Origin: Cycloclasticus pugetii PS-1
Lineage (GTDB): Bacteria; Pseudomonadota; Gammaproteobacteria; Methylococcales; Cycloclasticaceae
Assembly: GCF_000384415.1 (NCBI RefSeq)
Contig: NZ_ARVU01000001.1
Span: 496,001 to 560,000, forward strand
DNA length: 64,000 nt
Reading direction: 5' to 3'
Made by a program: the position numbers and the translations under genes
The notes under the pieces: generated by a model
The model's database searches: none
The model's input: only the letters and a program-made list of their open reading frames with translations
Told to the model about the DNA's origin: nothing
Shown here: one piece after another, positions 1-64,000 of the stretch
How the letters are laid out: every line of letters starts with the position of its first letter
Position numbering within the stretch: the stretch's first letter is position 1

Positions 1-668
1 GCCTTGGGCATTAGCCAGATACCTACTTTGGTAATAATGCCTAAGCTTGATTGGGTAAAGGTGCCGTCAATATAGGGACCAAAACCATATTTAAATAATT
101 GCCACGAGTCGCTGTTTGGCATCGCCCCCATACCTGTACGTATTAAACGACCATTCGCAAGCATCACTTCCATACCACATTGCATCATGAGGTGGTCACC
201 ATACGGCGTGTAGCCATAACTTCTATTGCTGATCCCACCTGAAACCGATTGAGTTGAGTTTTTATCAAAATCAACGATAAAAGGAATGTTATTGGTTTCT
301 AAGTATTCATTGAGTTGAGCATAGCTAACGCCAGGCTCGATCAGTGCATAAGCAGCTTGAGTGTTAACTTCGATAATACTATTAAGCTTTTTAAGATCAA
401 TAACTACGATGGCACCTTTTGCGGGAATAGGCGCGGTGTTTATTTCTCCAGGGCTTAATAGATTGAACAAGGAATAGCTTTCATCTGTGGAAGAGACCAG
501 TAGATTTTTTAATTCATCTAGATTGCTAGGCGTTACCACGGCGATGAATTCACGCTCACCATTATTGATGCGGTCTGTTAGAAATTGATATTCTGTAGGT
601 TGATCTGAAGCGCTAATGACGTTGTCAGCACCTAATAAGCCGTTAAGGTTTTCTATAATATTTTTCAT
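1..668 (-). CDS. VAO/PCMH-family flavoprotein paralogue with degenerate FAD loop (3' end cut by window)
   Basis: About 222 N-terminal residues are visible; the C-terminal half lies beyond the left edge. It belongs to the vanillyl-alcohol oxidase/4-cresol dehydrogenase family, as shown by IEPGVSY, YGYTPYGDHLMMQCGMEV, RTGMGAMP, KYGFGPYIDG and the GIWLMPK block. It is clearly paralogous to the full-length flavoprotein at 2830-4398. The glycine-rich FAD pyrophosphate loop with its active-site Tyr (STGKNFAYG in the paralogue) is replaced around residues 70-78 by LLSPGEINT, although the reading frame is intact on both sides. It is the last visible gene of the minus-strand operon and starts 10 bases after the small decarboxylase subunit gene ends. 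It may be a non-catalytic alpha-prime partner of the active flavoprotein (inference), or an enzyme with weaker FAD binding. Confidence 0.8.
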   Translation of the reverse strand, partial: MKNIIENLNGLLGADNVISASDQPTEYQFLTDRINNGEREFIAVVTPSNLDELKNLLVSSTDESYSLFNLLSPGEINTAPIPAKGAIVVIDLKKLNSIIEVNTQAAYALIEPGVSYAQLNEYLETNNIPFIVDFDKNSTQSVSGGISNRSYGYTPYGDHLMMQCGMEVMLANGRLIRTGMGAMPNSDSWQLFKYGFGPYIDGTFTQSSLGIITKVGIWLMPK

Positions 669-678
669 GCTGATAAAC

Positions 679-912
679 CTATTTATATTGAGCCGGAGGC
701 ATAATTATTGGATATGGTTTTTCAGGATCAACCCTGAAAAATGCTTCCCGTTCCTCGTAATCTATGGAAGTAGCAGGCTCACTATCTCGCCATGTAAACT
801 CACAGGCGCTACAATGAAAGATTGTCCAAACGAGTTCACCTTGAGCATTGTGACCTTTATGTTCAACTCGGATTTTTTCTTCGGCGGCTTGGCAGCGTGG
901 GCATAAACTCAT
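679..912 (-). CDS. Small D subunit of a UbiD-type hydroxyarylic acid decarboxylase (VdcD/EcdD-like)
   Basis: A 77-residue protein with two CxxC pairs (CPRC near residue 4, CSAC near residue 34), which looks like a small zinc ribbon, followed by an acidic/aromatic tail. This matches the third component of the B-C-D non-oxidative hydroxybenzoate/vanillate decarboxylases. Its position confirms this: the start overlaps the end of the UbiD-like gene by four bases (909-912), and a UbiX-like gene heads the same operon. In this family the D protein is needed for full activity, but its exact role is unclear. A plus-strand frame over the same bases shows no family features and is a shadow. Confidence 0.8.
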   Translation of the reverse strand: MSLCPRCQAAEEKIRVEHKGHNAQGELVWTIFHCSACEFTWRDSEPATSIDYEEREAFFRVDPEKPYPIIMPPAQYK

Positions 913-2390
913 GATTGACCTCCATTTTGTAATGATTGAATAACCTTAGCTAATTCATCAATATTTGCCCCCGATGGTGGGGTAACAATTTTTGAGTCGG
1001 AACCCAATTTATCGGGTGGCATAAAGCTTGTTGCATCAATAATTAAGCGATGACCTTTGCCCGCAACTTCTGCTGCCGGATCAATCGGAATCAATGGCAT
1101 ATTGGGGATAACAATCGTGTCATCAGCCCGGGTACGTGTTGATAAGGCCCACATCACTTCGTTTAGGTCGAAAGGATCAACATCATCATCAACCATGATT
1201 AAGTTTTTAAGGTACATGGTGCCATGTGGCGTGCCAAGTGCTCGCATGGCCACTGATTTTGCGAAGCCAGCAAACCGATTCTTAACCGATATTACGCCGG
1301 TAAGGCCATGCTGATACAAGGCGTTAACAGCAACAACTTCAGGAAAGTCTTTTTTAAGTTGTGCGTAGATTGGTGCTGATGTGTTTAGGCCAATTAAGGT
1401 GTCGTGCTCTGTCCAGCCGCGACCAATGTAAATATTTTCAAAAATAGGGTCGTTGCGGTGTGAAATAGCCGTTACTTTAAAGCGAGGTATTTTTCTAACG
1501 CCACTATAACTGCCAGGGAACTCACCAAAAGGCCCTTCAAAGCTACGCACACCATTCATTAGTTCTGCTTCGATAACCATTTCTGAATCAGCCAAAATAT
1601 CCATGCCGTTGCCTGATTTTGTTAGTCGTAGCGGACTACCCATCATTTGAGATGCATAGGCAAACTCAGACTCTTCATAACCAACAGGTGTTGCTGCAAA
1701 CATACACATAGCTGGGTGGTTGCCGAGCATGACGGATATTTTTAATGGTACATTTTCTTGTTCAGCAGCGACAATGTGACGACCCATATCATGTGCAGGA
1801 ACTGACAGCAGGGTAAACTCGCCCGGTGCTTGCACTTGAATACGGTAAATCCCGACGTTTTGCTTACCAAAGTTTTCGGGGTCTCGTGGGTCACGGCTGA
1901 CAACATTAGCCTTGCCGATATAAAAGCCACCGTCATATTCATTAATACGATAAAGCGGTAATAAATCATAAAGGTTGAAGTTGTCAGTCAGGCGATTTTC
2001 GTTGACTGGAGCAGCTTCTGGTTCAATAAAATCGAGTAGTGGTTTATCGTCACCCCAACGAGAAATAATGTCGTAAAACAATTCTTTTATAGTGGTGCCT
2101 TTAGGGTGCCCCAACAATAGTGCTAGATTGGTGAAACTACCATGTACGCCTAGGACGAGTTTTTTGCCTGGGTAGCCAGCGATATTATTAAATATAACAG
2201 CTGGGCCATTCATTGAATCACGACCAGCAGCAACAGCTATATTGCGAATATCTGGTTCAGGCATGACTTCATCAGTCCAAGTAATACATTGGCCATTTTC
2301 TTCTAAAAATTCTAGAAAATCACGTAAGCTGCCAATACGTTCGCCAACAGCTTTGGCTTCAGCGGATAACGGTTTTTTGTCGGTACTCAT
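909..2390 (-). CDS. UbiD-family decarboxylase, catalytic C subunit of a hydroxyarylic acid decarboxylase
   Basis: A 493-residue UbiD-family protein; these enzymes use prenylated FMN to remove a carboxyl group from an aromatic acid. The EGPFGEFPGSYSG block in the middle of the protein carries the conserved acidic residues of the family, and the DPFDLNEVMWAL and TRTRADD segments are also typical. Length fits the VdcC/EcdC/AroY type. Its ATG touches the stop of the cytochrome gene upstream (one-base overlap at 2390), so translation is probably coupled. The UbiX homologue that would make its cofactor is in the same operon. Plausible substrates are 4-hydroxybenzoate, protocatechuate or vanillate, giving phenol, catechol or guaiacol; the sequence does not decide which. 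If it makes catechol, the product would go straight to the ring-cleavage genes downstream. Confidence 0.88.
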   Translation of the reverse strand: MSTDKKPLSAEAKAVGERIGSLRDFLEFLEENGQCITWTDEVMPEPDIRNIAVAAGRDSMNGPAVIFNNIAGYPGKKLVLGVHGSFTNLALLLGHPKGTTIKELFYDIISRWGDDKPLLDFIEPEAAPVNENRLTDNFNLYDLLPLYRINEYDGGFYIGKANVVSRDPRDPENFGKQNVGIYRIQVQAPGEFTLLSVPAHDMGRHIVAAEQENVPLKISVMLGNHPAMCMFAATPVGYEESEFAYASQMMGSPLRLTKSGNGMDILADSEMVIEAELMNGVRSFEGPFGEFPGSYSGVRKIPRFKVTAISHRNDPIFENIYIGRGWTEHDTLIGLNTSAPIYAQLKKDFPEVVAVNALYQHGLTGVISVKNRFAGFAKSVAMRALGTPHGTMYLKNLIMVDDDVDPFDLNEVMWALSTRTRADDTIVIPNMPLIPIDPAAEVAGKGHRLIIDATSFMPPDKLGSDSKIVTPPSGANIDELAKVIQSLQNGGQS

Positions 2391-2833
2391 TATTTGCTTT
2401 CCTTATTTGCGTGTGCTTTAGCACTGTCAACGATATATGCTGCTAAGTTATCTAGTTCCTTATCATTAATGTCTGTTGGGCGGAAAGGAGGCATCTCTAG
2501 CAGCCCGTCTCTAACAATATATTTAATATAGTCAGGAACTAAGTCTGTACGTTCTCTAATAACGGCTAGATCCTTGCCACGAACTAGAGCAAGTTGTTTG
2601 GTGGCCGCATACGCATTACCAGAATCGTGACAACCAGCGCAGTGTAGGTCAAAAATTACCTTTCCTGAGCGGTTGCTAGGCTCATAGTTTGAAGTAGGCT
2701 CTGCCACAGTTTCAGGAATTACGGCAGTTTCTTTTTGAGTGCTTGGTTCTGGGTTTGTTGCAGAATCTGTTGTTTGTTGATCGCAAGCAGTCAAAAACAG
2801 AAGACTTGTAATAATTAAAAAATATTTACTCAT
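2390..2833 (-). CDS. Lipoprotein c-type cytochrome, probable electron-accepting subunit of the flavocytochrome
   Basis: A 147-residue monohaem cytochrome c. The N-terminus has a hydrophobic segment ending in LTAC (Cys17), a lipoprotein signal, followed by a Pro/Thr/Glu-rich linker to about residue 55. Haem attachment is CAGCH (Cys65, Cys68, His69), and Met114 in the EMPPFR segment is the likely axial ligand. The gene overlaps the flavoprotein gene upstream by four bases and the UbiD gene downstream by one base. This matches the role of PchC in 4-cresol dehydrogenase: accepting electrons from FAD in the periplasm. PchC is soluble, whereas this one appears membrane-tethered. Confidence 0.88.
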   Translation of the reverse strand: MSKYFLIITSLLFLTACDQQTTDSATNPEPSTQKETAVIPETVAEPTSNYEPSNRSGKVIFDLHCAGCHDSGNAYAATKQLALVRGKDLAVIRERTDLVPDYIKYIVRDGLLEMPPFRPTDINDKELDNLAAYIVDSAKAHANKESK

Positions 2834-4398
2834 GACTCACCCCTTAAATTTTTTGGCCAAATCCCCTGTTTTCCTGGAGAAAGGATTCCATTTGGGTCTA
2901 ATTCATCTTTTAGGGCGTGATGGGTGTCCCAAAGTGCGTTATCGTTCCATGAAAATGTGCCAGCGATTTGGTCCATAAAGGATAAGTGAGTACGGTATTC
3001 GCCGTATCCTAAGGCGGCTGCCTCATCAACTAAAATGGCGAATAGATCGTGAGCGCGCTTTTTCTCTTCTGGGCTCATGCGGTTAAACATCAGCATAAAG
3101 ATATGGTGTTGATCTCGCCAGCCAATTAAGAATTCGCCAATGTAGTCAAAGCCGTATTCGTGTGCACGTTTTTCAATCATCTTGTATTGATTCATAGATG
3201 ATTTGCCATCAGCGGCTGAAATAGGCGAGAAGTTAATATGACCACCGCCACCAACCCAATTCAGTAGGCTGAACTCAGTCATATTAGGAACACCTTTCAT
3301 TAGTTTGACGCGGTAATCCCAACCGGGGTCACCTTTTCTGGTGTCGTCATAATGAAATTTTGCGCCTGGAATACTACCAAATGTATCTCTGATAACATCC
3401 ATATTGTTTTTCATCATAGGGCCTGGGCCGTATACAGCACCGTAGTAATTCCAGATACCCAAATCGAGGTCCTTAGCCATTTTTTTACGATGACTGTCTG
3501 GCATTGGGCCTTTGCCCGTATAGTATTGACTACGGCTAACAGACATGGCTGCTTCCCATAGTAAATCAACAGTCATTGGTGCATTATGAATGACTTGATT
3601 AACCCGAAGTGGTAACGAGAGGTCGGTTACTGTTTCAAGGTCATGCTCATTTTCCAGAGTAATCATAAAAGGTGTATAGCCCGGAGGTTCTGGCATTAAC
3701 CAGATGCCCATACGAGTAATGACACCAAAGTTTGATTGGGTGAATAATCCATCAATCGCAGCGCCTTGACCGTACTTGTAGAGGCCGCCTGTTTTACTGT
3801 TTGCAGTAGTATCCATGCCGGTTTCAACGACAGTACCATCAGCAAGCACGACTTGCATACCACATTGCATTAATAGATGATCGCCATAAGGTGTGTAGCC
3901 AGCGCCGTGCTCAGAGGTGTTACCGACAATTCCGCCCCAGGCGGGTGCGGCACAATCAATCCAAAGCTTTGAGCCTTTTTCTTGAAGGTAGTTATATAAG
4001 TCATAATAGCTCACACCAGGCTCAACGATTGCGTAACCATGTTTCTCGTTAACCTCAAGAATTCTATTCATGAGCTTTAAATCCAGAACAATATAGCCGG
4101 GCTTACGAGGAGCGGGGCCACCGTAGGCAAAGTTTTTACCGGTGGAAATTGTCCAAACAGGTATTTTGTAATTATTAACGATGGCAAGAATTTTTTGGAT
4201 TTGCTCAACATTATGAGGTGCAACAGCAGCGGATGGAGCAAAGTCAGCATCATTGGTGGTGTTATAAGGGTCTCGATAGCTGCGAAGTTCTTTTATGTCA
4301 TCCAAGTAAACATATTCTTTGCCGACGACTTTTTCGATCTCGGCAATCGCCGCATTAAGCTGGCCTAAAGTGATGCCTTGTGGGAGTGGTTTAGTCAT
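2830..4398 (-). CDS. VAO/4-cresol dehydrogenase family flavoprotein (para-alkylphenol oxidising)
   Basis: A 522-residue flavoprotein that would hydroxylate or dehydrogenate the para side chain of a phenol (4-cresol, 4-alkylphenol, vanillyl alcohol or eugenol type). Visible features are the FAD loop STGKNFAYG (residues 85-93, Tyr92), AGYTPYGDH near residue 167, GGGGHINFSP around His387 and the catalytic Tyr468-Arg469 pair in EYRTHLSFMD. The residue aligned with the flavin-linking Tyr of PchF is Leu379, while His387 lies where VAO carries its flavin-linked His. The chemistry is therefore probably histidyl-FAD, as in VAO or eugenol hydroxylase. The adjoining cytochrome gene argues for a dehydrogenase using water rather than an oxygen-using oxidase. 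No signal peptide is evident. Confidence 0.88.
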   Translation of the reverse strand: MTKPLPQGITLGQLNAAIAEIEKVVGKEYVYLDDIKELRSYRDPYNTTNDADFAPSAAVAPHNVEQIQKILAIVNNYKIPVWTISTGKNFAYGGPAPRKPGYIVLDLKLMNRILEVNEKHGYAIVEPGVSYYDLYNYLQEKGSKLWIDCAAPAWGGIVGNTSEHGAGYTPYGDHLLMQCGMQVVLADGTVVETGMDTTANSKTGGLYKYGQGAAIDGLFTQSNFGVITRMGIWLMPEPPGYTPFMITLENEHDLETVTDLSLPLRVNQVIHNAPMTVDLLWEAAMSVSRSQYYTGKGPMPDSHRKKMAKDLDLGIWNYYGAVYGPGPMMKNNMDVIRDTFGSIPGAKFHYDDTRKGDPGWDYRVKLMKGVPNMTEFSLLNWVGGGGHINFSPISAADGKSSMNQYKMIEKRAHEYGFDYIGEFLIGWRDQHHIFMLMFNRMSPEEKKRAHDLFAILVDEAAALGYGEYRTHLSFMDQIAGTFSWNDNALWDTHHALKDELDPNGILSPGKQGIWPKNLRGES

Positions 4399-4412
4399 GG
4401 TTGTTCCAATTG

Positions 4413-4997
4413 TTATTTGTTTTTATTTGGGCTTAAAGACCAAGAGACTAAGAAGTCATGTTGATCGGTATTGGCTAGGCTGATCTGTGTTTTTTGCGTC
4501 ACGAGCTGGGCATTCCCTCTCGGTAAAACTCGCATATGATTTGCAAGCCATTGCGGCCATTGTTCTTTTGCGTTTTTTAGTGATGAGGTAATCAGTTCAG
4601 CAGAGTCTTTCGAACTAGAGACTTCATGCGTCAACATGTTTCCGGAATAATGATGTGTGGCTGAATATTGGGTGTAAAAACCAAAGTCCTTTGCGATTTG
4701 TTCAAGGGCAAAAAAATCGGAATCTCTGGTTAAGCCTGAAATTTGGCCCATAGGGGACTCTTTGCAAAACTCTCTAAGCAGGTCAAAGTGTTGGCCAATA
4801 TCTAAATCGATATTAGACTTGCGCTCGGCAACATTGGAGATAAAATGTTTTGAGTGAGCTGAGTGCTCATCTGCAAAGACCAGTAATGGGATTTCTTCAG
4901 AGCCGGTTAAAACCTGTTGAAGCGCTTGAGATGGCGTGGCTAATAAGGCGACATTAGTGGCCAGTGCGGATTTAATAAAAGTGCGTCTGCTTAACAT
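4413..4997 (-). CDS. Tat-exported protein of unknown function in the flavocytochrome operon
   Basis: A 194-residue protein that I do not recognise. The N-terminus carries a twin-arginine signal (SRRTFIKSALAT, then a hydrophobic stretch and a cleavage-like region near residue 25), so it is probably exported folded. The mature part contains several His residues (DEHSAHSKH, ATHHYSG) but no motif I can name. It lies 14 bases upstream of the flavoprotein gene on the same strand and downstream of the UbiX-like gene. Export by Tat could fit an accessory role in assembling the periplasmic flavocytochrome, for example flavoprotein escort or cofactor incorporation, since the flavoprotein lacks an obvious signal of its own. 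That role is inference. Confidence 0.75.
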   Translation of the reverse strand: MLSRRTFIKSALATNVALLATPSQALQQVLTGSEEIPLLVFADEHSAHSKHFISNVAERKSNIDLDIGQHFDLLREFCKESPMGQISGLTRDSDFFALEQIAKDFGFYTQYSATHHYSGNMLTHEVSSSKDSAELITSSLKNAKEQWPQWLANHMRVLPRGNAQLVTQKTQISLANTDQHDFLVSWSLSPNKNK

Positions 4998-5037
4998 AAG
5001 CTCCTCTTCGATTGTAATTATTAAAGGTGGATGATTA

Positions 5038-5610
5038 TTATTTTGAAAGACCTTGCCACCGGGCTACATAATCTACATTAGAAATGTCTAATGTGTCTAG
5101 TATTCTTCCAACTGAATGATTAACTATGTCGTCGATAGACTTTGGCTGAATATAAAAGGCCGGTACGGGCGGTGCAATGATGGCGCCCATCTCGGAGAGG
5201 GTCGTCATATTTCTTAAGTGAACAAGGTTTAAGGGTGTTTCACGAACTATTAAAATAAGTTTTCGGCGTTCTTTTAGTATCACGTCTGCAGCTCTAGAGA
5301 CTAGATTATCAGCTATACCATTGGCAATGGAGCCGAGTGTTTTCATAGAGCATGGCGCAATAACCATACCGTCGGTGATAAATGAGCCGCTTGAAATTGA
5401 TGCGCCAATATCTTTTGGGTGATGCGTTACGTCGGCCAGCGACATAAGTTCTTGTTTATCCATATTTAATTCATATTGAGCAGTTAGTGCACCCGCATTG
5501 GAAAGAATCAAATGTGTTTCAACGTCATCGACAGTTTGCAGAATTTCAAGTAAACGGGTACCGTAAATAGACCCGGTAGCCCCAGTTATAGCGATAATTA
5601 TTTTTCTCAT
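5038..5610 (-). CDS. UbiX-family flavin prenyltransferase (hydroxyarylic acid decarboxylase B component)
   Basis: A 190-residue UbiX/Pad1-type flavoprotein. It begins with the FMN-binding ITGATGSIYGTRLLE segment, has the GSFITDGMVIAPCSMKTLGSIANG block in the middle, and ends with the RETPLNLVHLRNM and PPVPAFY segments that are diagnostic of the family. UbiX proteins join a dimethylallyl group to FMN, making the cofactor of UbiD decarboxylases. Placed first in an operon with UbiD-like and D-subunit genes, it is probably the dedicated B component rather than the ubiquinone-pathway UbiX, though it could serve both. Confidence 0.88.
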   Translation of the reverse strand: MRKIIIAITGATGSIYGTRLLEILQTVDDVETHLILSNAGALTAQYELNMDKQELMSLADVTHHPKDIGASISSGSFITDGMVIAPCSMKTLGSIANGIADNLVSRAADVILKERRKLILIVRETPLNLVHLRNMTTLSEMGAIIAPPVPAFYIQPKSIDDIVNHSVGRILDTLDISNVDYVARWQGLSK

Positions 5611-5683
5611 GGAATCTTATTGTTGTTAGATTAAATGACTCTATCGCCTAACAAAAGCAGCGTCAATATTAAGTGAGAATAAA

Positions 5684-5917
5684 ATGAGCCAAAAACCTCT
5701 TCCGTTAGATATTCAAAAAAAAATTGTTATTGATTTTCTTAAACAGTGTAATGATTACAGTGAATTGATGCTTAACAAGTATCAACAGCAATTGTCAGAT
5801 CAAGATTTAAAGGATTCTGCCAGTCAAAAAATCCATGATTGGAACACCTATAAAGATTTTAATGAGTACGCTATTAATGAGCTTGATGGTGATGAATTAG
5901 ACGATTGGTTTAAATAA
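5684..5917 (+). CDS. Small acidic hypothetical protein
   Basis: A 77-residue protein, rich in Asp, Lys, Gln and Tyr, with no Cys, no signal and no membrane segment; predicted helical and soluble. It begins at an ATG about 10 bases after GTGAGAATAA, a weak ribosome site, and runs divergently from the decarboxylase operon, whose first gene ends at 5610. I do not recognise the family. The even composition and absence of overlap with another gene suggest it is real. Confidence 0.55.
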   Translation: MSQKPLPLDIQKKIVIDFLKQCNDYSELMLNKYQQQLSDQDLKDSASQKIHDWNTYKDFNEYAINELDGDELDDWFK

Positions 5918-5981
5918 ACCCAAATGAAATGATTCGCTGGAGTCTATGCTAAGTTGATCGCTCAATTTATTTAATGCGCGT

Positions 5982-7004
5982 TTAATGTTTTTTCAAAATC
6001 TCGGTTTGTTGTTCGCGATATTCTTGGGGGCTGATGCCAAACCATCTTTTAAAGCTACGCCTAAAATTAGCTGGATCGCTGTAGCCAAAAATAACAGATA
6101 ACGTGTCTATGGTTATTGTGCTTCTGCGTAAATAACTGCTGGCCTGAAATGCATATACATCGTCTTTTATTTTTTGGAAAGACGTGTGTTGATTTTTAAG
6201 TCGCCTGATGAGTGTTCGAGGTGTTATGCCGAAGTGCATAGCAGTGTGTTTAAGTGTAGGTGAGTGACTTAAGTTTGCGGATAAATAATCGTATATTTCA
6301 GTGCTGATATTTACATTACGCTGCAATTGATGGTGTGCCTCTTGGCATTGCTCTAACGCAATTTGGTACATGTGTTTGTCAGCATTGGGGTTGGGGGTGT
6401 CTTTCCAAGATAGTGGAAGACGAATTTCGAGGTGACCAGAATTAAAGTGAATAGGGCAATGAAAGTATTTCCGGTAACTGTCTACATAACTGGGTGTGAA
6501 GCTATTCATGTATAGACTAGCCTCTGTCATCGGCCTTCCGAGTATGAACTCAATGATATGTTGCAGTAACATTAGCATGGCCTCGATGAAAATTGTGTGG
6601 GCGGCTTTAAGGTTGTCAGTCAGCGTTAAGCGGATGATATATTGATCACCTTGGGTAAGGGTTGTATATAAGATGAAGGGCGTTCGTACTTGGCTATATC
6701 GCTGAAAAATATTGATGGCGTCTGATAATGTCGGGCTATTGATAGCTGCCCAACCAACAGACCCGTGAGTTGAGGGGTGCAGTATTGAGCCCAGTAATAA
6801 GCCAATGGCTGGGTTGTTACTTAGTTTCCGTGTGTTAAGGATAACGCTAATGAATTGATCTAATGAGATATAATCATCTTCTTGTAATGAGTGAACGCTT
6901 AGTTCGGTGCCTTCTAAAATCTGCTCAGCTGTAATGCCTTTGTTAGACAATTCTCGGATAGCTATTTGTATGTAGCTAACAGGGAGTATAATTGATTGGG
7001 ACAT
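5982..7004 (-). CDS. AraC-family transcriptional regulator with an arabinose-binding-like N-terminal domain
   Basis: A 340-residue regulator from the ATG at 7004, chosen because AAAGGAACTT lies just upstream; an in-frame ATG at 7040 would add 12 residues without a better site. Residues 1 to about 220 resemble the effector domain of the OruR/ArgR-like AraC group (STHGSVGWAAINSPTL block). The last 90 residues hold two helix-turn-helix motifs: TAMHFGITPRTLIRRLK and LSVIFGYSDPANFRRSFKRWFGISPQEYR. It is divergent from the membrane desaturase gene, and the gap between them holds regularly spaced inverted half-sites. It probably controls that gene; control of the aromatic genes is possible but unproven. 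Confidence 0.9.
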   Translation of the reverse strand: MSQSIILPVSYIQIAIRELSNKGITAEQILEGTELSVHSLQEDDYISLDQFISVILNTRKLSNNPAIGLLLGSILHPSTHGSVGWAAINSPTLSDAINIFQRYSQVRTPFILYTTLTQGDQYIIRLTLTDNLKAAHTIFIEAMLMLLQHIIEFILGRPMTEASLYMNSFTPSYVDSYRKYFHCPIHFNSGHLEIRLPLSWKDTPNPNADKHMYQIALEQCQEAHHQLQRNVNISTEIYDYLSANLSHSPTLKHTAMHFGITPRTLIRRLKNQHTSFQKIKDDVYAFQASSYLRRSTITIDTLSVIFGYSDPANFRRSFKRWFGISPQEYREQQTEILKKH

Positions 7005-7034
7005 AAGTTCCTTTGAGCGATGGTTGAAAGGTAT

Positions 7035-7070
7035 TGTCATAAAATGACATGGTTATGTCAAATAATGACA
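7035..7070. promoter_or_regulatory. Candidate operator: four alternating TGTCA/TGACA half-sites
   Basis: In the gap between the AraC-type gene and the desaturase gene, TGTCA starts at 7035, TGACA at 7045, TGTCA at 7056 and TGACA at 7066. Orientation alternates and spacing is 10-11 bp, so all four would lie on one face of the helix. Bases 7045-7060 form the perfect palindrome TGACAT-GGTT-ATGTCA. The position suits the divergent AraC-type regulator, but the binding protein is inferred from position only. Confidence 0.55.
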
Positions 7071-7150
7071 CTTATCTATTAGATTAAGTCTTGTTCTAAT
7101 TGGTGATTATAAAAACATAAATAGTCAGTTAATTTAATTCAGGAGAGATT

Positions 7151-8065
7151 ATGAGTACAAAAAACCCAGCAACGAGTGAAGAATATTTCGAATCTCTTAG
7201 GGTTGCACCCAGTTTAGCCATTCCGACGACCCTTATTTTTATACTGTCTCTGTCTGGCATTATTGCTGTTTGGTATTATGCCTTAAACGGAATTTTGCCC
7301 TTATGGTCAGGGGCTATCATCAATGGGCTTTTAAGTTATTGGATGTTTAGCATTATTCATGATGCGTCGCACCATTCTTTATCGAGCAATAAATTCCTTA
7401 ATGAAGCTATCGGTTCAGTTGGTTTGTTTTTCTTATTCCCTTATGCGCCAATGGTTGCACTTAGATGGGTACATAATAAGCACCACATCCACGCCAATGG
7501 GCCAATGGACCCCGATGTTTACGAGCATGAGGCCAAATGGTGGCAAGTGCCTTTTAAATGGTCTTGTTTTGACGGGTACTACATCTATTATTTCTTTAAG
7601 TATGGAATGAGAGTTGTAAAAAGACATGCTAAAGCACTTATTGTTTTTTATACGCTACTAATAACAGGTTTCGTCATTGCTTTATACTTTGGTTTGGGAC
7701 TTGAGTTGCTTATGTTGTGGTTCATTCCTAGCCGGATTGCTTTATTTATGATTGCAGTAGTTTTTGTTATTTTGCCGCATGCGCCTAATAAAGTGGGTCA
7801 GGAAGAAGATAAATATATGGCAACGACGATGCGAATGGGTTGGGAGTGGTTATTGACACCGCTGTTGGTTTATCAGAACTACCATTTAATTCATCACTTA
7901 TATCCAGAAATACCTTTTTATAAGATGCATAAGGCTTGGTATTTAAAATATGATGAAATTAATGCGCATAATGTTAGTTTTCAAACAGCATTTGGCGTAG
8001 CTCCTGCTAACCTTGAATCACATCTTAATTTCGATCATTCAAAGCATACTGTTGAGCCTGCTTGA
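7151..8065 (+). CDS. Membrane di-iron fatty-acid desaturase/hydroxylase-type protein
   Basis: A 304-residue integral membrane protein with the three histidine boxes of the desaturase/alkane-hydroxylase superfamily: HDASHH (around residue 71), HNKHHIHAN (around 108) and YHLIHHLYP (around 245). About four to five membrane segments separate them. Start is the ATG behind a strong AGGAGAG site. The compact length and the HXXHH-NxN arrangement recall beta-carotene hydroxylase or short desaturases rather than AlkB. Lying between a divergent AraC regulator and its own terminator, it forms a one-gene unit. The substrate, a membrane lipid or a hydrocarbon, cannot be read from the sequence. Confidence 0.8.
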   Translation: MSTKNPATSEEYFESLRVAPSLAIPTTLIFILSLSGIIAVWYYALNGILPLWSGAIINGLLSYWMFSIIHDASHHSLSSNKFLNEAIGSVGLFFLFPYAPMVALRWVHNKHHIHANGPMDPDVYEHEAKWWQVPFKWSCFDGYYIYYFFKYGMRVVKRHAKALIVFYTLLITGFVIALYFGLGLELLMLWFIPSRIALFMIAVVFVILPHAPNKVGQEEDKYMATTMRMGWEWLLTPLLVYQNYHLIHHLYPEIPFYKMHKAWYLKYDEINAHNVSFQTAFGVAPANLESHLNFDHSKHTVEPA

Positions 8066-8087
8066 TTGCATAGATTGATTGTTCAAT

Positions 8088-8115
8088 AAAAAAGCACTCC
8101 TAGGAGTGCTTTTTT
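8088..8115 (+). terminator. Intrinsic terminator after the desaturase gene
   Basis: Perfect inverted repeat GCACTCC-TA-GGAGTGC flanked by A and T runs; it would work in both directions. Confidence 0.85.
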
Positions 8116-8618
8116 ATTGTCTGTTATAAAGGGGCGAAAATGTTATTGGGGTTTATAAGGCGTTTTAGTAACTGTTATTAAGAGTCAGTTTGAGAATGTC
8201 GAAATGATATTTATTGGTTTGTTAAGTGCTTTTTGAATAATTTAGGGGTATAAAACAAACGAGGTTTGGAGAGATGATGAGTGTTGATAATAATATGACT
8301 CGTTAAGAGTGTTTTTCATTTCTCGGAAAACACCGGTATTGGTTGGTTTAACAACAGTTACGTTATTGGCAATTATGGTCGATGATAGTAGTGGTTTGGT
8401 AACTGGTTGCTAGCTAATAGCGTGTTAATGATCATAAATAAGCAGCTTTATTAAATTAGCTTTTTATGGAAGTTTTTGAATTTTTATCAAGTAAATGATG
8501 TAAGTCATGGCTGGAAAAGTTTATATTGATATAGTTCAATTACTCAAACGACAGAGTTAGTTGAGAATAAGATTAATGATGCAGCCGAGTTAACAGGCTG
8601 ATAAAAGGAGAATAAAGA
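8116..8618. other. Intergenic region upstream of the Rieske dioxygenase genes
   Basis: About 500 AT-rich bases without a supported gene. It must hold the dioxygenase promoter. A ten-codon frame with a GGAGAG site (8274-8306) and a following GTG frame of 34 codons ending at 8413, hydrophobic in the middle (LVGLTTVTLLAIMV), may be a leader peptide, a tiny membrane peptide or remnants of a lost gene. I see no sigma-54 type -24/-12 element and no convincing regulator palindrome. Confidence 0.4.
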
Positions 8619-9980
8619 ATGGGTAAACAAAATAAAATCGATTTTGGGAGCTATTTGATCGAGGATAAAGAGCAGGGTATTTACCGTGCTGATAGAAGGG
8701 TCTTCACTGACGAAGAAATTTTTGACATGGAAATGAAAACCATTTTTGAAAAAAACTGGGTTTATCTTTGCCATGAAAGCCAAATTAAAAACCCCAATGA
8801 TTTCTTTACAACATATATGGGGCGTCAACCCGTTATTATTACGCGTGATAAAGACGGTGAAATCCATGGCTTTATTAATGCCTGTTCACACAGGGGTGCG
8901 CAACTGGTAAACACTGCATGTGGTAATAAGCGTAAAATGGTTTGCCCATTTCATATGTGGACGTACGACATGAAAGGGAAATTACTGGATTGTGGTGAGC
9001 ATAAAAACAGTGTCGGCTATAGTGAGAGCTTCGATAAAGATAATTTAGGCCTTCAAACAATAGGTGATATTGAAAGCTACAGAGGTTTTGTTTTTGGTGT
9101 GCTGGATGACAATGCATGTAGTTTAAAAGAGTTCTTAGGCGAGGCGACGCACTCGATAGATCTACTTGTAGATCAGGCTGAGGGAGGCCTAGAGGTGTTA
9201 CCGGGTATAACAACCTATACCTATAATGGAAATTGGAAATTACAGGCGGAAAATGGTGTGGATGGTTATCATTTAGAAGCTATTCATGGCAATTATGTAA
9301 TGACATTAGCCAATCGTAAAAAAATCCAAGCAGAGAATGACGCAGTGAAAGCAGCAGATGTGGGCGCGATGTCGACAGGATCTACTGGGGAGCTACCGGG
9401 TGGTTATTATCACTTTGGGAATGGTCATGTGATGTTATGGGGAAAATTCCCTAGTGCCCAAGATCGTCCACTTTATGTTGGTGGGCAGATGCCAGCGCTA
9501 CGAGAAAAATTTGGAGAGGCGCGAGCAGAATTTATGGCGGGTTTTTTACGTAATACCTGCATCTATCCAAACGTATTCTTAATGGATCAAATGAGTACGC
9601 AGATTCGCCATTTCCGCCCTATTTCTGTTGATAAAACAGAAGTAACAACCTATTGTGTTGCACCGGTTGGGGAGTCAGATGAAGCCCGTGAGCGCCGTAT
9701 TCGGCAGTATGAGGATTTCTTTAATGCAACAGGCATGGCAACACCGGATGATTTAACAGCATTCAATAACAGCCAGATAGGCTTTATGGGTGAAAAACAA
9801 CGTTGGAGTGATATGTGTCGTGGGGCAATGAATACGGTTGAAGGGCCAGAAAAAGTTGCTAAAACTGTTGGAATTAACCCTGTTGAGTCAGGTACTAACC
9901 TTGAAGATGAAGGTATTATGGTTGCGCAGCATAAGCGGTGGGCCGAGATGATGGCTGAAGGCCAAGCGGAGGAAAGTTAA
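8619..9980 (+). CDS. Aromatic ring-hydroxylating dioxygenase alpha subunit (benzoate/toluate BenA/XylX type)
   Basis: A 453-residue Rieske non-haem iron oxygenase. The Rieske cluster ligands are Cys89, His91, Cys109 and His112 (CSHRG and CPFH). The catalytic iron site is ENGVDGYHLEAIH, with bridging Asp215 and ligands His218 and His223. Length and the ITTYTYNGNWKLQAENG and TGSTGELPGGYY segments fit the benzoate/toluate/anthranilate group better than naphthalene dioxygenase. It would add O2 to a benzoate-like ring to give a cis-diol. The beta gene starts one base after its stop. No cis-diol dehydrogenase (BenD/XylL) gene is adjacent, so that step is missing here. Start ATG has an AAAGGAGAA site. 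Confidence 0.9.
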   Translation: MGKQNKIDFGSYLIEDKEQGIYRADRRVFTDEEIFDMEMKTIFEKNWVYLCHESQIKNPNDFFTTYMGRQPVIITRDKDGEIHGFINACSHRGAQLVNTACGNKRKMVCPFHMWTYDMKGKLLDCGEHKNSVGYSESFDKDNLGLQTIGDIESYRGFVFGVLDDNACSLKEFLGEATHSIDLLVDQAEGGLEVLPGITTYTYNGNWKLQAENGVDGYHLEAIHGNYVMTLANRKKIQAENDAVKAADVGAMSTGSTGELPGGYYHFGNGHVMLWGKFPSAQDRPLYVGGQMPALREKFGEARAEFMAGFLRNTCIYPNVFLMDQMSTQIRHFRPISVDKTEVTTYCVAPVGESDEARERRIRQYEDFFNATGMATPDDLTAFNNSQIGFMGEKQRWSDMCRGAMNTVEGPEKVAKTVGINPVESGTNLEDEGIMVAQHKRWAEMMAEGQAEES

Positions 9981-9981
9981 G

Positions 9982-10473
9982 ATGGATTCAGTATTAAAAG
10001 AACAAGCCATAGATGTAATTATTAATGAGGCTGCCGCTCTAGACCATAAGCAGTGGGATGATTGGATTAATTTATATACAAAAGATGCTACCTATTGGAT
10101 GCCATCATGGATTGATGAATATACTCAAACGAGTAACCCTAAGCGTGAAATTTCATTGATTTATTATGGTAATCGCTCAGGTCTTGAGGATAGGGTGTAT
10201 AGAATCAGAACAGAATTGGCTTATTCTGCAAGTCCATTACCTAGAACGTGTCATATGAACAGCAACTTTAGAGTGTCTGAAAATGATGAAGGTGAGATTG
10301 TTGTTCATTCGTCTTGGGTGACACACAGTTATCATTCTAAAGTGAGTCGTAATGCTTTTGGTGTTCAAGAGCACCGTTTACGTAAAGTGGATGGTGAGTT
10401 GAAAATCTGCTATAGAAAAATCACGTTACACAATGATGTTGTTGATACTGTATTAGATGTTTATAGTGTTTAG
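9982..10473 (+). CDS. Aromatic ring-hydroxylating dioxygenase beta subunit (BenB/XylY type)
   Basis: A 163-residue SnoaL-like small subunit that packs with the alpha subunit in an alpha3-beta3 hexamer and has no cofactor of its own. Typical stretches are LDHKQWDDWINLYTKDATYW near the N-terminus, ISLIYYGNRSGLEDRVYRI in the middle and FGVQEHRLRKVDGELKI near the end. It lies directly after the alpha gene and is followed by an intrinsic terminator, so the oxygenase is transcribed without its electron-transfer genes. Confidence 0.88.
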   Translation: MDSVLKEQAIDVIINEAAALDHKQWDDWINLYTKDATYWMPSWIDEYTQTSNPKREISLIYYGNRSGLEDRVYRIRTELAYSASPLPRTCHMNSNFRVSENDEGEIVVHSSWVTHSYHSKVSRNAFGVQEHRLRKVDGELKICYRKITLHNDVVDTVLDVYSV

Positions 10474-10501
10474 TATATAAAGTAAAAGTACTATATAAAG
10501 C

Positions 10502-10536
10502 AAAAAGCCCTAGCAGCCTTGTCGCTAGGGCTTTTT
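10502..10536 (+). terminator. Intrinsic terminator after the dioxygenase beta gene
   Basis: AAAAAGCCCTAGC pairs with GCTAGGGCTTTTTT across a nine-base loop. The same GCCCTA core is used in the terminator at 20087-20121. Confidence 0.88.
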
Positions 10537-10905
10537 TATTTGCCCTACAGTCGACTTTGTAAAGGTAATGTATATAAGCTTTTTTAATATAGGGTCTTGA
10601 ATGTTCTTTTATAGGGTTAGGATTTGCTTCAATAAATAAAGTTGTATTTTACTAATTTTGTATAATATAAAAGAGATTGGATTTTCTATTGTGCAAGGAA
10701 TTCGTTTCGCAAGATAAACTGACTAAGGTTGCGGTGACGAGTATGAAGTGCATTGTTTAACTAAGGGAGACTAGTTATGGCTATATGTTTAGTGAGTTCA
10801 ATAGAAAAATTAAAAAAGTGAGCAGTGCGCTCATGATATAAAAAGTATCGGGCTTGGTTGTTGTTACCATGTTATGTGCTTTAATTATTAAAAAGAGAGT
10901 TTTGG
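10537..10905. other. Intergenic region upstream of the reductase gene, with a possible 14-codon leader frame
   Basis: Some 370 AT-rich bases. At 10777-10821 a 14-codon frame (MAICLVSSIEKLKK) has a good GGGAG site seven bases upstream. Its stop lies in a small hairpin TGAGC-AGTGC-GCTCA at 10819-10833. This could be a leader peptide or chance. No other gene is supported. Confidence 0.35.
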
Positions 10906-11625
10906 ATGGAAGTAACGCATAAGGGGCAAGTCGTTTATTCTGGCTTTGTCAGCAAGGGTATTATTTTACTTAGAATTGAACTGCTTGAGCCTAAGTCGCT
11001 CGAATTTAAAGCCGGTCAATATTTGGCGGTCTTATTACCAAATTTGGATAAGGCGTCATATTATTCAATTGCCTCTTCACCGAATAAAAAAGGTGAGGTG
11101 GAGCTGTTAGTGAAAGAAGATAAGTTGGGAACAGGTGCGGCTTATTTATATTCACTAAAAGCCGGTGATGTTGTTCAATTACACATGCCAATGGGTGACG
11201 CTTATTTACGGGAAGACAGTAAGCGGAATTTGATCTTTGTGGCGGGGGCATCTGGTGCAAGTTATATTCGTTCGATGATTCATTATTTGGATGAGACCGG
11301 TCAATTAGCTAATCGTGAAGTGCGTTATTTTTTAGGTTGTCGTGAAGAGAGTGAGTTACTAGAGTCTGATTTTATGCAGGCTTTAGCAGAGAAATATAGC
11401 GGCTTCCATTATCACCCGGCTTTATCGCACCAAGAAGATTGGGAGGGGCATACGGGCTTAATTACAGAAGTTGTTGATCGACTAACGCCTAATGATCTGT
11501 CTGAGTGGCAAGTCTATAGTGCTGGTTCACCTGCAATGGTGAAAGCAGTGGCAGACGAACTGATTGCAAATAAGAATTTGAAGCCATCAGCATTCTTTTC
11601 AGACTTATATACTCCAGAAGTTTAA
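10906..11625 (+). CDS. Stand-alone FNR-family flavin/ferredoxin reductase (Fre/BenC C-terminal type)
   Basis: A 239-residue NAD(P)H reductase made of an FAD-binding barrel (YYSIASSP near residue 57) and a nucleotide-binding domain (FVAGASGASYIRSM near residue 109, YSAGSPAMV near the C-terminus). It equals the C-terminal two-thirds of BenC/XylZ but lacks their fused 2Fe-2S domain; length and the GASYIRS block also recall flavin reductase Fre. The usual Arg of the FAD motif (RxYS) is Ser here. It lies 12 bases before the ferredoxin gene, so it could reduce that ferredoxin, serve the upstream oxygenase, or supply reduced flavin to the luciferase-like monooxygenase at 20204-21235. Confidence 0.8.
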   Translation: MEVTHKGQVVYSGFVSKGIILLRIELLEPKSLEFKAGQYLAVLLPNLDKASYYSIASSPNKKGEVELLVKEDKLGTGAAYLYSLKAGDVVQLHMPMGDAYLREDSKRNLIFVAGASGASYIRSMIHYLDETGQLANREVRYFLGCREESELLESDFMQALAEKYSGFHYHPALSHQEDWEGHTGLITEVVDRLTPNDLSEWQVYSAGSPAMVKAVADELIANKNLKPSAFFSDLYTPEV

Positions 11626-11637
11626 CGACTTGTATTA

Positions 11638-12003
11638 ATGCTAATGACTGATGCAGTGCGTGATGAAGCTCAAAATTTTGTTATCACAATAGAAAACACA
11701 GGGGAAAGCTTTAAGTGCCAATCAGATCGACATCTTTTATCTGCAATGTCGAGAATGGGTAAAAAAGGTATCCCGTCGGGTTGTCAGGGAGGGGGTTGTG
11801 GTGTTTGTAAAATACAAATAAATTCTGGATTGTATGACACTAAAAAAATGAGCAGGGCGCATGTATCTGCCGATGAGGAAGCATCTGGCTGTGTCTTGGC
11901 GTGTAGAGTGTTCCCCCGCAGCGACCTGAGTTTGAGCGTTATTGGTAAGTTACAAAAAAACATTGTAAAGAAAAGTACTAAAACACCCTGGTCCACATCT
12001 TAA
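11638..12003 (+). CDS. xylT: XylT-like 2Fe-2S plant-type ferredoxin (catechol 2,3-dioxygenase reactivation)
   Basis: A 121-residue chloroplast-type ferredoxin. The cluster cysteines lie in GCQGGGCGVCKI (the CxxxxCxxC spacing) plus a fourth in VLACRVFP. The MSRAHVSADEEA segment after the cluster motif is characteristic of XylT/DmpQ/NahT, which re-reduce the iron of catechol 2,3-dioxygenase after oxidative inactivation. As in the TOL operon it lies just before the ring-cleavage gene. An electron-carrier role for the split dioxygenase system is also possible. A terminator separates it from the next gene. Confidence 0.82.
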   Translation: MLMTDAVRDEAQNFVITIENTGESFKCQSDRHLLSAMSRMGKKGIPSGCQGGGCGVCKIQINSGLYDTKKMSRAHVSADEEASGCVLACRVFPRSDLSLSVIGKLQKNIVKKSTKTPWSTS

Positions 12004-12036
12004 TGACCTAAAACCGCAATAAATAACCTTGTATTG

Positions 12037-12062
12037 AAAAGCCCTTATAGATAAGGGCTTTT
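12037..12062 (+). terminator. Intrinsic terminator after the ferredoxin gene
   Basis: AAAAGCCCTTAT pairs with ATAAGGGCTTTT over a two-base gap; a short T tract follows. Confidence 0.8.
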
Positions 12063-12064
12063 CT

Positions 12065-12135
12065 GATTTAAATCAATGCAATATGAGGTATATCTTGCCA
12101 CCATCAGGTCGGTAATTATTTGCGATTTAAATCAA
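12065..12135. repeat. Two copies of the palindrome GATTTAAATC upstream of the first ring-cleavage gene
   Basis: GATTTAAATCAA occurs at 12065-12076 and again at 12124-12135. Each copy contains a perfect ten-base palindrome; they begin 59 bases apart, close to whole helical turns. The second copy ends just before the ribosome site of the gene. Possible operators or chance in AT-rich DNA. Confidence 0.4.
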
Positions 12136-12149
12136 GAAGAGGAGATATT

Positions 12150-13094
12150 ATGGGTGTCATGAGAATAAGCCATATCAATATCCGTGTTTTGGATATGGAG
12201 GCGTCTGTAAAACATTACGTAAATGTAATTGGTATGAAAGTAGTACATACAGATACGGCAGGCAATGTTTATTTGAAATGTTGGGATGAGTGGGATAAAT
12301 ATTCCGTGATTTTGACTGAGGCTGATATAGCAGGAGTGATAAACCTGGGCTATAAAGTAGAAAGCAATGCGGATTTGGATGAGTTTAAAAGGCGCATTAC
12401 TCAGTACGGTGTTGTGGTAGAGGATATTGCGGAAGGGGGGCTGCCATTTGTTGGCCGCGTATTAAAATTTAATATACCTAGTGGGCATGAAATGTATCTA
12501 TATGCCGAGAAAGAATATGTTGGTACTGAGGTAGGTGCGGTTAACCCAGAACCCTGGCCGGATGGTTTGCAAGGAGCCGGCGTACATTGGCTAGATCACG
12601 CCTTGCTAATGAGTGAGTTCGACCTTGGTAACGGGGTTAATAAGGTTGAAGAAAATACGAGATTCATGATCGATGTTTTAGATTTTTATCTGGTAGAGCA
12701 AATCTTGGTTGGGCCTGAAGGCAATGAGCAATTGGCAACATGGTTATCGGTTAGTAATACACCGCATGATATTGCCTTTGTTGGTGGGCCTATTAATGGT
12801 TTACATCATCTCGCCTTCTATATGGATAGTTGGGATGATGTGTTAAAGGCCGCCGATGTTATGGGTAAGAATAAAGTGAAAATTGATGTGACACCACAAC
12901 GGCATGGGGTAACAAGAGGCTACACAATTTATTTCTTTGACCCATCAGGAAATAGAAACGAAACCTTCGGAGGCTTAGGCTACTTGGCGCAACGCGATAG
13001 ACCAGTGACGACTTGGACCGAAGACCAGATCGGCAGTGGTATTTTCTACCATACGGGTGTTTTGAATGAAACCTTCACAACAGTATATACATAA
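12150..13094 (+). CDS. Catechol 2,3-dioxygenase, divergent copy (first extradiol dioxygenase)
   Basis: A 314-residue type I extradiol dioxygenase that opens catechol to 2-hydroxymuconic semialdehyde using Fe(II). Start is the ATG at 12150 behind AGAGGAG, not an upstream TTG. Iron ligands are His150, His220 and Glu271; the second-shell residues His206, His252 and Tyr261 also match XylE. The N-terminal domain has drifted: the DHMAFKV block of the second copy reads INLGYKV here, and insertions follow residue 155. Flanking terminators make it a one-gene unit. It may prefer substituted or bicyclic catechols (inference). Confidence 0.9.
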
Positions 13095-13133
13095 GCAAAA
13101 ACGATATGTGAATTGTTGATTTGTTATACATCT

Positions 13134-13168
13134 AAAAAAGCCACGTAAGGTACTTGCGTGGCTTTTTT
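13134..13168 (+). terminator. Intrinsic terminator between the two ring-cleavage genes
   Basis: AAAAAAGCCACG pairs with CGTGGCTTTTTT, with further pairing inside the loop. Confidence 0.88.
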
Positions 13169-13284
13169 AGCCAATTGAATCAACGAAATGGCCTTAAACT
13201 GAGGGGCTAAAAAGTCATCATTTAAATAAAGCATAATTAATAATGATCAACTTTGAATGACAGGGGGTAAAGGATGTTGTGAGG

Positions 13285-13322
13285 CAATATGGTATTAGAA
13301 GCTTTCCAACAATATGGTATTA
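13285..13322. repeat. Direct repeat CAATATGGTATTA upstream of the second ring-cleavage gene
   Basis: The 13-base sequence occurs at 13285-13297 and 13310-13322, 25 bases start to start, within the 340-base gap 13095-13434 that otherwise holds only a terminator and the ribosome site. A related CAATATGAGGTAT is at 12079-12091 before the first copy of the gene. A candidate regulator site. Confidence 0.45.
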
Positions 13323-13434
13323 TGTGTGATTGGGCTTTTACAAAAAATTGTATCGCGGTAAAGTGTGTTGATCGCATTAAATAGTTATAGTGCAACGTAA
13401 TTTCAAAAAATTAATAGAGATAGGAGAGCTAACC

Positions 13435-14355
13435 ATGGCAATGACAGGTATTTTACGTCCAGGACATACCCAACTAAGAGTGTTGGATATGGAAGAATCA
13501 CTAAACCATTATTGTGAAAATATTGGTCTGATAGAAACTGACCGAGATGATCAGGGTCGTGTCTATCTTAAATGTTGGGATGAGCAAGATAAGTTTTCGC
13601 TAGTATTGGAGCCTTCAGATCGCTCAGGTATGGACCACATGGCGTTTAAAGTCGCAACAGAGCAAGATTTGTGGCGTTATGAGTCTAATGTTAAAAACTT
13701 TGGTATTGAAACAAAAAGAATTCCTGCTGGCGAATTAAAGGGCTGTGGTGAACGGGTTCGCTTTGTCGCGCCTGCTGGTCATACCTTTGATTTATATGCT
13801 GAAAAAGAACAAGTGGGTAACGGTCTTCCAACCACTAACCCTGCTCCTTGGCCAAGAGGTTTGAAAGGAATGGAGCCCATTCGTTTTGATCATTGTTTAT
13901 TGTATGGTAATAATTTTGAAGAAAACTTTAAATTTTTTACCGAAGCATTAGATTTCCAATTAACTGAGCAAATAGTTGATGGTGAAACTCAACTGGCAGC
14001 ATTTTTAACGTGTAGCACTAAGGCGCATGATGTTGCCTTTATCCGTTCTGAAAAATCAGGTCAATTACACCATGCTTCATTTTTACTAAGTTCTTGGGAA
14101 GGCGTATTAAAAGCAGGTGATATTATTTCGATGGAAGATATTCCATTGGAAACTGGCCCAACACGACATGGTTTAACTCGAGGACAAACGATCTATTTCT
14201 TTGATCCATCGGGTAACCGTAACGAAGTATTCGCTGAAGATAGCTACGTGTATCCCGATAGCCCTGTCTTAACATGGACAGCAGATAATATTGGTCAGGC
14301 TATTTTCTATCACTCTCGTCAATTGGTTGAGAGTTTTATGGGCGTTACGTCTTAG
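13435..14355 (+). CDS. Catechol 2,3-dioxygenase (XylE/DmpB-like, second extradiol dioxygenase)
   Basis: A 306-residue extradiol dioxygenase close in length and layout to XylE. Start is the ATG at 13435 after AGGAGAG; an in-frame GTG at 13390 lacks a site. Iron ligands are His153, His213 and Glu264; His198, His245 and Tyr254 complete the known active-site set. It heads the run of lower-pathway genes, followed after four bases by the GlcG/HbpS-family gene, so this is probably the copy that serves the main catechol pathway. Confidence 0.93.
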   Translation: MAMTGILRPGHTQLRVLDMEESLNHYCENIGLIETDRDDQGRVYLKCWDEQDKFSLVLEPSDRSGMDHMAFKVATEQDLWRYESNVKNFGIETKRIPAGELKGCGERVRFVAPAGHTFDLYAEKEQVGNGLPTTNPAPWPRGLKGMEPIRFDHCLLYGNNFEENFKFFTEALDFQLTEQIVDGETQLAAFLTCSTKAHDVAFIRSEKSGQLHHASFLLSSWEGVLKAGDIISMEDIPLETGPTRHGLTRGQTIYFFDPSGNRNEVFAEDSYVYPDSPVLTWTADNIGQAIFYHSRQLVESFMGVTS

Positions 14356-14359
14356 TGTT

Positions 14360-14791
14360 ATGTCTAGCAGTATTGTAACTAAAAATATTTCCACCGAAGC
14401 AGCTTTTACTGCGGTGCAAGCTGCAGTCGAAAAAGCAAAAGAAATTGGCATTAACATTTGTGTGTCGGTTGTGGATCGCGGGGCGTCAGAAATGGCATTT
14501 TTGCGTATGAATAAGTCGTTTCTACCCTCCATGACAATTGCTAAGGATAAAGCGTACACAGCTGCAGGCTTTGGGTTTCCTACAATGCAGTGGGGTGAAG
14601 TGCTTCAAGGTAAGACCCAGTTGCAAGCGGGCATAGCTGGGCGACCGAATGTAGTGACTTTTGGTGGCGGTTTGCCAATTTTTGAAGGTGAAGACGTTAT
14701 AGGTGCGATTGGTGTCTCAGGTGGTTCAGAAGAAGAAGATATTCTTTGCGCGCAAGCTGGCGTAGATGCGATTGATTATGTCTTGGTTTAA
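14360..14791 (+). CDS. GlcG/HbpS family protein (DUF336) in the meta-cleavage operon
   Basis: A 143-residue small protein with the family pattern: a helical N-terminus, INICVSVVDRGASEMAF, MTIAKDKAYTAAGF and a Gly-rich GGGLPIFEGEDVIGAIGVSGGSEEED end. Start is the ATG at 14360, four bases after the dioxygenase stop; a longer frame from 14291 would overlap it. Homologues recur in aromatic catabolic operons (for example as NahX) and include haem-sensing HbpS. Function here is unknown; a role in sensing or handling iron, haem or oxidised flavin near the oxygen-sensitive dioxygenase is only a suggestion. Confidence 0.82.
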   Translation: MSSSIVTKNISTEAAFTAVQAAVEKAKEIGINICVSVVDRGASEMAFLRMNKSFLPSMTIAKDKAYTAAGFGFPTMQWGEVLQGKTQLQAGIAGRPNVVTFGGGLPIFEGEDVIGAIGVSGGSEEEDILCAQAGVDAIDYVLV

Positions 14792-14825
14792 TTACATTAT
14801 TATTTAGTAAAGGTTCTAAAAAAAT

Positions 14826-16277
14826 ATGAGAGAAATAAAAGGGTTTATTAATGGTGAGTTTGTTGGTTCTGGTGGTTTTGGTGAAATATATTCACCAGCA
14901 ACAGGAGAACTGGTCTGCCAATATCACAAAACTAGCATAGAGCAAGTTGGCGAAGCAGTAGATGCTGCCCGCATAGCACTAAAAGGGCCTTGGGCTGGTT
15001 ACTCTATCCAAGATCGTGTGGATATTTTATATAAAATTGCCGACGGTATTAATGCGCGTTTTGATGAATTTTTAGAGGCTGAGTGTTTAGATACGGGTAA
15101 GCCTTATTCCTTAGCGAGTCATATTGATATTCCCCGAGGCGCTGCTAATTTTAAAATTTTTGCAGATACGATTAAAAATGTTGGGGATGAAGCTTTTCAC
15201 ATGCCGACACCAGACGGTACAGGCGCGCTAAACTATACAGTTCATAAGCCTAAAGGTGTGATTGGTGTTATTGGTCCTTGGAACTTACCTTTGTTATTGA
15301 TGACATGGAAAATTGCTCCCGCGTTAGCATGTGGTAATACAGTCATTGTAAAGCCTTCTGAAGAAACACAATTAACATCCACTTTATTGGGTGAGGTAAT
15401 GAACGAGGCAGGGGTGCCAAAAGGCGTTTATAACGTTATTCTGGGCAAAGGTCGTGAAGTGGGTGAAGCCTTGATTACGAACCCAGGCCTAGATGCGATT
15501 ACTTTCACAGGCTCAACAGCAACGGGTGAGCGTATTGCGGCTGCGGCTTCGGTAGGTGTTCGCGATTCATCGCTAGAACTCGGTGGAAAAAATGCGGGCA
15601 TTGTTTTTGCTGACTGTGACATGGATAAAGCGATTGAAGGAACATTACGCTCGGCATTTGCTAACTGTGGGCAGGTTTGCCTCGGAACAGAGCGAGTATA
15701 TGTTGAACGACCAATTTTTGACGAGTTTGTACAACGTTTAAAAGAAGGCGCTGAAGCGCTTAAATTAGGTCGACCTGAAGACCCCGAAACCAATATGGGG
15801 CCATTAATTAGTAAATCACACCGTGAAAAAGTATTGAGCTACTATCAAGCGGCAGTGGATGAAGGCGCAACAGTCGTAACAGGTGGTGGTATTCCTGACA
15901 TGCCTGAAGACTTAGCTGGTGGTTATTGGATAGAACCAACTATCTGGACAGGGTTGCCAGAAACAGCTAAGGTTGTGCAAGAAGAAATCTTCGGCCCGTG
16001 TACACACATCACACCATTTGATACAGAAGCAGAAGCCATCGAGTTAGCAAACGATACTCCTTATGGTCTAGCTTCATCTGTTTGGACAGAAAATGTTACT
16101 CGCGCACACCGAGTTGCCGCTCAAATGGAAACGGGTATTTGCTGGGTTAATAGCTGGTTCCTAAGAGATTTACGTACACCTTTCGGTGGTGCAAAGCAAT
16201 CTGGAACAGGCCGTGAAGGTGGCCATTATTCATTGGAGTTCTATTCAGAGCTGACCAATATTTGTGTAAAACTATAA
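14826..16277 (+). CDS. xylG: 2-Hydroxymuconic semialdehyde dehydrogenase
   Basis: A 483-residue aldehyde dehydrogenase superfamily member that oxidises 2-hydroxymuconic semialdehyde to 4-oxalocrotonate with NAD+. Catalytic Cys285 lies in NCGQVCLGTERVYV, the general base is Glu251 (ELGG), and Asn153 (PWNLP) is the oxyanion residue. Length and its place straight after the ring-cleavage genes fit XylG/DmpC. It opens the oxalocrotonate branch; the alternative hydrolytic branch enzyme is at 21245-22075. The start ATG has only a weak purine stretch upstream. Confidence 0.92.
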   Translation: MREIKGFINGEFVGSGGFGEIYSPATGELVCQYHKTSIEQVGEAVDAARIALKGPWAGYSIQDRVDILYKIADGINARFDEFLEAECLDTGKPYSLASHIDIPRGAANFKIFADTIKNVGDEAFHMPTPDGTGALNYTVHKPKGVIGVIGPWNLPLLLMTWKIAPALACGNTVIVKPSEETQLTSTLLGEVMNEAGVPKGVYNVILGKGREVGEALITNPGLDAITFTGSTATGERIAAAASVGVRDSSLELGGKNAGIVFADCDMDKAIEGTLRSAFANCGQVCLGTERVYVERPIFDEFVQRLKEGAEALKLGRPEDPETNMGPLISKSHREKVLSYYQAAVDEGATVVTGGGIPDMPEDLAGGYWIEPTIWTGLPETAKVVQEEIFGPCTHITPFDTEAEAIELANDTPYGLASSVWTENVTRAHRVAAQMETGICWVNSWFLRDLRTPFGGAKQSGTGREGGHYSLEFYSELTNICVKL

Positions 16278-16286
16278 GGAATAAAA

Positions 16287-17072
16287 ATGGATCAAGATAA
16301 AATAATTCAATACGGCGATGAGCTGTATGAGGCGCTTATTACGCAACAAACAATTGCGCCGATTACCGAGCGTTCACCAGAGGTGACGATTGAAGATGCC
16401 TATAAAATTCAACATCAAATGATTCAACGTCGTCTTGACGCGGGTGAAAAAGTTGTCGGTAAAAAAGTAGGTTGTACCAGCAAAGTTGTGATGGATATGC
16501 TTGGTGTAAACCAGCCTGATTTTGGTTACCTATTAAGTGACATGGTGATGTCAGAAGGACAGGATATTCCTATCTCTGAAAAAATGATTCAGCCGAAAGC
16601 AGAAGGCGAGATAGCGTTCGTTCTAAAAAAAGACTTGTGTGGGCCAGGCTTAACCAATGCGGATATTTTGGCGGCGACAGAAGCAGTAATGCCTTGTTTC
16701 GAAATTGTTGACTCACGAATCACGGATTGGAAAATTAAAATTCAAGATACAGTAGCTGATAATGCATCATGTGGTTATCTTGTATTAGGTGGAACGGCCG
16801 TTGACCCACGCAAAGTAGATTTAAGCGTATGTGGTTTAACACTCGAAAAAAATGGCGAATTAATGCACACAGGTGCAGGAGCAGCAGCACTTGGTTCACC
16901 TGTTAATGCAATGACTTGGTTAGCTAATACGATGGGTGCCTTAGGCGTAACATTAAAAGCCGGTGAAGTTATTTTATCAGGCGCATTATGCATGATGGTT
17001 GATGCTAAAGCAGGCGATTCTATGCGAGTTAGTGTAGGCGGCATTGGTTCAGCATCTGTTCGCTTTGTTTAA
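16287..17072 (+). CDS. xylJ: 2-Hydroxypenta-2,4-dienoate hydratase (2-oxopent-4-enoate hydratase)
   Basis: A 261-residue member of the hydratase/decarboxylase family (FAH-like fold). It adds water to 2-hydroxypenta-2,4-dienoate, giving 4-hydroxy-2-oxovalerate. Typical blocks are KVGCTSKVVMDMLGVNQPDFGYL, QPKAEGEIAFVLKKDL with metal-binding acids, and VDSRITDWKIKIQDTVADNAS. It is homologous to the decarboxylase at 19048-19839, with which such hydratases form a complex. A GGAATAA site precedes the ATG ten bases after the dehydrogenase gene. Confidence 0.92.
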   Translation: MDQDKIIQYGDELYEALITQQTIAPITERSPEVTIEDAYKIQHQMIQRRLDAGEKVVGKKVGCTSKVVMDMLGVNQPDFGYLLSDMVMSEGQDIPISEKMIQPKAEGEIAFVLKKDLCGPGLTNADILAATEAVMPCFEIVDSRITDWKIKIQDTVADNASCGYLVLGGTAVDPRKVDLSVCGLTLEKNGELMHTGAGAAALGSPVNAMTWLANTMGALGVTLKAGEVILSGALCMMVDAKAGDSMRVSVGGIGSASVRFV

Positions 17073-17097
17073 GCGTAAAATTTTAGGAGATTAGTAA

Positions 17098-18003
17098 ATG
17101 GCAATAAATTGCGCAATGATTGGTTCCGGTAATATCGGCACCGACCTAATGGCTAAGCTACAACGTAGTCCAAATTTAAACCCGCTGTGGATGGTAGGTA
17201 TTGATCCTGACTCAGAGGGTTTATTAAAAGCTCGAGAAGCAGGCCTAAAAACCACGCATGAAGGTGTAGATGGCTTAATTCCACATATTGAAGAAGATAA
17301 TATACAAATTGCATTTGATGCAACGTCTGCATATGTACACGGGGAAAATAACCGTAAATTGCAAGAAAAAGGCGTGTTAGTGATTGATTTAACGCCGGCA
17401 GCTATTGGCCCATTTTGTGTTCCACCTGTTAACTTGAAAGAGCATGTGGGTGAGCAAGAAATGAACGTTAATATGGTGACCTGTGGTGGCCAAGCAACGA
17501 TACCGATGGTGGCTGCTGTGAGCCAAGTTCAGGCAGTAGAGTACGGTGAAATTGTTGCAACAGTTGCATCAAAATCAGCAGGCCCGGGCACACGGAAAAA
17601 TATTGATGAATTCACAAGGACGACAGCCCGAGCCGTTGAAGAAATTGGTGGTGCTAAGAAAGGCAAAGCGATTATTATTTTAAACCCTGCAGAGCCACCT
17701 TTAATTATGAGGGATACTGTTCATTGCTTAACTGAAGAAGAACCAGATCAAAAAGCAATTACAGAATCAGTTCACGCAATGATTAAAGAAGTGCAAAAAT
17801 ATGTACCAGGCTATAAGTTAAAAAATGGACCAATTTTTGATGGACATAGAGTTAGTATATTTCTAGAGGTTGAAGGGCTAGGAGATTACCTTCCAAAGTA
17901 TGCCGGTAATTTGGATATTATGACGGCTGCTGGGACAAGAACAGCAGAAATGTTTGCCGAAGAGATTGAAAACGGCACACTGACATTAACCAAATTAGCT
18001 TAG
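17098..18003 (+). CDS. xylQ: Acetaldehyde dehydrogenase, acylating
   Basis: A 301-residue acylating dehydrogenase (BphJ/DmpF/XylQ type) that turns acetaldehyde into acetyl-CoA with NAD+ and CoA. The N-terminal Rossmann motif is [10 protein letters not shown], and the catalytic Cys lies in [12 protein letters not shown] near residue 130. It works as a complex with the aldolase encoded next, channelling acetaldehyde. A TTTTAGGAGATT site precedes the ATG. Confidence 0.93.
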
Positions 18004-18013
18004 GGGGTTGGTG

Positions 18014-19036
18014 ATGAATTTAAAAGGTAAAAAAATTAAGTTACACGATAATGCGTTACGTGATGGTATGCACTCAGTCAGCCATCAGTTCTCATTAGAC
18101 GATATGGTTAGGATGGCTGTTGCGTTGGATGAAGCTGGAATGCCATTAATCGAAGTAACACATGGAGATGGCTTAGGCGGCTCTTCAGTAAACTACGGGT
18201 TTGGAAAACATTCGAACCGTGAATATCTTGAAGCAGTTGTACCAAAAATGAAGAATGCCAAAATATCAGCATTGTTACTGCCTGGTTTAGGTACGGTCGA
18301 TGATCTTGCGATGGCAGCTGACTGTGGTATTTCAACAATCCGTGTGGCCACACACTGTACAGAAGCTGATGTTTCTGAGCAGCACATCCAAAAAGGACGT
18401 GAATATGGCTTAGATACGGTTGGTTTTTTGATGATGGCGCATATGACATCACCTGAGGCATTGTTAGAGCAAGCTAAAAAAATGGTTGATTACGGTGCAA
18501 ATTGCATTTATGCAACCGACTCAGCGGGTTACCTGTTGCCAGATGATGTAACCGATCGAATTGCCGCATTAAGAGCGGAATTTAGCGATGATATCGAAAT
18601 CGGTTTTCATGGTCATCACAACATGGCAATGGGTATTTCAAACTCACTAGCGGCAATTGAAGCAGGGGCTACTCGTATTGATGGTTCTGTTGCAGGCTTT
18701 GGAGCAGGTGCAGGTAATACACCACTTGAAGTGATGGTCGCGGTTTGTAATCGAATGGGCATTGAAACTGGTGTTGATGTCGATAAGCTTATGGACGTCG
18801 CTGAAGATATTGCACTTCCGTTAATGCCAACACCAACACGTATTGACAGAGACTCTTTAACGTTAGGCTATGCAGGCGTCTATTCATCATTTTTGCTTCA
18901 TGCAAAAAGAGCAGAGAAAAACCATGGCGTGCCAGCACGAGAAATCTTAATGGCATTAGGTGAAATGGGTGCAGTAGGCGGTCAAGAAGACATGATCGAA
19001 GATGTTGCCTTAGAGATTAAAAAGAAATCAGCGTAA
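18014..19036 (+). CDS. xylK: 4-Hydroxy-2-oxovalerate aldolase
   Basis: A 340-residue aldolase of the DmpG/BphI/XylK type that splits 4-hydroxy-2-oxovalerate into pyruvate and acetaldehyde. It shows the HMGL-like barrel start [15 protein letters not shown], metal ligands in [11 protein letters not shown], and the C-terminal domain for contact with the dehydrogenase. I place the start at the ATG 18014, six bases after GGGGG; a TTG two codons earlier is possible. Its gene follows the dehydrogenase stop by ten bases, in keeping with the obligate enzyme pair. Confidence 0.93.
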
Positions 19037-19047
19037 GAGGAACTATT

Positions 19048-19839
19048 ATGGCTTTAGATAAAGCAACAATTGAACAGTTAGCAGAGCACCTAGAAAATGC
19101 TGAGCTTAACTGCACAGAAGTAACAAAAATAACAAATGATTATCCAGAAATCACCTGGGATGAAGCACTCGATGTACAGTGGGAGATTCGTCGTCGAAAA
19201 GAAGCACGAGGTAACAAGATTGTTGGTCTAAAAATGGGCTTAACATCGATGGCAAAAATGCGCCAGATGGGAGTAGAAACACCCTGTTATGGTTTTTTGG
19301 CTGATTATTTTAGTATTCCTGATGGCGGTGAAGTTAAGATCTCTGAGTTAATTCACCCAAAAGTAGAAGCAGAAGTTGCGTTTGTAACAAAAAAAGAATT
19401 AAGTGGACCAGGCTGCCACATTGGTGATGTTTTGTCAGCAACAGATTTTATTGTTCCAGCTGTGGAAATTATTGACTCACGTTATAAAGACTTTAAATTT
19501 GACCTTAAGAGTGTGATTGCTGATAACTCTTCTTCATCACGCTTTGTAACAGGGGGTCGTATGCTACCGGTTGAAGATTTGGATCTTAAAACAATCGGTG
19601 TGGTCATGGAGATCAATGGTGAAGTAGTAGAGTTAGGCGCTGGTGCAGCTATTCTAGGTCACCCTGCAGCAAGTGTTGCAATGCTGGCTAATTTGTTGGC
19701 GGAACGTGGAGAGGTTATTCCTGCTGGTACGTTTATTATGGCTGGGGCTATTACTCCTGCTATTGCAGTTAAAGCAGGTGATAATGTTTCAGTGCGCTAT
19801 CAAGATCTAGGCACTGTGACAATGCGATTTGTTGATTAA
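19048..19839 (+). CDS. xylI: 4-Oxalocrotonate decarboxylase
   Basis: A 263-residue decarboxylase of the same family as the hydratase at 16287-17072. It converts 2-oxohex-3-enedioate to 2-hydroxypenta-2,4-dienoate. Shared motifs are KMGLTSMAKMRQMGVETPCYGFL, HPKVEAEVAFVTKKEL and IDSRYKDFKFDLKSVIADNSS. The AAGAGGAAC site gives a clear ATG start. Together with the tautomerase downstream it completes the oxalocrotonate branch. Confidence 0.92.
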   Translation: MALDKATIEQLAEHLENAELNCTEVTKITNDYPEITWDEALDVQWEIRRRKEARGNKIVGLKMGLTSMAKMRQMGVETPCYGFLADYFSIPDGGEVKISELIHPKVEAEVAFVTKKELSGPGCHIGDVLSATDFIVPAVEIIDSRYKDFKFDLKSVIADNSSSSRFVTGGRMLPVEDLDLKTIGVVMEINGEVVELGAGAAILGHPAASVAMLANLLAERGEVIPAGTFIMAGAITPAIAVKAGDNVSVRYQDLGTVTMRFVD

Positions 19840-19852
19840 CGGGAGAAAGTAA

Positions 19853-20044
19853 ATGCCAATAGCACATATTCATATGATGGAAGGTCGAACTGATGAGCAA
19901 AAAGCTGCAGTTATTGAAAAGGTAACCGATGCGCTTTGTGAAGCAGTCGATGCGCCACGTCAAAACGTTCGCGTATTAATTCAAGAAGTACCTAATACAC
20001 AGTTTGGAATTGGTGGTAAAACTGCAAAATCGTTAGGTCGTTAA
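19853..20044 (+). CDS. xylH: 4-Oxalocrotonate tautomerase
   Basis: A 63-residue tautomerase in the XylH/DmpI family. Removal of Met exposes the catalytic amino-terminal proline of PIAHIHMMEGRTDEQK, and the Arg in EGR is the substrate-binding residue. The VRVLIQEVPNTQFGIGG segment is typical. It isomerises 2-hydroxymuconate to the keto form for the decarboxylase encoded just upstream. It is the last gene before a terminator. Confidence 0.93.
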   Translation: MPIAHIHMMEGRTDEQKAAVIEKVTDALCEAVDAPRQNVRVLIQEVPNTQFGIGGKTAKSLGR

Positions 20045-20086
20045 GCGACGACACGTTTTAAGTTATCGGTTTTATTGAAAACACTT

Positions 20087-20121
20087 AAAAGCCCTAGCAA
20101 TGAAAGTTGTTTAGGGCTTTT
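20087..20121 (+). terminator. Intrinsic terminator ending the lower meta-pathway operon
   Basis: AAAAGCCCTA pairs with TAGGGCTTTT over a 15-base loop, followed by a T run. Confidence 0.82.
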
Positions 20122-20203
20122 TTGTATTTTTTGATAACTGTCATCGACGAGAGAATACAAATCCATTTAATATAAATGCCTTTTTTAAATTTCCCCTTAA
20201 ATA

Positions 20204-21235
20204 ATGAAAAACATAAAACTAAGCGTTCTTGATCAATCTCCTGTCCATGATAATCAGCCAGAATCTAGCGGATTATTTTCTACCATTGAATTAGCAAAAG
20301 CATGCGATGAGGTAGGTTATCACCGGTATTGGGTCGCAGAGCACCATGCAACCCCGGGTTATGCAAGCCCTTGTCCTGAAATGATGGTGAATAATGTCGC
20401 TCATGCTACAAAACGCATTAGAGTGGGCAGTGGTGGAGTCATGTTGCCGCATTACAGTGCGTTTAAGGTGGCTGAAACATTTAAAATGTTGGAGGCATTT
20501 CATCCGGGCCGTATTGATTTAGGAGTAGGGCGTGCGCCAGGTGGACACCCAATTTCATCGGCTGCTATTTCAGCGCCAAGGCAAACGGTTCCCTCCGAAT
20601 ACTACCCTAGTCAAACGCAAGATTTGATAGGGTATTTAAGTAACAATCTGCCTGAGGATCATCCTTATAGTCAAGCCGTTGTGGTACCAACCGATGTGGG
20701 CGCACCACCAGTTTGGATGTTAGGTTCGAGTGATGGCAGTGCTGAGATGGCGGGTGTGTTAGGCGCAGGTTTTGTGTTGGCGCTATTTATTGGAACACAT
20801 GATAGACCCCCAGAGATTATACAACGCTATCGCAAGGCATTTAAACAAGGTGGTAGTCTAGACAAAGCAGAAGCAATTATTGCAGTCGCGTCTATTTGTG
20901 CAGACTCTAAAGAAGAGGCGGAGCTCATCGCAAGTAGCCATACATATTGGAAAGTTCAGGCCTTTCGTCATGGCAAGATTGACAGCTTTTTCTCGCCTGA
21001 AGAGGTGATGGATAAAAAGAAACAGTTATCCCTCTCTGATCAAGCGTACTACGATGAAACATTAGCAACAATGGTTACCGGCACACCTGAGCAATGTCAG
21101 TCACGTTTAGAGCAAATTGCAGAGTTATACGATGTTGAAGAATTAATGATTGTTAATGTGACTCATTCCTTTAAACCTCGTATAGCCTCCTATAAAATGT
21201 TGGCTCAACAATTCGGTTTATTAAATAACATCTAG
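20204..21235 (+). CDS. Luciferase-like flavin-dependent monooxygenase (LLM class)
   Basis: A 343-residue barrel-fold protein of the bacterial luciferase-like family (MsnO8/LuxA-like subgroup). Typical parts are LSVLDQSPVH at the start, RYWVAEHHATPGYASPCPEM, IRVGSGGVMLPHYSAFKVAETFKMLEAFHPGRIDLGVGRAPG and the C-terminal VTGTPEQCQSRL. Members use reduced flavin and O2; a partner flavin reductase is usually needed, and the stand-alone reductase at 10906-11625 is a candidate. It is the first gene of a second aromatic unit, ten bases before the hydrolase gene. The substrate is unknown. Confidence 0.85.
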   Translation: MKNIKLSVLDQSPVHDNQPESSGLFSTIELAKACDEVGYHRYWVAEHHATPGYASPCPEMMVNNVAHATKRIRVGSGGVMLPHYSAFKVAETFKMLEAFHPGRIDLGVGRAPGGHPISSAAISAPRQTVPSEYYPSQTQDLIGYLSNNLPEDHPYSQAVVVPTDVGAPPVWMLGSSDGSAEMAGVLGAGFVLALFIGTHDRPPEIIQRYRKAFKQGGSLDKAEAIIAVASICADSKEEAELIASSHTYWKVQAFRHGKIDSFFSPEEVMDKKKQLSLSDQAYYDETLATMVTGTPEQCQSRLEQIAELYDVEELMIVNVTHSFKPRIASYKMLAQQFGLLNNI

Positions 21236-21244
21236 GAGATAATC

Positions 21245-22075
21245 ATGAGTTCCAATCCAGAAATTGCCAACAGCATTCAAACGGGTGCCTTTAAAACTAA
21301 TTACCACGATGAAGGTGAAGGGTATCCAGTATTTATGATTCATGGATCTGGACCTGGTGTAACGGCTTGGGCTAATTGGCGTTTAGTTATTCCTGTATTG
21401 GCTGAGCACTATCGTGTGATTGCCCCTGATATGGCGGGTTTTGGTTTTACCGAACGTTTAGAAAACTATGAATATACAATGGATAATTGGGTTCAACATG
21501 CTGTTGATCTAATGGATGCATTGGGTATTGAGAAAGCACATCTAGTTGGTAATTCATTTGGCGGCGGCTTAGCGATAGCGCTTGCAATTAAGCACCCTGA
21601 ACGAGTTAATCGTCTTGTTTTAATGGGCGCGGCCGGCGTTGAATTTGAATTAACAGCAGGCTTGGATGAGGTTTGGGGTTATGAGCCATCAGTGGCAAAT
21701 ATGCGTAAAATGATGGATTTATTTGCTTATGATCGAAGCTTAGTGACCGATGAGTTAGCTGAACTTCGTTATAAGGCAAGTATCCAGCCAGGGTTCCAAG
21801 AGTCATTTAGTAAAATGTTCCCTGCACCTCGTCAACGTTGGGTTGAGGCGCTTGCTAGTGACCCTGAAGATATTAAGAAGATTCAACACGAAACATTGAT
21901 GGTTCATGGTCGTGAAGATGTTGTGGTTCCACCTATTACATCAAAGACCTTTTTTGAATTATTGCCAAACTCGCAACTGCATATGTTTGGAAAATGTGGA
22001 CATTGGACTCAAATAGAACAAAATGCACGGTTTAACAAGTTGGTATTAGATTTCTTTGCAGAAGCGGATCAATAA
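21245..22075 (+). CDS. xylF: 2-Hydroxymuconic semialdehyde hydrolase (XylF/DmpD-like)
   Basis: A 276-residue alpha/beta hydrolase of the meta-cleavage product group. Oxyanion segment HGSGPGVTAWANW, nucleophile Ser104 in GNSFGGG, acid in HGREDVVVP and histidine in GKCGHWTQIEQN complete the triad. It cleaves the carbon-carbon bond of ring-fission products, giving formate or a carboxylic acid and 2-hydroxypentadienoate. This is the branch used for products of substituted catechols whose ketone cannot be oxidised. An AGGAGATAATC site precedes the ATG. Confidence 0.88.
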   Translation: MSSNPEIANSIQTGAFKTNYHDEGEGYPVFMIHGSGPGVTAWANWRLVIPVLAEHYRVIAPDMAGFGFTERLENYEYTMDNWVQHAVDLMDALGIEKAHLVGNSFGGGLAIALAIKHPERVNRLVLMGAAGVEFELTAGLDEVWGYEPSVANMRKMMDLFAYDRSLVTDELAELRYKASIQPGFQESFSKMFPAPRQRWVEALASDPEDIKKIQHETLMVHGREDVVVPPITSKTFFELLPNSQLHMFGKCGHWTQIEQNARFNKLVLDFFAEADQ

Positions 22076-22094
22076 ACTTAGGTAAGAAAATTAA

Positions 22095-23054
22095 GTGAAC
22101 TTTGCAATTATAGGTGCTGGCGGTATAGGTTGTTACTATGCCGCCAGGCTAATTCAGGCTGGTGAGAGTGTTACGTTGGTCGCTCGAGGCGCTCACCTAC
22201 AGGCTATGCAAGGGCAGGGTCTAGAAGTTAAACACGCCGAGTTAGTGTTTAACCAACAGGTTAGTGCCGTTAGTCTTGATAAATGGTTTGAAACAACACG
22301 ACCAGAACAGCTTGATGTTATTGTTGTGTGCTTGAAAAGTATGCAAACAGCGGGCTTTGCGCGTCAACTTGATGCTTGGTTAAAGAAGCATCCAAAAAGT
22401 GAATTGCCCTATGTTTTATCTTTGCAAAATGGTGTCGATAATGAACAGCAGCTTAGTTCAGTATTGCCAGCTGGTTTGGTTTTGGGTGGTATTGCTCGCC
22501 GGATAGGTGCGCATATTGTTAAACCAGGTGTGGTTGAGTCAATTGGCCCTGCGCAGGTCATTTTAGGTTTGTGGCCCAATCATCAAAAAATCAGTGCTAA
22601 AACCGAGCAAAGAATAAACGAGATAGCTCGTTGCTTTAACTCTGCAGAAATTCCAACAGAGGTCTCTAAAGATATTAATAAAGAACTATGGCGTAAGTTA
22701 ATTATTAATAATGGTCTTAACCCAATATGTACCTTGTTAGAAAAAGAGACCGGGCAGGTAACACCTGATGTACGTCTATTACCACTCATACGTGGTGCAA
22801 TGGAAGAATCAGTACTGGCAGCAAAAGCTAACGGGGTTGAGTTATCTCAAGAAGATCTCGAAGATATGCTTGAATTGATTTCAACGTTTGATTCTATAAA
22901 GCCTTCCATGCTGGTTGACCGTGAAAAGGGTCGCCCGTTAGAAATTGAAGAGATTTGTGGCGTTGTCATTAAAGGCTGTGAAAGGATGGGAAAAGATGCG
23001 CCATATAACCGAACTATCGCCACGTTATTACGCCTTGCTGTAGAAACTTCTTAG
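22095..23054 (+). CDS. Ketopantoate reductase homologue (2-dehydropantoate 2-reductase family)
   Basis: A 319-residue Rossmann-fold reductase starting at GTG 22095. It shows the NADP site IIGAGGIGCYYAARL at the N-terminus, SLQNGVDNE in the middle, NKELWRKLIINNGLNPICTLL, and the C-terminal SMLVDREKGRPLEIEEICG block of PanE/ApbA enzymes. In this context, between the meta-cleavage hydrolase and a permease-like gene, it may act on another 2-oxo acid rather than make pantoate. Neither role can be settled here. Confidence 0.82.
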   Translation: MNFAIIGAGGIGCYYAARLIQAGESVTLVARGAHLQAMQGQGLEVKHAELVFNQQVSAVSLDKWFETTRPEQLDVIVVCLKSMQTAGFARQLDAWLKKHPKSELPYVLSLQNGVDNEQQLSSVLPAGLVLGGIARRIGAHIVKPGVVESIGPAQVILGLWPNHQKISAKTEQRINEIARCFNSAEIPTEVSKDINKELWRKLIINNGLNPICTLLEKETGQVTPDVRLLPLIRGAMEESVLAAKANGVELSQEDLEDMLELISTFDSIKPSMLVDREKGRPLEIEEICGVVIKGCERMGKDAPYNRTIATLLRLAVETS

Positions 23055-23060
23055 ACTGTA

Positions 23061-24362
23061 ATGTCTTATCTTATAAAGGCTGCAGGGCCGTTATTAATAC
23101 TTAGTTTTGTGTTAACAGTTTTTAATGCTTGGGTTCCAAATAATATTGAAGGACTTCAGGGCGTGTTTACATGGCTTGCCGGCATTATTTTATTTTTTGA
23201 TTTGGCGGGTAAGCAAAAAAAGATCATCCTGACCATTGCGACTTTTGCCATCATGAGCTGGTTGGTGGCATGGAAAACTGGTGAAATAGCTCATATTGAT
23301 AAAGCATTTTCAGCAAATCAGTTAATGATTGTAATGCTGATTGGGGTGCAGTTTTTACAATTAGTGGCCTTGCCCGTTGATAAGAAAGCAAAGGCTTTAC
23401 CGACAGGCGTCAAAGCCTTTGTTAGAACTTACCTAGGTGTTCACTTCTTTGGCTCGGTCATCAATCTATCAGCTGTATTATTGGTGGCAGATAGAATGGT
23501 AAAAGAGGCGCAGCTATCAATGAATCAACTGAAGTTGTTGACGAGAGCGTTTACATCGGGCGCCCATTGGTCGCCATTTTTTGCTGCTTTTGCAGCAGCG
23601 TTAGTTTTTACGCCCGAAGCTTCGCTGCCCATTGTGATGGGCGTTGGTTTTGGATTGGCCGTGCTTGCATTTTTGATTACATTTTTCGAAGCTAAGGCAA
23701 ATAAACAGGAGAGTATCAAAGAGTTTATTGGTTACCCAGTACGGTTTGAAGCATTGTGGCTGCCACTTGGCTTGGTTATATTAGTAGCATTGGCTCATTA
23801 TGCTTTTCCTGCGGTTAGTGTGCTTATATTAATAGCAATGTGCTCCTTACTATTAAGCTTGGTGGTTTTGCTGTTAAGGCAGGGGTTAAGCAAAGGGGGT
23901 ATGGGTTTCATTCATTATGGGGTGTACAGGCTTCCGCAAATGAAAAATGAGCTGCTTCTATTTCTTATTGCAGGTGTGTTTGGCTCAGGATTGGCGGCAG
24001 CCCTTGATGGCTTGTCGATAGCTATTCCGTTTCAGCACTTCGATGGTTTTGTGGCATCCGTTATTTTGCTATGGATGTTTGTATTAGCTATTTTGGGCGT
24101 TCATCCGGTTATCAGTATCGCTGTTATTGGGCATTGGATTATAAGTATTGAGCCAAATCAAACGTTACTGGCGATTACGTTTTTAATGGCTTGGGCGATT
24201 GGGGTGTCGGCAAGCCCAATATCTGGAATTAATCTTGCGCTACATGGGCGCTACGGTGCGTCAGGGCAGCAAATTTTCAAATGGAATATAGCGTATGCGT
24301 CAAAGTTATATTTATTTGATTGCGTAATTTTAATGGCGGCTGGTTACTTACTTGGTGTTTAA
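23061..24362 (+). CDS. Polytopic membrane protein, possible IT-superfamily permease, unknown substrate
   Basis: A 433-residue protein with about 11-12 hydrophobic segments. I do not recognise the family. Two short Gly/Ser/Pro-rich loops stand out at similar places in each half: TSGAHWSPFFAAFAAAL near residue 165 and GVSASPISGINLALHGRYG near residue 390. Such a repeat is what one sees in inverted-repeat ion and anion transporters. It begins seven bases after the reductase stop and is the last gene of the unit, so it may move an aromatic or oxo-acid metabolite (inference). Confidence 0.6.
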   Translation: MSYLIKAAGPLLILSFVLTVFNAWVPNNIEGLQGVFTWLAGIILFFDLAGKQKKIILTIATFAIMSWLVAWKTGEIAHIDKAFSANQLMIVMLIGVQFLQLVALPVDKKAKALPTGVKAFVRTYLGVHFFGSVINLSAVLLVADRMVKEAQLSMNQLKLLTRAFTSGAHWSPFFAAFAAALVFTPEASLPIVMGVGFGLAVLAFLITFFEAKANKQESIKEFIGYPVRFEALWLPLGLVILVALAHYAFPAVSVLILIAMCSLLLSLVVLLLRQGLSKGGMGFIHYGVYRLPQMKNELLLFLIAGVFGSGLAAALDGLSIAIPFQHFDGFVASVILLWMFVLAILGVHPVISIAVIGHWIISIEPNQTLLAITFLMAWAIGVSASPISGINLALHGRYGASGQQIFKWNIAYASKLYLFDCVILMAAGYLLGV

Positions 24363-24446
24363 GATGCTCGCTCAATTGCTTGATAACAAGTATCATATAA
24401 CATTGTAAATCCATCATGGGCCATAACACTTTAAGGAAGCAGTATT

Positions 24447-24971
24447 TTGACAGAGATTAAGAAACAGAATTCATTTAATAAAGAAGAATTATTGAGCTGT
24501 GGAAGAGGGGAGCTATTTGGCCCTGGGAATGCACAGCTTCCTATGCCAAATATGTTAATGGTCGATAGAGTTATATCCATTACAGAAGATGGCGGTTCAA
24601 ATGGTAAAGGGCAAATTATTGCGGAGTTAGATATTACTCCCGACCTGTGGTTTTTTGAATGCCACTTTCCGGGTGACCCCGTCATGCCTGGTTGCCTTGG
24701 TTTAGATGCAATGTGGCAATTAGTTGGCTTTTATTTAGGCTGGAAAGGTGGCTTAGGACGAGGCCGAGCGTTAGGAGTGGGTGAGTTAAAATTCACGGGG
24801 CAAGTACTACCAACGGCCAAGAAAGTGACTTATAAAATTGATTTAAAACGAGTTATTATGCGTAAATTAGTGATGGGTATTGCTGATGCGGTGATGGAAG
24901 TGGACGGAAAAGTAATTTATGAAGCAAAGGATTTGCGTGTAGGGTTATTTACTTCAACTGAAAATTTCTAA
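24447..24971 (+). CDS. fabA: 3-Hydroxydecanoyl-ACP dehydratase/isomerase FabA
   Basis: A 174-residue protein almost collinear with E. coli FabA. Start is TTG at 24447 with an AAGGAAG site. Active-site His73 ([12 protein letters not shown]) and Asp87 (GLDAMWQ) are present, along with LMVDRV and [20 protein letters not shown]. It dehydrates 3-hydroxydecanoyl-ACP and isomerises the product to the cis-3 form, starting unsaturated fatty-acid synthesis together with FabB encoded next. Confidence 0.96.
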
Positions 24972-24983
24972 AAAGGGTTAAAT

Positions 24984-26201
24984 ATGAGACGGGTTGTTAT
25001 TACAGGCATGGGTATTGTTTCATCACTAGGTAGTGATGTAGATACTGTTGCAGATTCGCTTAAAACTGGGAAATCAGGTATTAGCTATAGGGAAGCGTAC
25101 AAAGAAAAAGGTTTTCGAAGCCATGTAGCTGGTGTGCCAGATATAAATCTAGACGAATTAATAGACCGTAAGGCTCGACGCTTTATGGGAGACGCTGCTG
25201 CTTACGCCTATGTGTCAATGCAGCAAGCGATTGATGATGCAGGTTTGACAGAAGAGGAAGTATCAAACCCTAAAACTGGGCTTATCATGGGCTCTGGTGG
25301 AGCGTCTACAAAGAATGTTGATGAAGCTATTAACTTATTGAATACGAAAGGTATTCGTCGGGTTGGGCCTTATATGGTACCAAGAACGATGAGCAGCACA
25401 GTATCAGCAGGACTGTCTACACCCTACAAGATTAAAGGCGTTAACTATTCGATAACTTCTGCTTGCGCGACCAGTTCACATTGTATTGGTAATGCTATGG
25501 AGCTTATTCAATTAGGTAAACAAGATCGTGTTTTTGCTGGTGGTGGTGAAGAGGAGCATTGGTCATTAACAATGATGTTTGATGCGATGGGCGCATTATC
25601 AACAAAAAGAAATGATACTCCCGACACTGCTTCACGAGCCTATGATGCAGACCGTGATGGTTTTGTAATAGCTGGTGGTGGTGGTGTAGTAGTGGTAGAA
25701 GCCCTGGATGTTGCATTGGCTAGAGGTGCGAAAATATATGCTGAATTAGTTGGTTACGGCGCTACTTCAGATGGTTACGATATGGTGGCTCCGTCGGGTG
25801 AGGGTGCAACGCGTTGTATGCAAATGGCCTTAGAGAATGTCGATACACCTGTCGATTATATTAATGCGCATGGCACCAGTACACCGGTAGGTGACATGGC
25901 TGAGCTTAAAGCAGTAAAAGCCGCTTTTGGTGATAAGGTACCACCGATCAGTTCTACGAAGTCATTATCGGGTCATTCTTTAGGGGCAGCGGGTGTGCAA
26001 GAGGCCATCTACTGCTTATTGATGATGAAGGATAACTTTATAACAGCCTCAGCAAATATTGACCAATTAGATGAGGCAGCTGAAACGGCTAATATTGTTA
26101 TGGAAACTCAGACAGGTGTTGAGTTGAATACAGTAATGTCAAATAGCTTTGGTTTTGGTGGAACAAATGCGACCCTAGTGCTAAAGCGTTACGAAGACTA
26201 A
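24984..26201 (+). CDS. fabB: 3-Oxoacyl-ACP synthase I FabB
   Basis: A 405-residue condensing enzyme. The active-site Cys163 lies in SACATSSHC, with His residues in [11 protein letters not shown] and [11 protein letters not shown]. It elongates the unsaturated acyl-ACP made by FabA. The gene follows fabA by 12 bases with an AAAAGGG site and is followed by a two-way terminator. Confidence 0.95.
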
Positions 26202-26220
26202 CATTAAGGTTATAGAAGCA

Positions 26221-26250
26221 AAAAAAACCGGTCAATGACCGGTTTTTTTT
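26221..26250. terminator. Bidirectional intrinsic terminator between fabB and the FKBP gene
   Basis: An A run, CCGGTCA, A, TGACCGG and a T run form a near-perfect palindrome between convergent genes. Confidence 0.9.
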
Positions 26251-26266
26251 GCTTTGAAACTTAGTG

Positions 26267-26869
26267 TTATTTAATCGCTAACAATTCCATTTCAAAAATC
26301 AGTGTTTCATTTGGTCCAATCGCACCACCTGCACCTTGTTCACCGTAAGCCAACTCAGAAGGAATAAAAACTTTCCATTTTGTGCCAACTTCCATCAGTT
26401 GTAGTGCTTCTTGCCAACCCGGGATAACGCCATTTACTGGAAATGTAGCTGGCTCGCCACGCTTAATAGAGCTGTCAAACACAGTGCCATTGATAAGGGT
26501 GCCTTCATAATGCACTTCAACAGTATCTGTTGCTTGAGGTTTTTCGCCTGTGCCTTGATTGATAACAATGTATTGCAGGCCGCTTTCTAGAACTTGTACC
26601 CCTTCAGTTGCAAGGTTGTCTTTTAAGAACTGAATGCTTTTATCAGCGTTGTTGTTTTTTGCTTCGTTAGCTTTTTCCTGCATTTCTTTTTGGAATGCTT
26701 CAATAACTGCTTGCATTTCTGCAGGGTTTAAAAGGCTAGGGTCGCCATTTAAGCTGTGTGTAAGACCTAAAACGAGGGATTCGGTTTCAACATCTAGTTT
26801 ATCTTGACGGATACCGCCACCAATTTGTTGGCCCATTGTGTAGCTAAGCTTTTGCTTTTCTGTTTCCAA
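26267..26869 (-). CDS. fklB: FKBP-type peptidyl-prolyl cis-trans isomerase (FklB/Mip type)
   Basis: A 200-residue isomerase. Residues 1 to about 85 form the helical dimerisation domain (LSYTMGQQIGGGIRQ, FQKEMQEKANEAK). The rest is an FKBP domain with VEVHYEGTLINGTVFDSS, VIPGWQEALQLM and IPSELAYGEQGAGG. There is no signal peptide, so it should be cytoplasmic like FklB rather than periplasmic like FkpA or Mip. It is a single-gene unit converging on fabB. Confidence 0.88.
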   Translation of the reverse strand: METEKQKLSYTMGQQIGGGIRQDKLDVETESLVLGLTHSLNGDPSLLNPAEMQAVIEAFQKEMQEKANEAKNNNADKSIQFLKDNLATEGVQVLESGLQYIVINQGTGEKPQATDTVEVHYEGTLINGTVFDSSIKRGEPATFPVNGVIPGWQEALQLMEVGTKWKVFIPSELAYGEQGAGGAIGPNETLIFEMELLAIK

Positions 26870-26987
26870 AATACAGTCCTATTAAGTAAAGTTAAACGAC
26901 CATTCTACAATAAATAGACGCAAAACTATAGCTGATGGGAATTCACCTTAATTAATGCTGAGCTTTAGTTGTGTTTTGAAGGGGGGG

Positions 26988-27227
26988 TTAGGCTCTAATA
27001 TCTATTATGCTGCCAATAACATCGCCAGCTGTTTGTGCGACTCGGGTTGATACTTGAACTTGCTGTTGTGCTTGTTGTAACGCGAGGAGCTCTTTGGCTG
27101 TCTCTTGACTAGATTGCTCGCCGCTTAACTGCTCATTACTGGCCAGTTTCTGGCTTGCATTGCTTGCCTGATTAAGACCGTTGTTAATGCCTAAGAGAGC
27201 GTTTTGGTTGATAGAGCTAACGTTCAT
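26988..27227 (-). CDS. Small Gln/Ala-rich hypothetical protein
   Basis: A 79-residue protein beginning MNVSSINQNALLGINNGLNQAS and ending with VAQTAGDVIGSIIDIRA. It is rich in Gln, Ala and Ser and predicted helical, with no signal, Cys or membrane segment. The ends recall small proteins annotated as putative motility or rod-like proteins, but I cannot confirm this. It lies alone, upstream of the FKBP gene on the same strand. Confidence 0.6.
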   Translation of the reverse strand: MNVSSINQNALLGINNGLNQASNASQKLASNEQLSGEQSSQETAKELLALQQAQQQVQVSTRVAQTAGDVIGSIIDIRA

Positions 27228-27273
27228 ATCAGTATTTTAGAGTAATTTACGCAATAATTATAGTTAACAAACC

Positions 27274-27311
27274 AACACCCGTAATGTGAAAGAAATCACA
27301 TTACGGGTGTT
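27274..27311 (-). terminator. Strong hairpin downstream of maeB
   Basis: A perfect 16-base stem (AACACCCGTAATGTGA and its complement) with a six-base loop. The T tract is better on the plus strand (TTTT) than on the minus strand, where TTGGTTTGTT follows; maeB on the minus strand is the obvious user. Confidence 0.75.
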
Positions 27312-27323
27312 TTATCGCTTAAA

Positions 27324-29591
27324 TTAGCTAACCTCACCTTGTTCTGCAGAGCATAAAGCGGTCATGTTCAGGATTCGCCTGACAGAGGCAAAAGGCTTTA
27401 GAACGTGTACGGGTTTTTCTAAGCCCAATAAAATAGGACCAATGGTTACCCCGTCACTTAAGATGCGAACCATGTTAAATGAAATGTTGGCGGCGTCTAA
27501 ATTAGGGAAGATAAATAAATTAGCTTCACCGTTAAGTTTGGAGTCGTTTATCACGCCTTTTCTTAAATTTTCAAGCAACGCAGCATCGGCTTGAATTTCG
27601 CCTTCAACTTCAAGTTGAGGATGTTTTTCATGAAGAATGCTAACAGCGCTGGACATTTTTTTTGCATCATCATCATTAGCGCTGCCAAAATTAGAATGTG
27701 ATAGTAAGGCGGCTTTAGGGGTGATGCCAAATCGTTTAACATGGTTAGCAGACTGCAATGTCATGGCAACTAGCTCATCAGTAGTTGGGTTGTTGTTTAC
27801 CATTGTGTCGCAAAAGAAGAAAACGCCTTTTTGTAATGAAATGGCGCTCAGTGCCGCTACATTTTTTACCCCGTCTGCTTTATCTAAAATATCGGTAATA
27901 TGACCAAGGTGTCGGTGATAATTGCCAACCATGCCACAAATCATAGCGTCAGCTTTGCCAAGCTTGACAAGTAAGGAGGCTAAGACGGTTGTTTTTGTCC
28001 GCACATAATTTTGCGCTAAGGTTAATGAAACACCTTTTCGCCCTTTTGCTTTATGGTATTCGGCAACACATTCGCGAAAGTAAGGGTTGTTGTCTGGTTC
28101 AATAATTTCAACTTGATCTAGTATTGATGTTTCAAGGCCTAATCGATCAATTTGTTCAAGAATGACCTTTTTACGACCTACAAGAATGGGCGAGGCTAAC
28201 TGCGAGTTAACGATCTCTTGTACGGCGCGAAGTACTCTTCCATTTTCCCCTTCGGCATAAACGACACGCTTTGGTGTGAGTTTGGCTTGCTCGAAAATAG
28301 GCTTCATGACCATACCTGAACGATAAACATAGCGTTCAAGCGAGGCTCTGTAATGATTAAAGTCTTTAATTGGTTTGGTAGCAACACCACTTTCCATAGC
28401 GGCTTTGGCAACAGCTAATGGTATTTCAATAATAAGATTAGGATCGAAAGGACGAGGAATTAAGTATTCGGGTCCAAAAACAGGGGTCTTTCCAACATAA
28501 CTATCACTGTCGTCATTTACTGCTTTTTGTGCCAACTTGGATAGTGCGCGGATACACGCGAGTTTCATTTCTTCGTTAATGGTAGTTGCGCCAACATCAA
28601 GTGCGCCCCTAAAGATATAAGGGAAACACAGCACATTATTCACTTGATTTGGATAGTCAGAGCGACCAGTTGCAATAATAGCGTCATCCCTTACTTCTTT
28701 AATCTCTTCGGGTAGTATTTCGGGTGTGGGGTTAGCAAGTGCGAAGATGATAGGTGATTTGGCCATTTGTTTGACCATGTCTTTAGTCATCATGCCGGCA
28801 CGTGATACGCCTAGGAAAATATCTGCTCCGACAGTGGCTTCGGCTAAGGTTCTGATGTCAGTTTTAGTCGCGTAGCGTTGTTTGCGATCATCCATTCCTT
28901 CAGTTCTGCCGTCATGGATAATCCCTTTACTGTCGCTGACGAGAATGTTTTCTCGTTTGAGGCCCATTTCAACAAGCATATCTAGGCATGCAATACCGGC
29001 CGCACCTGCTCCAGATGCAACTAGTCGAACCGTTGAAATGTCTTTATTGGCTACTTTTAAGCCGTTAAGGATAGCAGCGGCTGTGATAATGGCGGTGCCA
29101 TGTTGGTCATCGTGGAAAACAGGGATGTCAATTTTTTCACGAAGCTTTTTTTCGATGAAGAAACATTCGGGTGCTTTAATATCTTCAAGGTTAATGCCGC
29201 CAAAGGTGGGTGCTAGGCTGGCCACAATATCAACAAATTTATCGGGGTCTTTTTCATTGATTTCAATGTCAAAGACATCTACGCCGCCAAACTTCTTAAA
29301 CAGGACGCCTTTGCCTTCCATAACTGGTTTTGAGGCCAGTGGGCCTATATCCCCTAAGCCAAGGACGGCAGTACCATTGGTAATTACCGCCACTAGGTTG
29401 CTTCGTGCCGTATAAAGTGCGGCAGAAGAGGGGTCTTTGGCTATTTCTAAACAGGGTTCTGCCACGCCGGGGCTGTAAGCCAAAGCAAGGTCGGTTTGGT
29501 TACTCAGTGCTTTAGTCGGTGTAACTTCAATCTTTCCAGGCTTCGGATGTTGGTGATAATACAGCGCGTTCTTTATAGGCTTGTCAGACAT
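27324..29591 (-). CDS. maeB: NADP-dependent malic enzyme with C-terminal phosphotransacetylase-like domain (MaeB)
   Basis: A 755-residue two-domain protein. Residues 1 to about 420 are malic enzyme: [45 protein letters not shown] and the nucleotide site [15 protein letters not shown]. Residues from about 430 are phosphotransacetylase-like ([49 protein letters not shown]), a domain that is regulatory in this family. It converts malate to pyruvate and CO2 with NADPH formation, sensible when growth on aromatics supplies acetyl-CoA and C4 acids. The plus-strand frames across it are shadows. Confidence 0.94.
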
Positions 29592-29713
29592 AATTTAAGT
29601 AATAGTTTGGTTGATGTCGAAATGATAGTGTCATTATACGTTAAACTAGGCGGTTAATTGCTAACTTGGCTTACGAGTTAGATGTTTTATTTTTACAAAT
29701 ACAAGTTTTAAAT

Positions 29714-30640
29714 ATGAATGCACTTGAAATAAATCAGCTATACAAGCGTTACGATAACGACTTTCTTGCGGTTAAAGGTATAAATTTAGAGGTCAAGCAG
29801 GGAGATTTTTTTGCACTATTAGGTGCAAATGGCGCAGGCAAGTCCACCACAATAGGCATTGTGGCCTCGTTGGTTAATAAGACATCAGGTACTGTTAAAG
29901 TCTACGGGCATGATTTGGATACTGACCCGGAAGGGGTGAAGCGCTGTCTTGGTTTAGTGCCACAAGAGTTTAATTTTAATCAGTTTGAAAATGTCTTTGA
30001 TATCGTTGTGTCTCAGGCCGGCTATTACGGTATTCCTCGAAAAAAAGCGCTGGAAAGAGCTGAGATTTGTCTAAAACAGCTAGAGCTTTGGGATAAGCGT
30101 AATGAAGCAGCAAGAGAGCTGTCAGGCGGTATGAAACGGCGGTTGATGATTGCGCGAGCATTGGTGCATGAGCCGAAATTACTAATACTCGACGAACCTA
30201 CAGCTGGTGTTGATATTGAAATACGTCGGTCAATGTGGCGCTTTTTTAAGGAAATAAATGCTGCTGGAACGACGATAATTCTAACCACCCATTATCTAGA
30301 GGAAGCAGAAAGCCTGTGTAAGCATATTGCCATTATCAATAAAGGTAATGTGATTGAGAATATGGATATGAAGGGTTTGCTGGAAAAAGCAGATGAAGAG
30401 GTTTTTGTATTGAGCCTTGAGCGACCGGAAAAAGAGCTGCCAGTAATAACGGGTTGTAGAATAGAGCGTTTGGATGAAACGACATGGCAGGTTAGCGTGC
30501 GCAAGGAGTCGGGAATACACGCCTTATTTGATGAGTTAACTCAATTGGGTATAAAAGTATCGGGTATTCGTAATGAATCAAACAGGCTAGAACAGCTGTT
30601 TCTTAAGTTATTAGTAAAGAAGGGTAAGGATAATGTTTAA
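29714..30640 (+). CDS. yadG: ABC transporter ATP-binding protein (YadG type)
   Basis: A 308-residue ATPase from the ATG at 29714, which gives the same length as E. coli YadG; an upstream TTG at 29666 would add 16 residues and has no ribosome site. Walker A is GANGAGKST, signature LSGGMKRR, Walker B LLILDEPTAG and switch TTHYLEEAE. The LVPQEFNFNQFENV block is typical of YadG. It pairs with the membrane gene that overlaps its end. The exported substrate of YadGH is not established. Confidence 0.9.
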   Translation: MNALEINQLYKRYDNDFLAVKGINLEVKQGDFFALLGANGAGKSTTIGIVASLVNKTSGTVKVYGHDLDTDPEGVKRCLGLVPQEFNFNQFENVFDIVVSQAGYYGIPRKKALERAEICLKQLELWDKRNEAARELSGGMKRRLMIARALVHEPKLLILDEPTAGVDIEIRRSMWRFFKEINAAGTTIILTTHYLEEAESLCKHIAIINKGNVIENMDMKGLLEKADEEVFVLSLERPEKELPVITGCRIERLDETTWQVSVRKESGIHALFDELTQLGIKVSGIRNESNRLEQLFLKLLVKKGKDNV

Positions 30641-31406
30641 TAAAGAATACTGTGTTGCGCTAGAAACAATAACGTATAAGGAAGTTAGACGTTTTCTACG
30701 TATTTGGGTGCAAACTTTATTGCCATCGGTGATTACTACAACGCTTTATTTTCTTATTTTTGGTACTTTAATTGGCTCAAGAATTGGGACAATGAATGGC
30801 TATGATTATATGGACTTTATTGTCCCTGGGCTTATTTTAATGGCGGTTATTAGTAATGCCTATTCAAATGTAGTTTCCTCTTTCTACAGTTCAAAATTCC
30901 AGCATAATATTGAAGAAATGTTGGTTGCACCTATTCCCGGTTGGATTATTTTGACAGGGTATATTTCTGGTGGGGTGCTGAGAGGGCTGATCGTGGGGGT
31001 TTTGGTGACGATTGTGTCCTTGTTTTTTACAGACTTAAATATTGCACACCCGGTGATGATGGTGGTTGTGTTCTTGTTAACAGGGGTGTTGTTTTCAGCG
31101 GCGGGCTTTATTAATGCAGCCTATGCAAAAAGCTTTGATGATATTTCAATTGTGCCAACGTTTGTTTTGACGCCTTTGATATATTTGGGAGGGGTGTTTT
31201 ATTCGATTGACTTATTGCCAGCGTTTTGGCAAAACGTATCATTACTCAATCCAGTACTTTACATGATCGATGTATTTCGGTTTAGTATATTAGGCGAGTC
31301 TGATATACCGCTGTTATACGGCTTTATCGTTATTGCGACATTTATTGTTTTTATGTTGGGGGTCAGTTTAAGGCTACTTTCTAAGGGAATTGGTATAAGG
31401 AATTAG
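30633..31406 (+). CDS. yadH: ABC-2 type permease (YadH type)
   Basis: A 257-residue membrane protein with six hydrophobic segments and the ABC-2 layout (YMDFIVPGLILMAVISNAYSN, EEMLVAPIPGWIILTGYISGG, FVLTPLIYLGGVFYSIDLLP). It overlaps the ATPase gene by eight bases, so the two are translated together as one exporter. Confidence 0.9.
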   Translation: MFNKEYCVALETITYKEVRRFLRIWVQTLLPSVITTTLYFLIFGTLIGSRIGTMNGYDYMDFIVPGLILMAVISNAYSNVVSSFYSSKFQHNIEEMLVAPIPGWIILTGYISGGVLRGLIVGVLVTIVSLFFTDLNIAHPVMMVVVFLLTGVLFSAAGFINAAYAKSFDDISIVPTFVLTPLIYLGGVFYSIDLLPAFWQNVSLLNPVLYMIDVFRFSILGESDIPLLYGFIVIATFIVFMLGVSLRLLSKGIGIRN

Positions 31407-31569
31407 TTAACGAGATTGAATGATGCGGTGCGATAGGATAGAATTCGAAAAGTTTTATAAGTAATTTTTCTAGAAGTATTGACGGCAGGTCAGCGGGTTA
31501 TAGTCGCTACTCGACATTAAACGTGCAGTCTGCTTAAACAAACAAACTTAAATCAATTAAGAAGCCTAA

Positions 31570-32915
<1,346 letters not shown>

Positions 32916-32916
<1 letters not shown>

Positions 32917-34121
32917 TGTCTCGTTTAAGGAATTATTTAGATTCAATACACCCTAAGTTCGCTAAAGGCGGATCACTAGAGAAGTATTATGCGATTTATG
33001 AAATGGTGGATACCTTTTTATATACGCCTAAAGATGTAACCGCAGGCACAACGCATGTAAGAGATGCTATTGATTTAAAGCGTATCATGACGTATGTATT
33101 CATCGCGGCGTTACCTTGTGTGTTGATGGCAATGTGGAATACCGGCCATATGGCGAACATGGCGATGGCTGAGTTAAACATGACATCGTTAGATTCATGG
33201 CGTGGGTTTGTAACAAATGCGGTCGGCTATAACCCAGACAGTCTTGTGGCAAACATGGTACATGGTGCCATGTACTATATACCCATTTATGTTGTTACCG
33301 TATTAGTAGGCGGTATTTGGGAAGTCTTATTTGCAATTGTGCGTGGGCATGAGGTTAACGAAGGGTTTTTCGTTACATCAATGCTGTTTTCGCTGATTTT
33401 GCCGGCCACAATTCCTCTTTGGCAGGTAGCTATTGGTATTTCATTTGGTGTTGTTGTTGGTAAGGAAGTGTTTGGTGGTACAGGTAAAAACTTCTTGAAC
33501 CCCGCGTTAACAGCACGTGCGTTTTTGTTTTTTGCTTATCCAGCTCAAATGTCAGGTGATGCTATTTGGACGGCTGTTGATGGGTTTAGCGGTGCGACGG
33601 CTTTAGGCATGGCTGCTGCGGGTGGTATTACAGCAGTAACGACCTCAGGAATTACTTGGATGGATGCGTTCTTAGGAACGGTGCAAGGCTCAATGGGTGA
33701 AACCTCAACACTTGCGTGTTTAATTGGGGCGAGCTTTTTGTTATATACCCGAATTGCTTCGTATCGCATTATGTTAGGCGTCTTAGCTGGCATGATAGTC
33801 ACCAGTACTATGCTTAATTTAATTGGTAGTGACACAAACCCTATGTTTGCAACACCTTGGTACTGGCATGCTGTATTAGGTGGTTTTGCATTTGGTGCCA
33901 TCTATATGGCAACGGACCCTGTGAGTGCGGCGATGACAAACACGGGTCGATGGGTGTATGGTCTATTAATTGGTCTGATGGTGGTTTTAATTCGTGTGGT
34001 AAACCCTGCTTTCCCAGAGGGAATGATGTTGGCCATATTGTTTGCCAATATGTTTGCACCATTGATTGATTATTTTGTTGTTCAGTCAAACATCAAAAGA
34101 AGGGAGAAAAGAAATGCCTAA
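32916..34121 (+). CDS. nqrB: Na+-translocating NADH:quinone reductase subunit B
   Basis: A 401-residue polytopic protein with about ten membrane segments. The covalent FMN site is the Thr in GFSGATALG near residue 227. Other conserved parts are [21 protein letters not shown] and [16 protein letters not shown]. NqrB carries covalent FMN and riboflavin and forms the main Na+ path. It overlaps nqrC by eight bases. Confidence 0.95.
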
Positions 34122-34935
34122 TGAAAATGAAGCGAAGCCAGTGGGCAAAATGAACTTCCTCGCGTTATCAAACGATAGTACGCTTAAAACGTTCATCATG
34201 GCGACTTTAGTGTGCCTAGTATGTGCAGTTTTTGTGTCGATTTCAGCTGTTGCACTTAAACCACTACAAGAACTTAATAAAGAGCTAGATAAGAAGAAAA
34301 ATATTCTTCAAGTAGCGGGTTTGTATGAGCAAGGCGATGATATCGAAGCGGCTTTTTCAAAAATTGATATTAAGCTTGTTGATTTATCAACGGGTGAGTA
34401 TGTCACCGATATGGATCCGGCAACATACGATGTAAGACGAGCAGCTAAAGACCCAAACTTGAATGTAACAATACCTAAGTCAGATGACCTTGCTAATATC
34501 AGGATGCGTCCGAAATATATGCCGGTTTATCAAGTGAAAGAAGGTGATGCTGTGAAGCAGCTAATTCTTCCAATCAATGGTTATGGTTTATGGTCAACCT
34601 TGTACGGTTTCCTTGCGGTAGAAAATGATGGCCAGACCATTGTTGGTTTAAGCTACTACGAACACGCAGAAACCCCTGGTTTAGGTGGGGAAGTAGATAA
34701 CCCAAAATGGAAAAAAATATGGGATGGAAAGAAAATCTACGGACCAGAGGGTGATGTTGCAATTAAAGTCATTAAGGGAACGGTTGTTCCGAGTGCACCT
34801 AAAGCGGAATATCAAGTTGATGGTTTAGCGGGAGCAACATTAACAAGTCGTGGTGTGAGTAATATGCTGAAATATTGGATGGGCGCTGAAGGGTATCAAC
34901 AATACCTGAATAAAGTTCAAGAGAATGGAGCGTAA
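34114..34935 (+). CDS. nqrC: Na+-translocating NADH:quinone reductase subunit C
   Basis: A 273-residue protein from the ATG at 34114, which follows AAGGGAG; a longer frame to 34066 runs deep into nqrB. One N-terminal membrane segment ([18 protein letters not shown]) anchors a periplasmic domain. The flavinylation motif reads [12 protein letters not shown]: the Thr that takes FMN is there, but the usual Ser/Thr two residues before the Ala is Ala (34828-34830). ApbE, encoded downstream, would attach the FMN. Confidence 0.94.
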
Positions 34936-34937
34936 CG

Positions 34938-35600
34938 ATGAATAAAGAAACTCAAAAAATTATATTAGACCCATTAGTTGATAATAACCCTATCGGCTTA
35001 CAGGTTTTAGGGGTTTGTTCAGCGCTAGCTGTAACAACAAACCTGGGGACGGCACTCGTTATGTCATTAGCCCTGACATCAGTGACAGCGTTTTCGAATC
35101 TATCAATTAGTATGATTCGTAATCATGTTCCTAGTGCAATCCGTATTATTGTTCAAATGACGATTATTGCATCGCTGGTTATTGTTGTTGACCAAGTGTT
35201 GAAAGCCTATGTTTATGATTTAAGTAAGCAGCTGTCTGTATTTGTTGGGTTGATTATTACTAACTGTATTGTGATGGGACGTGCAGAAGCATTTGCAATG
35301 AAAAACCCACCAGGACTTAGTTTTTTAGATGGTATAGGAAATGGTCTGGGGTATTCGCTTGTTCTAATGTTTGTAGGTACATTTCGTGAGCTCTTGGGCT
35401 CAGGAAAATTGTTTGGTATAGAAATCCTATCAACTGTAAATGATGGGGGTTGGTACGTACCTAATGGTTTAATGTTATTACCACCGAGTGCATTTTTTAT
35501 CATAGGTTTAATGATCTGGGGTGTTCGTTCATTACGTCCTGCACAAGTTGAAAAGGCGGAATTTAAAATCAAAGAAGTTAACGGAACGGAGGTTGCGTAA
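34938..35600 (+). CDS. nqrD: Na+-translocating NADH:quinone reductase subunit D
   Basis: A 220-residue integral membrane subunit of the RnfA/RnfE/NqrD/NqrE family, with about six segments. [24 protein letters not shown]-like start, [25 protein letters not shown] with a conserved Cys, and [22 protein letters not shown] are typical. Two bases separate it from nqrC, and it overlaps nqrE by one base. Confidence 0.95.
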
Positions 35601-36208
35601 TGGAAGCTTATATAAGTTTATTTGTTAAAGCGGTTTTCGTAGAAAACTTAGCGTTATCTTTCTTCCTTGGGATGTGTACGTTCTTAGCTGTTTCTAAGAA
35701 GGTTTCTACCGCCATGGGTTTAGGTGTTGCCGTGATTTTGGTGCAAACGTTAACAATGCCACTGAATAACATTTTATACCAAGGTTTACTTAAAGAAGGT
35801 GCGCTTGAGTGGTTAGGGCTACCAGAAGTTGATTTAAACTTTTTAGGATTAATTGTTTATATTGGCGTTATTGCGGCGGTCGTTCAAATTCTTGAAATGG
35901 CGATGGATAAGTTTGCACCAGCACTCTATAACGCACTGGGTGTGTTTTTGCCGTTAATTACCGTGAACTGTGCGATTCTAGGTGGTTCATTGTTTATGGT
36001 AGAGCGAGATTATAATTTAGGCGAAAGTTTAGTCTTTGGCTTTGGCAGTGGCTTAGGCTGGGCACTAGCGATTACAGCCATTGCAGGAATAAGAGAAAAG
36101 CTAAAATATTCAGATGTACCTGATGGCTTACGTGGATTAGGGATTACCTTTATCACAGCAGGCTTAATGGCGATGGGCTTTATGGCATTCTCTGGTATTC
36201 AACTGTAA
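35600..36208 (+). CDS. nqrE: Na+-translocating NADH:quinone reductase subunit E
   Basis: A 202-residue membrane subunit, homologous to Nqr[25 protein letters not shown] at the start and [27 protein letters not shown] in the second half carry the conserved Cys residues that bind an intramembrane iron-sulfur centre together with NqrD. Confidence 0.95.
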
Positions 36209-36221
36209 TTAGGAACTCAGT

Positions 36222-37445
36222 ATGTTAGAAATTGGTTTAGGTATAACGTTTTTTACCGGTATTGTCTTAATCCTGGTGATGATTATTTTGGCGGCAAAGT
36301 CAAAATTAGTAGCGCATGGTAATGTCAAAATATTAATTAACGGTGAAAAAGAAGTAGAGGCACCTGTGGGTGGCAAATTGCTAGGCGCATTAGCAGATGC
36401 TCAATTATTCGTTCCTTCAGCGTGTGGAGGCGGGGGCACTTGTGGCCAATGTAAGGTGCGTGTTCAAGAAGGTGGTGGCTCAATGTTACCAACCGAAGGT
36501 GCTCACATTAATAAAGGTCAGCAACGTGATGGTGAACGCTTATCGTGTCAGTTAACGGTTAAACATGACATGAAAATTACAGTGCCAGAAGAAGTGTTTG
36601 GTGTTAAGAAGTGGAAATGTAAAGTTAAATCAAACCATAACGTAGCGACATTCATTAAAGAACTGGTTCTTGAATTGCCTGAAGGTGAAGATGTTGGCTT
36701 CCGTGCGGGTGGTTATATTCAAATTGAATGTCCACCGCATGTTGTAGATTATAAAGACTTTGACGTTGAAGAAGAATATAGAGCTGATTGGGATCACTTT
36801 AATATTTGGCGTTATAAATCTGAAGTTGATGAAGAAGTATTAAGAGCATATTCAATGGCTAATTATCCTGAAGAAGAAGGGATAATAATGTTAAATGTTC
36901 GTATCGCTTCACCAGCACCTAATGCGCCAGAAGGCACCCCACCTGGGAAAATGTCTTCTTATATCTTTAACCTTAAACCGGGCGATGAAGTTACGATATC
37001 TGGCCCTTATGGTGAGTTTTTCGCCAAAGAGACAAAGTCTGAAATGGTCTTCATAGGTGGTGGTGCAGGTATGGCGCCGATGAGGTCACATATTTTTGAT
37101 CAACTACGTCGGATTAAAACAGATCGAAAAATATCATTCTGGTATGGTTCTCGAAGCCTAAAAGAAATGTTCTATGTGGAAGATTTCGATATGCTCGCGA
37201 AAGAAAACGATAATTTTGAGTGGCACGTTGCTTTATCAGATCCACAGCCTGAAGATAATTGGGATGGTTTGACAGGTTTTATTCATGAAGTTTTATTTGA
37301 AGAATACTTAAAAAATCATCCAGCACCTGAAGATTGTGAGTTTTACATGTGTGGGCCACCAATGATGAACGCAGCGGTGATTAAAATGCTTCAAGACCTT
37401 GGTGTTGAAGATGAAAATATCATGCTCGATGACTTTGGTGGATAA
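36222..37445 (+). CDS. nqrF: Na+-translocating NADH:quinone reductase subunit F (NADH-oxidising flavoprotein)
   Basis: A 407-residue protein: N-terminal membrane anchor, 2Fe-2S domain with [12 protein letters not shown] near residue 69 and a fourth Cys in RLSCQL, FAD domain with RAYSMANYP, and NADH domain with [14 protein letters not shown] and [11 protein letters not shown]. It takes electrons from NADH and passes them into the complex. The apbE start codon follows its stop directly. Confidence 0.96.
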
Positions 37446-38498
37446 TTGAGTTTACTTAAGCACCCCGCTAAAAATGTAATATTTTTAGCGGGTTTTTTAA
37501 TATTTCTCAGCTTACTTAATGGTTGCGATTCGCAGCATAAATCAGCGTTTACATTAAGTGGCGAAACGATGGGTACGACCTATCACATAACTATTGCAGC
37601 AGATCAATTAAATGAAACACAAGAGTCATTAAAAAAAGCAATAGACTCACGCTTAGTTGAAATTAATCAGTCATTCTCAACGTATATTGGTTCCTCGGAA
37701 GTGTCTGTCTTTAACGACTCTAAGGGCCAGCAGTGGCACAAAAAATCTAAAGAGTTTATAAATGTTTTAGCACACGCTCAACAGATAAGTGATATTACTG
37801 AGGGTGCATATGATATTACTGTCGGACCTTTAGTGAACCTATGGGGTTTTGGCCCGACATTTAATGTCGATGAGATACCAACTGAAGTTCAGATCAAGGA
37901 AGTCCTAGCTAGTGTGGGCTATCAAAATATTGCTTATAACCTAGACACGCTTGAGATTAAAAAGTTAAACGATAAGGTGTATATCGACTTTTCGTCTATT
38001 GCTAAAGGCTATGCTGTCGATGAAATTGCAGAACTTATTGAGTCAAGAGGCTATAGCAACTATATGGTCGAGATTGGCGGAGAAATGCGATTACGCGGTA
38101 AAAACGCACAAAATACCTTATGGCGTATAGCAATTGAAAAGCCAGACTCAAAAAATCGTTCAATCCATCGCGTACTTAAGGTAAGCGATACGGCTATTGC
38201 TACCTCAGGTGATTATAGGAATTTTTTCGAGAAAGATGGTGTTCGTTTTTCTCACACTATTAATCCCACAAATGGCCAACCCGTTCAGCATAAATTGGCC
38301 TCAGTTACTGTGCTGGCAGAAAATAGTATGAAAGCAGATGCTTGGGCAACAGCTTTTATGGTATTGGGTCATAAAAAGGGGTACGATTTGGCTGTGTACA
38401 ATAGATTAGCTGTATTATTTCTGGTGAAGGATGGTGATAGCATTAGAGAAATAGCAACACCAGAATTTACCTTAATGACCCAGGGGTTATCATCATGA
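37446..38498 (+). CDS. apbE: FAD:protein FMN transferase ApbE (lipoprotein), flavinylates Nqr subunits
   Basis: A 350-residue ApbE. TTG start at 37446 touches the nqrF stop. A lipoprotein signal ends at LLNGC (Cys27). ApbE motifs are ETMGTTYHI, EGAYDITVGPLVNLWGFGP, DFSSIAKGYAVD, VEIGGEMRLRG and TINPTNGQP. It transfers FMN from FAD to Thr residues of NqrB and NqrC in the periplasm. An unusual feature is that the codons for the signal peptide overlap a canonical intrinsic terminator (37464-37498), so expression relative to nqrF is probably damped. Confidence 0.93.
   Translation: MSLLKHPAKNVIFLAGFLIFLSLLNGCDSQHKSAFTLSGETMGTTYHITIAADQLNETQESLKKAIDSRLVEINQSFSTYIGSSEVSVFNDSKGQQWHKKSKEFINVLAHAQQISDITEGAYDITVGPLVNLWGFGPTFNVDEIPTEVQIKEVLASVGYQNIAYNLDTLEIKKLNDKVYIDFSSIAKGYAVDEIAELIESRGYSNYMVEIGGEMRLRGKNAQNTLWRIAIEKPDSKNRSIHRVLKVSDTAIATSGDYRNFFEKDGVRFSHTINPTNGQPVQHKLASVTVLAENSMKADAWATAFMVLGHKKGYDLAVYNRLAVLFLVKDGDSIREIATPEFTLMTQGLSS
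37464..37498 (+). terminator. Intrinsic terminator inside the apbE signal-peptide codons
   Basis: CCCGCTAAAAAT pairs perfectly with ATTTTTAGCGGG over a five-base loop and is followed by six T. It lies 19 bases after the nqrF stop and within codons 7-18 of apbE. Confidence 0.8.
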
Positions 38499-38692
38499 AT
38501 ATATTTTTAGTAACGTTTTTAGTTTTCATGCTAGTAGTGATATTCATGTCTGTTGGTGTGATCTTTAGCAATCGCAAAATCAAAGGCAGTTGTGGTGGTC
38601 TTAATAACATTGATGGGCTAGAAGGTGATTGCGCTCTTTGTAGTAAAAAAACCTGTGATAAAAAGAAAAAGATGGAAAAGTTAAACGCTTAG
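38495..38692 (+). CDS. nqrM: Nqr maturation factor NqrM
   Basis: A 65-residue protein with one N-terminal membrane helix and a Cys-rich tail (GSCGGL, GDCALCSKKTC), the DUF539/NqrM pattern. NqrM helps deliver iron to the NqrD/NqrE centre. It overlaps the end of apbE by four bases (ATGA), as expected for this operon. Confidence 0.92.
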   Translation: MNIFLVTFLVFMLVVIFMSVGVIFSNRKIKGSCGGLNNIDGLEGDCALCSKKTCDKKKKMEKLNA

Positions 38693-38731
38693 TCATTCTT
38701 ACAATAAGTTTATAGGATATAAGGGGAGTAG

Positions 38732-39133
38732 ATGTTTAAGTCAGTATTAATAAAAGACTACATGGCCACTAATTTAACGACCTTCACGCCAGGACTGGAA
38801 ATTTCCCAGGCGATTAAGTATTTAAATACGCATAAAATATCTGGCGCACCGGTGGTGGATGAGCGTGGCACACTGGTAGGAATGTTGTCCGAAAAGGACT
38901 GTCTTCAAGTGGCATTACAGTCAACCTACTATGAAGACTGGGTGGGTGGTGTCGTGTCAGAGTATATGACTGAAGAATTAGAGACAGTGCCAGATACGGC
39001 CAGTATTGTAGACGTTGCTGAGAAATTTTTAAAATCATCATTTAAACGTTATCCAGTACTCGATGAAGACGGCGAATTGGTTGGTCAAATTAGCCGGAGT
39101 GATGTACTTAGAGCACTGGATAAACTTTGGTAA
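38732..39133 (+). CDS. CBS-domain pair protein
   Basis: A 133-residue protein made of two CBS motifs: KDYMATNLTTFTPGLEISQAIKYLNTHKISGAPVVDERGTLVGMLSEKD and a second one from about residue 78 (SEYMTEELETVPD to LVGQISRSDVLRAL). Such pairs bind adenine nucleotides and act as regulators, but no partner domain is fused. It follows nqrM by 39 bases and precedes sbcB by three. Confidence 0.88.
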   Translation: MFKSVLIKDYMATNLTTFTPGLEISQAIKYLNTHKISGAPVVDERGTLVGMLSEKDCLQVALQSTYYEDWVGGVVSEYMTEELETVPDTASIVDVAEKFLKSSFKRYPVLDEDGELVGQISRSDVLRALDKLW

Positions 39134-39136
39134 GCT

Positions 39137-40582
39137 TTGTCTGAAACATACTACTGGTACGATTACGAAACAACGGGCATTGATCCTGCTAGAGATCGTG
39201 TGGTCCAGTTTGCGGGTATACGTACGGATTTAAACTTTAATCCAGTTGCAAACCCCGATGTTTTTTATTGCAAATTGCATGATGATATCTTGCCTCACCC
39301 AGAAGCGTGCCTAATTACTGGAATTACACCACAACATGCAATCAGAGAAGGTCTATTAGAAAGCGAATTTATTAAGCGAGTGCACCGCGAGTTTAGTACG
39401 CCTCAAACATGTGTCGTTGGATACAACAGTATTCGATTTGATGATGAATTTACAAGGCACCTTTTATATAGAAATTTTTTCGATCCTTATGCCCGTGAAT
39501 GGAAGTCTGGCAACTCACGTTGGGATTTAATAGACCTAGTTCGATTGACACATGCTCTTAGACCAGATGGAATTAATTGGCCACAACGTGAAGATGGCGC
39601 GGCTAGTTTTAAATTAGAAGAGCTGACTAAAGCGAATGGTATCTTGCATGAGGCCGCACATGATGCCTTATCAGATGTATATGCCACTATTGAATTAGCA
39701 AAGCTTATTAAGCAACAACAACCTAGAATTTATAGTTGGGGCTTATCACTGCGAAATAAAAAAAAAGCCGCGGAAAACCTGGACCTGATACACAATACCG
39801 CTGTTATACATGTGTCGAGTAAATACCCTGCCGCACAAGATTGTTTAGCAGTTGTTGTCCCCATTGCTGCTCACCCAGTGAATAAAAATGGAGTGCTGGT
39901 TTTTGATCTATCTGCTGACCCAACAGAGCTTATTGACTTAACAGCTGAAGAAATCCACCAGCGATTATACACACCTACGGCTGAATTAAATGAAGGACAG
40001 AAGCGCCTGCCTCTTAAGACCGTTCATATTAATAAATCACCAATGTTGGCACCTTTAAGTACCCTGACTACAGAGGTCAAAAATAAATTAAATATTGATT
40101 TACTGCGGTGCGAAGAAAATAGGCAAAAAATACTCGGTGCGGGTATTGAAAAAAAACTGGCAGAAGTTTTCTCTATTAATACATTCGAAAGCGCTACAGA
40201 CCCTGATTTAATGCTATATAGTGGCGGTTTTTTTAGCCCTATAGATGTGCAAAATATGACGCAAATACGTGCTTGTCCAATAGATAAATTGGCAGAGTTA
40301 TCGTTGCCATTTGAGGATGAGCGTTTAGAAGAAATGTTGTTTCGTTATAGAGCAAGAAATTACCCGGAAACTCTTAACGAGGTGGAAAAAACGCAATGGC
40401 AAGCATATCGCCACAATTGTTTTATTAAAGAACATAATGATGGACGTTTAACCTTAAAAGCATATTTTGAAAGGCTTGATGAGTTAGTGGTTGACGGTGA
40501 TTGGAGTGAAGAACAGCAAGTGCTACTAGAAGAATTAATTGATTACGGTGAGGCAGTTGCCGACAGTTTGGTATCAGACTAA
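39137..40582 (+). CDS. sbcB: Exodeoxyribonuclease I
   Basis: A 481-residue DnaQ-type 3' to 5' exonuclease for single-stranded DNA. Start is TTG at 39137. The Exo I motif is YDYETTGIDPARDRVVQFAGIRTD, with YNSIRFDDEFTRHLLYRNFFDPYAREW, and HDALSDVYATIELAKLI as Exo III; the SH3-like and C-terminal parts follow (LPLKTVHINKSPMLAPL). It works in recombination and mismatch repair. Confidence 0.94.
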   Translation: MSETYYWYDYETTGIDPARDRVVQFAGIRTDLNFNPVANPDVFYCKLHDDILPHPEACLITGITPQHAIREGLLESEFIKRVHREFSTPQTCVVGYNSIRFDDEFTRHLLYRNFFDPYAREWKSGNSRWDLIDLVRLTHALRPDGINWPQREDGAASFKLEELTKANGILHEAAHDALSDVYATIELAKLIKQQQPRIYSWGLSLRNKKKAAENLDLIHNTAVIHVSSKYPAAQDCLAVVVPIAAHPVNKNGVLVFDLSADPTELIDLTAEEIHQRLYTPTAELNEGQKRLPLKTVHINKSPMLAPLSTLTTEVKNKLNIDLLRCEENRQKILGAGIEKKLAEVFSINTFESATDPDLMLYSGGFFSPIDVQNMTQIRACPIDKLAELSLPFEDERLEEMLFRYRARNYPETLNEVEKTQWQAYRHNCFIKEHNDGRLTLKAYFERLDELVVDGDWSEEQQVLLEELIDYGEAVADSLVSD

Positions 40583-40753
40583 ATTTTTATTCATTGGCTT
40601 TAATCGCTAACAAACGTGGCCGGACTGCAAACAACTTGAAGGTATCATGAAAAAAGATTAAAGGTGTTGGTAGAATGTCTCCGATAAACCTTATTCCAAG
40701 CGTTAAATCATAATTGGTTTAGCGTTAACGATTAACAAAGCGCAGGAAATAGC

Positions 40754-41038
40754 ATGGCAGAAACAGTAGAAGAGCTAACCGTTAGTTATACAGATGGCGG
40801 TATTGAAACAGTAAAAGAACTTGATAAAGTCGTTCTTTCAAAGGGTGCATGGGCGACCGTTATATACAAGCATCAAGACTGGAATCGTACAAAAGAAGAG
40901 TATGGCCCTGATAAATATACCATTCGTCGTTATCAAAAGCGTAATGGTGAGTACCAGCAGAAATCAAAGTTCAATATATCGAGCGCTGCCCAAGCGGAAG
41001 GTATTATCGCGGCATTACAAGGTTGGATAAAAAAATAA
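40754..41038 (+). CDS. Conserved-looking hypothetical protein
   Basis: A 94-residue protein of mixed charge, rich in Lys, Glu and Tyr, with a GGIETVKELDKVVLSKGAWATVIYKHQDW core and IRRYQKRNGEYQQKSKFNISSAAQAEGII near the end. It looks like a small soluble beta-rich domain. An AGGAAATAGC site precedes the ATG and an intrinsic terminator follows, so it is a plausible single-gene unit. I cannot name the family with certainty. Confidence 0.75.
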   Translation: MAETVEELTVSYTDGGIETVKELDKVVLSKGAWATVIYKHQDWNRTKEEYGPDKYTIRRYQKRNGEYQQKSKFNISSAAQAEGIIAALQGWIKK

Positions 41039-41039
41039 G

Positions 41040-41067
41040 CAAGTCCTGTTAGTAGCAAGGGGACTTG
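41040..41067 (+). other. Small hairpin before the terminator
   Basis: CAAGTCC pairs with GGACTTG over a 14-base loop directly after the stop of the 94-codon gene. Confidence 0.4.
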
Positions 41068-41084
41068 AAAGCTTGTTAATAATC

Positions 41085-41125
41085 AAAGCCAGATAAACAC
41101 CATTGAGTGCTTATCTGGCTTTTTT
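41085..41125 (+). terminator. Intrinsic terminator after the 94-codon gene
   Basis: AAAGCCAGATAA pairs with TTATCTGGCTTT over a 14-base loop, followed by a T run; the gap separates it from the convergent ABC exporter gene. Confidence 0.88.
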
Positions 41126-41196
41126 GTTATATCACACTGTATTGTTTTTCATGTTTAAAGAAAAATAGGACGAGCAAATACTTAGTGAGAGTTAGT

Positions 41197-43005
41197 TTAA
41201 TGCTGCTTTTCACCGTAAAGCTTAGCGTATAAGCCCTGTTGTTCAATAAGTTTGTTGTGATGGCCTTGTTCGCTAATAATGCCGTCTTCAAAAACATACA
41301 CATGTTGGGCCTGTTTTATGGCACTTAAGCGATGGGCAATAATGATTGTGGTGCGGTCCTTTAAGAAAGACCGCATTGATTTATGTAATTGAAACTCAGT
41401 TTCGCTATCCAGCGCTGAGGTTGCTTCATCCAGAATAACGACCTTAGGTTGGCTAAGGATCATTCGAGCAATGGCTAGCCGCTGACGCTGTCCACCGGAT
41501 AAACGTACGCCTTGTTGACCGATCAATGTGTCCAGTTGCTGAGGTAATTGTTGTATGGTTTGTTGGAGTTGTGCAATAGACAGTGCGTGCCACAGCTCAT
41601 TATCATTTAAAGAACGCCCCATTGTTAAGTTGTCACGTATAGAAGCATTAAATAATACGGGGTGCTGAAGTACGGTTGATACATTGTCACGAATGGTATC
41701 AAAACCTATCTGAGTGACCGGAATATTATCAAAATAAATCATCCCGTCACTGATAGGGTATAAACCAAGTAGAGCCTGCACTAATGTAGATTTGCCGCCA
41801 CCGCTAGCGCCAACCAAAGCAATTTGATCGCCTGACTTAATATCCAGTGTGATGCCATTGAGAATGTTTTTGTGACGACCATACGAAAAATGAATGTTTT
41901 TCATTTGAATAGACACAGAGTGTTTATTTTTAAAGGGGTTAACTGTATGTGGATAACGAGGCTCATCTTTTAAAGTAATGAGGGAGTTTATCCGCTCGAG
42001 GGCGGCGTTTGCGGAGAAGAAACTTAATTGAACGTGCAGTATTTCTTGGACTGGACCCATCATAAACCACAGGTAGCCAAAAACGGCGAGCATCTGGCCA
42101 ATACTTAGGTCGGCGTAGACGACCATGAACATTGCAAGAGCTCGAAAGATATCAAAACCGAATAAAAACACCATAAAACCCAGTCGGTTTGCAGTGTCAC
42201 TCTTCCAAGAATAACTACTGGCGCGAGTTCTAATAGTGTTGGCTTTACCAATCAATAGGGTTGTGTAATGTTTGCTTCGGTTATGAGCGCGAATTTCTCT
42301 TATCGCATTTAAGGTTTCAATAAGGGATTGTTGGAAGTCTTCAAAAGCCAAGTTTTCGTTAGCTTTTAAATGTTTAACCCGTTTGGCAAAAATGGTGGTG
42401 AAATAGATGACCGCAGGGTTGAGAAAAAGAATAAAGAGGGCAAGCTGCCAGTGCATCCAAAGCAGAACAATCGAGGTTCCAAGAACAGTAAGAATGGCCA
42501 CTAACAGCTTACTTGTTGTACTGCCAATAAACTGGTCAACGGTTTCAATGTCAGTAATAAAATGACTGCTAATGGTTCCACTACCAACGGTTTCAAACTC
42601 GGTCATTGAGATAAAAGGTAAACGTTGTAATAAATGCCGACGAATTTGAAAAGTGATTTCTTTAGCGGTCAGAGTAAATAGACGGCTTTGTAAAACGTTA
42701 AAAAAAAGTGAGATAGCCCTTAATAAAAGTGTTAATACCAATAAGGCGAGAATATATAAGATAGGCCCGTGCCAAACAGTAGGTGTTATTTGTTGGATTG
42801 TTTGTACGGCAACACCGGGCTGTTTAAGTAAAACCTCATCGACTAATAATGGCATTAGAAGGGGCACAGGAACACTCGCTAAAACAGCGATCATGGCCAT
42901 AATATTTGCTTTTATTAAAGAGGCTCGATGCTTTTTTGCCATGCTCAGCAAAGTTTGCCATCGGTAAGTATTATGGAAATGAAAATCTTCGTTTAGGTTA
43001 GTCAA
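41197..43005 (-). CDS. ABC exporter, fused permease and ATPase (MsbA/MDR type)
   Basis: A 602-residue half-transporter. Residues 1-330 hold six membrane segments; the ATPase domain follows with Walker A GASGGGKST, signature LSGGQRQRLAIARM, Walker B VVILDEATSALD and H-loop IIIAHRLSAI. Homodimers of this class flip lipids or drugs. It lacks a peptidase or other extra domain, is a single gene, and its substrate is unknown. Confidence 0.88.
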   Translation of the reverse strand: MTNLNEDFHFHNTYRWQTLLSMAKKHRASLIKANIMAMIAVLASVPVPLLMPLLVDEVLLKQPGVAVQTIQQITPTVWHGPILYILALLVLTLLLRAISLFFNVLQSRLFTLTAKEITFQIRRHLLQRLPFISMTEFETVGSGTISSHFITDIETVDQFIGSTTSKLLVAILTVLGTSIVLLWMHWQLALFILFLNPAVIYFTTIFAKRVKHLKANENLAFEDFQQSLIETLNAIREIRAHNRSKHYTTLLIGKANTIRTRASSYSWKSDTANRLGFMVFLFGFDIFRALAMFMVVYADLSIGQMLAVFGYLWFMMGPVQEILHVQLSFFSANAALERINSLITLKDEPRYPHTVNPFKNKHSVSIQMKNIHFSYGRHKNILNGITLDIKSGDQIALVGASGGGKSTLVQALLGLYPISDGMIYFDNIPVTQIGFDTIRDNVSTVLQHPVLFNASIRDNLTMGRSLNDNELWHALSIAQLQQTIQQLPQQLDTLIGQQGVRLSGGQRQRLAIARMILSQPKVVILDEATSALDSETEFQLHKSMRSFLKDRTTIIIAHRLSAIKQAQHVYVFEDGIISEQGHHNKLIEQQGLYAKLYGEKQH

Positions 43006-43199
43006 AGTGAGCCTTATATCAAAGTATTTAACGGTTAAATGAATATTCTAATGGATAGGCCAATTGATGTTGAGCCAATTGCTTAGTCGTTAAATAAGCG
43101 CTTAAGTTATTAGCCCACCTATAGGCGTTGTGAGATAGAATAAAAATTGTAATGAAGGTCTTTTAAGTGAAGTGGAATATTTGCCAGGAGTTAAGTTAA

Positions 43200-43718
43200 A
43201 TGAGTATTGAGTTATTGTTGGGCGTTGTAATAGGTGCAGTTTTTGGTTTTTTCTTATCCTTGCTATTTAAAAAAGGAAAAGATGGCAGTTCAAAAATTAA
43301 AGCGCTAGAAGCTGAACACGAAGCATATCGCAAACAAGTCGATAATCATTTTGTTAATACAGCTGTCTTGTTTAAAGGCTTAACAGACCAATATCGAGAT
43401 GTTTATCGACATATAGCGAACGGAGCAGGTGAGTTATGTTCTGATGAAGCAAAAGCACTTCAGGTCGATCTAGAAGAAACAGCTTTGCTTGCTATCCCAA
43501 ATGAAGAGCTTGAAGTAGCACAGGAAGAAGGGCCGGTTATATCAAAAACAACGACAAAAAAAGAAGAGCCTCTTGAAAAAGACAGCGAGAAAGTAACTGA
43601 GATGGATGCACCTGAAAGTAACCCAACAGATGAGGATGATATTCCGCTGGCTAGCGAGGTGGAAATGTCTGCTGACATTGTTGAAGAAATTAAAAATCAG
43701 GCCAATAAAAAAAGCTAA
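43200..43718 (+). CDS. ZapG/YhcB-like (DUF1043) membrane-anchored cell-envelope protein
   Basis: A 172-residue protein with one N-terminal membrane helix (LLLGVVIGAVFGFFLSLLF), a coiled-coil-like region with YRKQVDNHFVNTAVLFKGLTDQYRDVYRHIANGAGELC, and a long acidic tail. This is the YhcB/ZapG pattern, linked in E. coli to cell division and envelope growth. A CAGGAGTTAAG site precedes the ATG. Confidence 0.85.
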   Translation: MSIELLLGVVIGAVFGFFLSLLFKKGKDGSSKIKALEAEHEAYRKQVDNHFVNTAVLFKGLTDQYRDVYRHIANGAGELCSDEAKALQVDLEETALLAIPNEELEVAQEEGPVISKTTTKKEEPLEKDSEKVTEMDAPESNPTDEDDIPLASEVEMSADIVEEIKNQANKKS

Positions 43719-43796
43719 TGATGCCTGTCTTGTTGGTGCTGTAGCTCACCTAGATGTTAATCGGTTGTTAAGGGTGAAAGAAAAAGGTTATTTGCT

Positions 43797-44732
43797 TTGT
43801 CCAATGCTATAAAAGCCGACATTTTGTTGGTGCTGGTAACAATATTAGCGGCTATCAGTTGGATTTTTTCAAAAGAGGCCGTTTTGTTAATGCCTCCTCT
43901 TTTATTTATATGTTCGCGCTTTTTATTAGCTGGTTTGTTATTGCTGATAGTGGGTTTTAACCAATTGAGTGTCTTAAGTTGGAATCAGTACCGACAAGCT
44001 ATTATCGTCGGGTTTATCTTTGCTTTAGGAATGTGTTTTTGGGTAATGGGGCTTCATTCAGGTGTTAGTTTGAGCGTAGCGAGCTTTATCACAAGTTCGG
44101 CGGTTATTTTTTCACCTATTATTTCAAAAATATTTTTTGCTGAGAAGGTGCCTTCTACTACATGGTATGCAATCCCCTTTGCCTTAGTGGGCCTAGCTTT
44201 CTTGTCCCTATCTGGAGAATTTGAGATACAAAAAGGGCAATTACTCTTTATTGTATCGGCGCTTTTTGTGGCCCTGTTTTTTGTATTGAATTCTCGAGCA
44301 GCTAATCATCGTGAAATAGTTGTATTAGGTGAGGTCACCCGGGTTAGTAAAAGAGTCCCAGCATTGCCATTAACAGCGATAGCCTTGGTAACTGTTGGTG
44401 TGTTAGTGGGTATGCTGTCCTTTATCACGGAGGGTTGGCTAGAGGCGGCAGAAGGGTTTTCAAGCACTTTGCTGGCTTGGGTATTGGCAAGCGCATTTAT
44501 TGGCACGGCGCTACGTTTTTTTATGCAGACCCATGCGCAAAGCCTGTCAAGCAACAGTCATGGCGTGGTTATCATGATTGTGGAACCAATTTGGACAGCG
44601 CTTATGGCGGCCGCTTGGTTTGGAGAAAGCCTATCAGAAAAAGAGTTGATCGGTTGTGTATTAGTTTTTATCTCCATCATTATTATTCGTTGGACATTGA
44701 TACAGAGATTGTTGAAACGTGCGTCAGCGTGA
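43797..44732 (+). CDS. EamA-family drug/metabolite transporter
   Basis: A 311-residue protein with ten hydrophobic helices in two EamA repeats (AISWIFSKEAVLLMPPLLFICSRF near the start, GVVIMIVEPIWTALMAAAWFGE near the end). I use the TTG at 43797 because an AAGG lies nine bases before it and no ATG fits. Such proteins export amino acids, metabolites or drugs; nothing here indicates which. Confidence 0.82.
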   Translation: MSNAIKADILLVLVTILAAISWIFSKEAVLLMPPLLFICSRFLLAGLLLLIVGFNQLSVLSWNQYRQAIIVGFIFALGMCFWVMGLHSGVSLSVASFITSSAVIFSPIISKIFFAEKVPSTTWYAIPFALVGLAFLSLSGEFEIQKGQLLFIVSALFVALFFVLNSRAANHREIVVLGEVTRVSKRVPALPLTAIALVTVGVLVGMLSFITEGWLEAAEGFSSTLLAWVLASAFIGTALRFFMQTHAQSLSSNSHGVVIMIVEPIWTALMAAAWFGESLSEKELIGCVLVFISIIIIRWTLIQRLLKRASA

Positions 44733-44885
44733 ATAAGCTAGGTTCTGTTTCTGCTAAGCCGTTCTTTAGTCGTAGAAGGAATATAAAGTAGCTGATAGCA
44801 ATATGAAGATGATTCATTGAGAGCTATAAAATATTACGTTATCCCTTTAAAATAACGGCTTTATTTTAATTAAATGGACAAGGGT

Positions 44886-46085
44886 ATGATCATTAAACCA
44901 AAAACTCGTGGCTTTATCTGTACAACAGCACACCCTGTTGGTTGCGCTGAGAATGTCAACGCGCAAATTAAGCTGACACAACAACAAGGTCCGGTCAAAG
45001 ATGGGCCTAAAAAAGTGCTGGTTATCGGGTCTTCAAGTGGTTATGGTCTGGCTTCTAGAATTACGGCAGCTTTTGGCTCGGGTGCTGCAACTATCGGTGT
45101 TTTTTTTGAAAAACCCGGTAGTGAGAAAAAGCCCGGCTCTGCAGGCTGGTATAACACGGCTGCATTTGATGCTGAAGCAAAAAAAGCAGGTTTGTATGCG
45201 AAGCATATTAATGGCGATGCTTTTTCAAATGAAGCGAAGCAAAAAACCATTGAGCTGATTAAAGAAGATTTAGGTGAGATAGACTTAGTTGTTTATTCAC
45301 TGGCTTCTCCTGTCCGTAAAGTTCCGGGTGCCGACCAGCTGACGCGGTCATGCTTAAAACCCATTGGTGAAACATATCGGTCAACCGCGATTGATACAAA
45401 TAAAGATACTATCATTGAGGCAGAAGTTGAGCCTGCAACTGAGCAAGAAATCAAAGACACTGTGACTGTCATGGGTGGGGAAGACTGGGAGCTGTGGATG
45501 GATGCGCTGAGTCAAGCTGGCGTGCTAGCAAAAGGCTGTCAGTCGGTTGCTTATAGCTATATTGGAACTGCCATTACGTGGCCCATTTATTGGGACGGAG
45601 CATTAGGTAAAGCCAAAATGGATTTGGACCGTGCAGCAAAAGCAATTGATGCGAAACTTAAACAGCTTAATGGTAGTGCGCATGTCGCCGTATTGAAATC
45701 GGTGGTAACGCAAGCCAGTTCTGCTATTCCAGTGATGCCGTTGTATATTTCAATGGTGTTTAAGGTGATGAAGGAAGCAGGTATTCATGAAGGTTGTATC
45801 GAACAAATAAACCGCCTTTTTAGAACGCAACTGTTTAATGCCGGATCAGAAAAGAATTTAGATGATGCTAATCGCTTACGTTTAGATGATTGGGAGCTAC
45901 GTGACGACATTCAACAACAATGTGTTGATATTTGGCCAACGGTAACAACAGAAAATTTATTTGAATTAACAGATTATGCGAGTTACAAAAAAGAATTTCT
46001 TAATCTATTTGGTTTTGAATTAGCAGCAGTTAATTACGATGAAGATGTAAATCCGCTAGTAGAGTTTGAATTAGAAACACTCTAG
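44886..46085 (+). CDS. fabV: Enoyl-ACP reductase FabV
   Basis: A 399-residue FabV, the single-chain reductase that is typically triclosan-tolerant. The start at 44886 ([14 protein letters not shown]) is the usual family N-terminus; the in-frame ATG at 44874 would add four residues, and AAGGG sits only two bases before the chosen ATG. The NADH site is [13 protein letters not shown], and Tyr and Lys of the active site lie in [22 protein letters not shown]. It reduces trans-2-enoyl-ACP in the last step of each elongation cycle. Confidence 0.93.
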
Positions 46086-46124
46086 TTATTGTCTTACAGG
46101 ATGCTTTGATTAGGCAAAAATTTT

Positions 46125-46919
46125 ATGGATAAAAAAGACGCGCACATCATTGTAGTCGGTAATGAAAAAGGGGGGACAGGTAAGTCCACCCTTGCCATGC
46201 ACATCATTGTTGGTTTACTCGATAAGACTAAAAAAGTAGCGGTTATCGATTTAGATGCACGGCAAAAAAGTGTAGCGAGATATTTGCAAAACAGGCAAAC
46301 GTTTATGGCAAATGGTGGAACCAAAGTTGCTATGCCAGCGTTTAAAGTAGTTGGTCAATCGACGGCTAGTTTAGTTAAAGACAGGGAAGTCGAAGATCAA
46401 CAGAGTTTGCAAGAGGGGCTGGATGAATTCAAACGTGATGTCGATTTTATTGTTATTGATTGCCCAGGAAATGACACCTACTTGTCACGTTTGGCGCATG
46501 CCTTGGCAGACACCTTAGTTACGCCTTTGAATGATAGCTTTATAGACTTGGATTTATTGGGTGAGGTATCGGCGGATTCTTTTCAAGTTAAAAAACTTAG
46601 TTTTTATACGGAAATGGTTTGGGATAGCCGAAAGTTTCGCTCAGCGAGTGGTAAACCGCCGATGGATTGGGTGGTGGTTCGAACGAGACTGGCATCGCTA
46701 GATTCAAGAAATAACAAACGTGTACACAGTGCCTTGGAATCATTACAAAAGCGAATTATGTTTCGTTATGTGCCCGGCTTATATGAACGCGTTATTTATA
46801 AGGAACTGTTTCCAAATGGTCTGACGGTATTGGATCTCGAAAAGGTTAATAGTTTATCTCATGTCGCGGCAAGGCAAGAGGTTCGTTCGTTAGTTGATAG
46901 TCTTAACGTGGTGGAATGA
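46125..46919 (+). CDS. MipZ/ParA-like P-loop ATPase
   Basis: A 264-residue ParA/MinD-superfamily ATPase with the deviant Walker A GNEKGGTGKST, IDLDARQKSVARYLQNR as A-prime, and DFIVIDCPGNDTYLSRLAHALADTLVTPLNDSFIDLDLLG. The last block is the hallmark of MipZ, which positions the division site in alphaproteobacteria. The local context (fabV before, sprT overlapping after) gives no partner such as ParB, so a division role here is unproven. Confidence 0.85.
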   Translation: MDKKDAHIIVVGNEKGGTGKSTLAMHIIVGLLDKTKKVAVIDLDARQKSVARYLQNRQTFMANGGTKVAMPAFKVVGQSTASLVKDREVEDQQSLQEGLDEFKRDVDFIVIDCPGNDTYLSRLAHALADTLVTPLNDSFIDLDLLGEVSADSFQVKKLSFYTEMVWDSRKFRSASGKPPMDWVVVRTRLASLDSRNNKRVHSALESLQKRIMFRYVPGLYERVIYKELFPNGLTVLDLEKVNSLSHVAARQEVRSLVDSLNVVE

Positions 46920-47428
46920 TCGCTCAGCTGACTGCAGAACAGGAGCAGCTGGTTATTGATGAAACCGCTCGATATATACAATTGGCGAACAGCTTATTGA
47001 GTACGGATTATCAAGTTATTCCAGTTAAATTTGATCTGACCGGTCACACGATTGGCATGTATAAAAGATCTCGTGAGCAAATATTAATCCGTTATAACGC
47101 GCTTATATTTTCAAAATATTTCAAACAAAATCTTCAGCAAACTGTGCCACATGAGGTTGCGCACTATATTATTGATAAACAGTTTAGTAAGAAAAAAGTG
47201 TTACCACATGGGCCAGAGTGGCGAGCTATGATGCAACAGTTTGGCGCTAAAGCGAGCCGAACAGCGCAATATGATTTGAGTGATATCCCTAAGCGACGAT
47301 ATTCAACAGTCCCTTATCGCTGCGATTGCCAAACGCATCAATTAGGTGTTCGTCGGCATAATAAAGTTGTTCAGCGCAAAACTAACTATTTTTGTCGCCA
47401 GTGTGGCGAGCTTCTTAAGGCTGTATGA
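46916..47428 (+). CDS. sprT: SprT-family zinc metalloprotease-like protein
   Basis: A 170-residue SprT protein. The metal motif HEVAHYIIDKQF gives HExxH near residue 81, and a C-terminal zinc ribbon has CDCQ and CRQCGELL. It resembles the Spartan core that cuts DNA-crosslinked proteins, although the E. coli member's activity is poorly known. Four-base overlaps with both neighbours indicate one operon. Confidence 0.9.
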   Translation: MIAQLTAEQEQLVIDETARYIQLANSLLSTDYQVIPVKFDLTGHTIGMYKRSREQILIRYNALIFSKYFKQNLQQTVPHEVAHYIIDKQFSKKKVLPHGPEWRAMMQQFGAKASRTAQYDLSDIPKRRYSTVPYRCDCQTHQLGVRRHNKVVQRKTNYFCRQCGELLKAV

Positions 47429-47667
47429 GCTGGTTTGTCTACATTATTGAAGCCAGCGATAGTAGCTTGTATACAGGAATAACAACGGATTTAGACCGTC
47501 GTTTTCAGCAGCATGCGACGGGGCAAGGTGCGAAATATTTTAAAGGTCGCCGACCTGTTAAATTTGTCTATAGCGAGAAGGTGGATAATAGAAGCAGGGC
47601 TAGTATTCGAGAGGCAAGCATTAAAAAATTAACGAGGCTGCAAAAGCTGCAGTTAATCAAGCCTTGA
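47425..47667 (+). CDS. GIY-YIG nuclease superfamily protein (YhbQ type)
   Basis: An 80-residue single GIY-YIG domain: WFVYIIEASDSSLYTGITTDLDRRFQQH holds the YV-YTG pair and catalytic Arg, and RASIREASIKKLTR carries the Glu. Proteins of this UPF0213 type are small and of unsettled DNA role. It overlaps sprT by four bases. Confidence 0.88.
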   Translation: MSWFVYIIEASDSSLYTGITTDLDRRFQQHATGQGAKYFKGRRPVKFVYSEKVDNRSRASIREASIKKLTRLQKLQLIKP

Positions 47668-47726
47668 ATGATGCTGAGTTTGGCCCCATATTTTATTCTA
47701 TTAAAAACTTTATTAACGCTTAGCCT

Positions 47727-48164
47727 ATGACTGATTCAATAAAAGTAGTTTGCACATCCTGTGATGTGGTCAATAAGCTGCCGAGTGATAAATTAACTGC
47801 TGGTGGGCGTTGTGGTCAGTGTAAGAAAAAGTTATTTGCTGGCAAATATGTCACCCTAAAAGCTTCCAATGCGCAACGCCATTTTGAACAAAATGATCTT
47901 CCAGTTGTAATAGATTGCTGGGCAGGGTGGTGTGGTCCATGTCGGTCTTTTGCGCCGACATTTGATCAGGCAATAAAAAAGCTAGAACCCAAAGCGAGAT
48001 TTGCTAAGTTGGATACAGAGCATGAGCAACGGTTAGCCGCTCGTTTTAATATTCGAAGTATTCCGACCTTATTAGTGATGAAAAATGGAAAAGAGCTTGC
48101 TAGGCAAGCAGGCGTCATGAATTTATCACAATTTGAGCAGTGGCTGAAACCTTATATTTCTTAG
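47727..48164 (+). CDS. trxC: Thioredoxin 2 (TrxC)
   Basis: A 145-residue thioredoxin with an N-terminal zinc-binding region (CTSCDVV near residue 9, CGQCKKKL near residue 30) and the redox motif WAGWCGPCRS. IPTLLVMKNGKELARQAG is the typical cis-Pro stretch. It is cytoplasmic and often induced by oxidative stress, matching Hsp33 and MsrA encoded nearby. Confidence 0.93.
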   Translation: MTDSIKVVCTSCDVVNKLPSDKLTAGGRCGQCKKKLFAGKYVTLKASNAQRHFEQNDLPVVIDCWAGWCGPCRSFAPTFDQAIKKLEPKARFAKLDTEHEQRLAARFNIRSIPTLLVMKNGKELARQAGVMNLSQFEQWLKPYIS

Positions 48165-48250
48165 CGCGAGACTGGTAATTTATAGGGCGATTGAGCTCTT
48201 TTAGGGGGTCTTTGTTTGCTGTATTAGTTTAGCTCAGGTGAGTGCCAATG

Positions 48251-49123
48251 TTAATGGAGCACCGTTGGGCCACTGGTTTTGCCGGTGGAAAATAGCTGTT
48301 CGATATCAATGGCGTCAAAATGATAATGCTGATTGCAAAAATCACAGTGTGTGTCGACAGCACCTTTTTCTTCAAGTAATGAGACTAATTCTGCATGCCC
48401 GACTGTTAATAAGCCCGCTTCAATCTTTTCTCTAGAGCAACTGCATTTAAACTGTATCGCTTGTGGCTCGTAAAGTGTGACGCTTTCTTCGTGGAAAAGG
48501 CGGTGAATAATGTCCTCAGCTGTTAACTCAAGCAACTCATTGCTTGTGATGGTGTCTGCTAACATTTCTACGCGCTCCCAATCAGCTTGTTCGCCGTTAT
48601 GTGCGGGTAACTCTTGTAGCAAAAAGCCAACGGCTTTGTCGCCATTTACGGCAAACCATAGGCGTGTTTTAAGCTGCTCAGATTGCTTAAAGTAAGACTC
48701 TAGTGCATCGGATAGGGCGTTGCCTTCCAAATTAACAATTCCCTGATAAGGTTTGCCCATAGTTGGTTTAAGCGTAAGAACTAGTCGAGCATCAGCAAAT
48801 AAGTCTGTCAGGTTTCCGGGCTTCACATCGCCATCCCAATGGGCTAAGCCGCGCACGTTTTGACGGTCACTTGCTTGAGCCACCAGCATGCTAATCGGTC
48901 CGTTCCCTTGAATCTGCAGAATTAATGAACCATCAAATTTCAATGTAGCAGATAAGAGCAGCGAGGCGGCAAGCGCTTGCCCTAATTGTTCAGCGACACT
49001 GGTAGGGTAGTTGTGTAAGGCTAATGCAGCTTGAAAACTGGCATCTAACGAGACAATTTCACCCCGTACGCCTAGTTCTTTAAAAAGAAATCGAAAGAGT
49101 TGGTCTTTATTTTCGTTTGACAT
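48251..49123 (-). CDS. hslO: Redox-regulated chaperone Hsp33
   Basis: A 290-residue Hsp33 from the ATG at 49123, which gives the usual length; an ATG at 49171 would add 16 residues. The zinc switch cysteines are in FKCSCSREKIE and THCDFCNQHYHF near the C-terminus. The N-domain shows LLSATLKFDGSLILQIQGNGPI. It is activated when oxidation breaks the zinc site. It converges on trxC and is divergent from msrA. Confidence 0.93.
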   Translation of the reverse strand: MSNENKDQLFRFLFKELGVRGEIVSLDASFQAALALHNYPTSVAEQLGQALAASLLLSATLKFDGSLILQIQGNGPISMLVAQASDRQNVRGLAHWDGDVKPGNLTDLFADARLVLTLKPTMGKPYQGIVNLEGNALSDALESYFKQSEQLKTRLWFAVNGDKAVGFLLQELPAHNGEQADWERVEMLADTITSNELLELTAEDIIHRLFHEESVTLYEPQAIQFKCSCSREKIEAGLLTVGHAELVSLLEEKGAVDTHCDFCNQHYHFDAIDIEQLFSTGKTSGPTVLH

Positions 49124-49242
49124 AGTAGAGCTGCTCGCCTGTGCTGTTTTATCTAAAAATAGAGCCAACATTATATGACGGAATGCCCAATAACGGCGGC
49201 CAAGGCGTTATTTTCTTTATTGTATGAGGTAAGATATAAAAC

Positions 49243-49869
49243 ATGTTTGATAAAAAACTTATATTGCCTACAAAAGATCAAGCCTTGCCGGGTCGTACCG
49301 AATCGATGCCTGTGCCAAGGGAGCATTTTGTTTATTCTGGTCATGTTTTGGTCCCGCCTTTCCCTGATGGCCATAAAACAGCCTTGTTTGGTTTAGGCTG
49401 CTTTTGGGGCGCAGAACGTAAATTCTGGCAATTGGAGGGGGTATATTCAACAGCAGTCGGTTATGCAGGGGGCTACACCGCTAACCCAACATATGAAGAA
49501 GTATGTTCTGGGCAAACCGGCCATAATGAAGTTGTGTTAGTTGTGTATGACCCAACAGTTATTTCCTATGACAGTTTGCTAAAGGTATTTTGGCAGTCGC
49601 ATGATCCGACGCAGGGGATGCGTCAAGGAAACGATAGAGGGACGCAATACCGCTCAGGTATTTATTATGCGACAAACGCAGAAGCGACATTGGCCAAGCA
49701 ATCTAAAGAGTTATTTGAGCAGAAACTTAAAGCTGCTGGGTTAGGTGATATTACAACGGAAATTTTGCCAGAGCCTAGCTTTTATTATGCTGAGCATTAT
49801 CATCAACAATATTTAGCGAAGAACCCGAGTGGTTACTGTGGCTTAGGTGGAACAGGCGTTACATTTTAA
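49243..49869 (+). CDS. msrA: Peptide methionine sulfoxide reductase MsrA
   Basis: A 208-residue MsrA. The catalytic Cys is in [13 protein letters not shown], followed by [33 protein letters not shown] and the C-terminal [10 protein letters not shown] with the resolving Cys. It repairs methionine S-sulfoxides. The 50-residue N-terminal extension is usual for the longer E. coli-like type. Confidence 0.94.
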
Positions 49870-49879
49870 AATACACGCC

Positions 49880-51217
49880 TTAATAAATTCGATTTCTGCC
49901 TTGTTCCTTTGCTTTGTATAAAGATTCGTCCGCCATTTTAATAAGGGTGTCGACTGTTTGCCCTGTGCTGGGAATGCAAGTGCCTATGCCGATGCTAATG
50001 GTGACATAATCAGCGGCAGTGTTACCAGAATGCTCCCAATGTAAATCAAAAACGGCTTTGCGAACACGTTCGGCTATGACTTGAGCACCATTTTTGTCAG
50101 TGTTGGGCAAAATGATGGTGAATTCTTCACCGCCATAACGAGCAGATAGGTCAGAAGGGCGAAAACATTGGCCAGAAATAACCGAAGCGACGGCTTTTAA
50201 ACAATCGTCTCCTGTTTGGTGACCATAGATATCATTAAATTGCTTGAAGCAGTCAATGTCTATAAACAATAGTGATATAGGTGTTTGATTTCGTTCTGCT
50301 AAATTCCAATCACCTTGAAGCCTTTGATCAAATGATCGTCTATTGGCGAGCCCTGTTAGTCCATCATATTGAGCAAGGCGTTCGAGCTTTTCTTGTGCTA
50401 ATTTTGCTTCTGTCATATTTCGAAGTGATTCAACGACAGCGACTAAATCACCAGCCTCGTTGTATATTGGCGCTGCATCAATTGCTAGATAAAAATGCCC
50501 AGGGACTTTGGGTATCTGACACCAATTTTCAACTCTAAGCCGGTGTTCGTTAACCGCATCGTCGATTTGTAGAGAATAAAGCTCCGCGATTTTATCTGTA
50601 TCATTCTTTAATAATAAGTCGGCTAAGCAATCTCGTTTTTCATCATAAAAAGCCTGCCAATGATTCTTTGTGCCGATCATGTTTTCAGCCTTACAATTAG
50701 TGAGTTGTTCGCAGGCTCTATTCCAAATTAAAACCTCTCCATCTGCATCTAAGGCAAAAGTAGGGGTGACATGATCTTGCATGAGTCGATTAAGGTTTTC
50801 TTGCGCAAGCTTTTGTTCGGTGATGTCTCTGATGGTCTCAACAACAGCAATCAGTTTGCCTTTTTCATTATAGATAGCGCCAGCATCAACGGCTAAATAG
50901 AAGTGGCCAGGAACATTAGGTATTTGACACCAATTTTGAGCATGGACGCCGAAGTGGTTGTTGTCTGAGTGATAAGAGTATAGGGCTTTGAGTTTATCGA
51001 CGTTACCGTTGACCAGCAAGTCAGCTAAACAGTCTCTTTTATGATCATAAAAAGCTTGCCAATGGCGGTTAGTGCCGAGCACTTGGTCGGCTTTAACATT
51101 GGTTAAGCGTTCACAGGCTTTATTCCATATCAGCACTTTGCCATTAGCGTCGAGTACAAACGCGGGGGTTACCAATTGACTCATCAGTGGTTCAAGTAGC
51201 TGATCTTTGTTTAACAT
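49880..51217 (-). CDS. Diguanylate cyclase with two duplicated PAS domains
   Basis: A 445-residue cytoplasmic protein. Residues about 8-140 and 141-275 are two near-copies of one PAS module (each with LIWN-AC-LTN, HWQAFYD-KRDCLADLL, NWCQIP-VPGHFYLA-DA and a TEAKLAQE-type linker). The GGDEF domain follows, with the active motif RYGGEEF and LFIDIDCFKQFND. It should make cyclic di-GMP. The PilZ protein at 61713-62012 is a possible receiver. No membrane helix or inhibitory-site RxxD is obvious to me. Confidence 0.9.
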   Translation of the reverse strand: MLNKDQLLEPLMSQLVTPAFVLDANGKVLIWNKACERLTNVKADQVLGTNRHWQAFYDHKRDCLADLLVNGNVDKLKALYSYHSDNNHFGVHAQNWCQIPNVPGHFYLAVDAGAIYNEKGKLIAVVETIRDITEQKLAQENLNRLMQDHVTPTFALDADGEVLIWNRACEQLTNCKAENMIGTKNHWQAFYDEKRDCLADLLLKNDTDKIAELYSLQIDDAVNEHRLRVENWCQIPKVPGHFYLAIDAAPIYNEAGDLVAVVESLRNMTEAKLAQEKLERLAQYDGLTGLANRRSFDQRLQGDWNLAERNQTPISLLFIDIDCFKQFNDIYGHQTGDDCLKAVASVISGQCFRPSDLSARYGGEEFTIILPNTDKNGAQVIAERVRKAVFDLHWEHSGNTAADYVTISIGIGTCIPSTGQTVDTLIKMADESLYKAKEQGRNRIY

Positions 51218-51335
51218 TTTTAATGCCTTATTGTTTTTATTGAAAGTTAGAGAAGCATTAGCATTTTAAAAAATAAATACGCTTTTATAAATGCTAGCAG
51301 ATAATGTTTTTTTGTTGATGGTTTGTGGGTTGGTA

Positions 51336-52031
51336 TTAACTAACAGGTGCCGCTAGTTTTGGCAATTCCCAATGAATAGGGGGGATATTATGTTGTTGCA
51401 GGTAATGGTTGGTTTGACTAAAGTGCCGACAACCTAAAAAACCACGGTGGGCTGATAATGGTGACGGGTGTGGGGCTTTTAAAACAAGGTGCTGCTGCTC
51501 ATCGATGAAAGCCCCTTTTTTTTGTGCGTAATTGCCCCAAAGTAGAAACACAACGTGTTCGTTTTGTTCAGCAACCGTATGAATGATTTTGTCTGTAAAT
51601 GTTTCCCAGCCTTTTCCTTGGTGAGCGTTAGGCTTGTCGTACTCAACGGTGAGGACACTATTTAGTAATAAAACACCTTGTTTTGCCCAGCTCTCTAAAC
51701 AGCCATGTAAGGCATAAGGAATACCTAAGTCGGCGTGTAATTCCTTATAAATATTTAACAGTGATGGTGGTATTTTGACATCTGGCTGAACCGAAAAGCA
51801 CAGACCGTGTGCTTGGTGCGGCTGATGATAGGGGTCTTGGCCCAAGATAACAACTTTTACGTCGTTTAAAGGGCAGGCCTCCAATGCGTGAAACCAGTTG
51901 GCAGAATGAGGGTAGATAGTTTTGCCATCGTTTTTTTCTATGCGCAGAAACTCCTTAAGGACTAGCATATACGGTTGGTTTAGCTCGTCATCTAAAAAAG
52001 GTTTCCAGCTGGGTGCATTAGTAAGTGCCAT
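51336..52031 (-). CDS. ung: Uracil-DNA glycosylase
   Basis: A 231-residue family-1 Ung. The catalytic Asp and the water-activating site are in [18 protein letters not shown]; the minor-groove loop is [20 protein letters not shown] is also typical. It removes uracil from DNA. It lies four bases downstream of the ADP-ribosylglycohydrolase-like gene. Confidence 0.95.
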
Positions 52032-52035
52032 CGGT

Positions 52036-53082
52036 TTAGTGTATTAGGGCCGCTAATTTTTCTGCTCTATTAAGCAATTTGTCTGAGTCTTCCAGCCCAT
52101 CAATAAAGCGTTTTGGAATATTTTGAATGCCTACCTGTGCCCCAACAAGTGCACCGGTTAACATGGCTCGCGCCATATTTTGCCCACCACCGTTTATGGC
52201 GTGTAAGACGGCACTTTCAAAATCATCTGAATAACGCGCAGCTAAGTAATAACAGGCTGGGAATTGATGGTAAACAGCACATGGCATACCATAGACAATA
52301 GAGACTTTCCATGCAGGTTGAATTAGGTTTTCGTGCGCAGCGCGAGCAATACTCGATGGGGTTAGTAAAGCATCTGGCGATGCAAACGTGCCAGCCCCCG
52401 ACGGTTTGCTCCCCGGTATGCTCATTGCGTGAAAGGGAAGCTGGTGATCGGCAACTAATTGCATTAATTTACTAGATAAATCTTCATCTAGTGGGTGCCC
52501 TTGGACTAACATACCAAGGACAGCAGAATAAGCAACGGTCATGGCATTAATGGTTTCGTCACACTGGGTGAGCAGTGTATTGCTTGATACGTTACGAGCT
52601 AATTCTTGTGGTTTTGTTGCATAACGTACCGCTAAGGCCAAGACCCTTTCAGCGGCTTCAGTGTTATCGGTGAAGCCAGCTACTTCACCCCAAGGCTTAT
52701 TATGTTGCGTGCGCAATACCCAAGCTTCACGGATGGATTGGCTAGTAAAACCACCGGGGCCGACATTGGCGGTTCCATCAAGTTGCGGAAACAATTCAGT
52801 ATCTAGGCGTCGACAAAAATCTTCTTCGTTGTACTCTCCATCAGTGAGTATAGAGTCAATCTGCATATTTAAGATCAGCCCCGACTGTGATTGCTGGCCA
52901 GCTTTCATGCCGGCGTGATAACGGTCTGGTTGAGGATCTGTGTAGTCGTTTATCCAGTCGCCATAGAGTCGATATTGCTCATTAAGATCATAAAACCAAT
53001 GCGGACCTAGACCTAAGGCATCGCCGATATATGCGCCCATAATGGCACCCATCGCACGATCTTGAAGATTAATAGTAGACAT
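52036..53082 (-). CDS. ADP-ribosylglycohydrolase-family protein, metal site degenerate
   Basis: A 348-residue protein with the all-helical ARH fold signature: [13 protein letters not shown] near residue 12 and the late [18 protein letters not shown] block. The acid motifs that bind the two metal ions are lost. Where TDDT is expected the sequence is QSQS (residues 64-67), and where DTDT is expected it is GQNM (residues 300-303). It is probably catalytically inactive or has another activity, as in the J1-crystallin-like group. Upstream of ung on the same strand. Confidence 0.8.
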
Positions 53083-53178
53083 ATATAAGACCTGTTGTTG
53101 TTTTTTATTGTTATAGCACTTTGCAAGCAGACATGCATCTACTTAAAGCGTGTGGATATTCTCTGTTAAAATGCGCAA

Positions 53179-54042
53179 ATGAGCACACTAGATAAAACTA
53201 AAACACGCTATAACAAACTTCAAAAACGTTTGAGACGCGAAATGGGGCAAGCGATTGCCGATTATAATATGGTGGAAGACGGTGACCGGATTATGGTCTG
53301 TTTGTCCGGCGGTAAAGACTCTTATACGATGCTGGATATTCTGCTTAATTTGCGTAATAGTGCACCCATTAATTTTGAAATATTGGCAGTTAATCTTGAT
53401 CAAAAACAACCCGGTTTCCCCGAGCATGTTTTGCCTGAGTATTTACAATCGATAGGCGTGCCATACCATGTGATTGAACAAGATACGTATAGCGTTGTAA
53501 CCCGTGTTATTCCCGAAGGTAAAACGACTTGTGGCTTATGTTCAAGAATGCGTAGAGGGGCCTTGTATGCGTACGCGGAAGATAATGGTTTTAATAAAAT
53601 TGCCTTGGGACATCACCGTGATGACATTATTGAAACGTTTTTTCTGAATATGTTTTATGGTGGTCAATTAAAGGCAATGCCCGCAAAACTTAAAAGTGAT
53701 AATGCTAAGCATATTGTTATTCGCCCCTTAGCTTACTCAAGAGAGAAGGATATCGCTGAGTTTGCCGAGCTTAAGGGCTACCCGATTATTCCGTGTAACT
53801 TATGTGGTTCACAAGAAAATTTACAGCGCGTACAAATGAAGAATATGTTGACTCAATGGGATAAAGATTTTCCTGGTAGAGTGGAAACTATTTTCAATAG
53901 TATGAAAAATATAAAGCCTTCACAACTGTTGGATAGGCAGTTGTTTGACTTTGAAACCTTGTCGCAAACCACAGAAGCTAAAGTAACAAATGAGTTTCAA
54001 CCGGTTATTTTTCCAGCCATGTCAGCAAGTAAACAATCGTGA
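53179..54042 (+). CDS. ttcA: tRNA 2-thiocytidine biosynthesis protein TtcA
   Basis: A 287-residue TtcA. PP-loop SGGKDS near residue 44; iron-sulfur cysteines in [15 protein letters not shown] and [15 protein letters not shown]. It thiolates cytidine 32 in some tRNAs. It is divergent from the ADP-ribosylglycohydrolase-like gene and overlaps plsB by four bases. Confidence 0.95.
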
Positions 54043-56441
54043 TGGGTCCTTTTTTGCTGCGTTGGTTGTTATCTTTTTGGGTTAAAGCAACAGTATTGCC
54101 GAAAGGTGAAAAATGGCTGGCATCACTTAAAAATCAAAAGGTTTGTTATGTCACCTTCAGTGATGCTTGTTCAAAACAAATTGTGCTGGAACAAACTTGT
54201 AAGAATCTGGGCCTGCCGCTGCCTTCCAATGGCATAGAAGTAGAGTCAGCGGTCGAGTCTGAGGCGCTATTTTCATTAGAAAGCCTAAAAGAACGTAAAG
54301 CAGATCCTGCACCAGCACGCTTGGCTAGATTAATCGATGCAGCACAATCCTCCAATGACGATATTTTAATCGTTCCGGTTTCCATTTTTTGGGGCCGTGG
54401 TCCTCGAAAATCAGATGGTTTTTGGAGCAGTTTATTTACCGATGAGGGGGTTAAATCTAATCTTCTTTCACGAGCGCTTTCAATATTATTCAATGGGCGT
54501 ACTACGCTATTACGGTTTGGCGACCCGGTTTCGTTAAAGCAGCTTAATGCGGGGAAACCAAGTGTACCCTATACCACTAGAAAACTAACACGTGTGTTGC
54601 GGGTGCACTTTGCTAGAACGCGTCTAATCACGATTGGCCCTGACCAACTATCACCCAAGAAAATAGCGGAAGATTTACTGAAAACCCAAATTGTTCAGCA
54701 AGCTATACAGCGGGAAATAAAGCGCAAGAAGTTATCGAAAAATGAGGCAGAAAAACAAGCGAAAGCCTATGCCATTGAAATTGCTGCGGTGATTAATATT
54801 CGGGCGGCTATGGTGCTTGAAAAGGTACTAGGTTGGCTGTGGAATAAACTGTACGATGGTATTGTTTTGCACCATTTTGCCCGTGTTGAGCGATTGTCAC
54901 GTAAACATCAGATCATTTACGTACCAAGCCATCAAAGTCATATGGATTATTTGGTCTTATCTTATACCTTGTATACCCGTGGTTTGGCCGTACCACATGT
55001 CGCGGCAGGTATTAACTTGAATATACCAATTGCTGGGCCATGGATTAGGCGTTGTGGTGCTTTTTTCTTGCGTAGAACGTTCAAAGGAAATGTTTTATAT
55101 GGCTCGGTATTTGAGGCGTATATGGGGTATTTAGCTAATCGTGGTACGGCGGTTGAGTATTTTGTCGAAGGGGGACGCAGCCGAACGGGGCGTAAACTCA
55201 AAGCAAAACCAGGCTTGTTAGCGATGAGTGTTCGAAGTTACCTTAGAGATCATAAACGGTCGGTTGTCTTTATTCCGGTTAATTTTGCGTATGAAAAACT
55301 GGTTGAAGGTGAAACATATGTTAATGAATTAAGCGGCAAGCCGAAAAAGTCTGAATCAGTTATGGGGGTATTACGTTCATTTAAAGCCTTAAAAGATCAC
55401 TTTGGCCAAGTACATGTAAATTTTGGTTCGCCTATTTATTTAGATAAATTAATTGAAGCGGAACGGCCGCAGTGGCGTCGAGAGGATTGTGCTGATAATA
55501 AAGAACTGGTTAATGCAGTTGTCAGTAAATTAGGTACACAGATTATGTCTGGTATTAATGAAGCAACGCATGTTAATTGCGTAGGCTTATTGGCGATGGC
55601 CTTGTTAAACACGCCAGAGCAGTCGATGAGTGAAGCAGACTTAATGACACAATTGGACTTATACTTGGCTTTACTTGACGCAGCGCCCTATTCAAAAGAC
55701 GTCACACGTATTGAATTAAACGCCAAAGAAATTATTGCCTATGGTGAAGAGTTTGGCATTGTTAAAAGAGGTGTTGGCGAGTCAGGTGAACGCTTGTATG
55801 TAGAAGGTAGCGATGCTGTTTTGATGACATATTTTAGAAACAATATCGTGCACTTATTTGTTCTACCTTCCTTTGTTGCTTGTTGCTTCTTAAGCCATCA
55901 GTCGTTAAAAAAGAAACAAGTTGTTCATTGGTTTAGGTTGGTGTATCCCTTCTTGAAAGATGAGCTTTCTATGCATTGGACTAATAGACAAATTACGTAC
56001 ACAGCAAATAAGGTGATTGCTTGTTTGGTTGACCAAGGCTTAATCAACCAATCGGCGGACACATTTTCGGTGAATAAAAGTCATCACCAAACAATCGGCT
56101 TTTTATCACGTGGGGTGCTATTGAGTTTGGAGCGTTTCTATTTAACGGTGTTATTGTTGAAGAAGAATGGGGTAGGCCACTTTACGCGTTTTGAGCTTGA
56201 AAAAAACTGTGGCGAAACAGCACAAAGGCTTTCTGAACTTAATGGCCTAAATTCCCCAGAGTTTTTCGATAAAGTGTTATTTAAAGGCTTTATTGAAATG
56301 CTTTATAACCAAGGTATTATTTGGCTGAACGATAACGGAAAGTTAATGTACGGTGAGGTGCTTGATTCAATTGTTGACGATGCCGGTTTGGTAATGAGTC
56401 AGCAAGTGCGTAAAAATGTTCACGGTTTAGTCGAAGCATAA
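54039..56441 (+). CDS. plsB: Glycerol-3-phosphate acyltransferase PlsB
   Basis: An 800-residue membrane-associated acyltransferase. Motif I HX4D is in [12 protein letters not shown] (residues about 300-311); [23 protein letters not shown] and [14 protein letters not shown] are motifs III, IV and II. It makes 1-acyl-glycerol-3-phosphate, the first step in phospholipid synthesis. Length is right for the gammaproteobacterial type. Confidence 0.95.
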
Positions 56442-56447
56442 TTTAAC

Positions 56448-57638
56448 TTAACTGAGTTGCTCGAAAATTCTGAACCCCGCAATATAGGTGCCCGCTGCAG
56501 AGCCAATGGTGCTGAATAAAAACACTAGCAGGGTACGAGAAACACGGTTTTTCCACCAACCACGAATAGTCACTGTATCTGACTTTAGCGTAGAGAAATC
56601 TCCAACACGAGGTTTTCTTAGCCAGGCTTCGGTGGCAGCCGTTACCATGCCAGCCCCAACGGTCGGATTAAGTGATGTGAGTGGCGCCGCCAAAAAAGCG
56701 GTGATAATAGTGATAGGGTGTGCACCCGCTAATATGACTCCAAGGGCAGACAAGCCACCATTAATAACAACCCATTCGATAACTAGTTGCCAACCAAGCT
56801 CGGGTGCTCGATTAAAGCCGATACTAAAACCAATAAAAATTAAAGCAACAATCAGCCAAGGAATCAACTTAGGCCAGCGGCTAGCAGCAGGAATACTTTC
56901 AAGCTCTTCAATGCTTTTGGTGTTTTGGAGTTGAGACTCAAGGTAGCCTTTGATGCCCTTTAAATGCCCAGCACCAATAACGGCGAGAATAGTTTTATAT
57001 TGACCAGAATGGGCATCATTGAATAAACGATGGGCCATGTACTGGTCACGTTCATTAACCAGTGGCATATAAATTTCGTTTGATGATTCGGCAAATTGTG
57101 AAAAGGTTGCCTCTAAAACATCCCCTTCTTTCAATTTTTCTATGTCTTCCTCGCTGACTTTTTCTGAAAACATAAGGCTTGCAAAGAGACCAGAAAATAG
57201 CTCCATGCGTTTCCACCAAGGGACATTTCGATAGACGCGTTTTAAGGTGATGCCAACGTCACGATCAATTAGTAAAACAGGTTTGTGTGATTGTTGTGCC
57301 AGTTCAGCGGCCATTTTCATTTCAGCACCTGGTTCAATACCCATTTCATCAGCCATTTTTTGCTGAAAAGCACCTAATGCCAAGCTGGCAGCGACCATTG
57401 CAGCTTTACCACTTTTGATCACATTAAATAAATCCATCTGAGCCAGGTTGTCAGGGTCAATCAACGCATTGTAGCGACTAGGGCAAAGCTCTATCGCAAC
57501 AGCCTCATAATGGTCTGATGAAAGTAGGCTGTGTACTGCGTCAGCACTGGCTTTAGATACATGAGCGGTGCCGAGCAACGTGACTTCACAGCCGTTAATA
57601 TTAATTGTTTCTATCGGTTGGTCTGAGAGGTTATTCAA
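56448..57638 (-). CDS. TraB/PrgY-family membrane protein
   Basis: A 396-residue protein. The N-terminal TraB domain has LLGTAHVSKASAD near residue 17, IELCPSRYNAL and VIGAGHLKGI near residue 220. The last 130 residues form about four membrane helices. Related proteins inhibit pheromone signals in enterococci or look like Tiki-type metalloproteases; the role in proteobacteria is unknown. It converges on plsB with a six-base gap. Confidence 0.85.
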   Translation of the reverse strand: MNNLSDQPIETININGCEVTLLGTAHVSKASADAVHSLLSSDHYEAVAIELCPSRYNALIDPDNLAQMDLFNVIKSGKAAMVAASLALGAFQQKMADEMGIEPGAEMKMAAELAQQSHKPVLLIDRDVGITLKRVYRNVPWWKRMELFSGLFASLMFSEKVSEEDIEKLKEGDVLEATFSQFAESSNEIYMPLVNERDQYMAHRLFNDAHSGQYKTILAVIGAGHLKGIKGYLESQLQNTKSIEELESIPAASRWPKLIPWLIVALIFIGFSIGFNRAPELGWQLVIEWVVINGGLSALGVILAGAHPITIITAFLAAPLTSLNPTVGAGMVTAATEAWLRKPRVGDFSTLKSDTVTIRGWWKNRVSRTLLVFLFSTIGSAAGTYIAGFRIFEQLS

Positions 57639-57661
57639 AGAAAGTCTCTGTTGATTTAAAG

Positions 57662-58603
57662 TTAATAAGAATTTGTATTATCGTTGAAATTGGATTCTTT
57701 CGCCCAGTCTTTTGCGACTAAAAAAATACGTTTAATTTCATGCCCTTTTGATGTCTCGGGTAAAAAACCAGCCAAGCATAATGGTGATGCTTGTGAGCGA
57801 TCTAAAAAATACTGAGCAATGCTGTCCGTGTCGAGGTAGCTATTATCAGGGCAGTACAATTGAGAGGCCATCCATTGGTCTTTCTTTAAGACTTGCCATT
57901 GATATCTAGATGATTGGAAGTGCTTTACAAAGTGCTCTAAACGTGCCCATTGTGCGTGTTGATGGTCGCTTGCAACAAGTGAAGGGGGTGCGGGCTCAGT
58001 AGATTGTATGGGGTGAAACAATCGGCCCTTCATTAGGCCAATATGTTCGTCTATGGTAAGGCCTAGTTGCTGAAGTTGTTGCTTTGCTGCGGGATGTTCA
58101 GATAATTTGCTTTGTCGTGATTGCATGGAGTCGTACTTGAGGTCTAAACGGTCTTTTAACATAGGCCCCACCCATGATTGAGTAAAAGCGGTATCGTTTA
58201 TACCCAGGTAAAATTTACACGCGACTTCCCAGTGTTGGACTTTATCTCTTGCATGATCCTTGATAATGAAATCAAACTCGCCAATGGTTTTGTTGGTATC
58301 TTGTATTTGAAGGTTCTGGGCTAATATTTCGTAGCGATGGCTATGATTAAACCAGTATGTCAACAATGTTTCAAAACGGTGGCCTAATCGATAGTCCTTT
58401 TGCTTGGCTAATAACTCAACCAGTTCGGCGGGGTTTGCATCCAATTTTTTAAGCGGGGCTTTAAAAGCCTGATAGGCTTGCTGCCAATCGCTTGACTCGG
58501 TCCAATACTGGTGCTGCTTGAGTCCTTGAATAATAGGCGGATTGACGATGACCCAAGCGAGGTCTCTTACCAGTGCATGTTGTAAAAAAGTATCAGTGTG
58601 CAA
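57662..58603 (-). CDS. DUF1853 family protein
   Basis: A protein of about 313 residues with the DUF1853 layout: ALVRDLAWVIVNPPII near the start, YRLGHRFETLLTYWFNHS, IGEFDFIIKDH and QHWEVACKFYLG, which look like a nuclease-like core, and SQLYCP. The start is uncertain: only TTG codons are available (58603 or 58651), and the longer form would overlap the upstream gene by 41 bases. Function unknown. Confidence 0.75.
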   Translation of the reverse strand: MHTDTFLQHALVRDLAWVIVNPPIIQGLKQHQYWTESSDWQQAYQAFKAPLKKLDANPAELVELLAKQKDYRLGHRFETLLTYWFNHSHRYEILAQNLQIQDTNKTIGEFDFIIKDHARDKVQHWEVACKFYLGINDTAFTQSWVGPMLKDRLDLKYDSMQSRQSKLSEHPAAKQQLQQLGLTIDEHIGLMKGRLFHPIQSTEPAPPSLVASDHQHAQWARLEHFVKHFQSSRYQWQVLKKDQWMASQLYCPDNSYLDTDSIAQYFLDRSQASPLCLAGFLPETSKGHEIKRIFLVAKDWAKESNFNDNTNSY

Positions 58604-58610
58604 AGTCGCG

Positions 58611-59120
58611 TTATGTACCTTCTGGGCTATTAAATAAAAGGTATAAATCAATCACACAATCAGGGATTTTTTCAGCCATATCGTCGAGTAGATCGTCATT
58701 TTGGGTGATCTCATCTATTTCATCATCGAGTAACTCAGAGCACGCTAGAATCGGTAGCGTGAGTTCGGCAATGTCTTCTGGCTGAGAGTTAAACCACAGA
58801 TCCTCATGCATAAAGACACCCTGCATAAAACCAGACGACCATAGGGTGAGAAAGTCTTCATCAGGTTCTTCAGACTCGCCAATCATCGTTGGAAACTCAC
58901 CATTTAATAAGGCTTGTTCAATATTTTTTTGTAAATCAAAAATGGCTTTTTCAATAGAGGCGTTGGCGTCATTATCTGCCAATATTTCGGATAGAATTTG
59001 TTGCTGTGACAAGCTGCCAGGTTGTACAACTAGGCTGGTTAAAAAACCATGCATTTCAAAGAAGTACATGGCTTCGTCACTCAGTTTTTCAGAGTTAAAG
59101 AATGTGTTTAAAAGGTCCAT
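58611..59120 (-). CDS. UPF0149/YecA-family protein
   Basis: A 169-residue acidic protein of the UPF0149 family: EMHGFLTSLVVQPG near the start, FLTLWSSGFMQGVFM in the middle, and an Asp/Glu-rich end with FNSPEGT. It has no zinc-binding SEC-C tail. Function unknown. It is probably in one operon with the DUF1853 and TraB-family genes. Confidence 0.82.
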   Translation of the reverse strand: MDLLNTFFNSEKLSDEAMYFFEMHGFLTSLVVQPGSLSQQQILSEILADNDANASIEKAIFDLQKNIEQALLNGEFPTMIGESEEPDEDFLTLWSSGFMQGVFMHEDLWFNSQPEDIAELTLPILACSELLDDEIDEITQNDDLLDDMAEKIPDCVIDLYLLFNSPEGT

Positions 59121-59528
59121 AGCGACTAATAATGATAATTTGAGAAAATTCTATTTTTTATAATGTGCCAGCACAGAGGTGTATCTCGTAGAGCTGTCAA
59201 CAGCCGCAAATAACGAGAGGCTAGTTTTTCTGTTTTGCAAATTTAAGACGTATACTAGCGGTTTTCTGTGTTAACGATCACATTATGCTACATATTGAGT
59301 GCTAGCGCATGGGCAGATATGAGTATCTTCATTCTGTAGAGCGTTGACTAAGTGAAGGGCGTCTGAAAGGGTACAAGGCCATTAAGATAAGTTGAGCTGA
59401 GTAAATGAGGCTGACCGAGCTTTAATACGCACTGGCTACTTTAAATGCAGTTAAACTTAAGCTAGTCGAGTGTTTATACTTAATTGGCTGTTAGTTCAAA
59501 TAACACAACTAATTCTAAAATAAAACGT
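59121..59528. other. Intergenic region upstream of the symporter gene
   Basis: About 400 bases without a supported gene. I looked for a glycine riboswitch, a common control of alanine/glycine symporters, and see no matching conserved core. It presumably holds promoters for both neighbours. Confidence 0.5.
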
Positions 59529-60860
59529 ATGGAAACATTAACGCAGTTACTGAGCTCAATGAGTAGTTTTGTCTGGGGACCGGTGATTTTAGCTTTATTG
59601 CTAGGAACGGGGCTTTATTTAATGCTGGGCTTGCTCTTTTTGCCGATTCGCCAATTGCCGGCTGCTTTTTCATTACTGTGGCGAGGCCGTGTTAGTAATC
59701 AGTCTGAAGCAGGAGAGATCAGCCCGTTTAATGCCTTGATGACCTCATTAGCGGCCACTATTGGAACTGGAAATATTGCTGGGGTGGCAACAGCGATTTT
59801 TTTAGGTGGTCCAGGCGCAGTTTTTTGGATGTGGTTAACAGCTTTGGTAGGAATGGCGACTAAATACGCTGAAGCTGTACTTGCGGTTAAATACCGGGAA
59901 GTGGATGAGCGCGGTGCCTATGTTGGTGGTCCGATGTATTACATCAAGAATGGTTTGGCTGAACAATGGCACTGGTTAGGCTTTCTGTTCTCTTTATTGG
60001 GTGCCGTGGCTGCGTTTGGCATTGGTAATACTATTCAAGCAAACTCAGTAGCCGATGCATTAAGTAGTACATTAGGGGTGCCGGCTTGGCAAACTGGTTT
60101 GGTGATGGGGGTTGTTGTTTATATTGTTTTGGTTGGCGGCATTAAACGTATTGGTCATGTGGCCTCTAAACTGGTGCCGATGATGGGCATCGCTTATCTA
60201 ACGGCTGCGGGTATTATTATTATTCAACACCTTGACGCAGTGCCAAAAGCACTTCAGTTGATCGTTAATGATGCTTTTACAGGCACGGCAGCCGTGGGTG
60301 GCTTTGCAGGTGCGGGGCTAATGGCAGCTATTAGGTTTGGTGTTGCAAGGGGTGTTTTTTCCAATGAAGCTGGCCTTGGAACAGCACCTATTGCTCATGC
60401 GGCAGCACAAACTAATAACCCGGTACGGCAAGGCAAAATTGCTATGCTGGGTACCTTTATTGATACCATTATTATTTGCACAATGACCGCCCTAGTGATT
60501 ATTTTAACGGGTAGTTGGAGTAGTGGTGAAACCGGCGCATCGTTGTCTGCCTATGCATTTAAAATGGGGCTTCCCGGCTATGGAGAGTATGTTGTGAGTT
60601 TTGGTTTAGCCGTTTTTGCTCTGACAACCCTGTTAGGGTGGAGCTATTACGGTGAACGATGTGCGGAATATATTTTAGGTGTGGCTGTTATTCCTTGGTA
60701 TAGAATTGCATGGGTGTTGGCGATACCACTTGGTGCAGTAATGGAGTTAGATTTTCTTTGGTTGCTGGCCGATGTGTTAAACGGCTTGATGGCTATTCCA
60801 AACTTAATAGCTTTATTGCTGTTGAGCCCGATTGTATTTAAGCTTAGCAGGAAACCCTAG
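59529..60860 (+). CDS. Sodium:alanine symporter family protein (AGCS)
   Basis: A 443-residue protein from the ATG at 59529, with about ten membrane segments; a TTG at 59484 would add 15 residues. Family motifs are SLAATIGTGNIAGVATAIFLGGPGAVFWMW, KYAEAVLAVKYREVDERGAYVGGPMYYI, GVARGVFSNEAGLGTAPIAHAAA and LLGWSYYGERC. It imports alanine or glycine with Na+. The Na+ gradient could come from the Nqr pump encoded upstream. Confidence 0.9.
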   Translation: METLTQLLSSMSSFVWGPVILALLLGTGLYLMLGLLFLPIRQLPAAFSLLWRGRVSNQSEAGEISPFNALMTSLAATIGTGNIAGVATAIFLGGPGAVFWMWLTALVGMATKYAEAVLAVKYREVDERGAYVGGPMYYIKNGLAEQWHWLGFLFSLLGAVAAFGIGNTIQANSVADALSSTLGVPAWQTGLVMGVVVYIVLVGGIKRIGHVASKLVPMMGIAYLTAAGIIIIQHLDAVPKALQLIVNDAFTGTAAVGGFAGAGLMAAIRFGVARGVFSNEAGLGTAPIAHAAAQTNNPVRQGKIAMLGTFIDTIIICTMTALVIILTGSWSSGETGASLSAYAFKMGLPGYGEYVVSFGLAVFALTTLLGWSYYGERCAEYILGVAVIPWYRIAWVLAIPLGAVMELDFLWLLADVLNGLMAIPNLIALLLLSPIVFKLSRKP

Positions 60861-60868
60861 CGGTTTGT

Positions 60869-61285
60869 TTACGCGTTAATGGTTTGTTGGCGGGAGTGTT
60901 CGTCAGCAAAGGATAATAAAAACGTTAGCCATTTTTCAAAGAAATAATTTATAGCCCATTTGTTATTTAATATCTCTTTTGGTGACAGATTTTGTTGTTG
61001 ACCAGAGCTTACGTGTTCATCGATATGAATGACTTCGACTGATTTTGTGTCTAAATAAACACGGCATTTAAACCGTGATTTCGTTGCTTCCTTACTTGTG
61101 TGGGCATGCTGAAAATACACAGTATAAGTAAAGGGGCCGGTTGCGATCACCTGTGAATCAACGGCGATACTGTTGAAATCACCTTCGGTTATTTTGGGTA
61201 TTAAGCGTGATAATCGGGTGTAATTTTCTTCACAAAGAACTTGTAAACAAAAAGACTTATTAATCGGCCGAACAAGGTTTAGCAT
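60869..61285 (-). CDS. DUF1249 family protein (YqiB-like)
   Basis: A 138-residue protein resembling E. coli YqiB: CEENYTRLSRLIPKI, SRFKCRVYLDTKSVEVIHIDEH and a KWAINYFFEKWLTFLL ending. Function unknown. Its start overlaps the stop of the QueD-like gene by one base, so the two form an operon. Confidence 0.8.
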   Translation of the reverse strand: MLNLVRPINKSFCLQVLCEENYTRLSRLIPKITEGDFNSIAVDSQVIATGPFTYTVYFQHAHTSKEATKSRFKCRVYLDTKSVEVIHIDEHVSSGQQQNLSPKEILNNKWAINYFFEKWLTFLLSFADEHSRQQTINA

Positions 61286-61689
61286 TAAGCTGGTGAGTAG
61301 CTGGCACTGGAACTATCGGTTTCCCAAACAGATACCTTGGTGACTGGAAATCCGCCTTTAGAAACGTAGTCATAGATAAGTTTTGCAAGAAACTCTGCTG
61401 TAGGGTGCTCATCTACTACCATTAATCTTTCTCCTGCTTCTTGAAGAAGAGGCAGAACAGGATCATTTTTATGCAAAAGCATATTGTGATCCAGCGTTTC
61501 ATTAATCCATTGGCCGGCGAATTGTTTGATGTCGGCGAAATCACAAACCATGCCTTGCTCATTGAGCTGTTCTGACTCGAGTGTAATCTCTACACGCGCA
61601 GAGTGACCATGTAAGTGGCGACACTTGCCTGGGTGGTTCATCAATCGATGGCCATAACAGAAACTTAAATTTTTGGTAATACGGTACAC
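61285..61689 (-). CDS. 6-Pyruvoyl-tetrahydropterin synthase/QueD family protein
   Basis: A 134-residue T-fold protein. Zinc ligands are His in CYGHRL and the two in HLHGHS; the catalytic Cys is in GKCRHLHGH. Later MVCDFADIKQF and LDHNMLLHKNDP are typical. QueD makes 6-carboxy-tetrahydropterin for queuosine; the family also includes pterin enzymes, so the exact step is unsettled. Confidence 0.82.
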   Translation of the reverse strand: MYRITKNLSFCYGHRLMNHPGKCRHLHGHSARVEITLESEQLNEQGMVCDFADIKQFAGQWINETLDHNMLLHKNDPVLPLLQEAGERLMVVDEHPTAEFLAKLIYDYVSKGGFPVTKVSVWETDSSSASYSPA

Positions 61690-61712
61690 ATTTAATCCTG
61701 TGGAGTTGACTA

Positions 61713-62012
61713 TTAAACGCCTTTAATGCCTTCGATGGTGGCCGCTATCTCATAGAGGTTATCCTCAATCGGCGTAACACGATTGATTTCAACGATAGCA
61801 TTTAATGGGGGGGTGTTTGGGTTAACAGATTGGACCGAAATCTCAAGGGAGCAACCTTGGGTTAACTTTTCATGGGTTTTAAACAGAATGCCGGCAGCAC
61901 TTAAGTTGAGACTGGTAGCAGTGCCCTTAGCTCCGGTGCTGGGGTGAGTAAATACCATATTGCACTCGGTGGTTGAGCGGCTGAATTTTCGATGATCAGT
62001 TGATTCGGGCAT
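61713..62012 (-). CDS. PilZ-domain protein
   Basis: A 99-residue single PilZ domain. The cyclic di-GMP binding pair is present: RKFSR (RxxxR) near residue 8 and LNLSAAG (NxSxxG) near residue 34. Such proteins are c-di-GMP receptors; the PAS-PAS-GGDEF protein at 49880-51217 is a possible source of the signal. It is upstream of the QueD-like gene by 23 bases. Confidence 0.88.
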   Translation of the reverse strand: MPESTDHRKFSRSTTECNMVFTHPSTGAKGTATSLNLSAAGILFKTHEKLTQGCSLEISVQSVNPNTPPLNAIVEINRVTPIEDNLYEIAATIEGIKGV

Positions 62013-62303
62013 ATATAAAATGTCTGTCGAATGAGCAAAAGCTATTTGATCAATTCTAGCTTAAAAATTAAAGAATTATTAGTGAATTGATGAAAACAAG
62101 GTTCATTTTACATGGCTTTGAAAATGCATGGGAACTAGCGCTTCCTCAGGGGCTATTTCTCTTGTAAATAAACGATTATTTTGGCAGTATCAAGTAAGCT
62201 ATATTTAAATGGCTAGGGCATCAAGGCTCAATAAAGGGCTTCATGGAGTAGGGTTACGTTATTTTATTTAAAATTCAACATACAATCTCAAAGAGGAAAT
62301 CAA

Positions 62304-63041
62304 ATGAGTCAACGAGTTGCATTGGTTACAGGCGGTACAGGAGGTATTGGTGAAGCAGTATGTCAACGGTTTGTAAAAGATGGTTATAAGGTGGTGGCAG
62401 CGTACAATAACAGGGAAAAAGCACAAGCTTGGCAGTTGGCTCAAAAAGAAGCCGGTTTTGATATTGAAATTGTTCATTGTCCCGTGACTGATTTTGAAGC
62501 ATGTGGTGACGCCATTCAATGGGTTGAAAATAATGTCGGCCCTATTGATATTTTAGTTAATAATGCCGGCATTACTAAGGATGGCATGTTTAAAAAAATG
62601 CCTAGAGAAAACTGGGATGCAGTGATTGATACTGATTTGAATAGTGTATTCAATATGACACGTCAAGTTTTTGAAGGGATGGTCGAACGTGGTTTTGGTC
62701 GTATAATTAATGTGTCCTCGGTAAATGGTCAGTTGGGTCAAATAGGCCAAGTGAATTACTCAGCGGCTAAGGCTGGGGTGCATGGCTTCACTAAAGCGTT
62801 AGCACGTGAAACAGCGCGTAAAGGCGTTACTGTTAATACTATTTCACCAGGGTATGTGGCAACGCCAATGGTGATGGCCATTGATGAGGAAGTACGTAAG
62901 ATGATTGAGAGTAATATCCCGACTGGCCGTTTATGTCAGCCGGAAGAGGTCGCACATGGAGTATCCTTTTTGGCCAGTGACTTAGCGGCTTATACAACAG
63001 GTTCAGACTTGAGCATGAATGGTGGTTTATTTATGCATTAA
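62304..63041 (+). CDS. phaB: Acetoacetyl-CoA reductase (PhaB)
   Basis: A 245-residue short-chain dehydrogenase. NADPH site TGGTGGIGEAV, NNAGITKDGMFKKM, catalytic Ser in INVSSVNGQLGQ and YSAAKAG with Tyr and Lys; the GQIGQVNYSAAKAGVHGFTKALA block is diagnostic of PhaB. It reduces acetoacetyl-CoA to 3-hydroxybutyryl-CoA for polyhydroxybutyrate. AGAGGAAATCAA precedes the ATG. PhaC and PhaA are not visible here. Confidence 0.92.
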   Translation: MSQRVALVTGGTGGIGEAVCQRFVKDGYKVVAAYNNREKAQAWQLAQKEAGFDIEIVHCPVTDFEACGDAIQWVENNVGPIDILVNNAGITKDGMFKKMPRENWDAVIDTDLNSVFNMTRQVFEGMVERGFGRIINVSSVNGQLGQIGQVNYSAAKAGVHGFTKALARETARKGVTVNTISPGYVATPMVMAIDEEVRKMIESNIPTGRLCQPEEVAHGVSFLASDLAAYTTGSDLSMNGGLFMH

Positions 63042-63108
63042 ACGATTAGATAAAGTCACTTTTAGATGGCTTTTATTTATTTAGATTAGACAAATTAGAG
63101 GAGAAGGA

Positions 63109-64000
63109 ATGTCGGACGTTCATATACACAAAGTACCCAAAGCGGTAGCTGATCATGCGCATATTAATAAGGAAGTATATGAAGCAGAGTATCAACGCTC
63201 AATTGAAGATACTAAGGGTTTTTGGGATGAAAAAGCGAGAGAGTTTTTAACTTGGTCAAAGCCATGGGATGTAACAGTAGAGCATGATTTTCCAAAAGGT
63301 GAGGTTAAATGGTTTACTGGAGGCAAGCTCAATGTAAGTGTGAATTGCTTGGATCGGCATCTTGAAACGCGTGGCGATCAGCCAGCTATTATTTGGGAAA
63401 GTGATGATCCGGCATTCGATAAAACATATACTTATAAAGAGCTTCATGCGGAGGTGTGTCGCTTTGCTAATGGTTTAAAAGCCGAGGGTGTAAAAAAAGG
63501 TGACCGTGTTTGTATTTATATGCCAATGGTTGCTGAAGCTGCCATTGCAATGCTTGCGTGCGCAAGAATTGGTGCGGTTCATCTAGTTGTTTTTGGTGGT
63601 TTTTCCCCTGATGCGTTAAAAGATAGGCTTCTTGATTCAGAAGCGGCGGTAATTATTGTCGCCGATGAAAGTGTTCGTGGAGGCAAAGCAGTACCGTTAA
63701 AGGCTAATGCGGATCAAGCCTTAAAAAGTTGCCCTTCAGTAAAATCAGTGGTGGTGGTTCAACGTACAGGTGGCAGTATAGATTGGACAGATGGTCGAGA
63801 TGTTTGGTATCACGATTTACTTGAGAATGCGTCAGATGATTGCCCAGCTGAAGAAATGGACTCTGAAGATCCCTTGTTTATCCTTTATACATCGGGCTCA
63901 ACAGGCAAACCAAAAGGTGTTTTACATACGACGGGTGGCTATTTGCTACATGCTGCGGTGTCGCACAAATATGTTTTTGACTATCACGATGGGGATGTTT
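63109..64000 (+). CDS. acsA: Acetyl-CoA synthetase (3' end cut by window)
   Basis: The first 297 residues of AcsA. Start ATG has a GAGGAGAAGG site. Conserved parts are [73 protein letters not shown] and the adenylate-forming P-loop [11 protein letters not shown]. It makes acetyl-CoA from acetate, ATP and CoA. Following phaB by 67 bases, it could recycle acetate into PHB or central metabolism. Confidence 0.95.

Follow-up and report, generated by a model that had tools for sequence, protein, structure and literature searches.

The DNA that we analysed, called the window, is a 64,000-nucleotide stretch of the genome of Cycloclasticus pugetii PS-1, which is complete (2.38 Mb). It carries the six genes of the Na+-translocating NADH:quinone reductase, followed by apbE and nqrM (Table 1). 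ApbE attaches FMN to NqrB and NqrC (as stated in PMC12052999). The apbE product of the window has an ApbE domain and a predicted exported N-terminus with a lipobox Cys, as in ApbE lipoproteins, and this Cys is invariant in the ApbE of 15/15 Cycloclasticus genomes. At the site of the possible Shine-Dalgarno sequence, GGTGGNTAATTGA is found in all 15. In the window, the TTG at 37446 is the sole ATG, GTG or TTG in the open frame ahead of the first aligned ApbE residue, and the same holds for L001, L004, L009, L012, L013, and L014. With no alternative in-frame start, and with the lipobox Cys at residue 27, a normal signal peptide requires the codons that form the hairpin described below.

Table 1. 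Features at and around the nqrF-apbE junction (window coordinates)
Feature	Position	Strand	Basis or remark
nqrABCDEF, six subunits of Na+-translocating NADH:quinone reductase	31573..37445	+	ORFs; NCBIfam nqrA-nqrF equivalogs
nqrF	36222-37445	+	stop TAA at 37443-37445
GGTGGA, possible Shine-Dalgarno for apbE TTG	37437..37442	+	in final nqrF codons; from sequence, role putative
TTG, apbE start codon	37446..37448	+	abuts nqrF stop; TTGA invariant in 15/15
apbE, FAD:protein FMN transferase, 350 aa	37446..38498	+	Pfam PF02424, E 4.6e-92
ApbE lipoprotein signal peptide	37446..37526	+	translation; lipobox-like LNGC, Cys27 at 37524-37526
Hairpin 5' arm CCCGCTAAAAAT	37464..37475	+	codons 7-10 (PAKN) of apbE
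Hairpin loop GTAAT	37476..37480	+	within codons 11-12; variable in relatives
Hairpin 3' arm ATTTTTAGCGGG	37481..37492	+	codon 12 last base to codon 16 second base
T-run TTTTTT (terminator U-tract)	37493..37498	+	codon 16 last base to codon 18 second base
nqrM	38495..38692	+	Pfam PF04400; overlaps apbE stop (ATGA)

The hairpin starts 18 nt past the nqrF stop, and together with its T-run it occupies apbE codons 7 to 17 in full and the first two bases of codon 18. The stem has 12 perfect pairs, to which folding adds one G-U pair, shrinking the loop to 3. A 71-nt segment folds with -21.1 kcal/mol (z -5.0), and none of 200 shuffled sequences folded as well. The element is thus a stable, G+C-containing stem-loop directly before a run of T, the sequence pattern of a Rho-independent terminator. 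The presence of a terminator-like hairpin with a T-run in the signal codons of apbE, proposed in an earlier sequence-only reading of this DNA, was therefore confirmed from the sequence, the ORF and the fold.

Comparison within its own genome speaks against a chance hairpin. We scanned 464 kb (the window and 20 further 20-kb stretches), which contain 419 ORFs and 403 kb of ORF. Looser ORF-wide terminator rules gave 360 candidates and were too noisy; they were replaced by a stricter set (stem of at least 7 pairs with at most one mismatch, loop of 3-10, and at least five T in six). At dG <= -14, two sense hairpins internal to an ORF, two antisense ones, and 25 that were intergenic or at an ORF edge were found. 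The apbE hairpin is the most stable terminator-like hairpin on the sense strand inside any ORF of the 464 kb, and a terminator score places it 6th among 153 candidates. Among the 14 listed sense-internal hairpins with dG <= -9, two lie less than 100 nt from the ORF start, the apbE site and window positions 59046-59072. The latter, on the minus strand, carries TTTTT, lies 48 nt into a 510-nt ORF (dG -10.1) and is possibly a second terminator at an ORF start. Another strong terminator-like hairpin (27276-27309, dG -22.5) is located just past the end of the minus-strand ORF 27324-29591, which we take to resemble malic enzyme.

An ApbE match was obtained in 15 of the 18 genomes of the genus; the three without one (G008, G010, G014) are 78-87% complete. 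Relatives with different codons and no hairpin had been named beforehand as the observation that would speak against the sequence-only reading. The 15 examined of the 18 keep both hairpin and codons, together with the frame, the TTG abutting the nqrF stop and a spacing of 17-18 nt; the 60 aligned junction columns are gap-free. The ApbE proteins of the other 14 are 56-65% identical to that of the window. A 13-pair helix starts 17 nt past the nqrF stop in 14 of the 15 genomes and 18 nt past it in the window, where the first pair is missing. At least six consecutive T are present in 14/15, in L010 after a C. By the same terminator score, L010 reaches -16.8 when its stem is fixed and L011 reaches -11.3; in L010, counting in the G-C closing pair puts six T directly after the stem. 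In L011 the T-run is interrupted (TTTATTC) and the pairing of the hairpin is kept via a two-sided change. The broken T-run of L011 and the negative scores of both genomes count against a terminator. L011 and L121 represent a Cycloclasticus symbiont of a sponge, and a broken T-run beside a kept hairpin is perhaps the sign of a terminator under loss in this symbiont.

We examined whether the pairing itself is under selection. In the alignment of the 15 genomes, 98.5% of the 195 cells of the 13-pair helix are paired; slid registers are 33-60% paired, and none of 500 shuffles, which ignore relatedness, was as high. Two-sided changes are found at 5 of the 13 base pairs, and three of these five alter amino acids on both arms. 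A G-C pair becomes A-U in L003 (V>I with T>M), a C-G pair becomes U-A in L011 (P>L with G>S), and a U-A pair becomes C-G in L001 (V>A with T>A), for which L002 has the U-G intermediate. At four positions A-U is replaced by G-U and at one U-A by U-G. The amino-acid changes thus appear to follow RNA pairing. Codon choice gives a similar picture. In pairwise species comparisons, the identity of codons that encode the same amino acid is 0.913 over codons 7-18, and 285 twelve-codon windows in the rest of apbE have a mean of 0.447 and a maximum of 0.80. The two loop codons are identical in only 9 of 25 such comparisons. The two-sided changes and the synonymous conservation indicate selection on the pairing, and the comparison strongly supports the view that a single DNA stretch serves two functions under selection.

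A hairpin could also be a by-product of signal-peptide composition, because early Lys codons (AAA) are complementary to later Phe codons (TTT), with no selection on the nucleic acid. When the 15 signal peptides were recoded with synonymous codons, dG <= -8 was reached in 5-91 of 300 draws, which indicates that Cycloclasticus signal peptides are predisposed to pair. A comparable tendency was seen among 98 signal-like N-termini of the 464 kb, which were picked by a crude hydropathy rule for signal-peptide or transmembrane character and scored with the hairpin rule used for the relatives: 14 reach dG <= -8 and 5 reach -13, apbE being included in both numbers and having the most stable hairpin of all. 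In a different, earlier scan of signal-like N-termini, 10 had dG <= -8 and 2 had dG <= -14. The observed energies are another matter, since they were matched by just 0-3 of 300 draws in 14/15 genomes (3 of 300 in the window, 23 of 300 in L006). Together with the two-sided substitutions and synonymous conservation, both signs that the nucleic acid itself is selected, this makes composition a very improbable explanation of the hairpin, and it may instead explain why such a site could evolve, as well as some weak distant cases.

We propose that the element is an intrinsic terminator that closes nqrA-F, lies wholly within the first 18 codons of apbE, lowers the expression of apbE-nqrM and is partly tuned by nqrF translation; we give this reading a probability of about 0.78. 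It is directly supported by the dual constraint, the conserved position and spacing, and the T-run in nearly all of the genomes. We infer termination from the T-run and the folding energy, and from the fact that unrelated hairpins recur at this one place in other families. An improbable alternative is that the hairpin is no terminator and acts instead as an operator in the DNA, or as a site where the RNA is bound or processed (a regulator palindrome, an RNase site or an mRNA-stabilising structure). Conserved inverted repeats can be operators, and L011 has kept its pairing despite a broken T-run. However, at least six T behind the stem in 14/15 genomes speak against such a site, and the unrelated hairpins of other families fit a sequence-specific site poorly. 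The G-U and U-G replacements argue for pairing in RNA, not in DNA, and Rfam gave no match up to E 1 in 31000-39200. A stabilising role of the 3' end is compatible with termination.

If the hairpin terminates transcription, the 3' end of the nqr mRNA would be fixed some 50-55 nt past nqrF. Many nqr transcripts would end there and the remaining polymerases would continue into apbE-nqrM, and ApbE and the maturation factor NqrM would be made at a lower level than the Nqr subunits. As a catalyst, ApbE should be required at lower levels than the proteins that it modifies. The residues of the signal peptide would be chosen jointly by export and RNA pairing. A ribosome that finishes nqrF close behind RNA polymerase probably weakens hairpin folding at a spacing of 17-18 nt, and read-through would then partly report nqrF translation, rising when the ribosome trails the polymerase closely.

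Experiments with the tR2 terminator in E. coli bear on this spacing. PMC4824070 reports a sequence-dependent efficiency of about 0.8 at 18 bp and about 0.12 at 17 bp from the stop codon, in two sequence series, explains this by a ribosome at the stop that can get in the way of terminator folding, and describes efficient termination less than 100 bp into a coding sequence. Because efficiency varies at these distances and the ribosome can hinder folding, partial termination is expected at the apbE site. The sequence-only reading was supported in part. Its core, a dual function under selection, stood, with hairpin, TTG and frame kept in every genome examined and two-sided changes and codon identity in its favour. 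Its further proposals, that most nqr transcripts would end at the hairpin, that ApbE and NqrM would thereby be kept low relative to the subunits, and that translation could melt the hairpin, are plausible; "most" is not assured because the E. coli series spans both of the above efficiencies. Coupling may owe as much to the ribosome that ends nqrF as to one that starts apbE.

The sources cited here already describe terminators in the coding sequence of leader peptides, and maps and constructs in them provide ORF-internal 3' ends or terminators. The tR2 constructs resemble the apbE site in lying 17-18 bp from an upstream stop and inside an ORF start, but they are synthetic, whereas the apbE hairpin occurs naturally, is conserved and has co-evolved with a signal peptide (constructs from PMC4824070). 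According to PMC4191407, bmrB of Bacillus subtilis likewise has an intrinsic terminator in its codons, with translation-dependent efficiency; it encodes a leader peptide with anti-terminators that responds to ribosome-targeting antibiotics, whereas apbE encodes a full-length, predicted exported enzyme with the terminator near its start and behind another gene. The pyrBI attenuator, as summarised in PMC4824070, also has its terminator in a coding sequence, with read-through set by the distance between ribosome and polymerase, but there the encoded product is a leader peptide and the sequence includes sites where the polymerase pauses. The apbE element does not have the layout of a leader-peptide attenuator, as its terminator lies in the ORF of the 350-aa ApbE, not in a short leader ORF with regulatory codons. 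Natural RNA 3' ends within coding sequence, as proposed here for apbE, were mapped genome-wide in one species, E. coli (PMC7815308); the text available from that paper has no occurrence of "signal peptide" and no conserved terminator doubling as signal codons, and "nqr" is absent from the text available from a P. aeruginosa 3'-end paper (PMC8297930). Judged by titles and the beginnings of abstracts among the matches listed, the open-access literature has no report of a terminator that is conserved within apbE or within signal-peptide codons.

At this naturally occurring, conserved junction, the same nucleotides make up a likely terminator and the signal peptide of an exported protein. It suggests how an enzyme that should be required only in catalytic amounts could share an operon with abundant targets and not be overmade, and why some signal peptides look as they do. 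It is also a warning for gene finding, since a strong terminator does not place the next start codon downstream of it.

We extended the comparison beyond Cycloclasticus, the sole genus sampled from its family. Junctions of the same order were hand-picked from the best NqrF hits, and one genus (g11) was deliberately over-sampled after it had shown the feature. Of these 24 junctions, 22 have a terminator-like hairpin in the signal-peptide codons of apbE, 21 of them at dG <= -13. In 13 of the 22 the 5' arm contains ACGAGG, read as KRG or RG, with a 3' arm read as LVFLL or similar; the hairpin of L050 and L056 is unrelated in sequence (CGCATAGCAG..CTGCTATGCG). In L050 and L057 the sole starts ahead of the hairpin fall inside the end of nqrF, for example the ATG within GATGAC. 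The junction scan required T-rich tails, so the tails of other families are no independent evidence. The L016-L031 stretches (genus NqrF hits from the same genomes) and the duplicate genomes L119-L121 and L124 were left out of the junction counts.

A broader sample came from a draw across the class, in which 59 of 369 genomes had NqrF; 40 of 60 listed places were taken, mostly higher-scoring, and apbE was found in 25 of the 40 stretches. We added 13 named loci chosen by likeness to the ApbE of the window, of which at least two carry the label of another phylum. The junction counts in and beyond the order are therefore not those of a random sample. Among these 38 further junctions, 17 have a signal-codon hairpin at dG <= -8 and 11 at -13. 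The other 21, of which 15 have no such hairpin and six an intergenic one only, count against the terminator reading. The class draw by itself gave 10/25 at -8 and 7/25 at -13, compared with 13 and 4, respectively, among the window genome's 97 other signal-like N-termini, a control from one genome with a crude signal rule that is only a rough null for the class draw. The weak cases L084, L133, L135, L140, L163, L164, and L169 are counted at -8 and not at -13; L123 and L136 were counted although apbE lies more than 800 nt from nqrF, and L064 was counted as intergenic because its hairpin lies in an open frame with no ATG, GTG or TTG upstream. Among the seven class cases at -13, L106 and L112 have imperfect T-tails and were missed by the first scan. 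Outside the order, imperfect T-tails accompany the ApbE signal-codon hairpins of L112 (family f156) and L140 (a Psychromonas MAG). Other reading frames are used as well, giving KTR..ASFLF in L122 and L141 and KNSE..SLF in L101 and L158.

Peptides such as PVKN..FLTGFF, KRG..LVFLL, KTR..ASFLF, and NSE..SLF are thus spelled by unrelated hairpins in different frames. We lean, by a small measure, to a wider generalisation: in many Gammaproteobacteria the ApbE signal peptide would be spelled by the nqr terminator, one element setting both the subunit-to-maturase ratio and export, with pairing dictating amino acids and with several unrelated hairpins and frames in use.

Some relatives (among them L053, L060, L084, L085, L087, L090, L091, and L097) have two hairpins in tandem, the first plain intergenic, 0-53 nt after nqrF, and the second in the signal-peptide codons of apbE. 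The plain extra terminator suggests that apbE has its own promoter in these relatives and that the signal-codon hairpin acts on that transcript. On a rival reading, apbE-nqrM would be transcribed mainly from a promoter inside nqrF, and the hairpin would be an attenuator of that transcript or the ordinary end of nqr with no stoichiometric meaning. We consider this unlikely for Cycloclasticus, where there is no gap between the genes and transcripts from any promoter further upstream still have to pass the hairpin; a promoter scan was also unsupportive, with 21 promoter-like matches in 29000-41000 compared to a shuffle mean of 31.4.

Terminator-like hairpins were also found where apbE was not. 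Of 37 stretches with no apbE match, 25 have one within the first 330 nt (dG <= -9) and 12 do not. Fewer than 350 nt follow nqrF in six of the 37 (L047, L049, L061, L065, L066, and L070), so these cannot be taken to lack apbE; in L049 and L066 the sequence resembles a truncated start of apbE. We considered whether loci of the L059 type are remnants of an apbE signal peptide (ARGVWLISLLLVF); this idea was dropped, as the terminator gives a similar peptide in that frame regardless. In seven stretches of the order that have no apbE match (L055, L058, L059, L069, L081, L082, and L110), a CGAGG..CCTCG or closely similar terminator lies within about the first 260 nt after nqrF. The CGAGG-type nqr terminator thus seems to exist with or without apbE.
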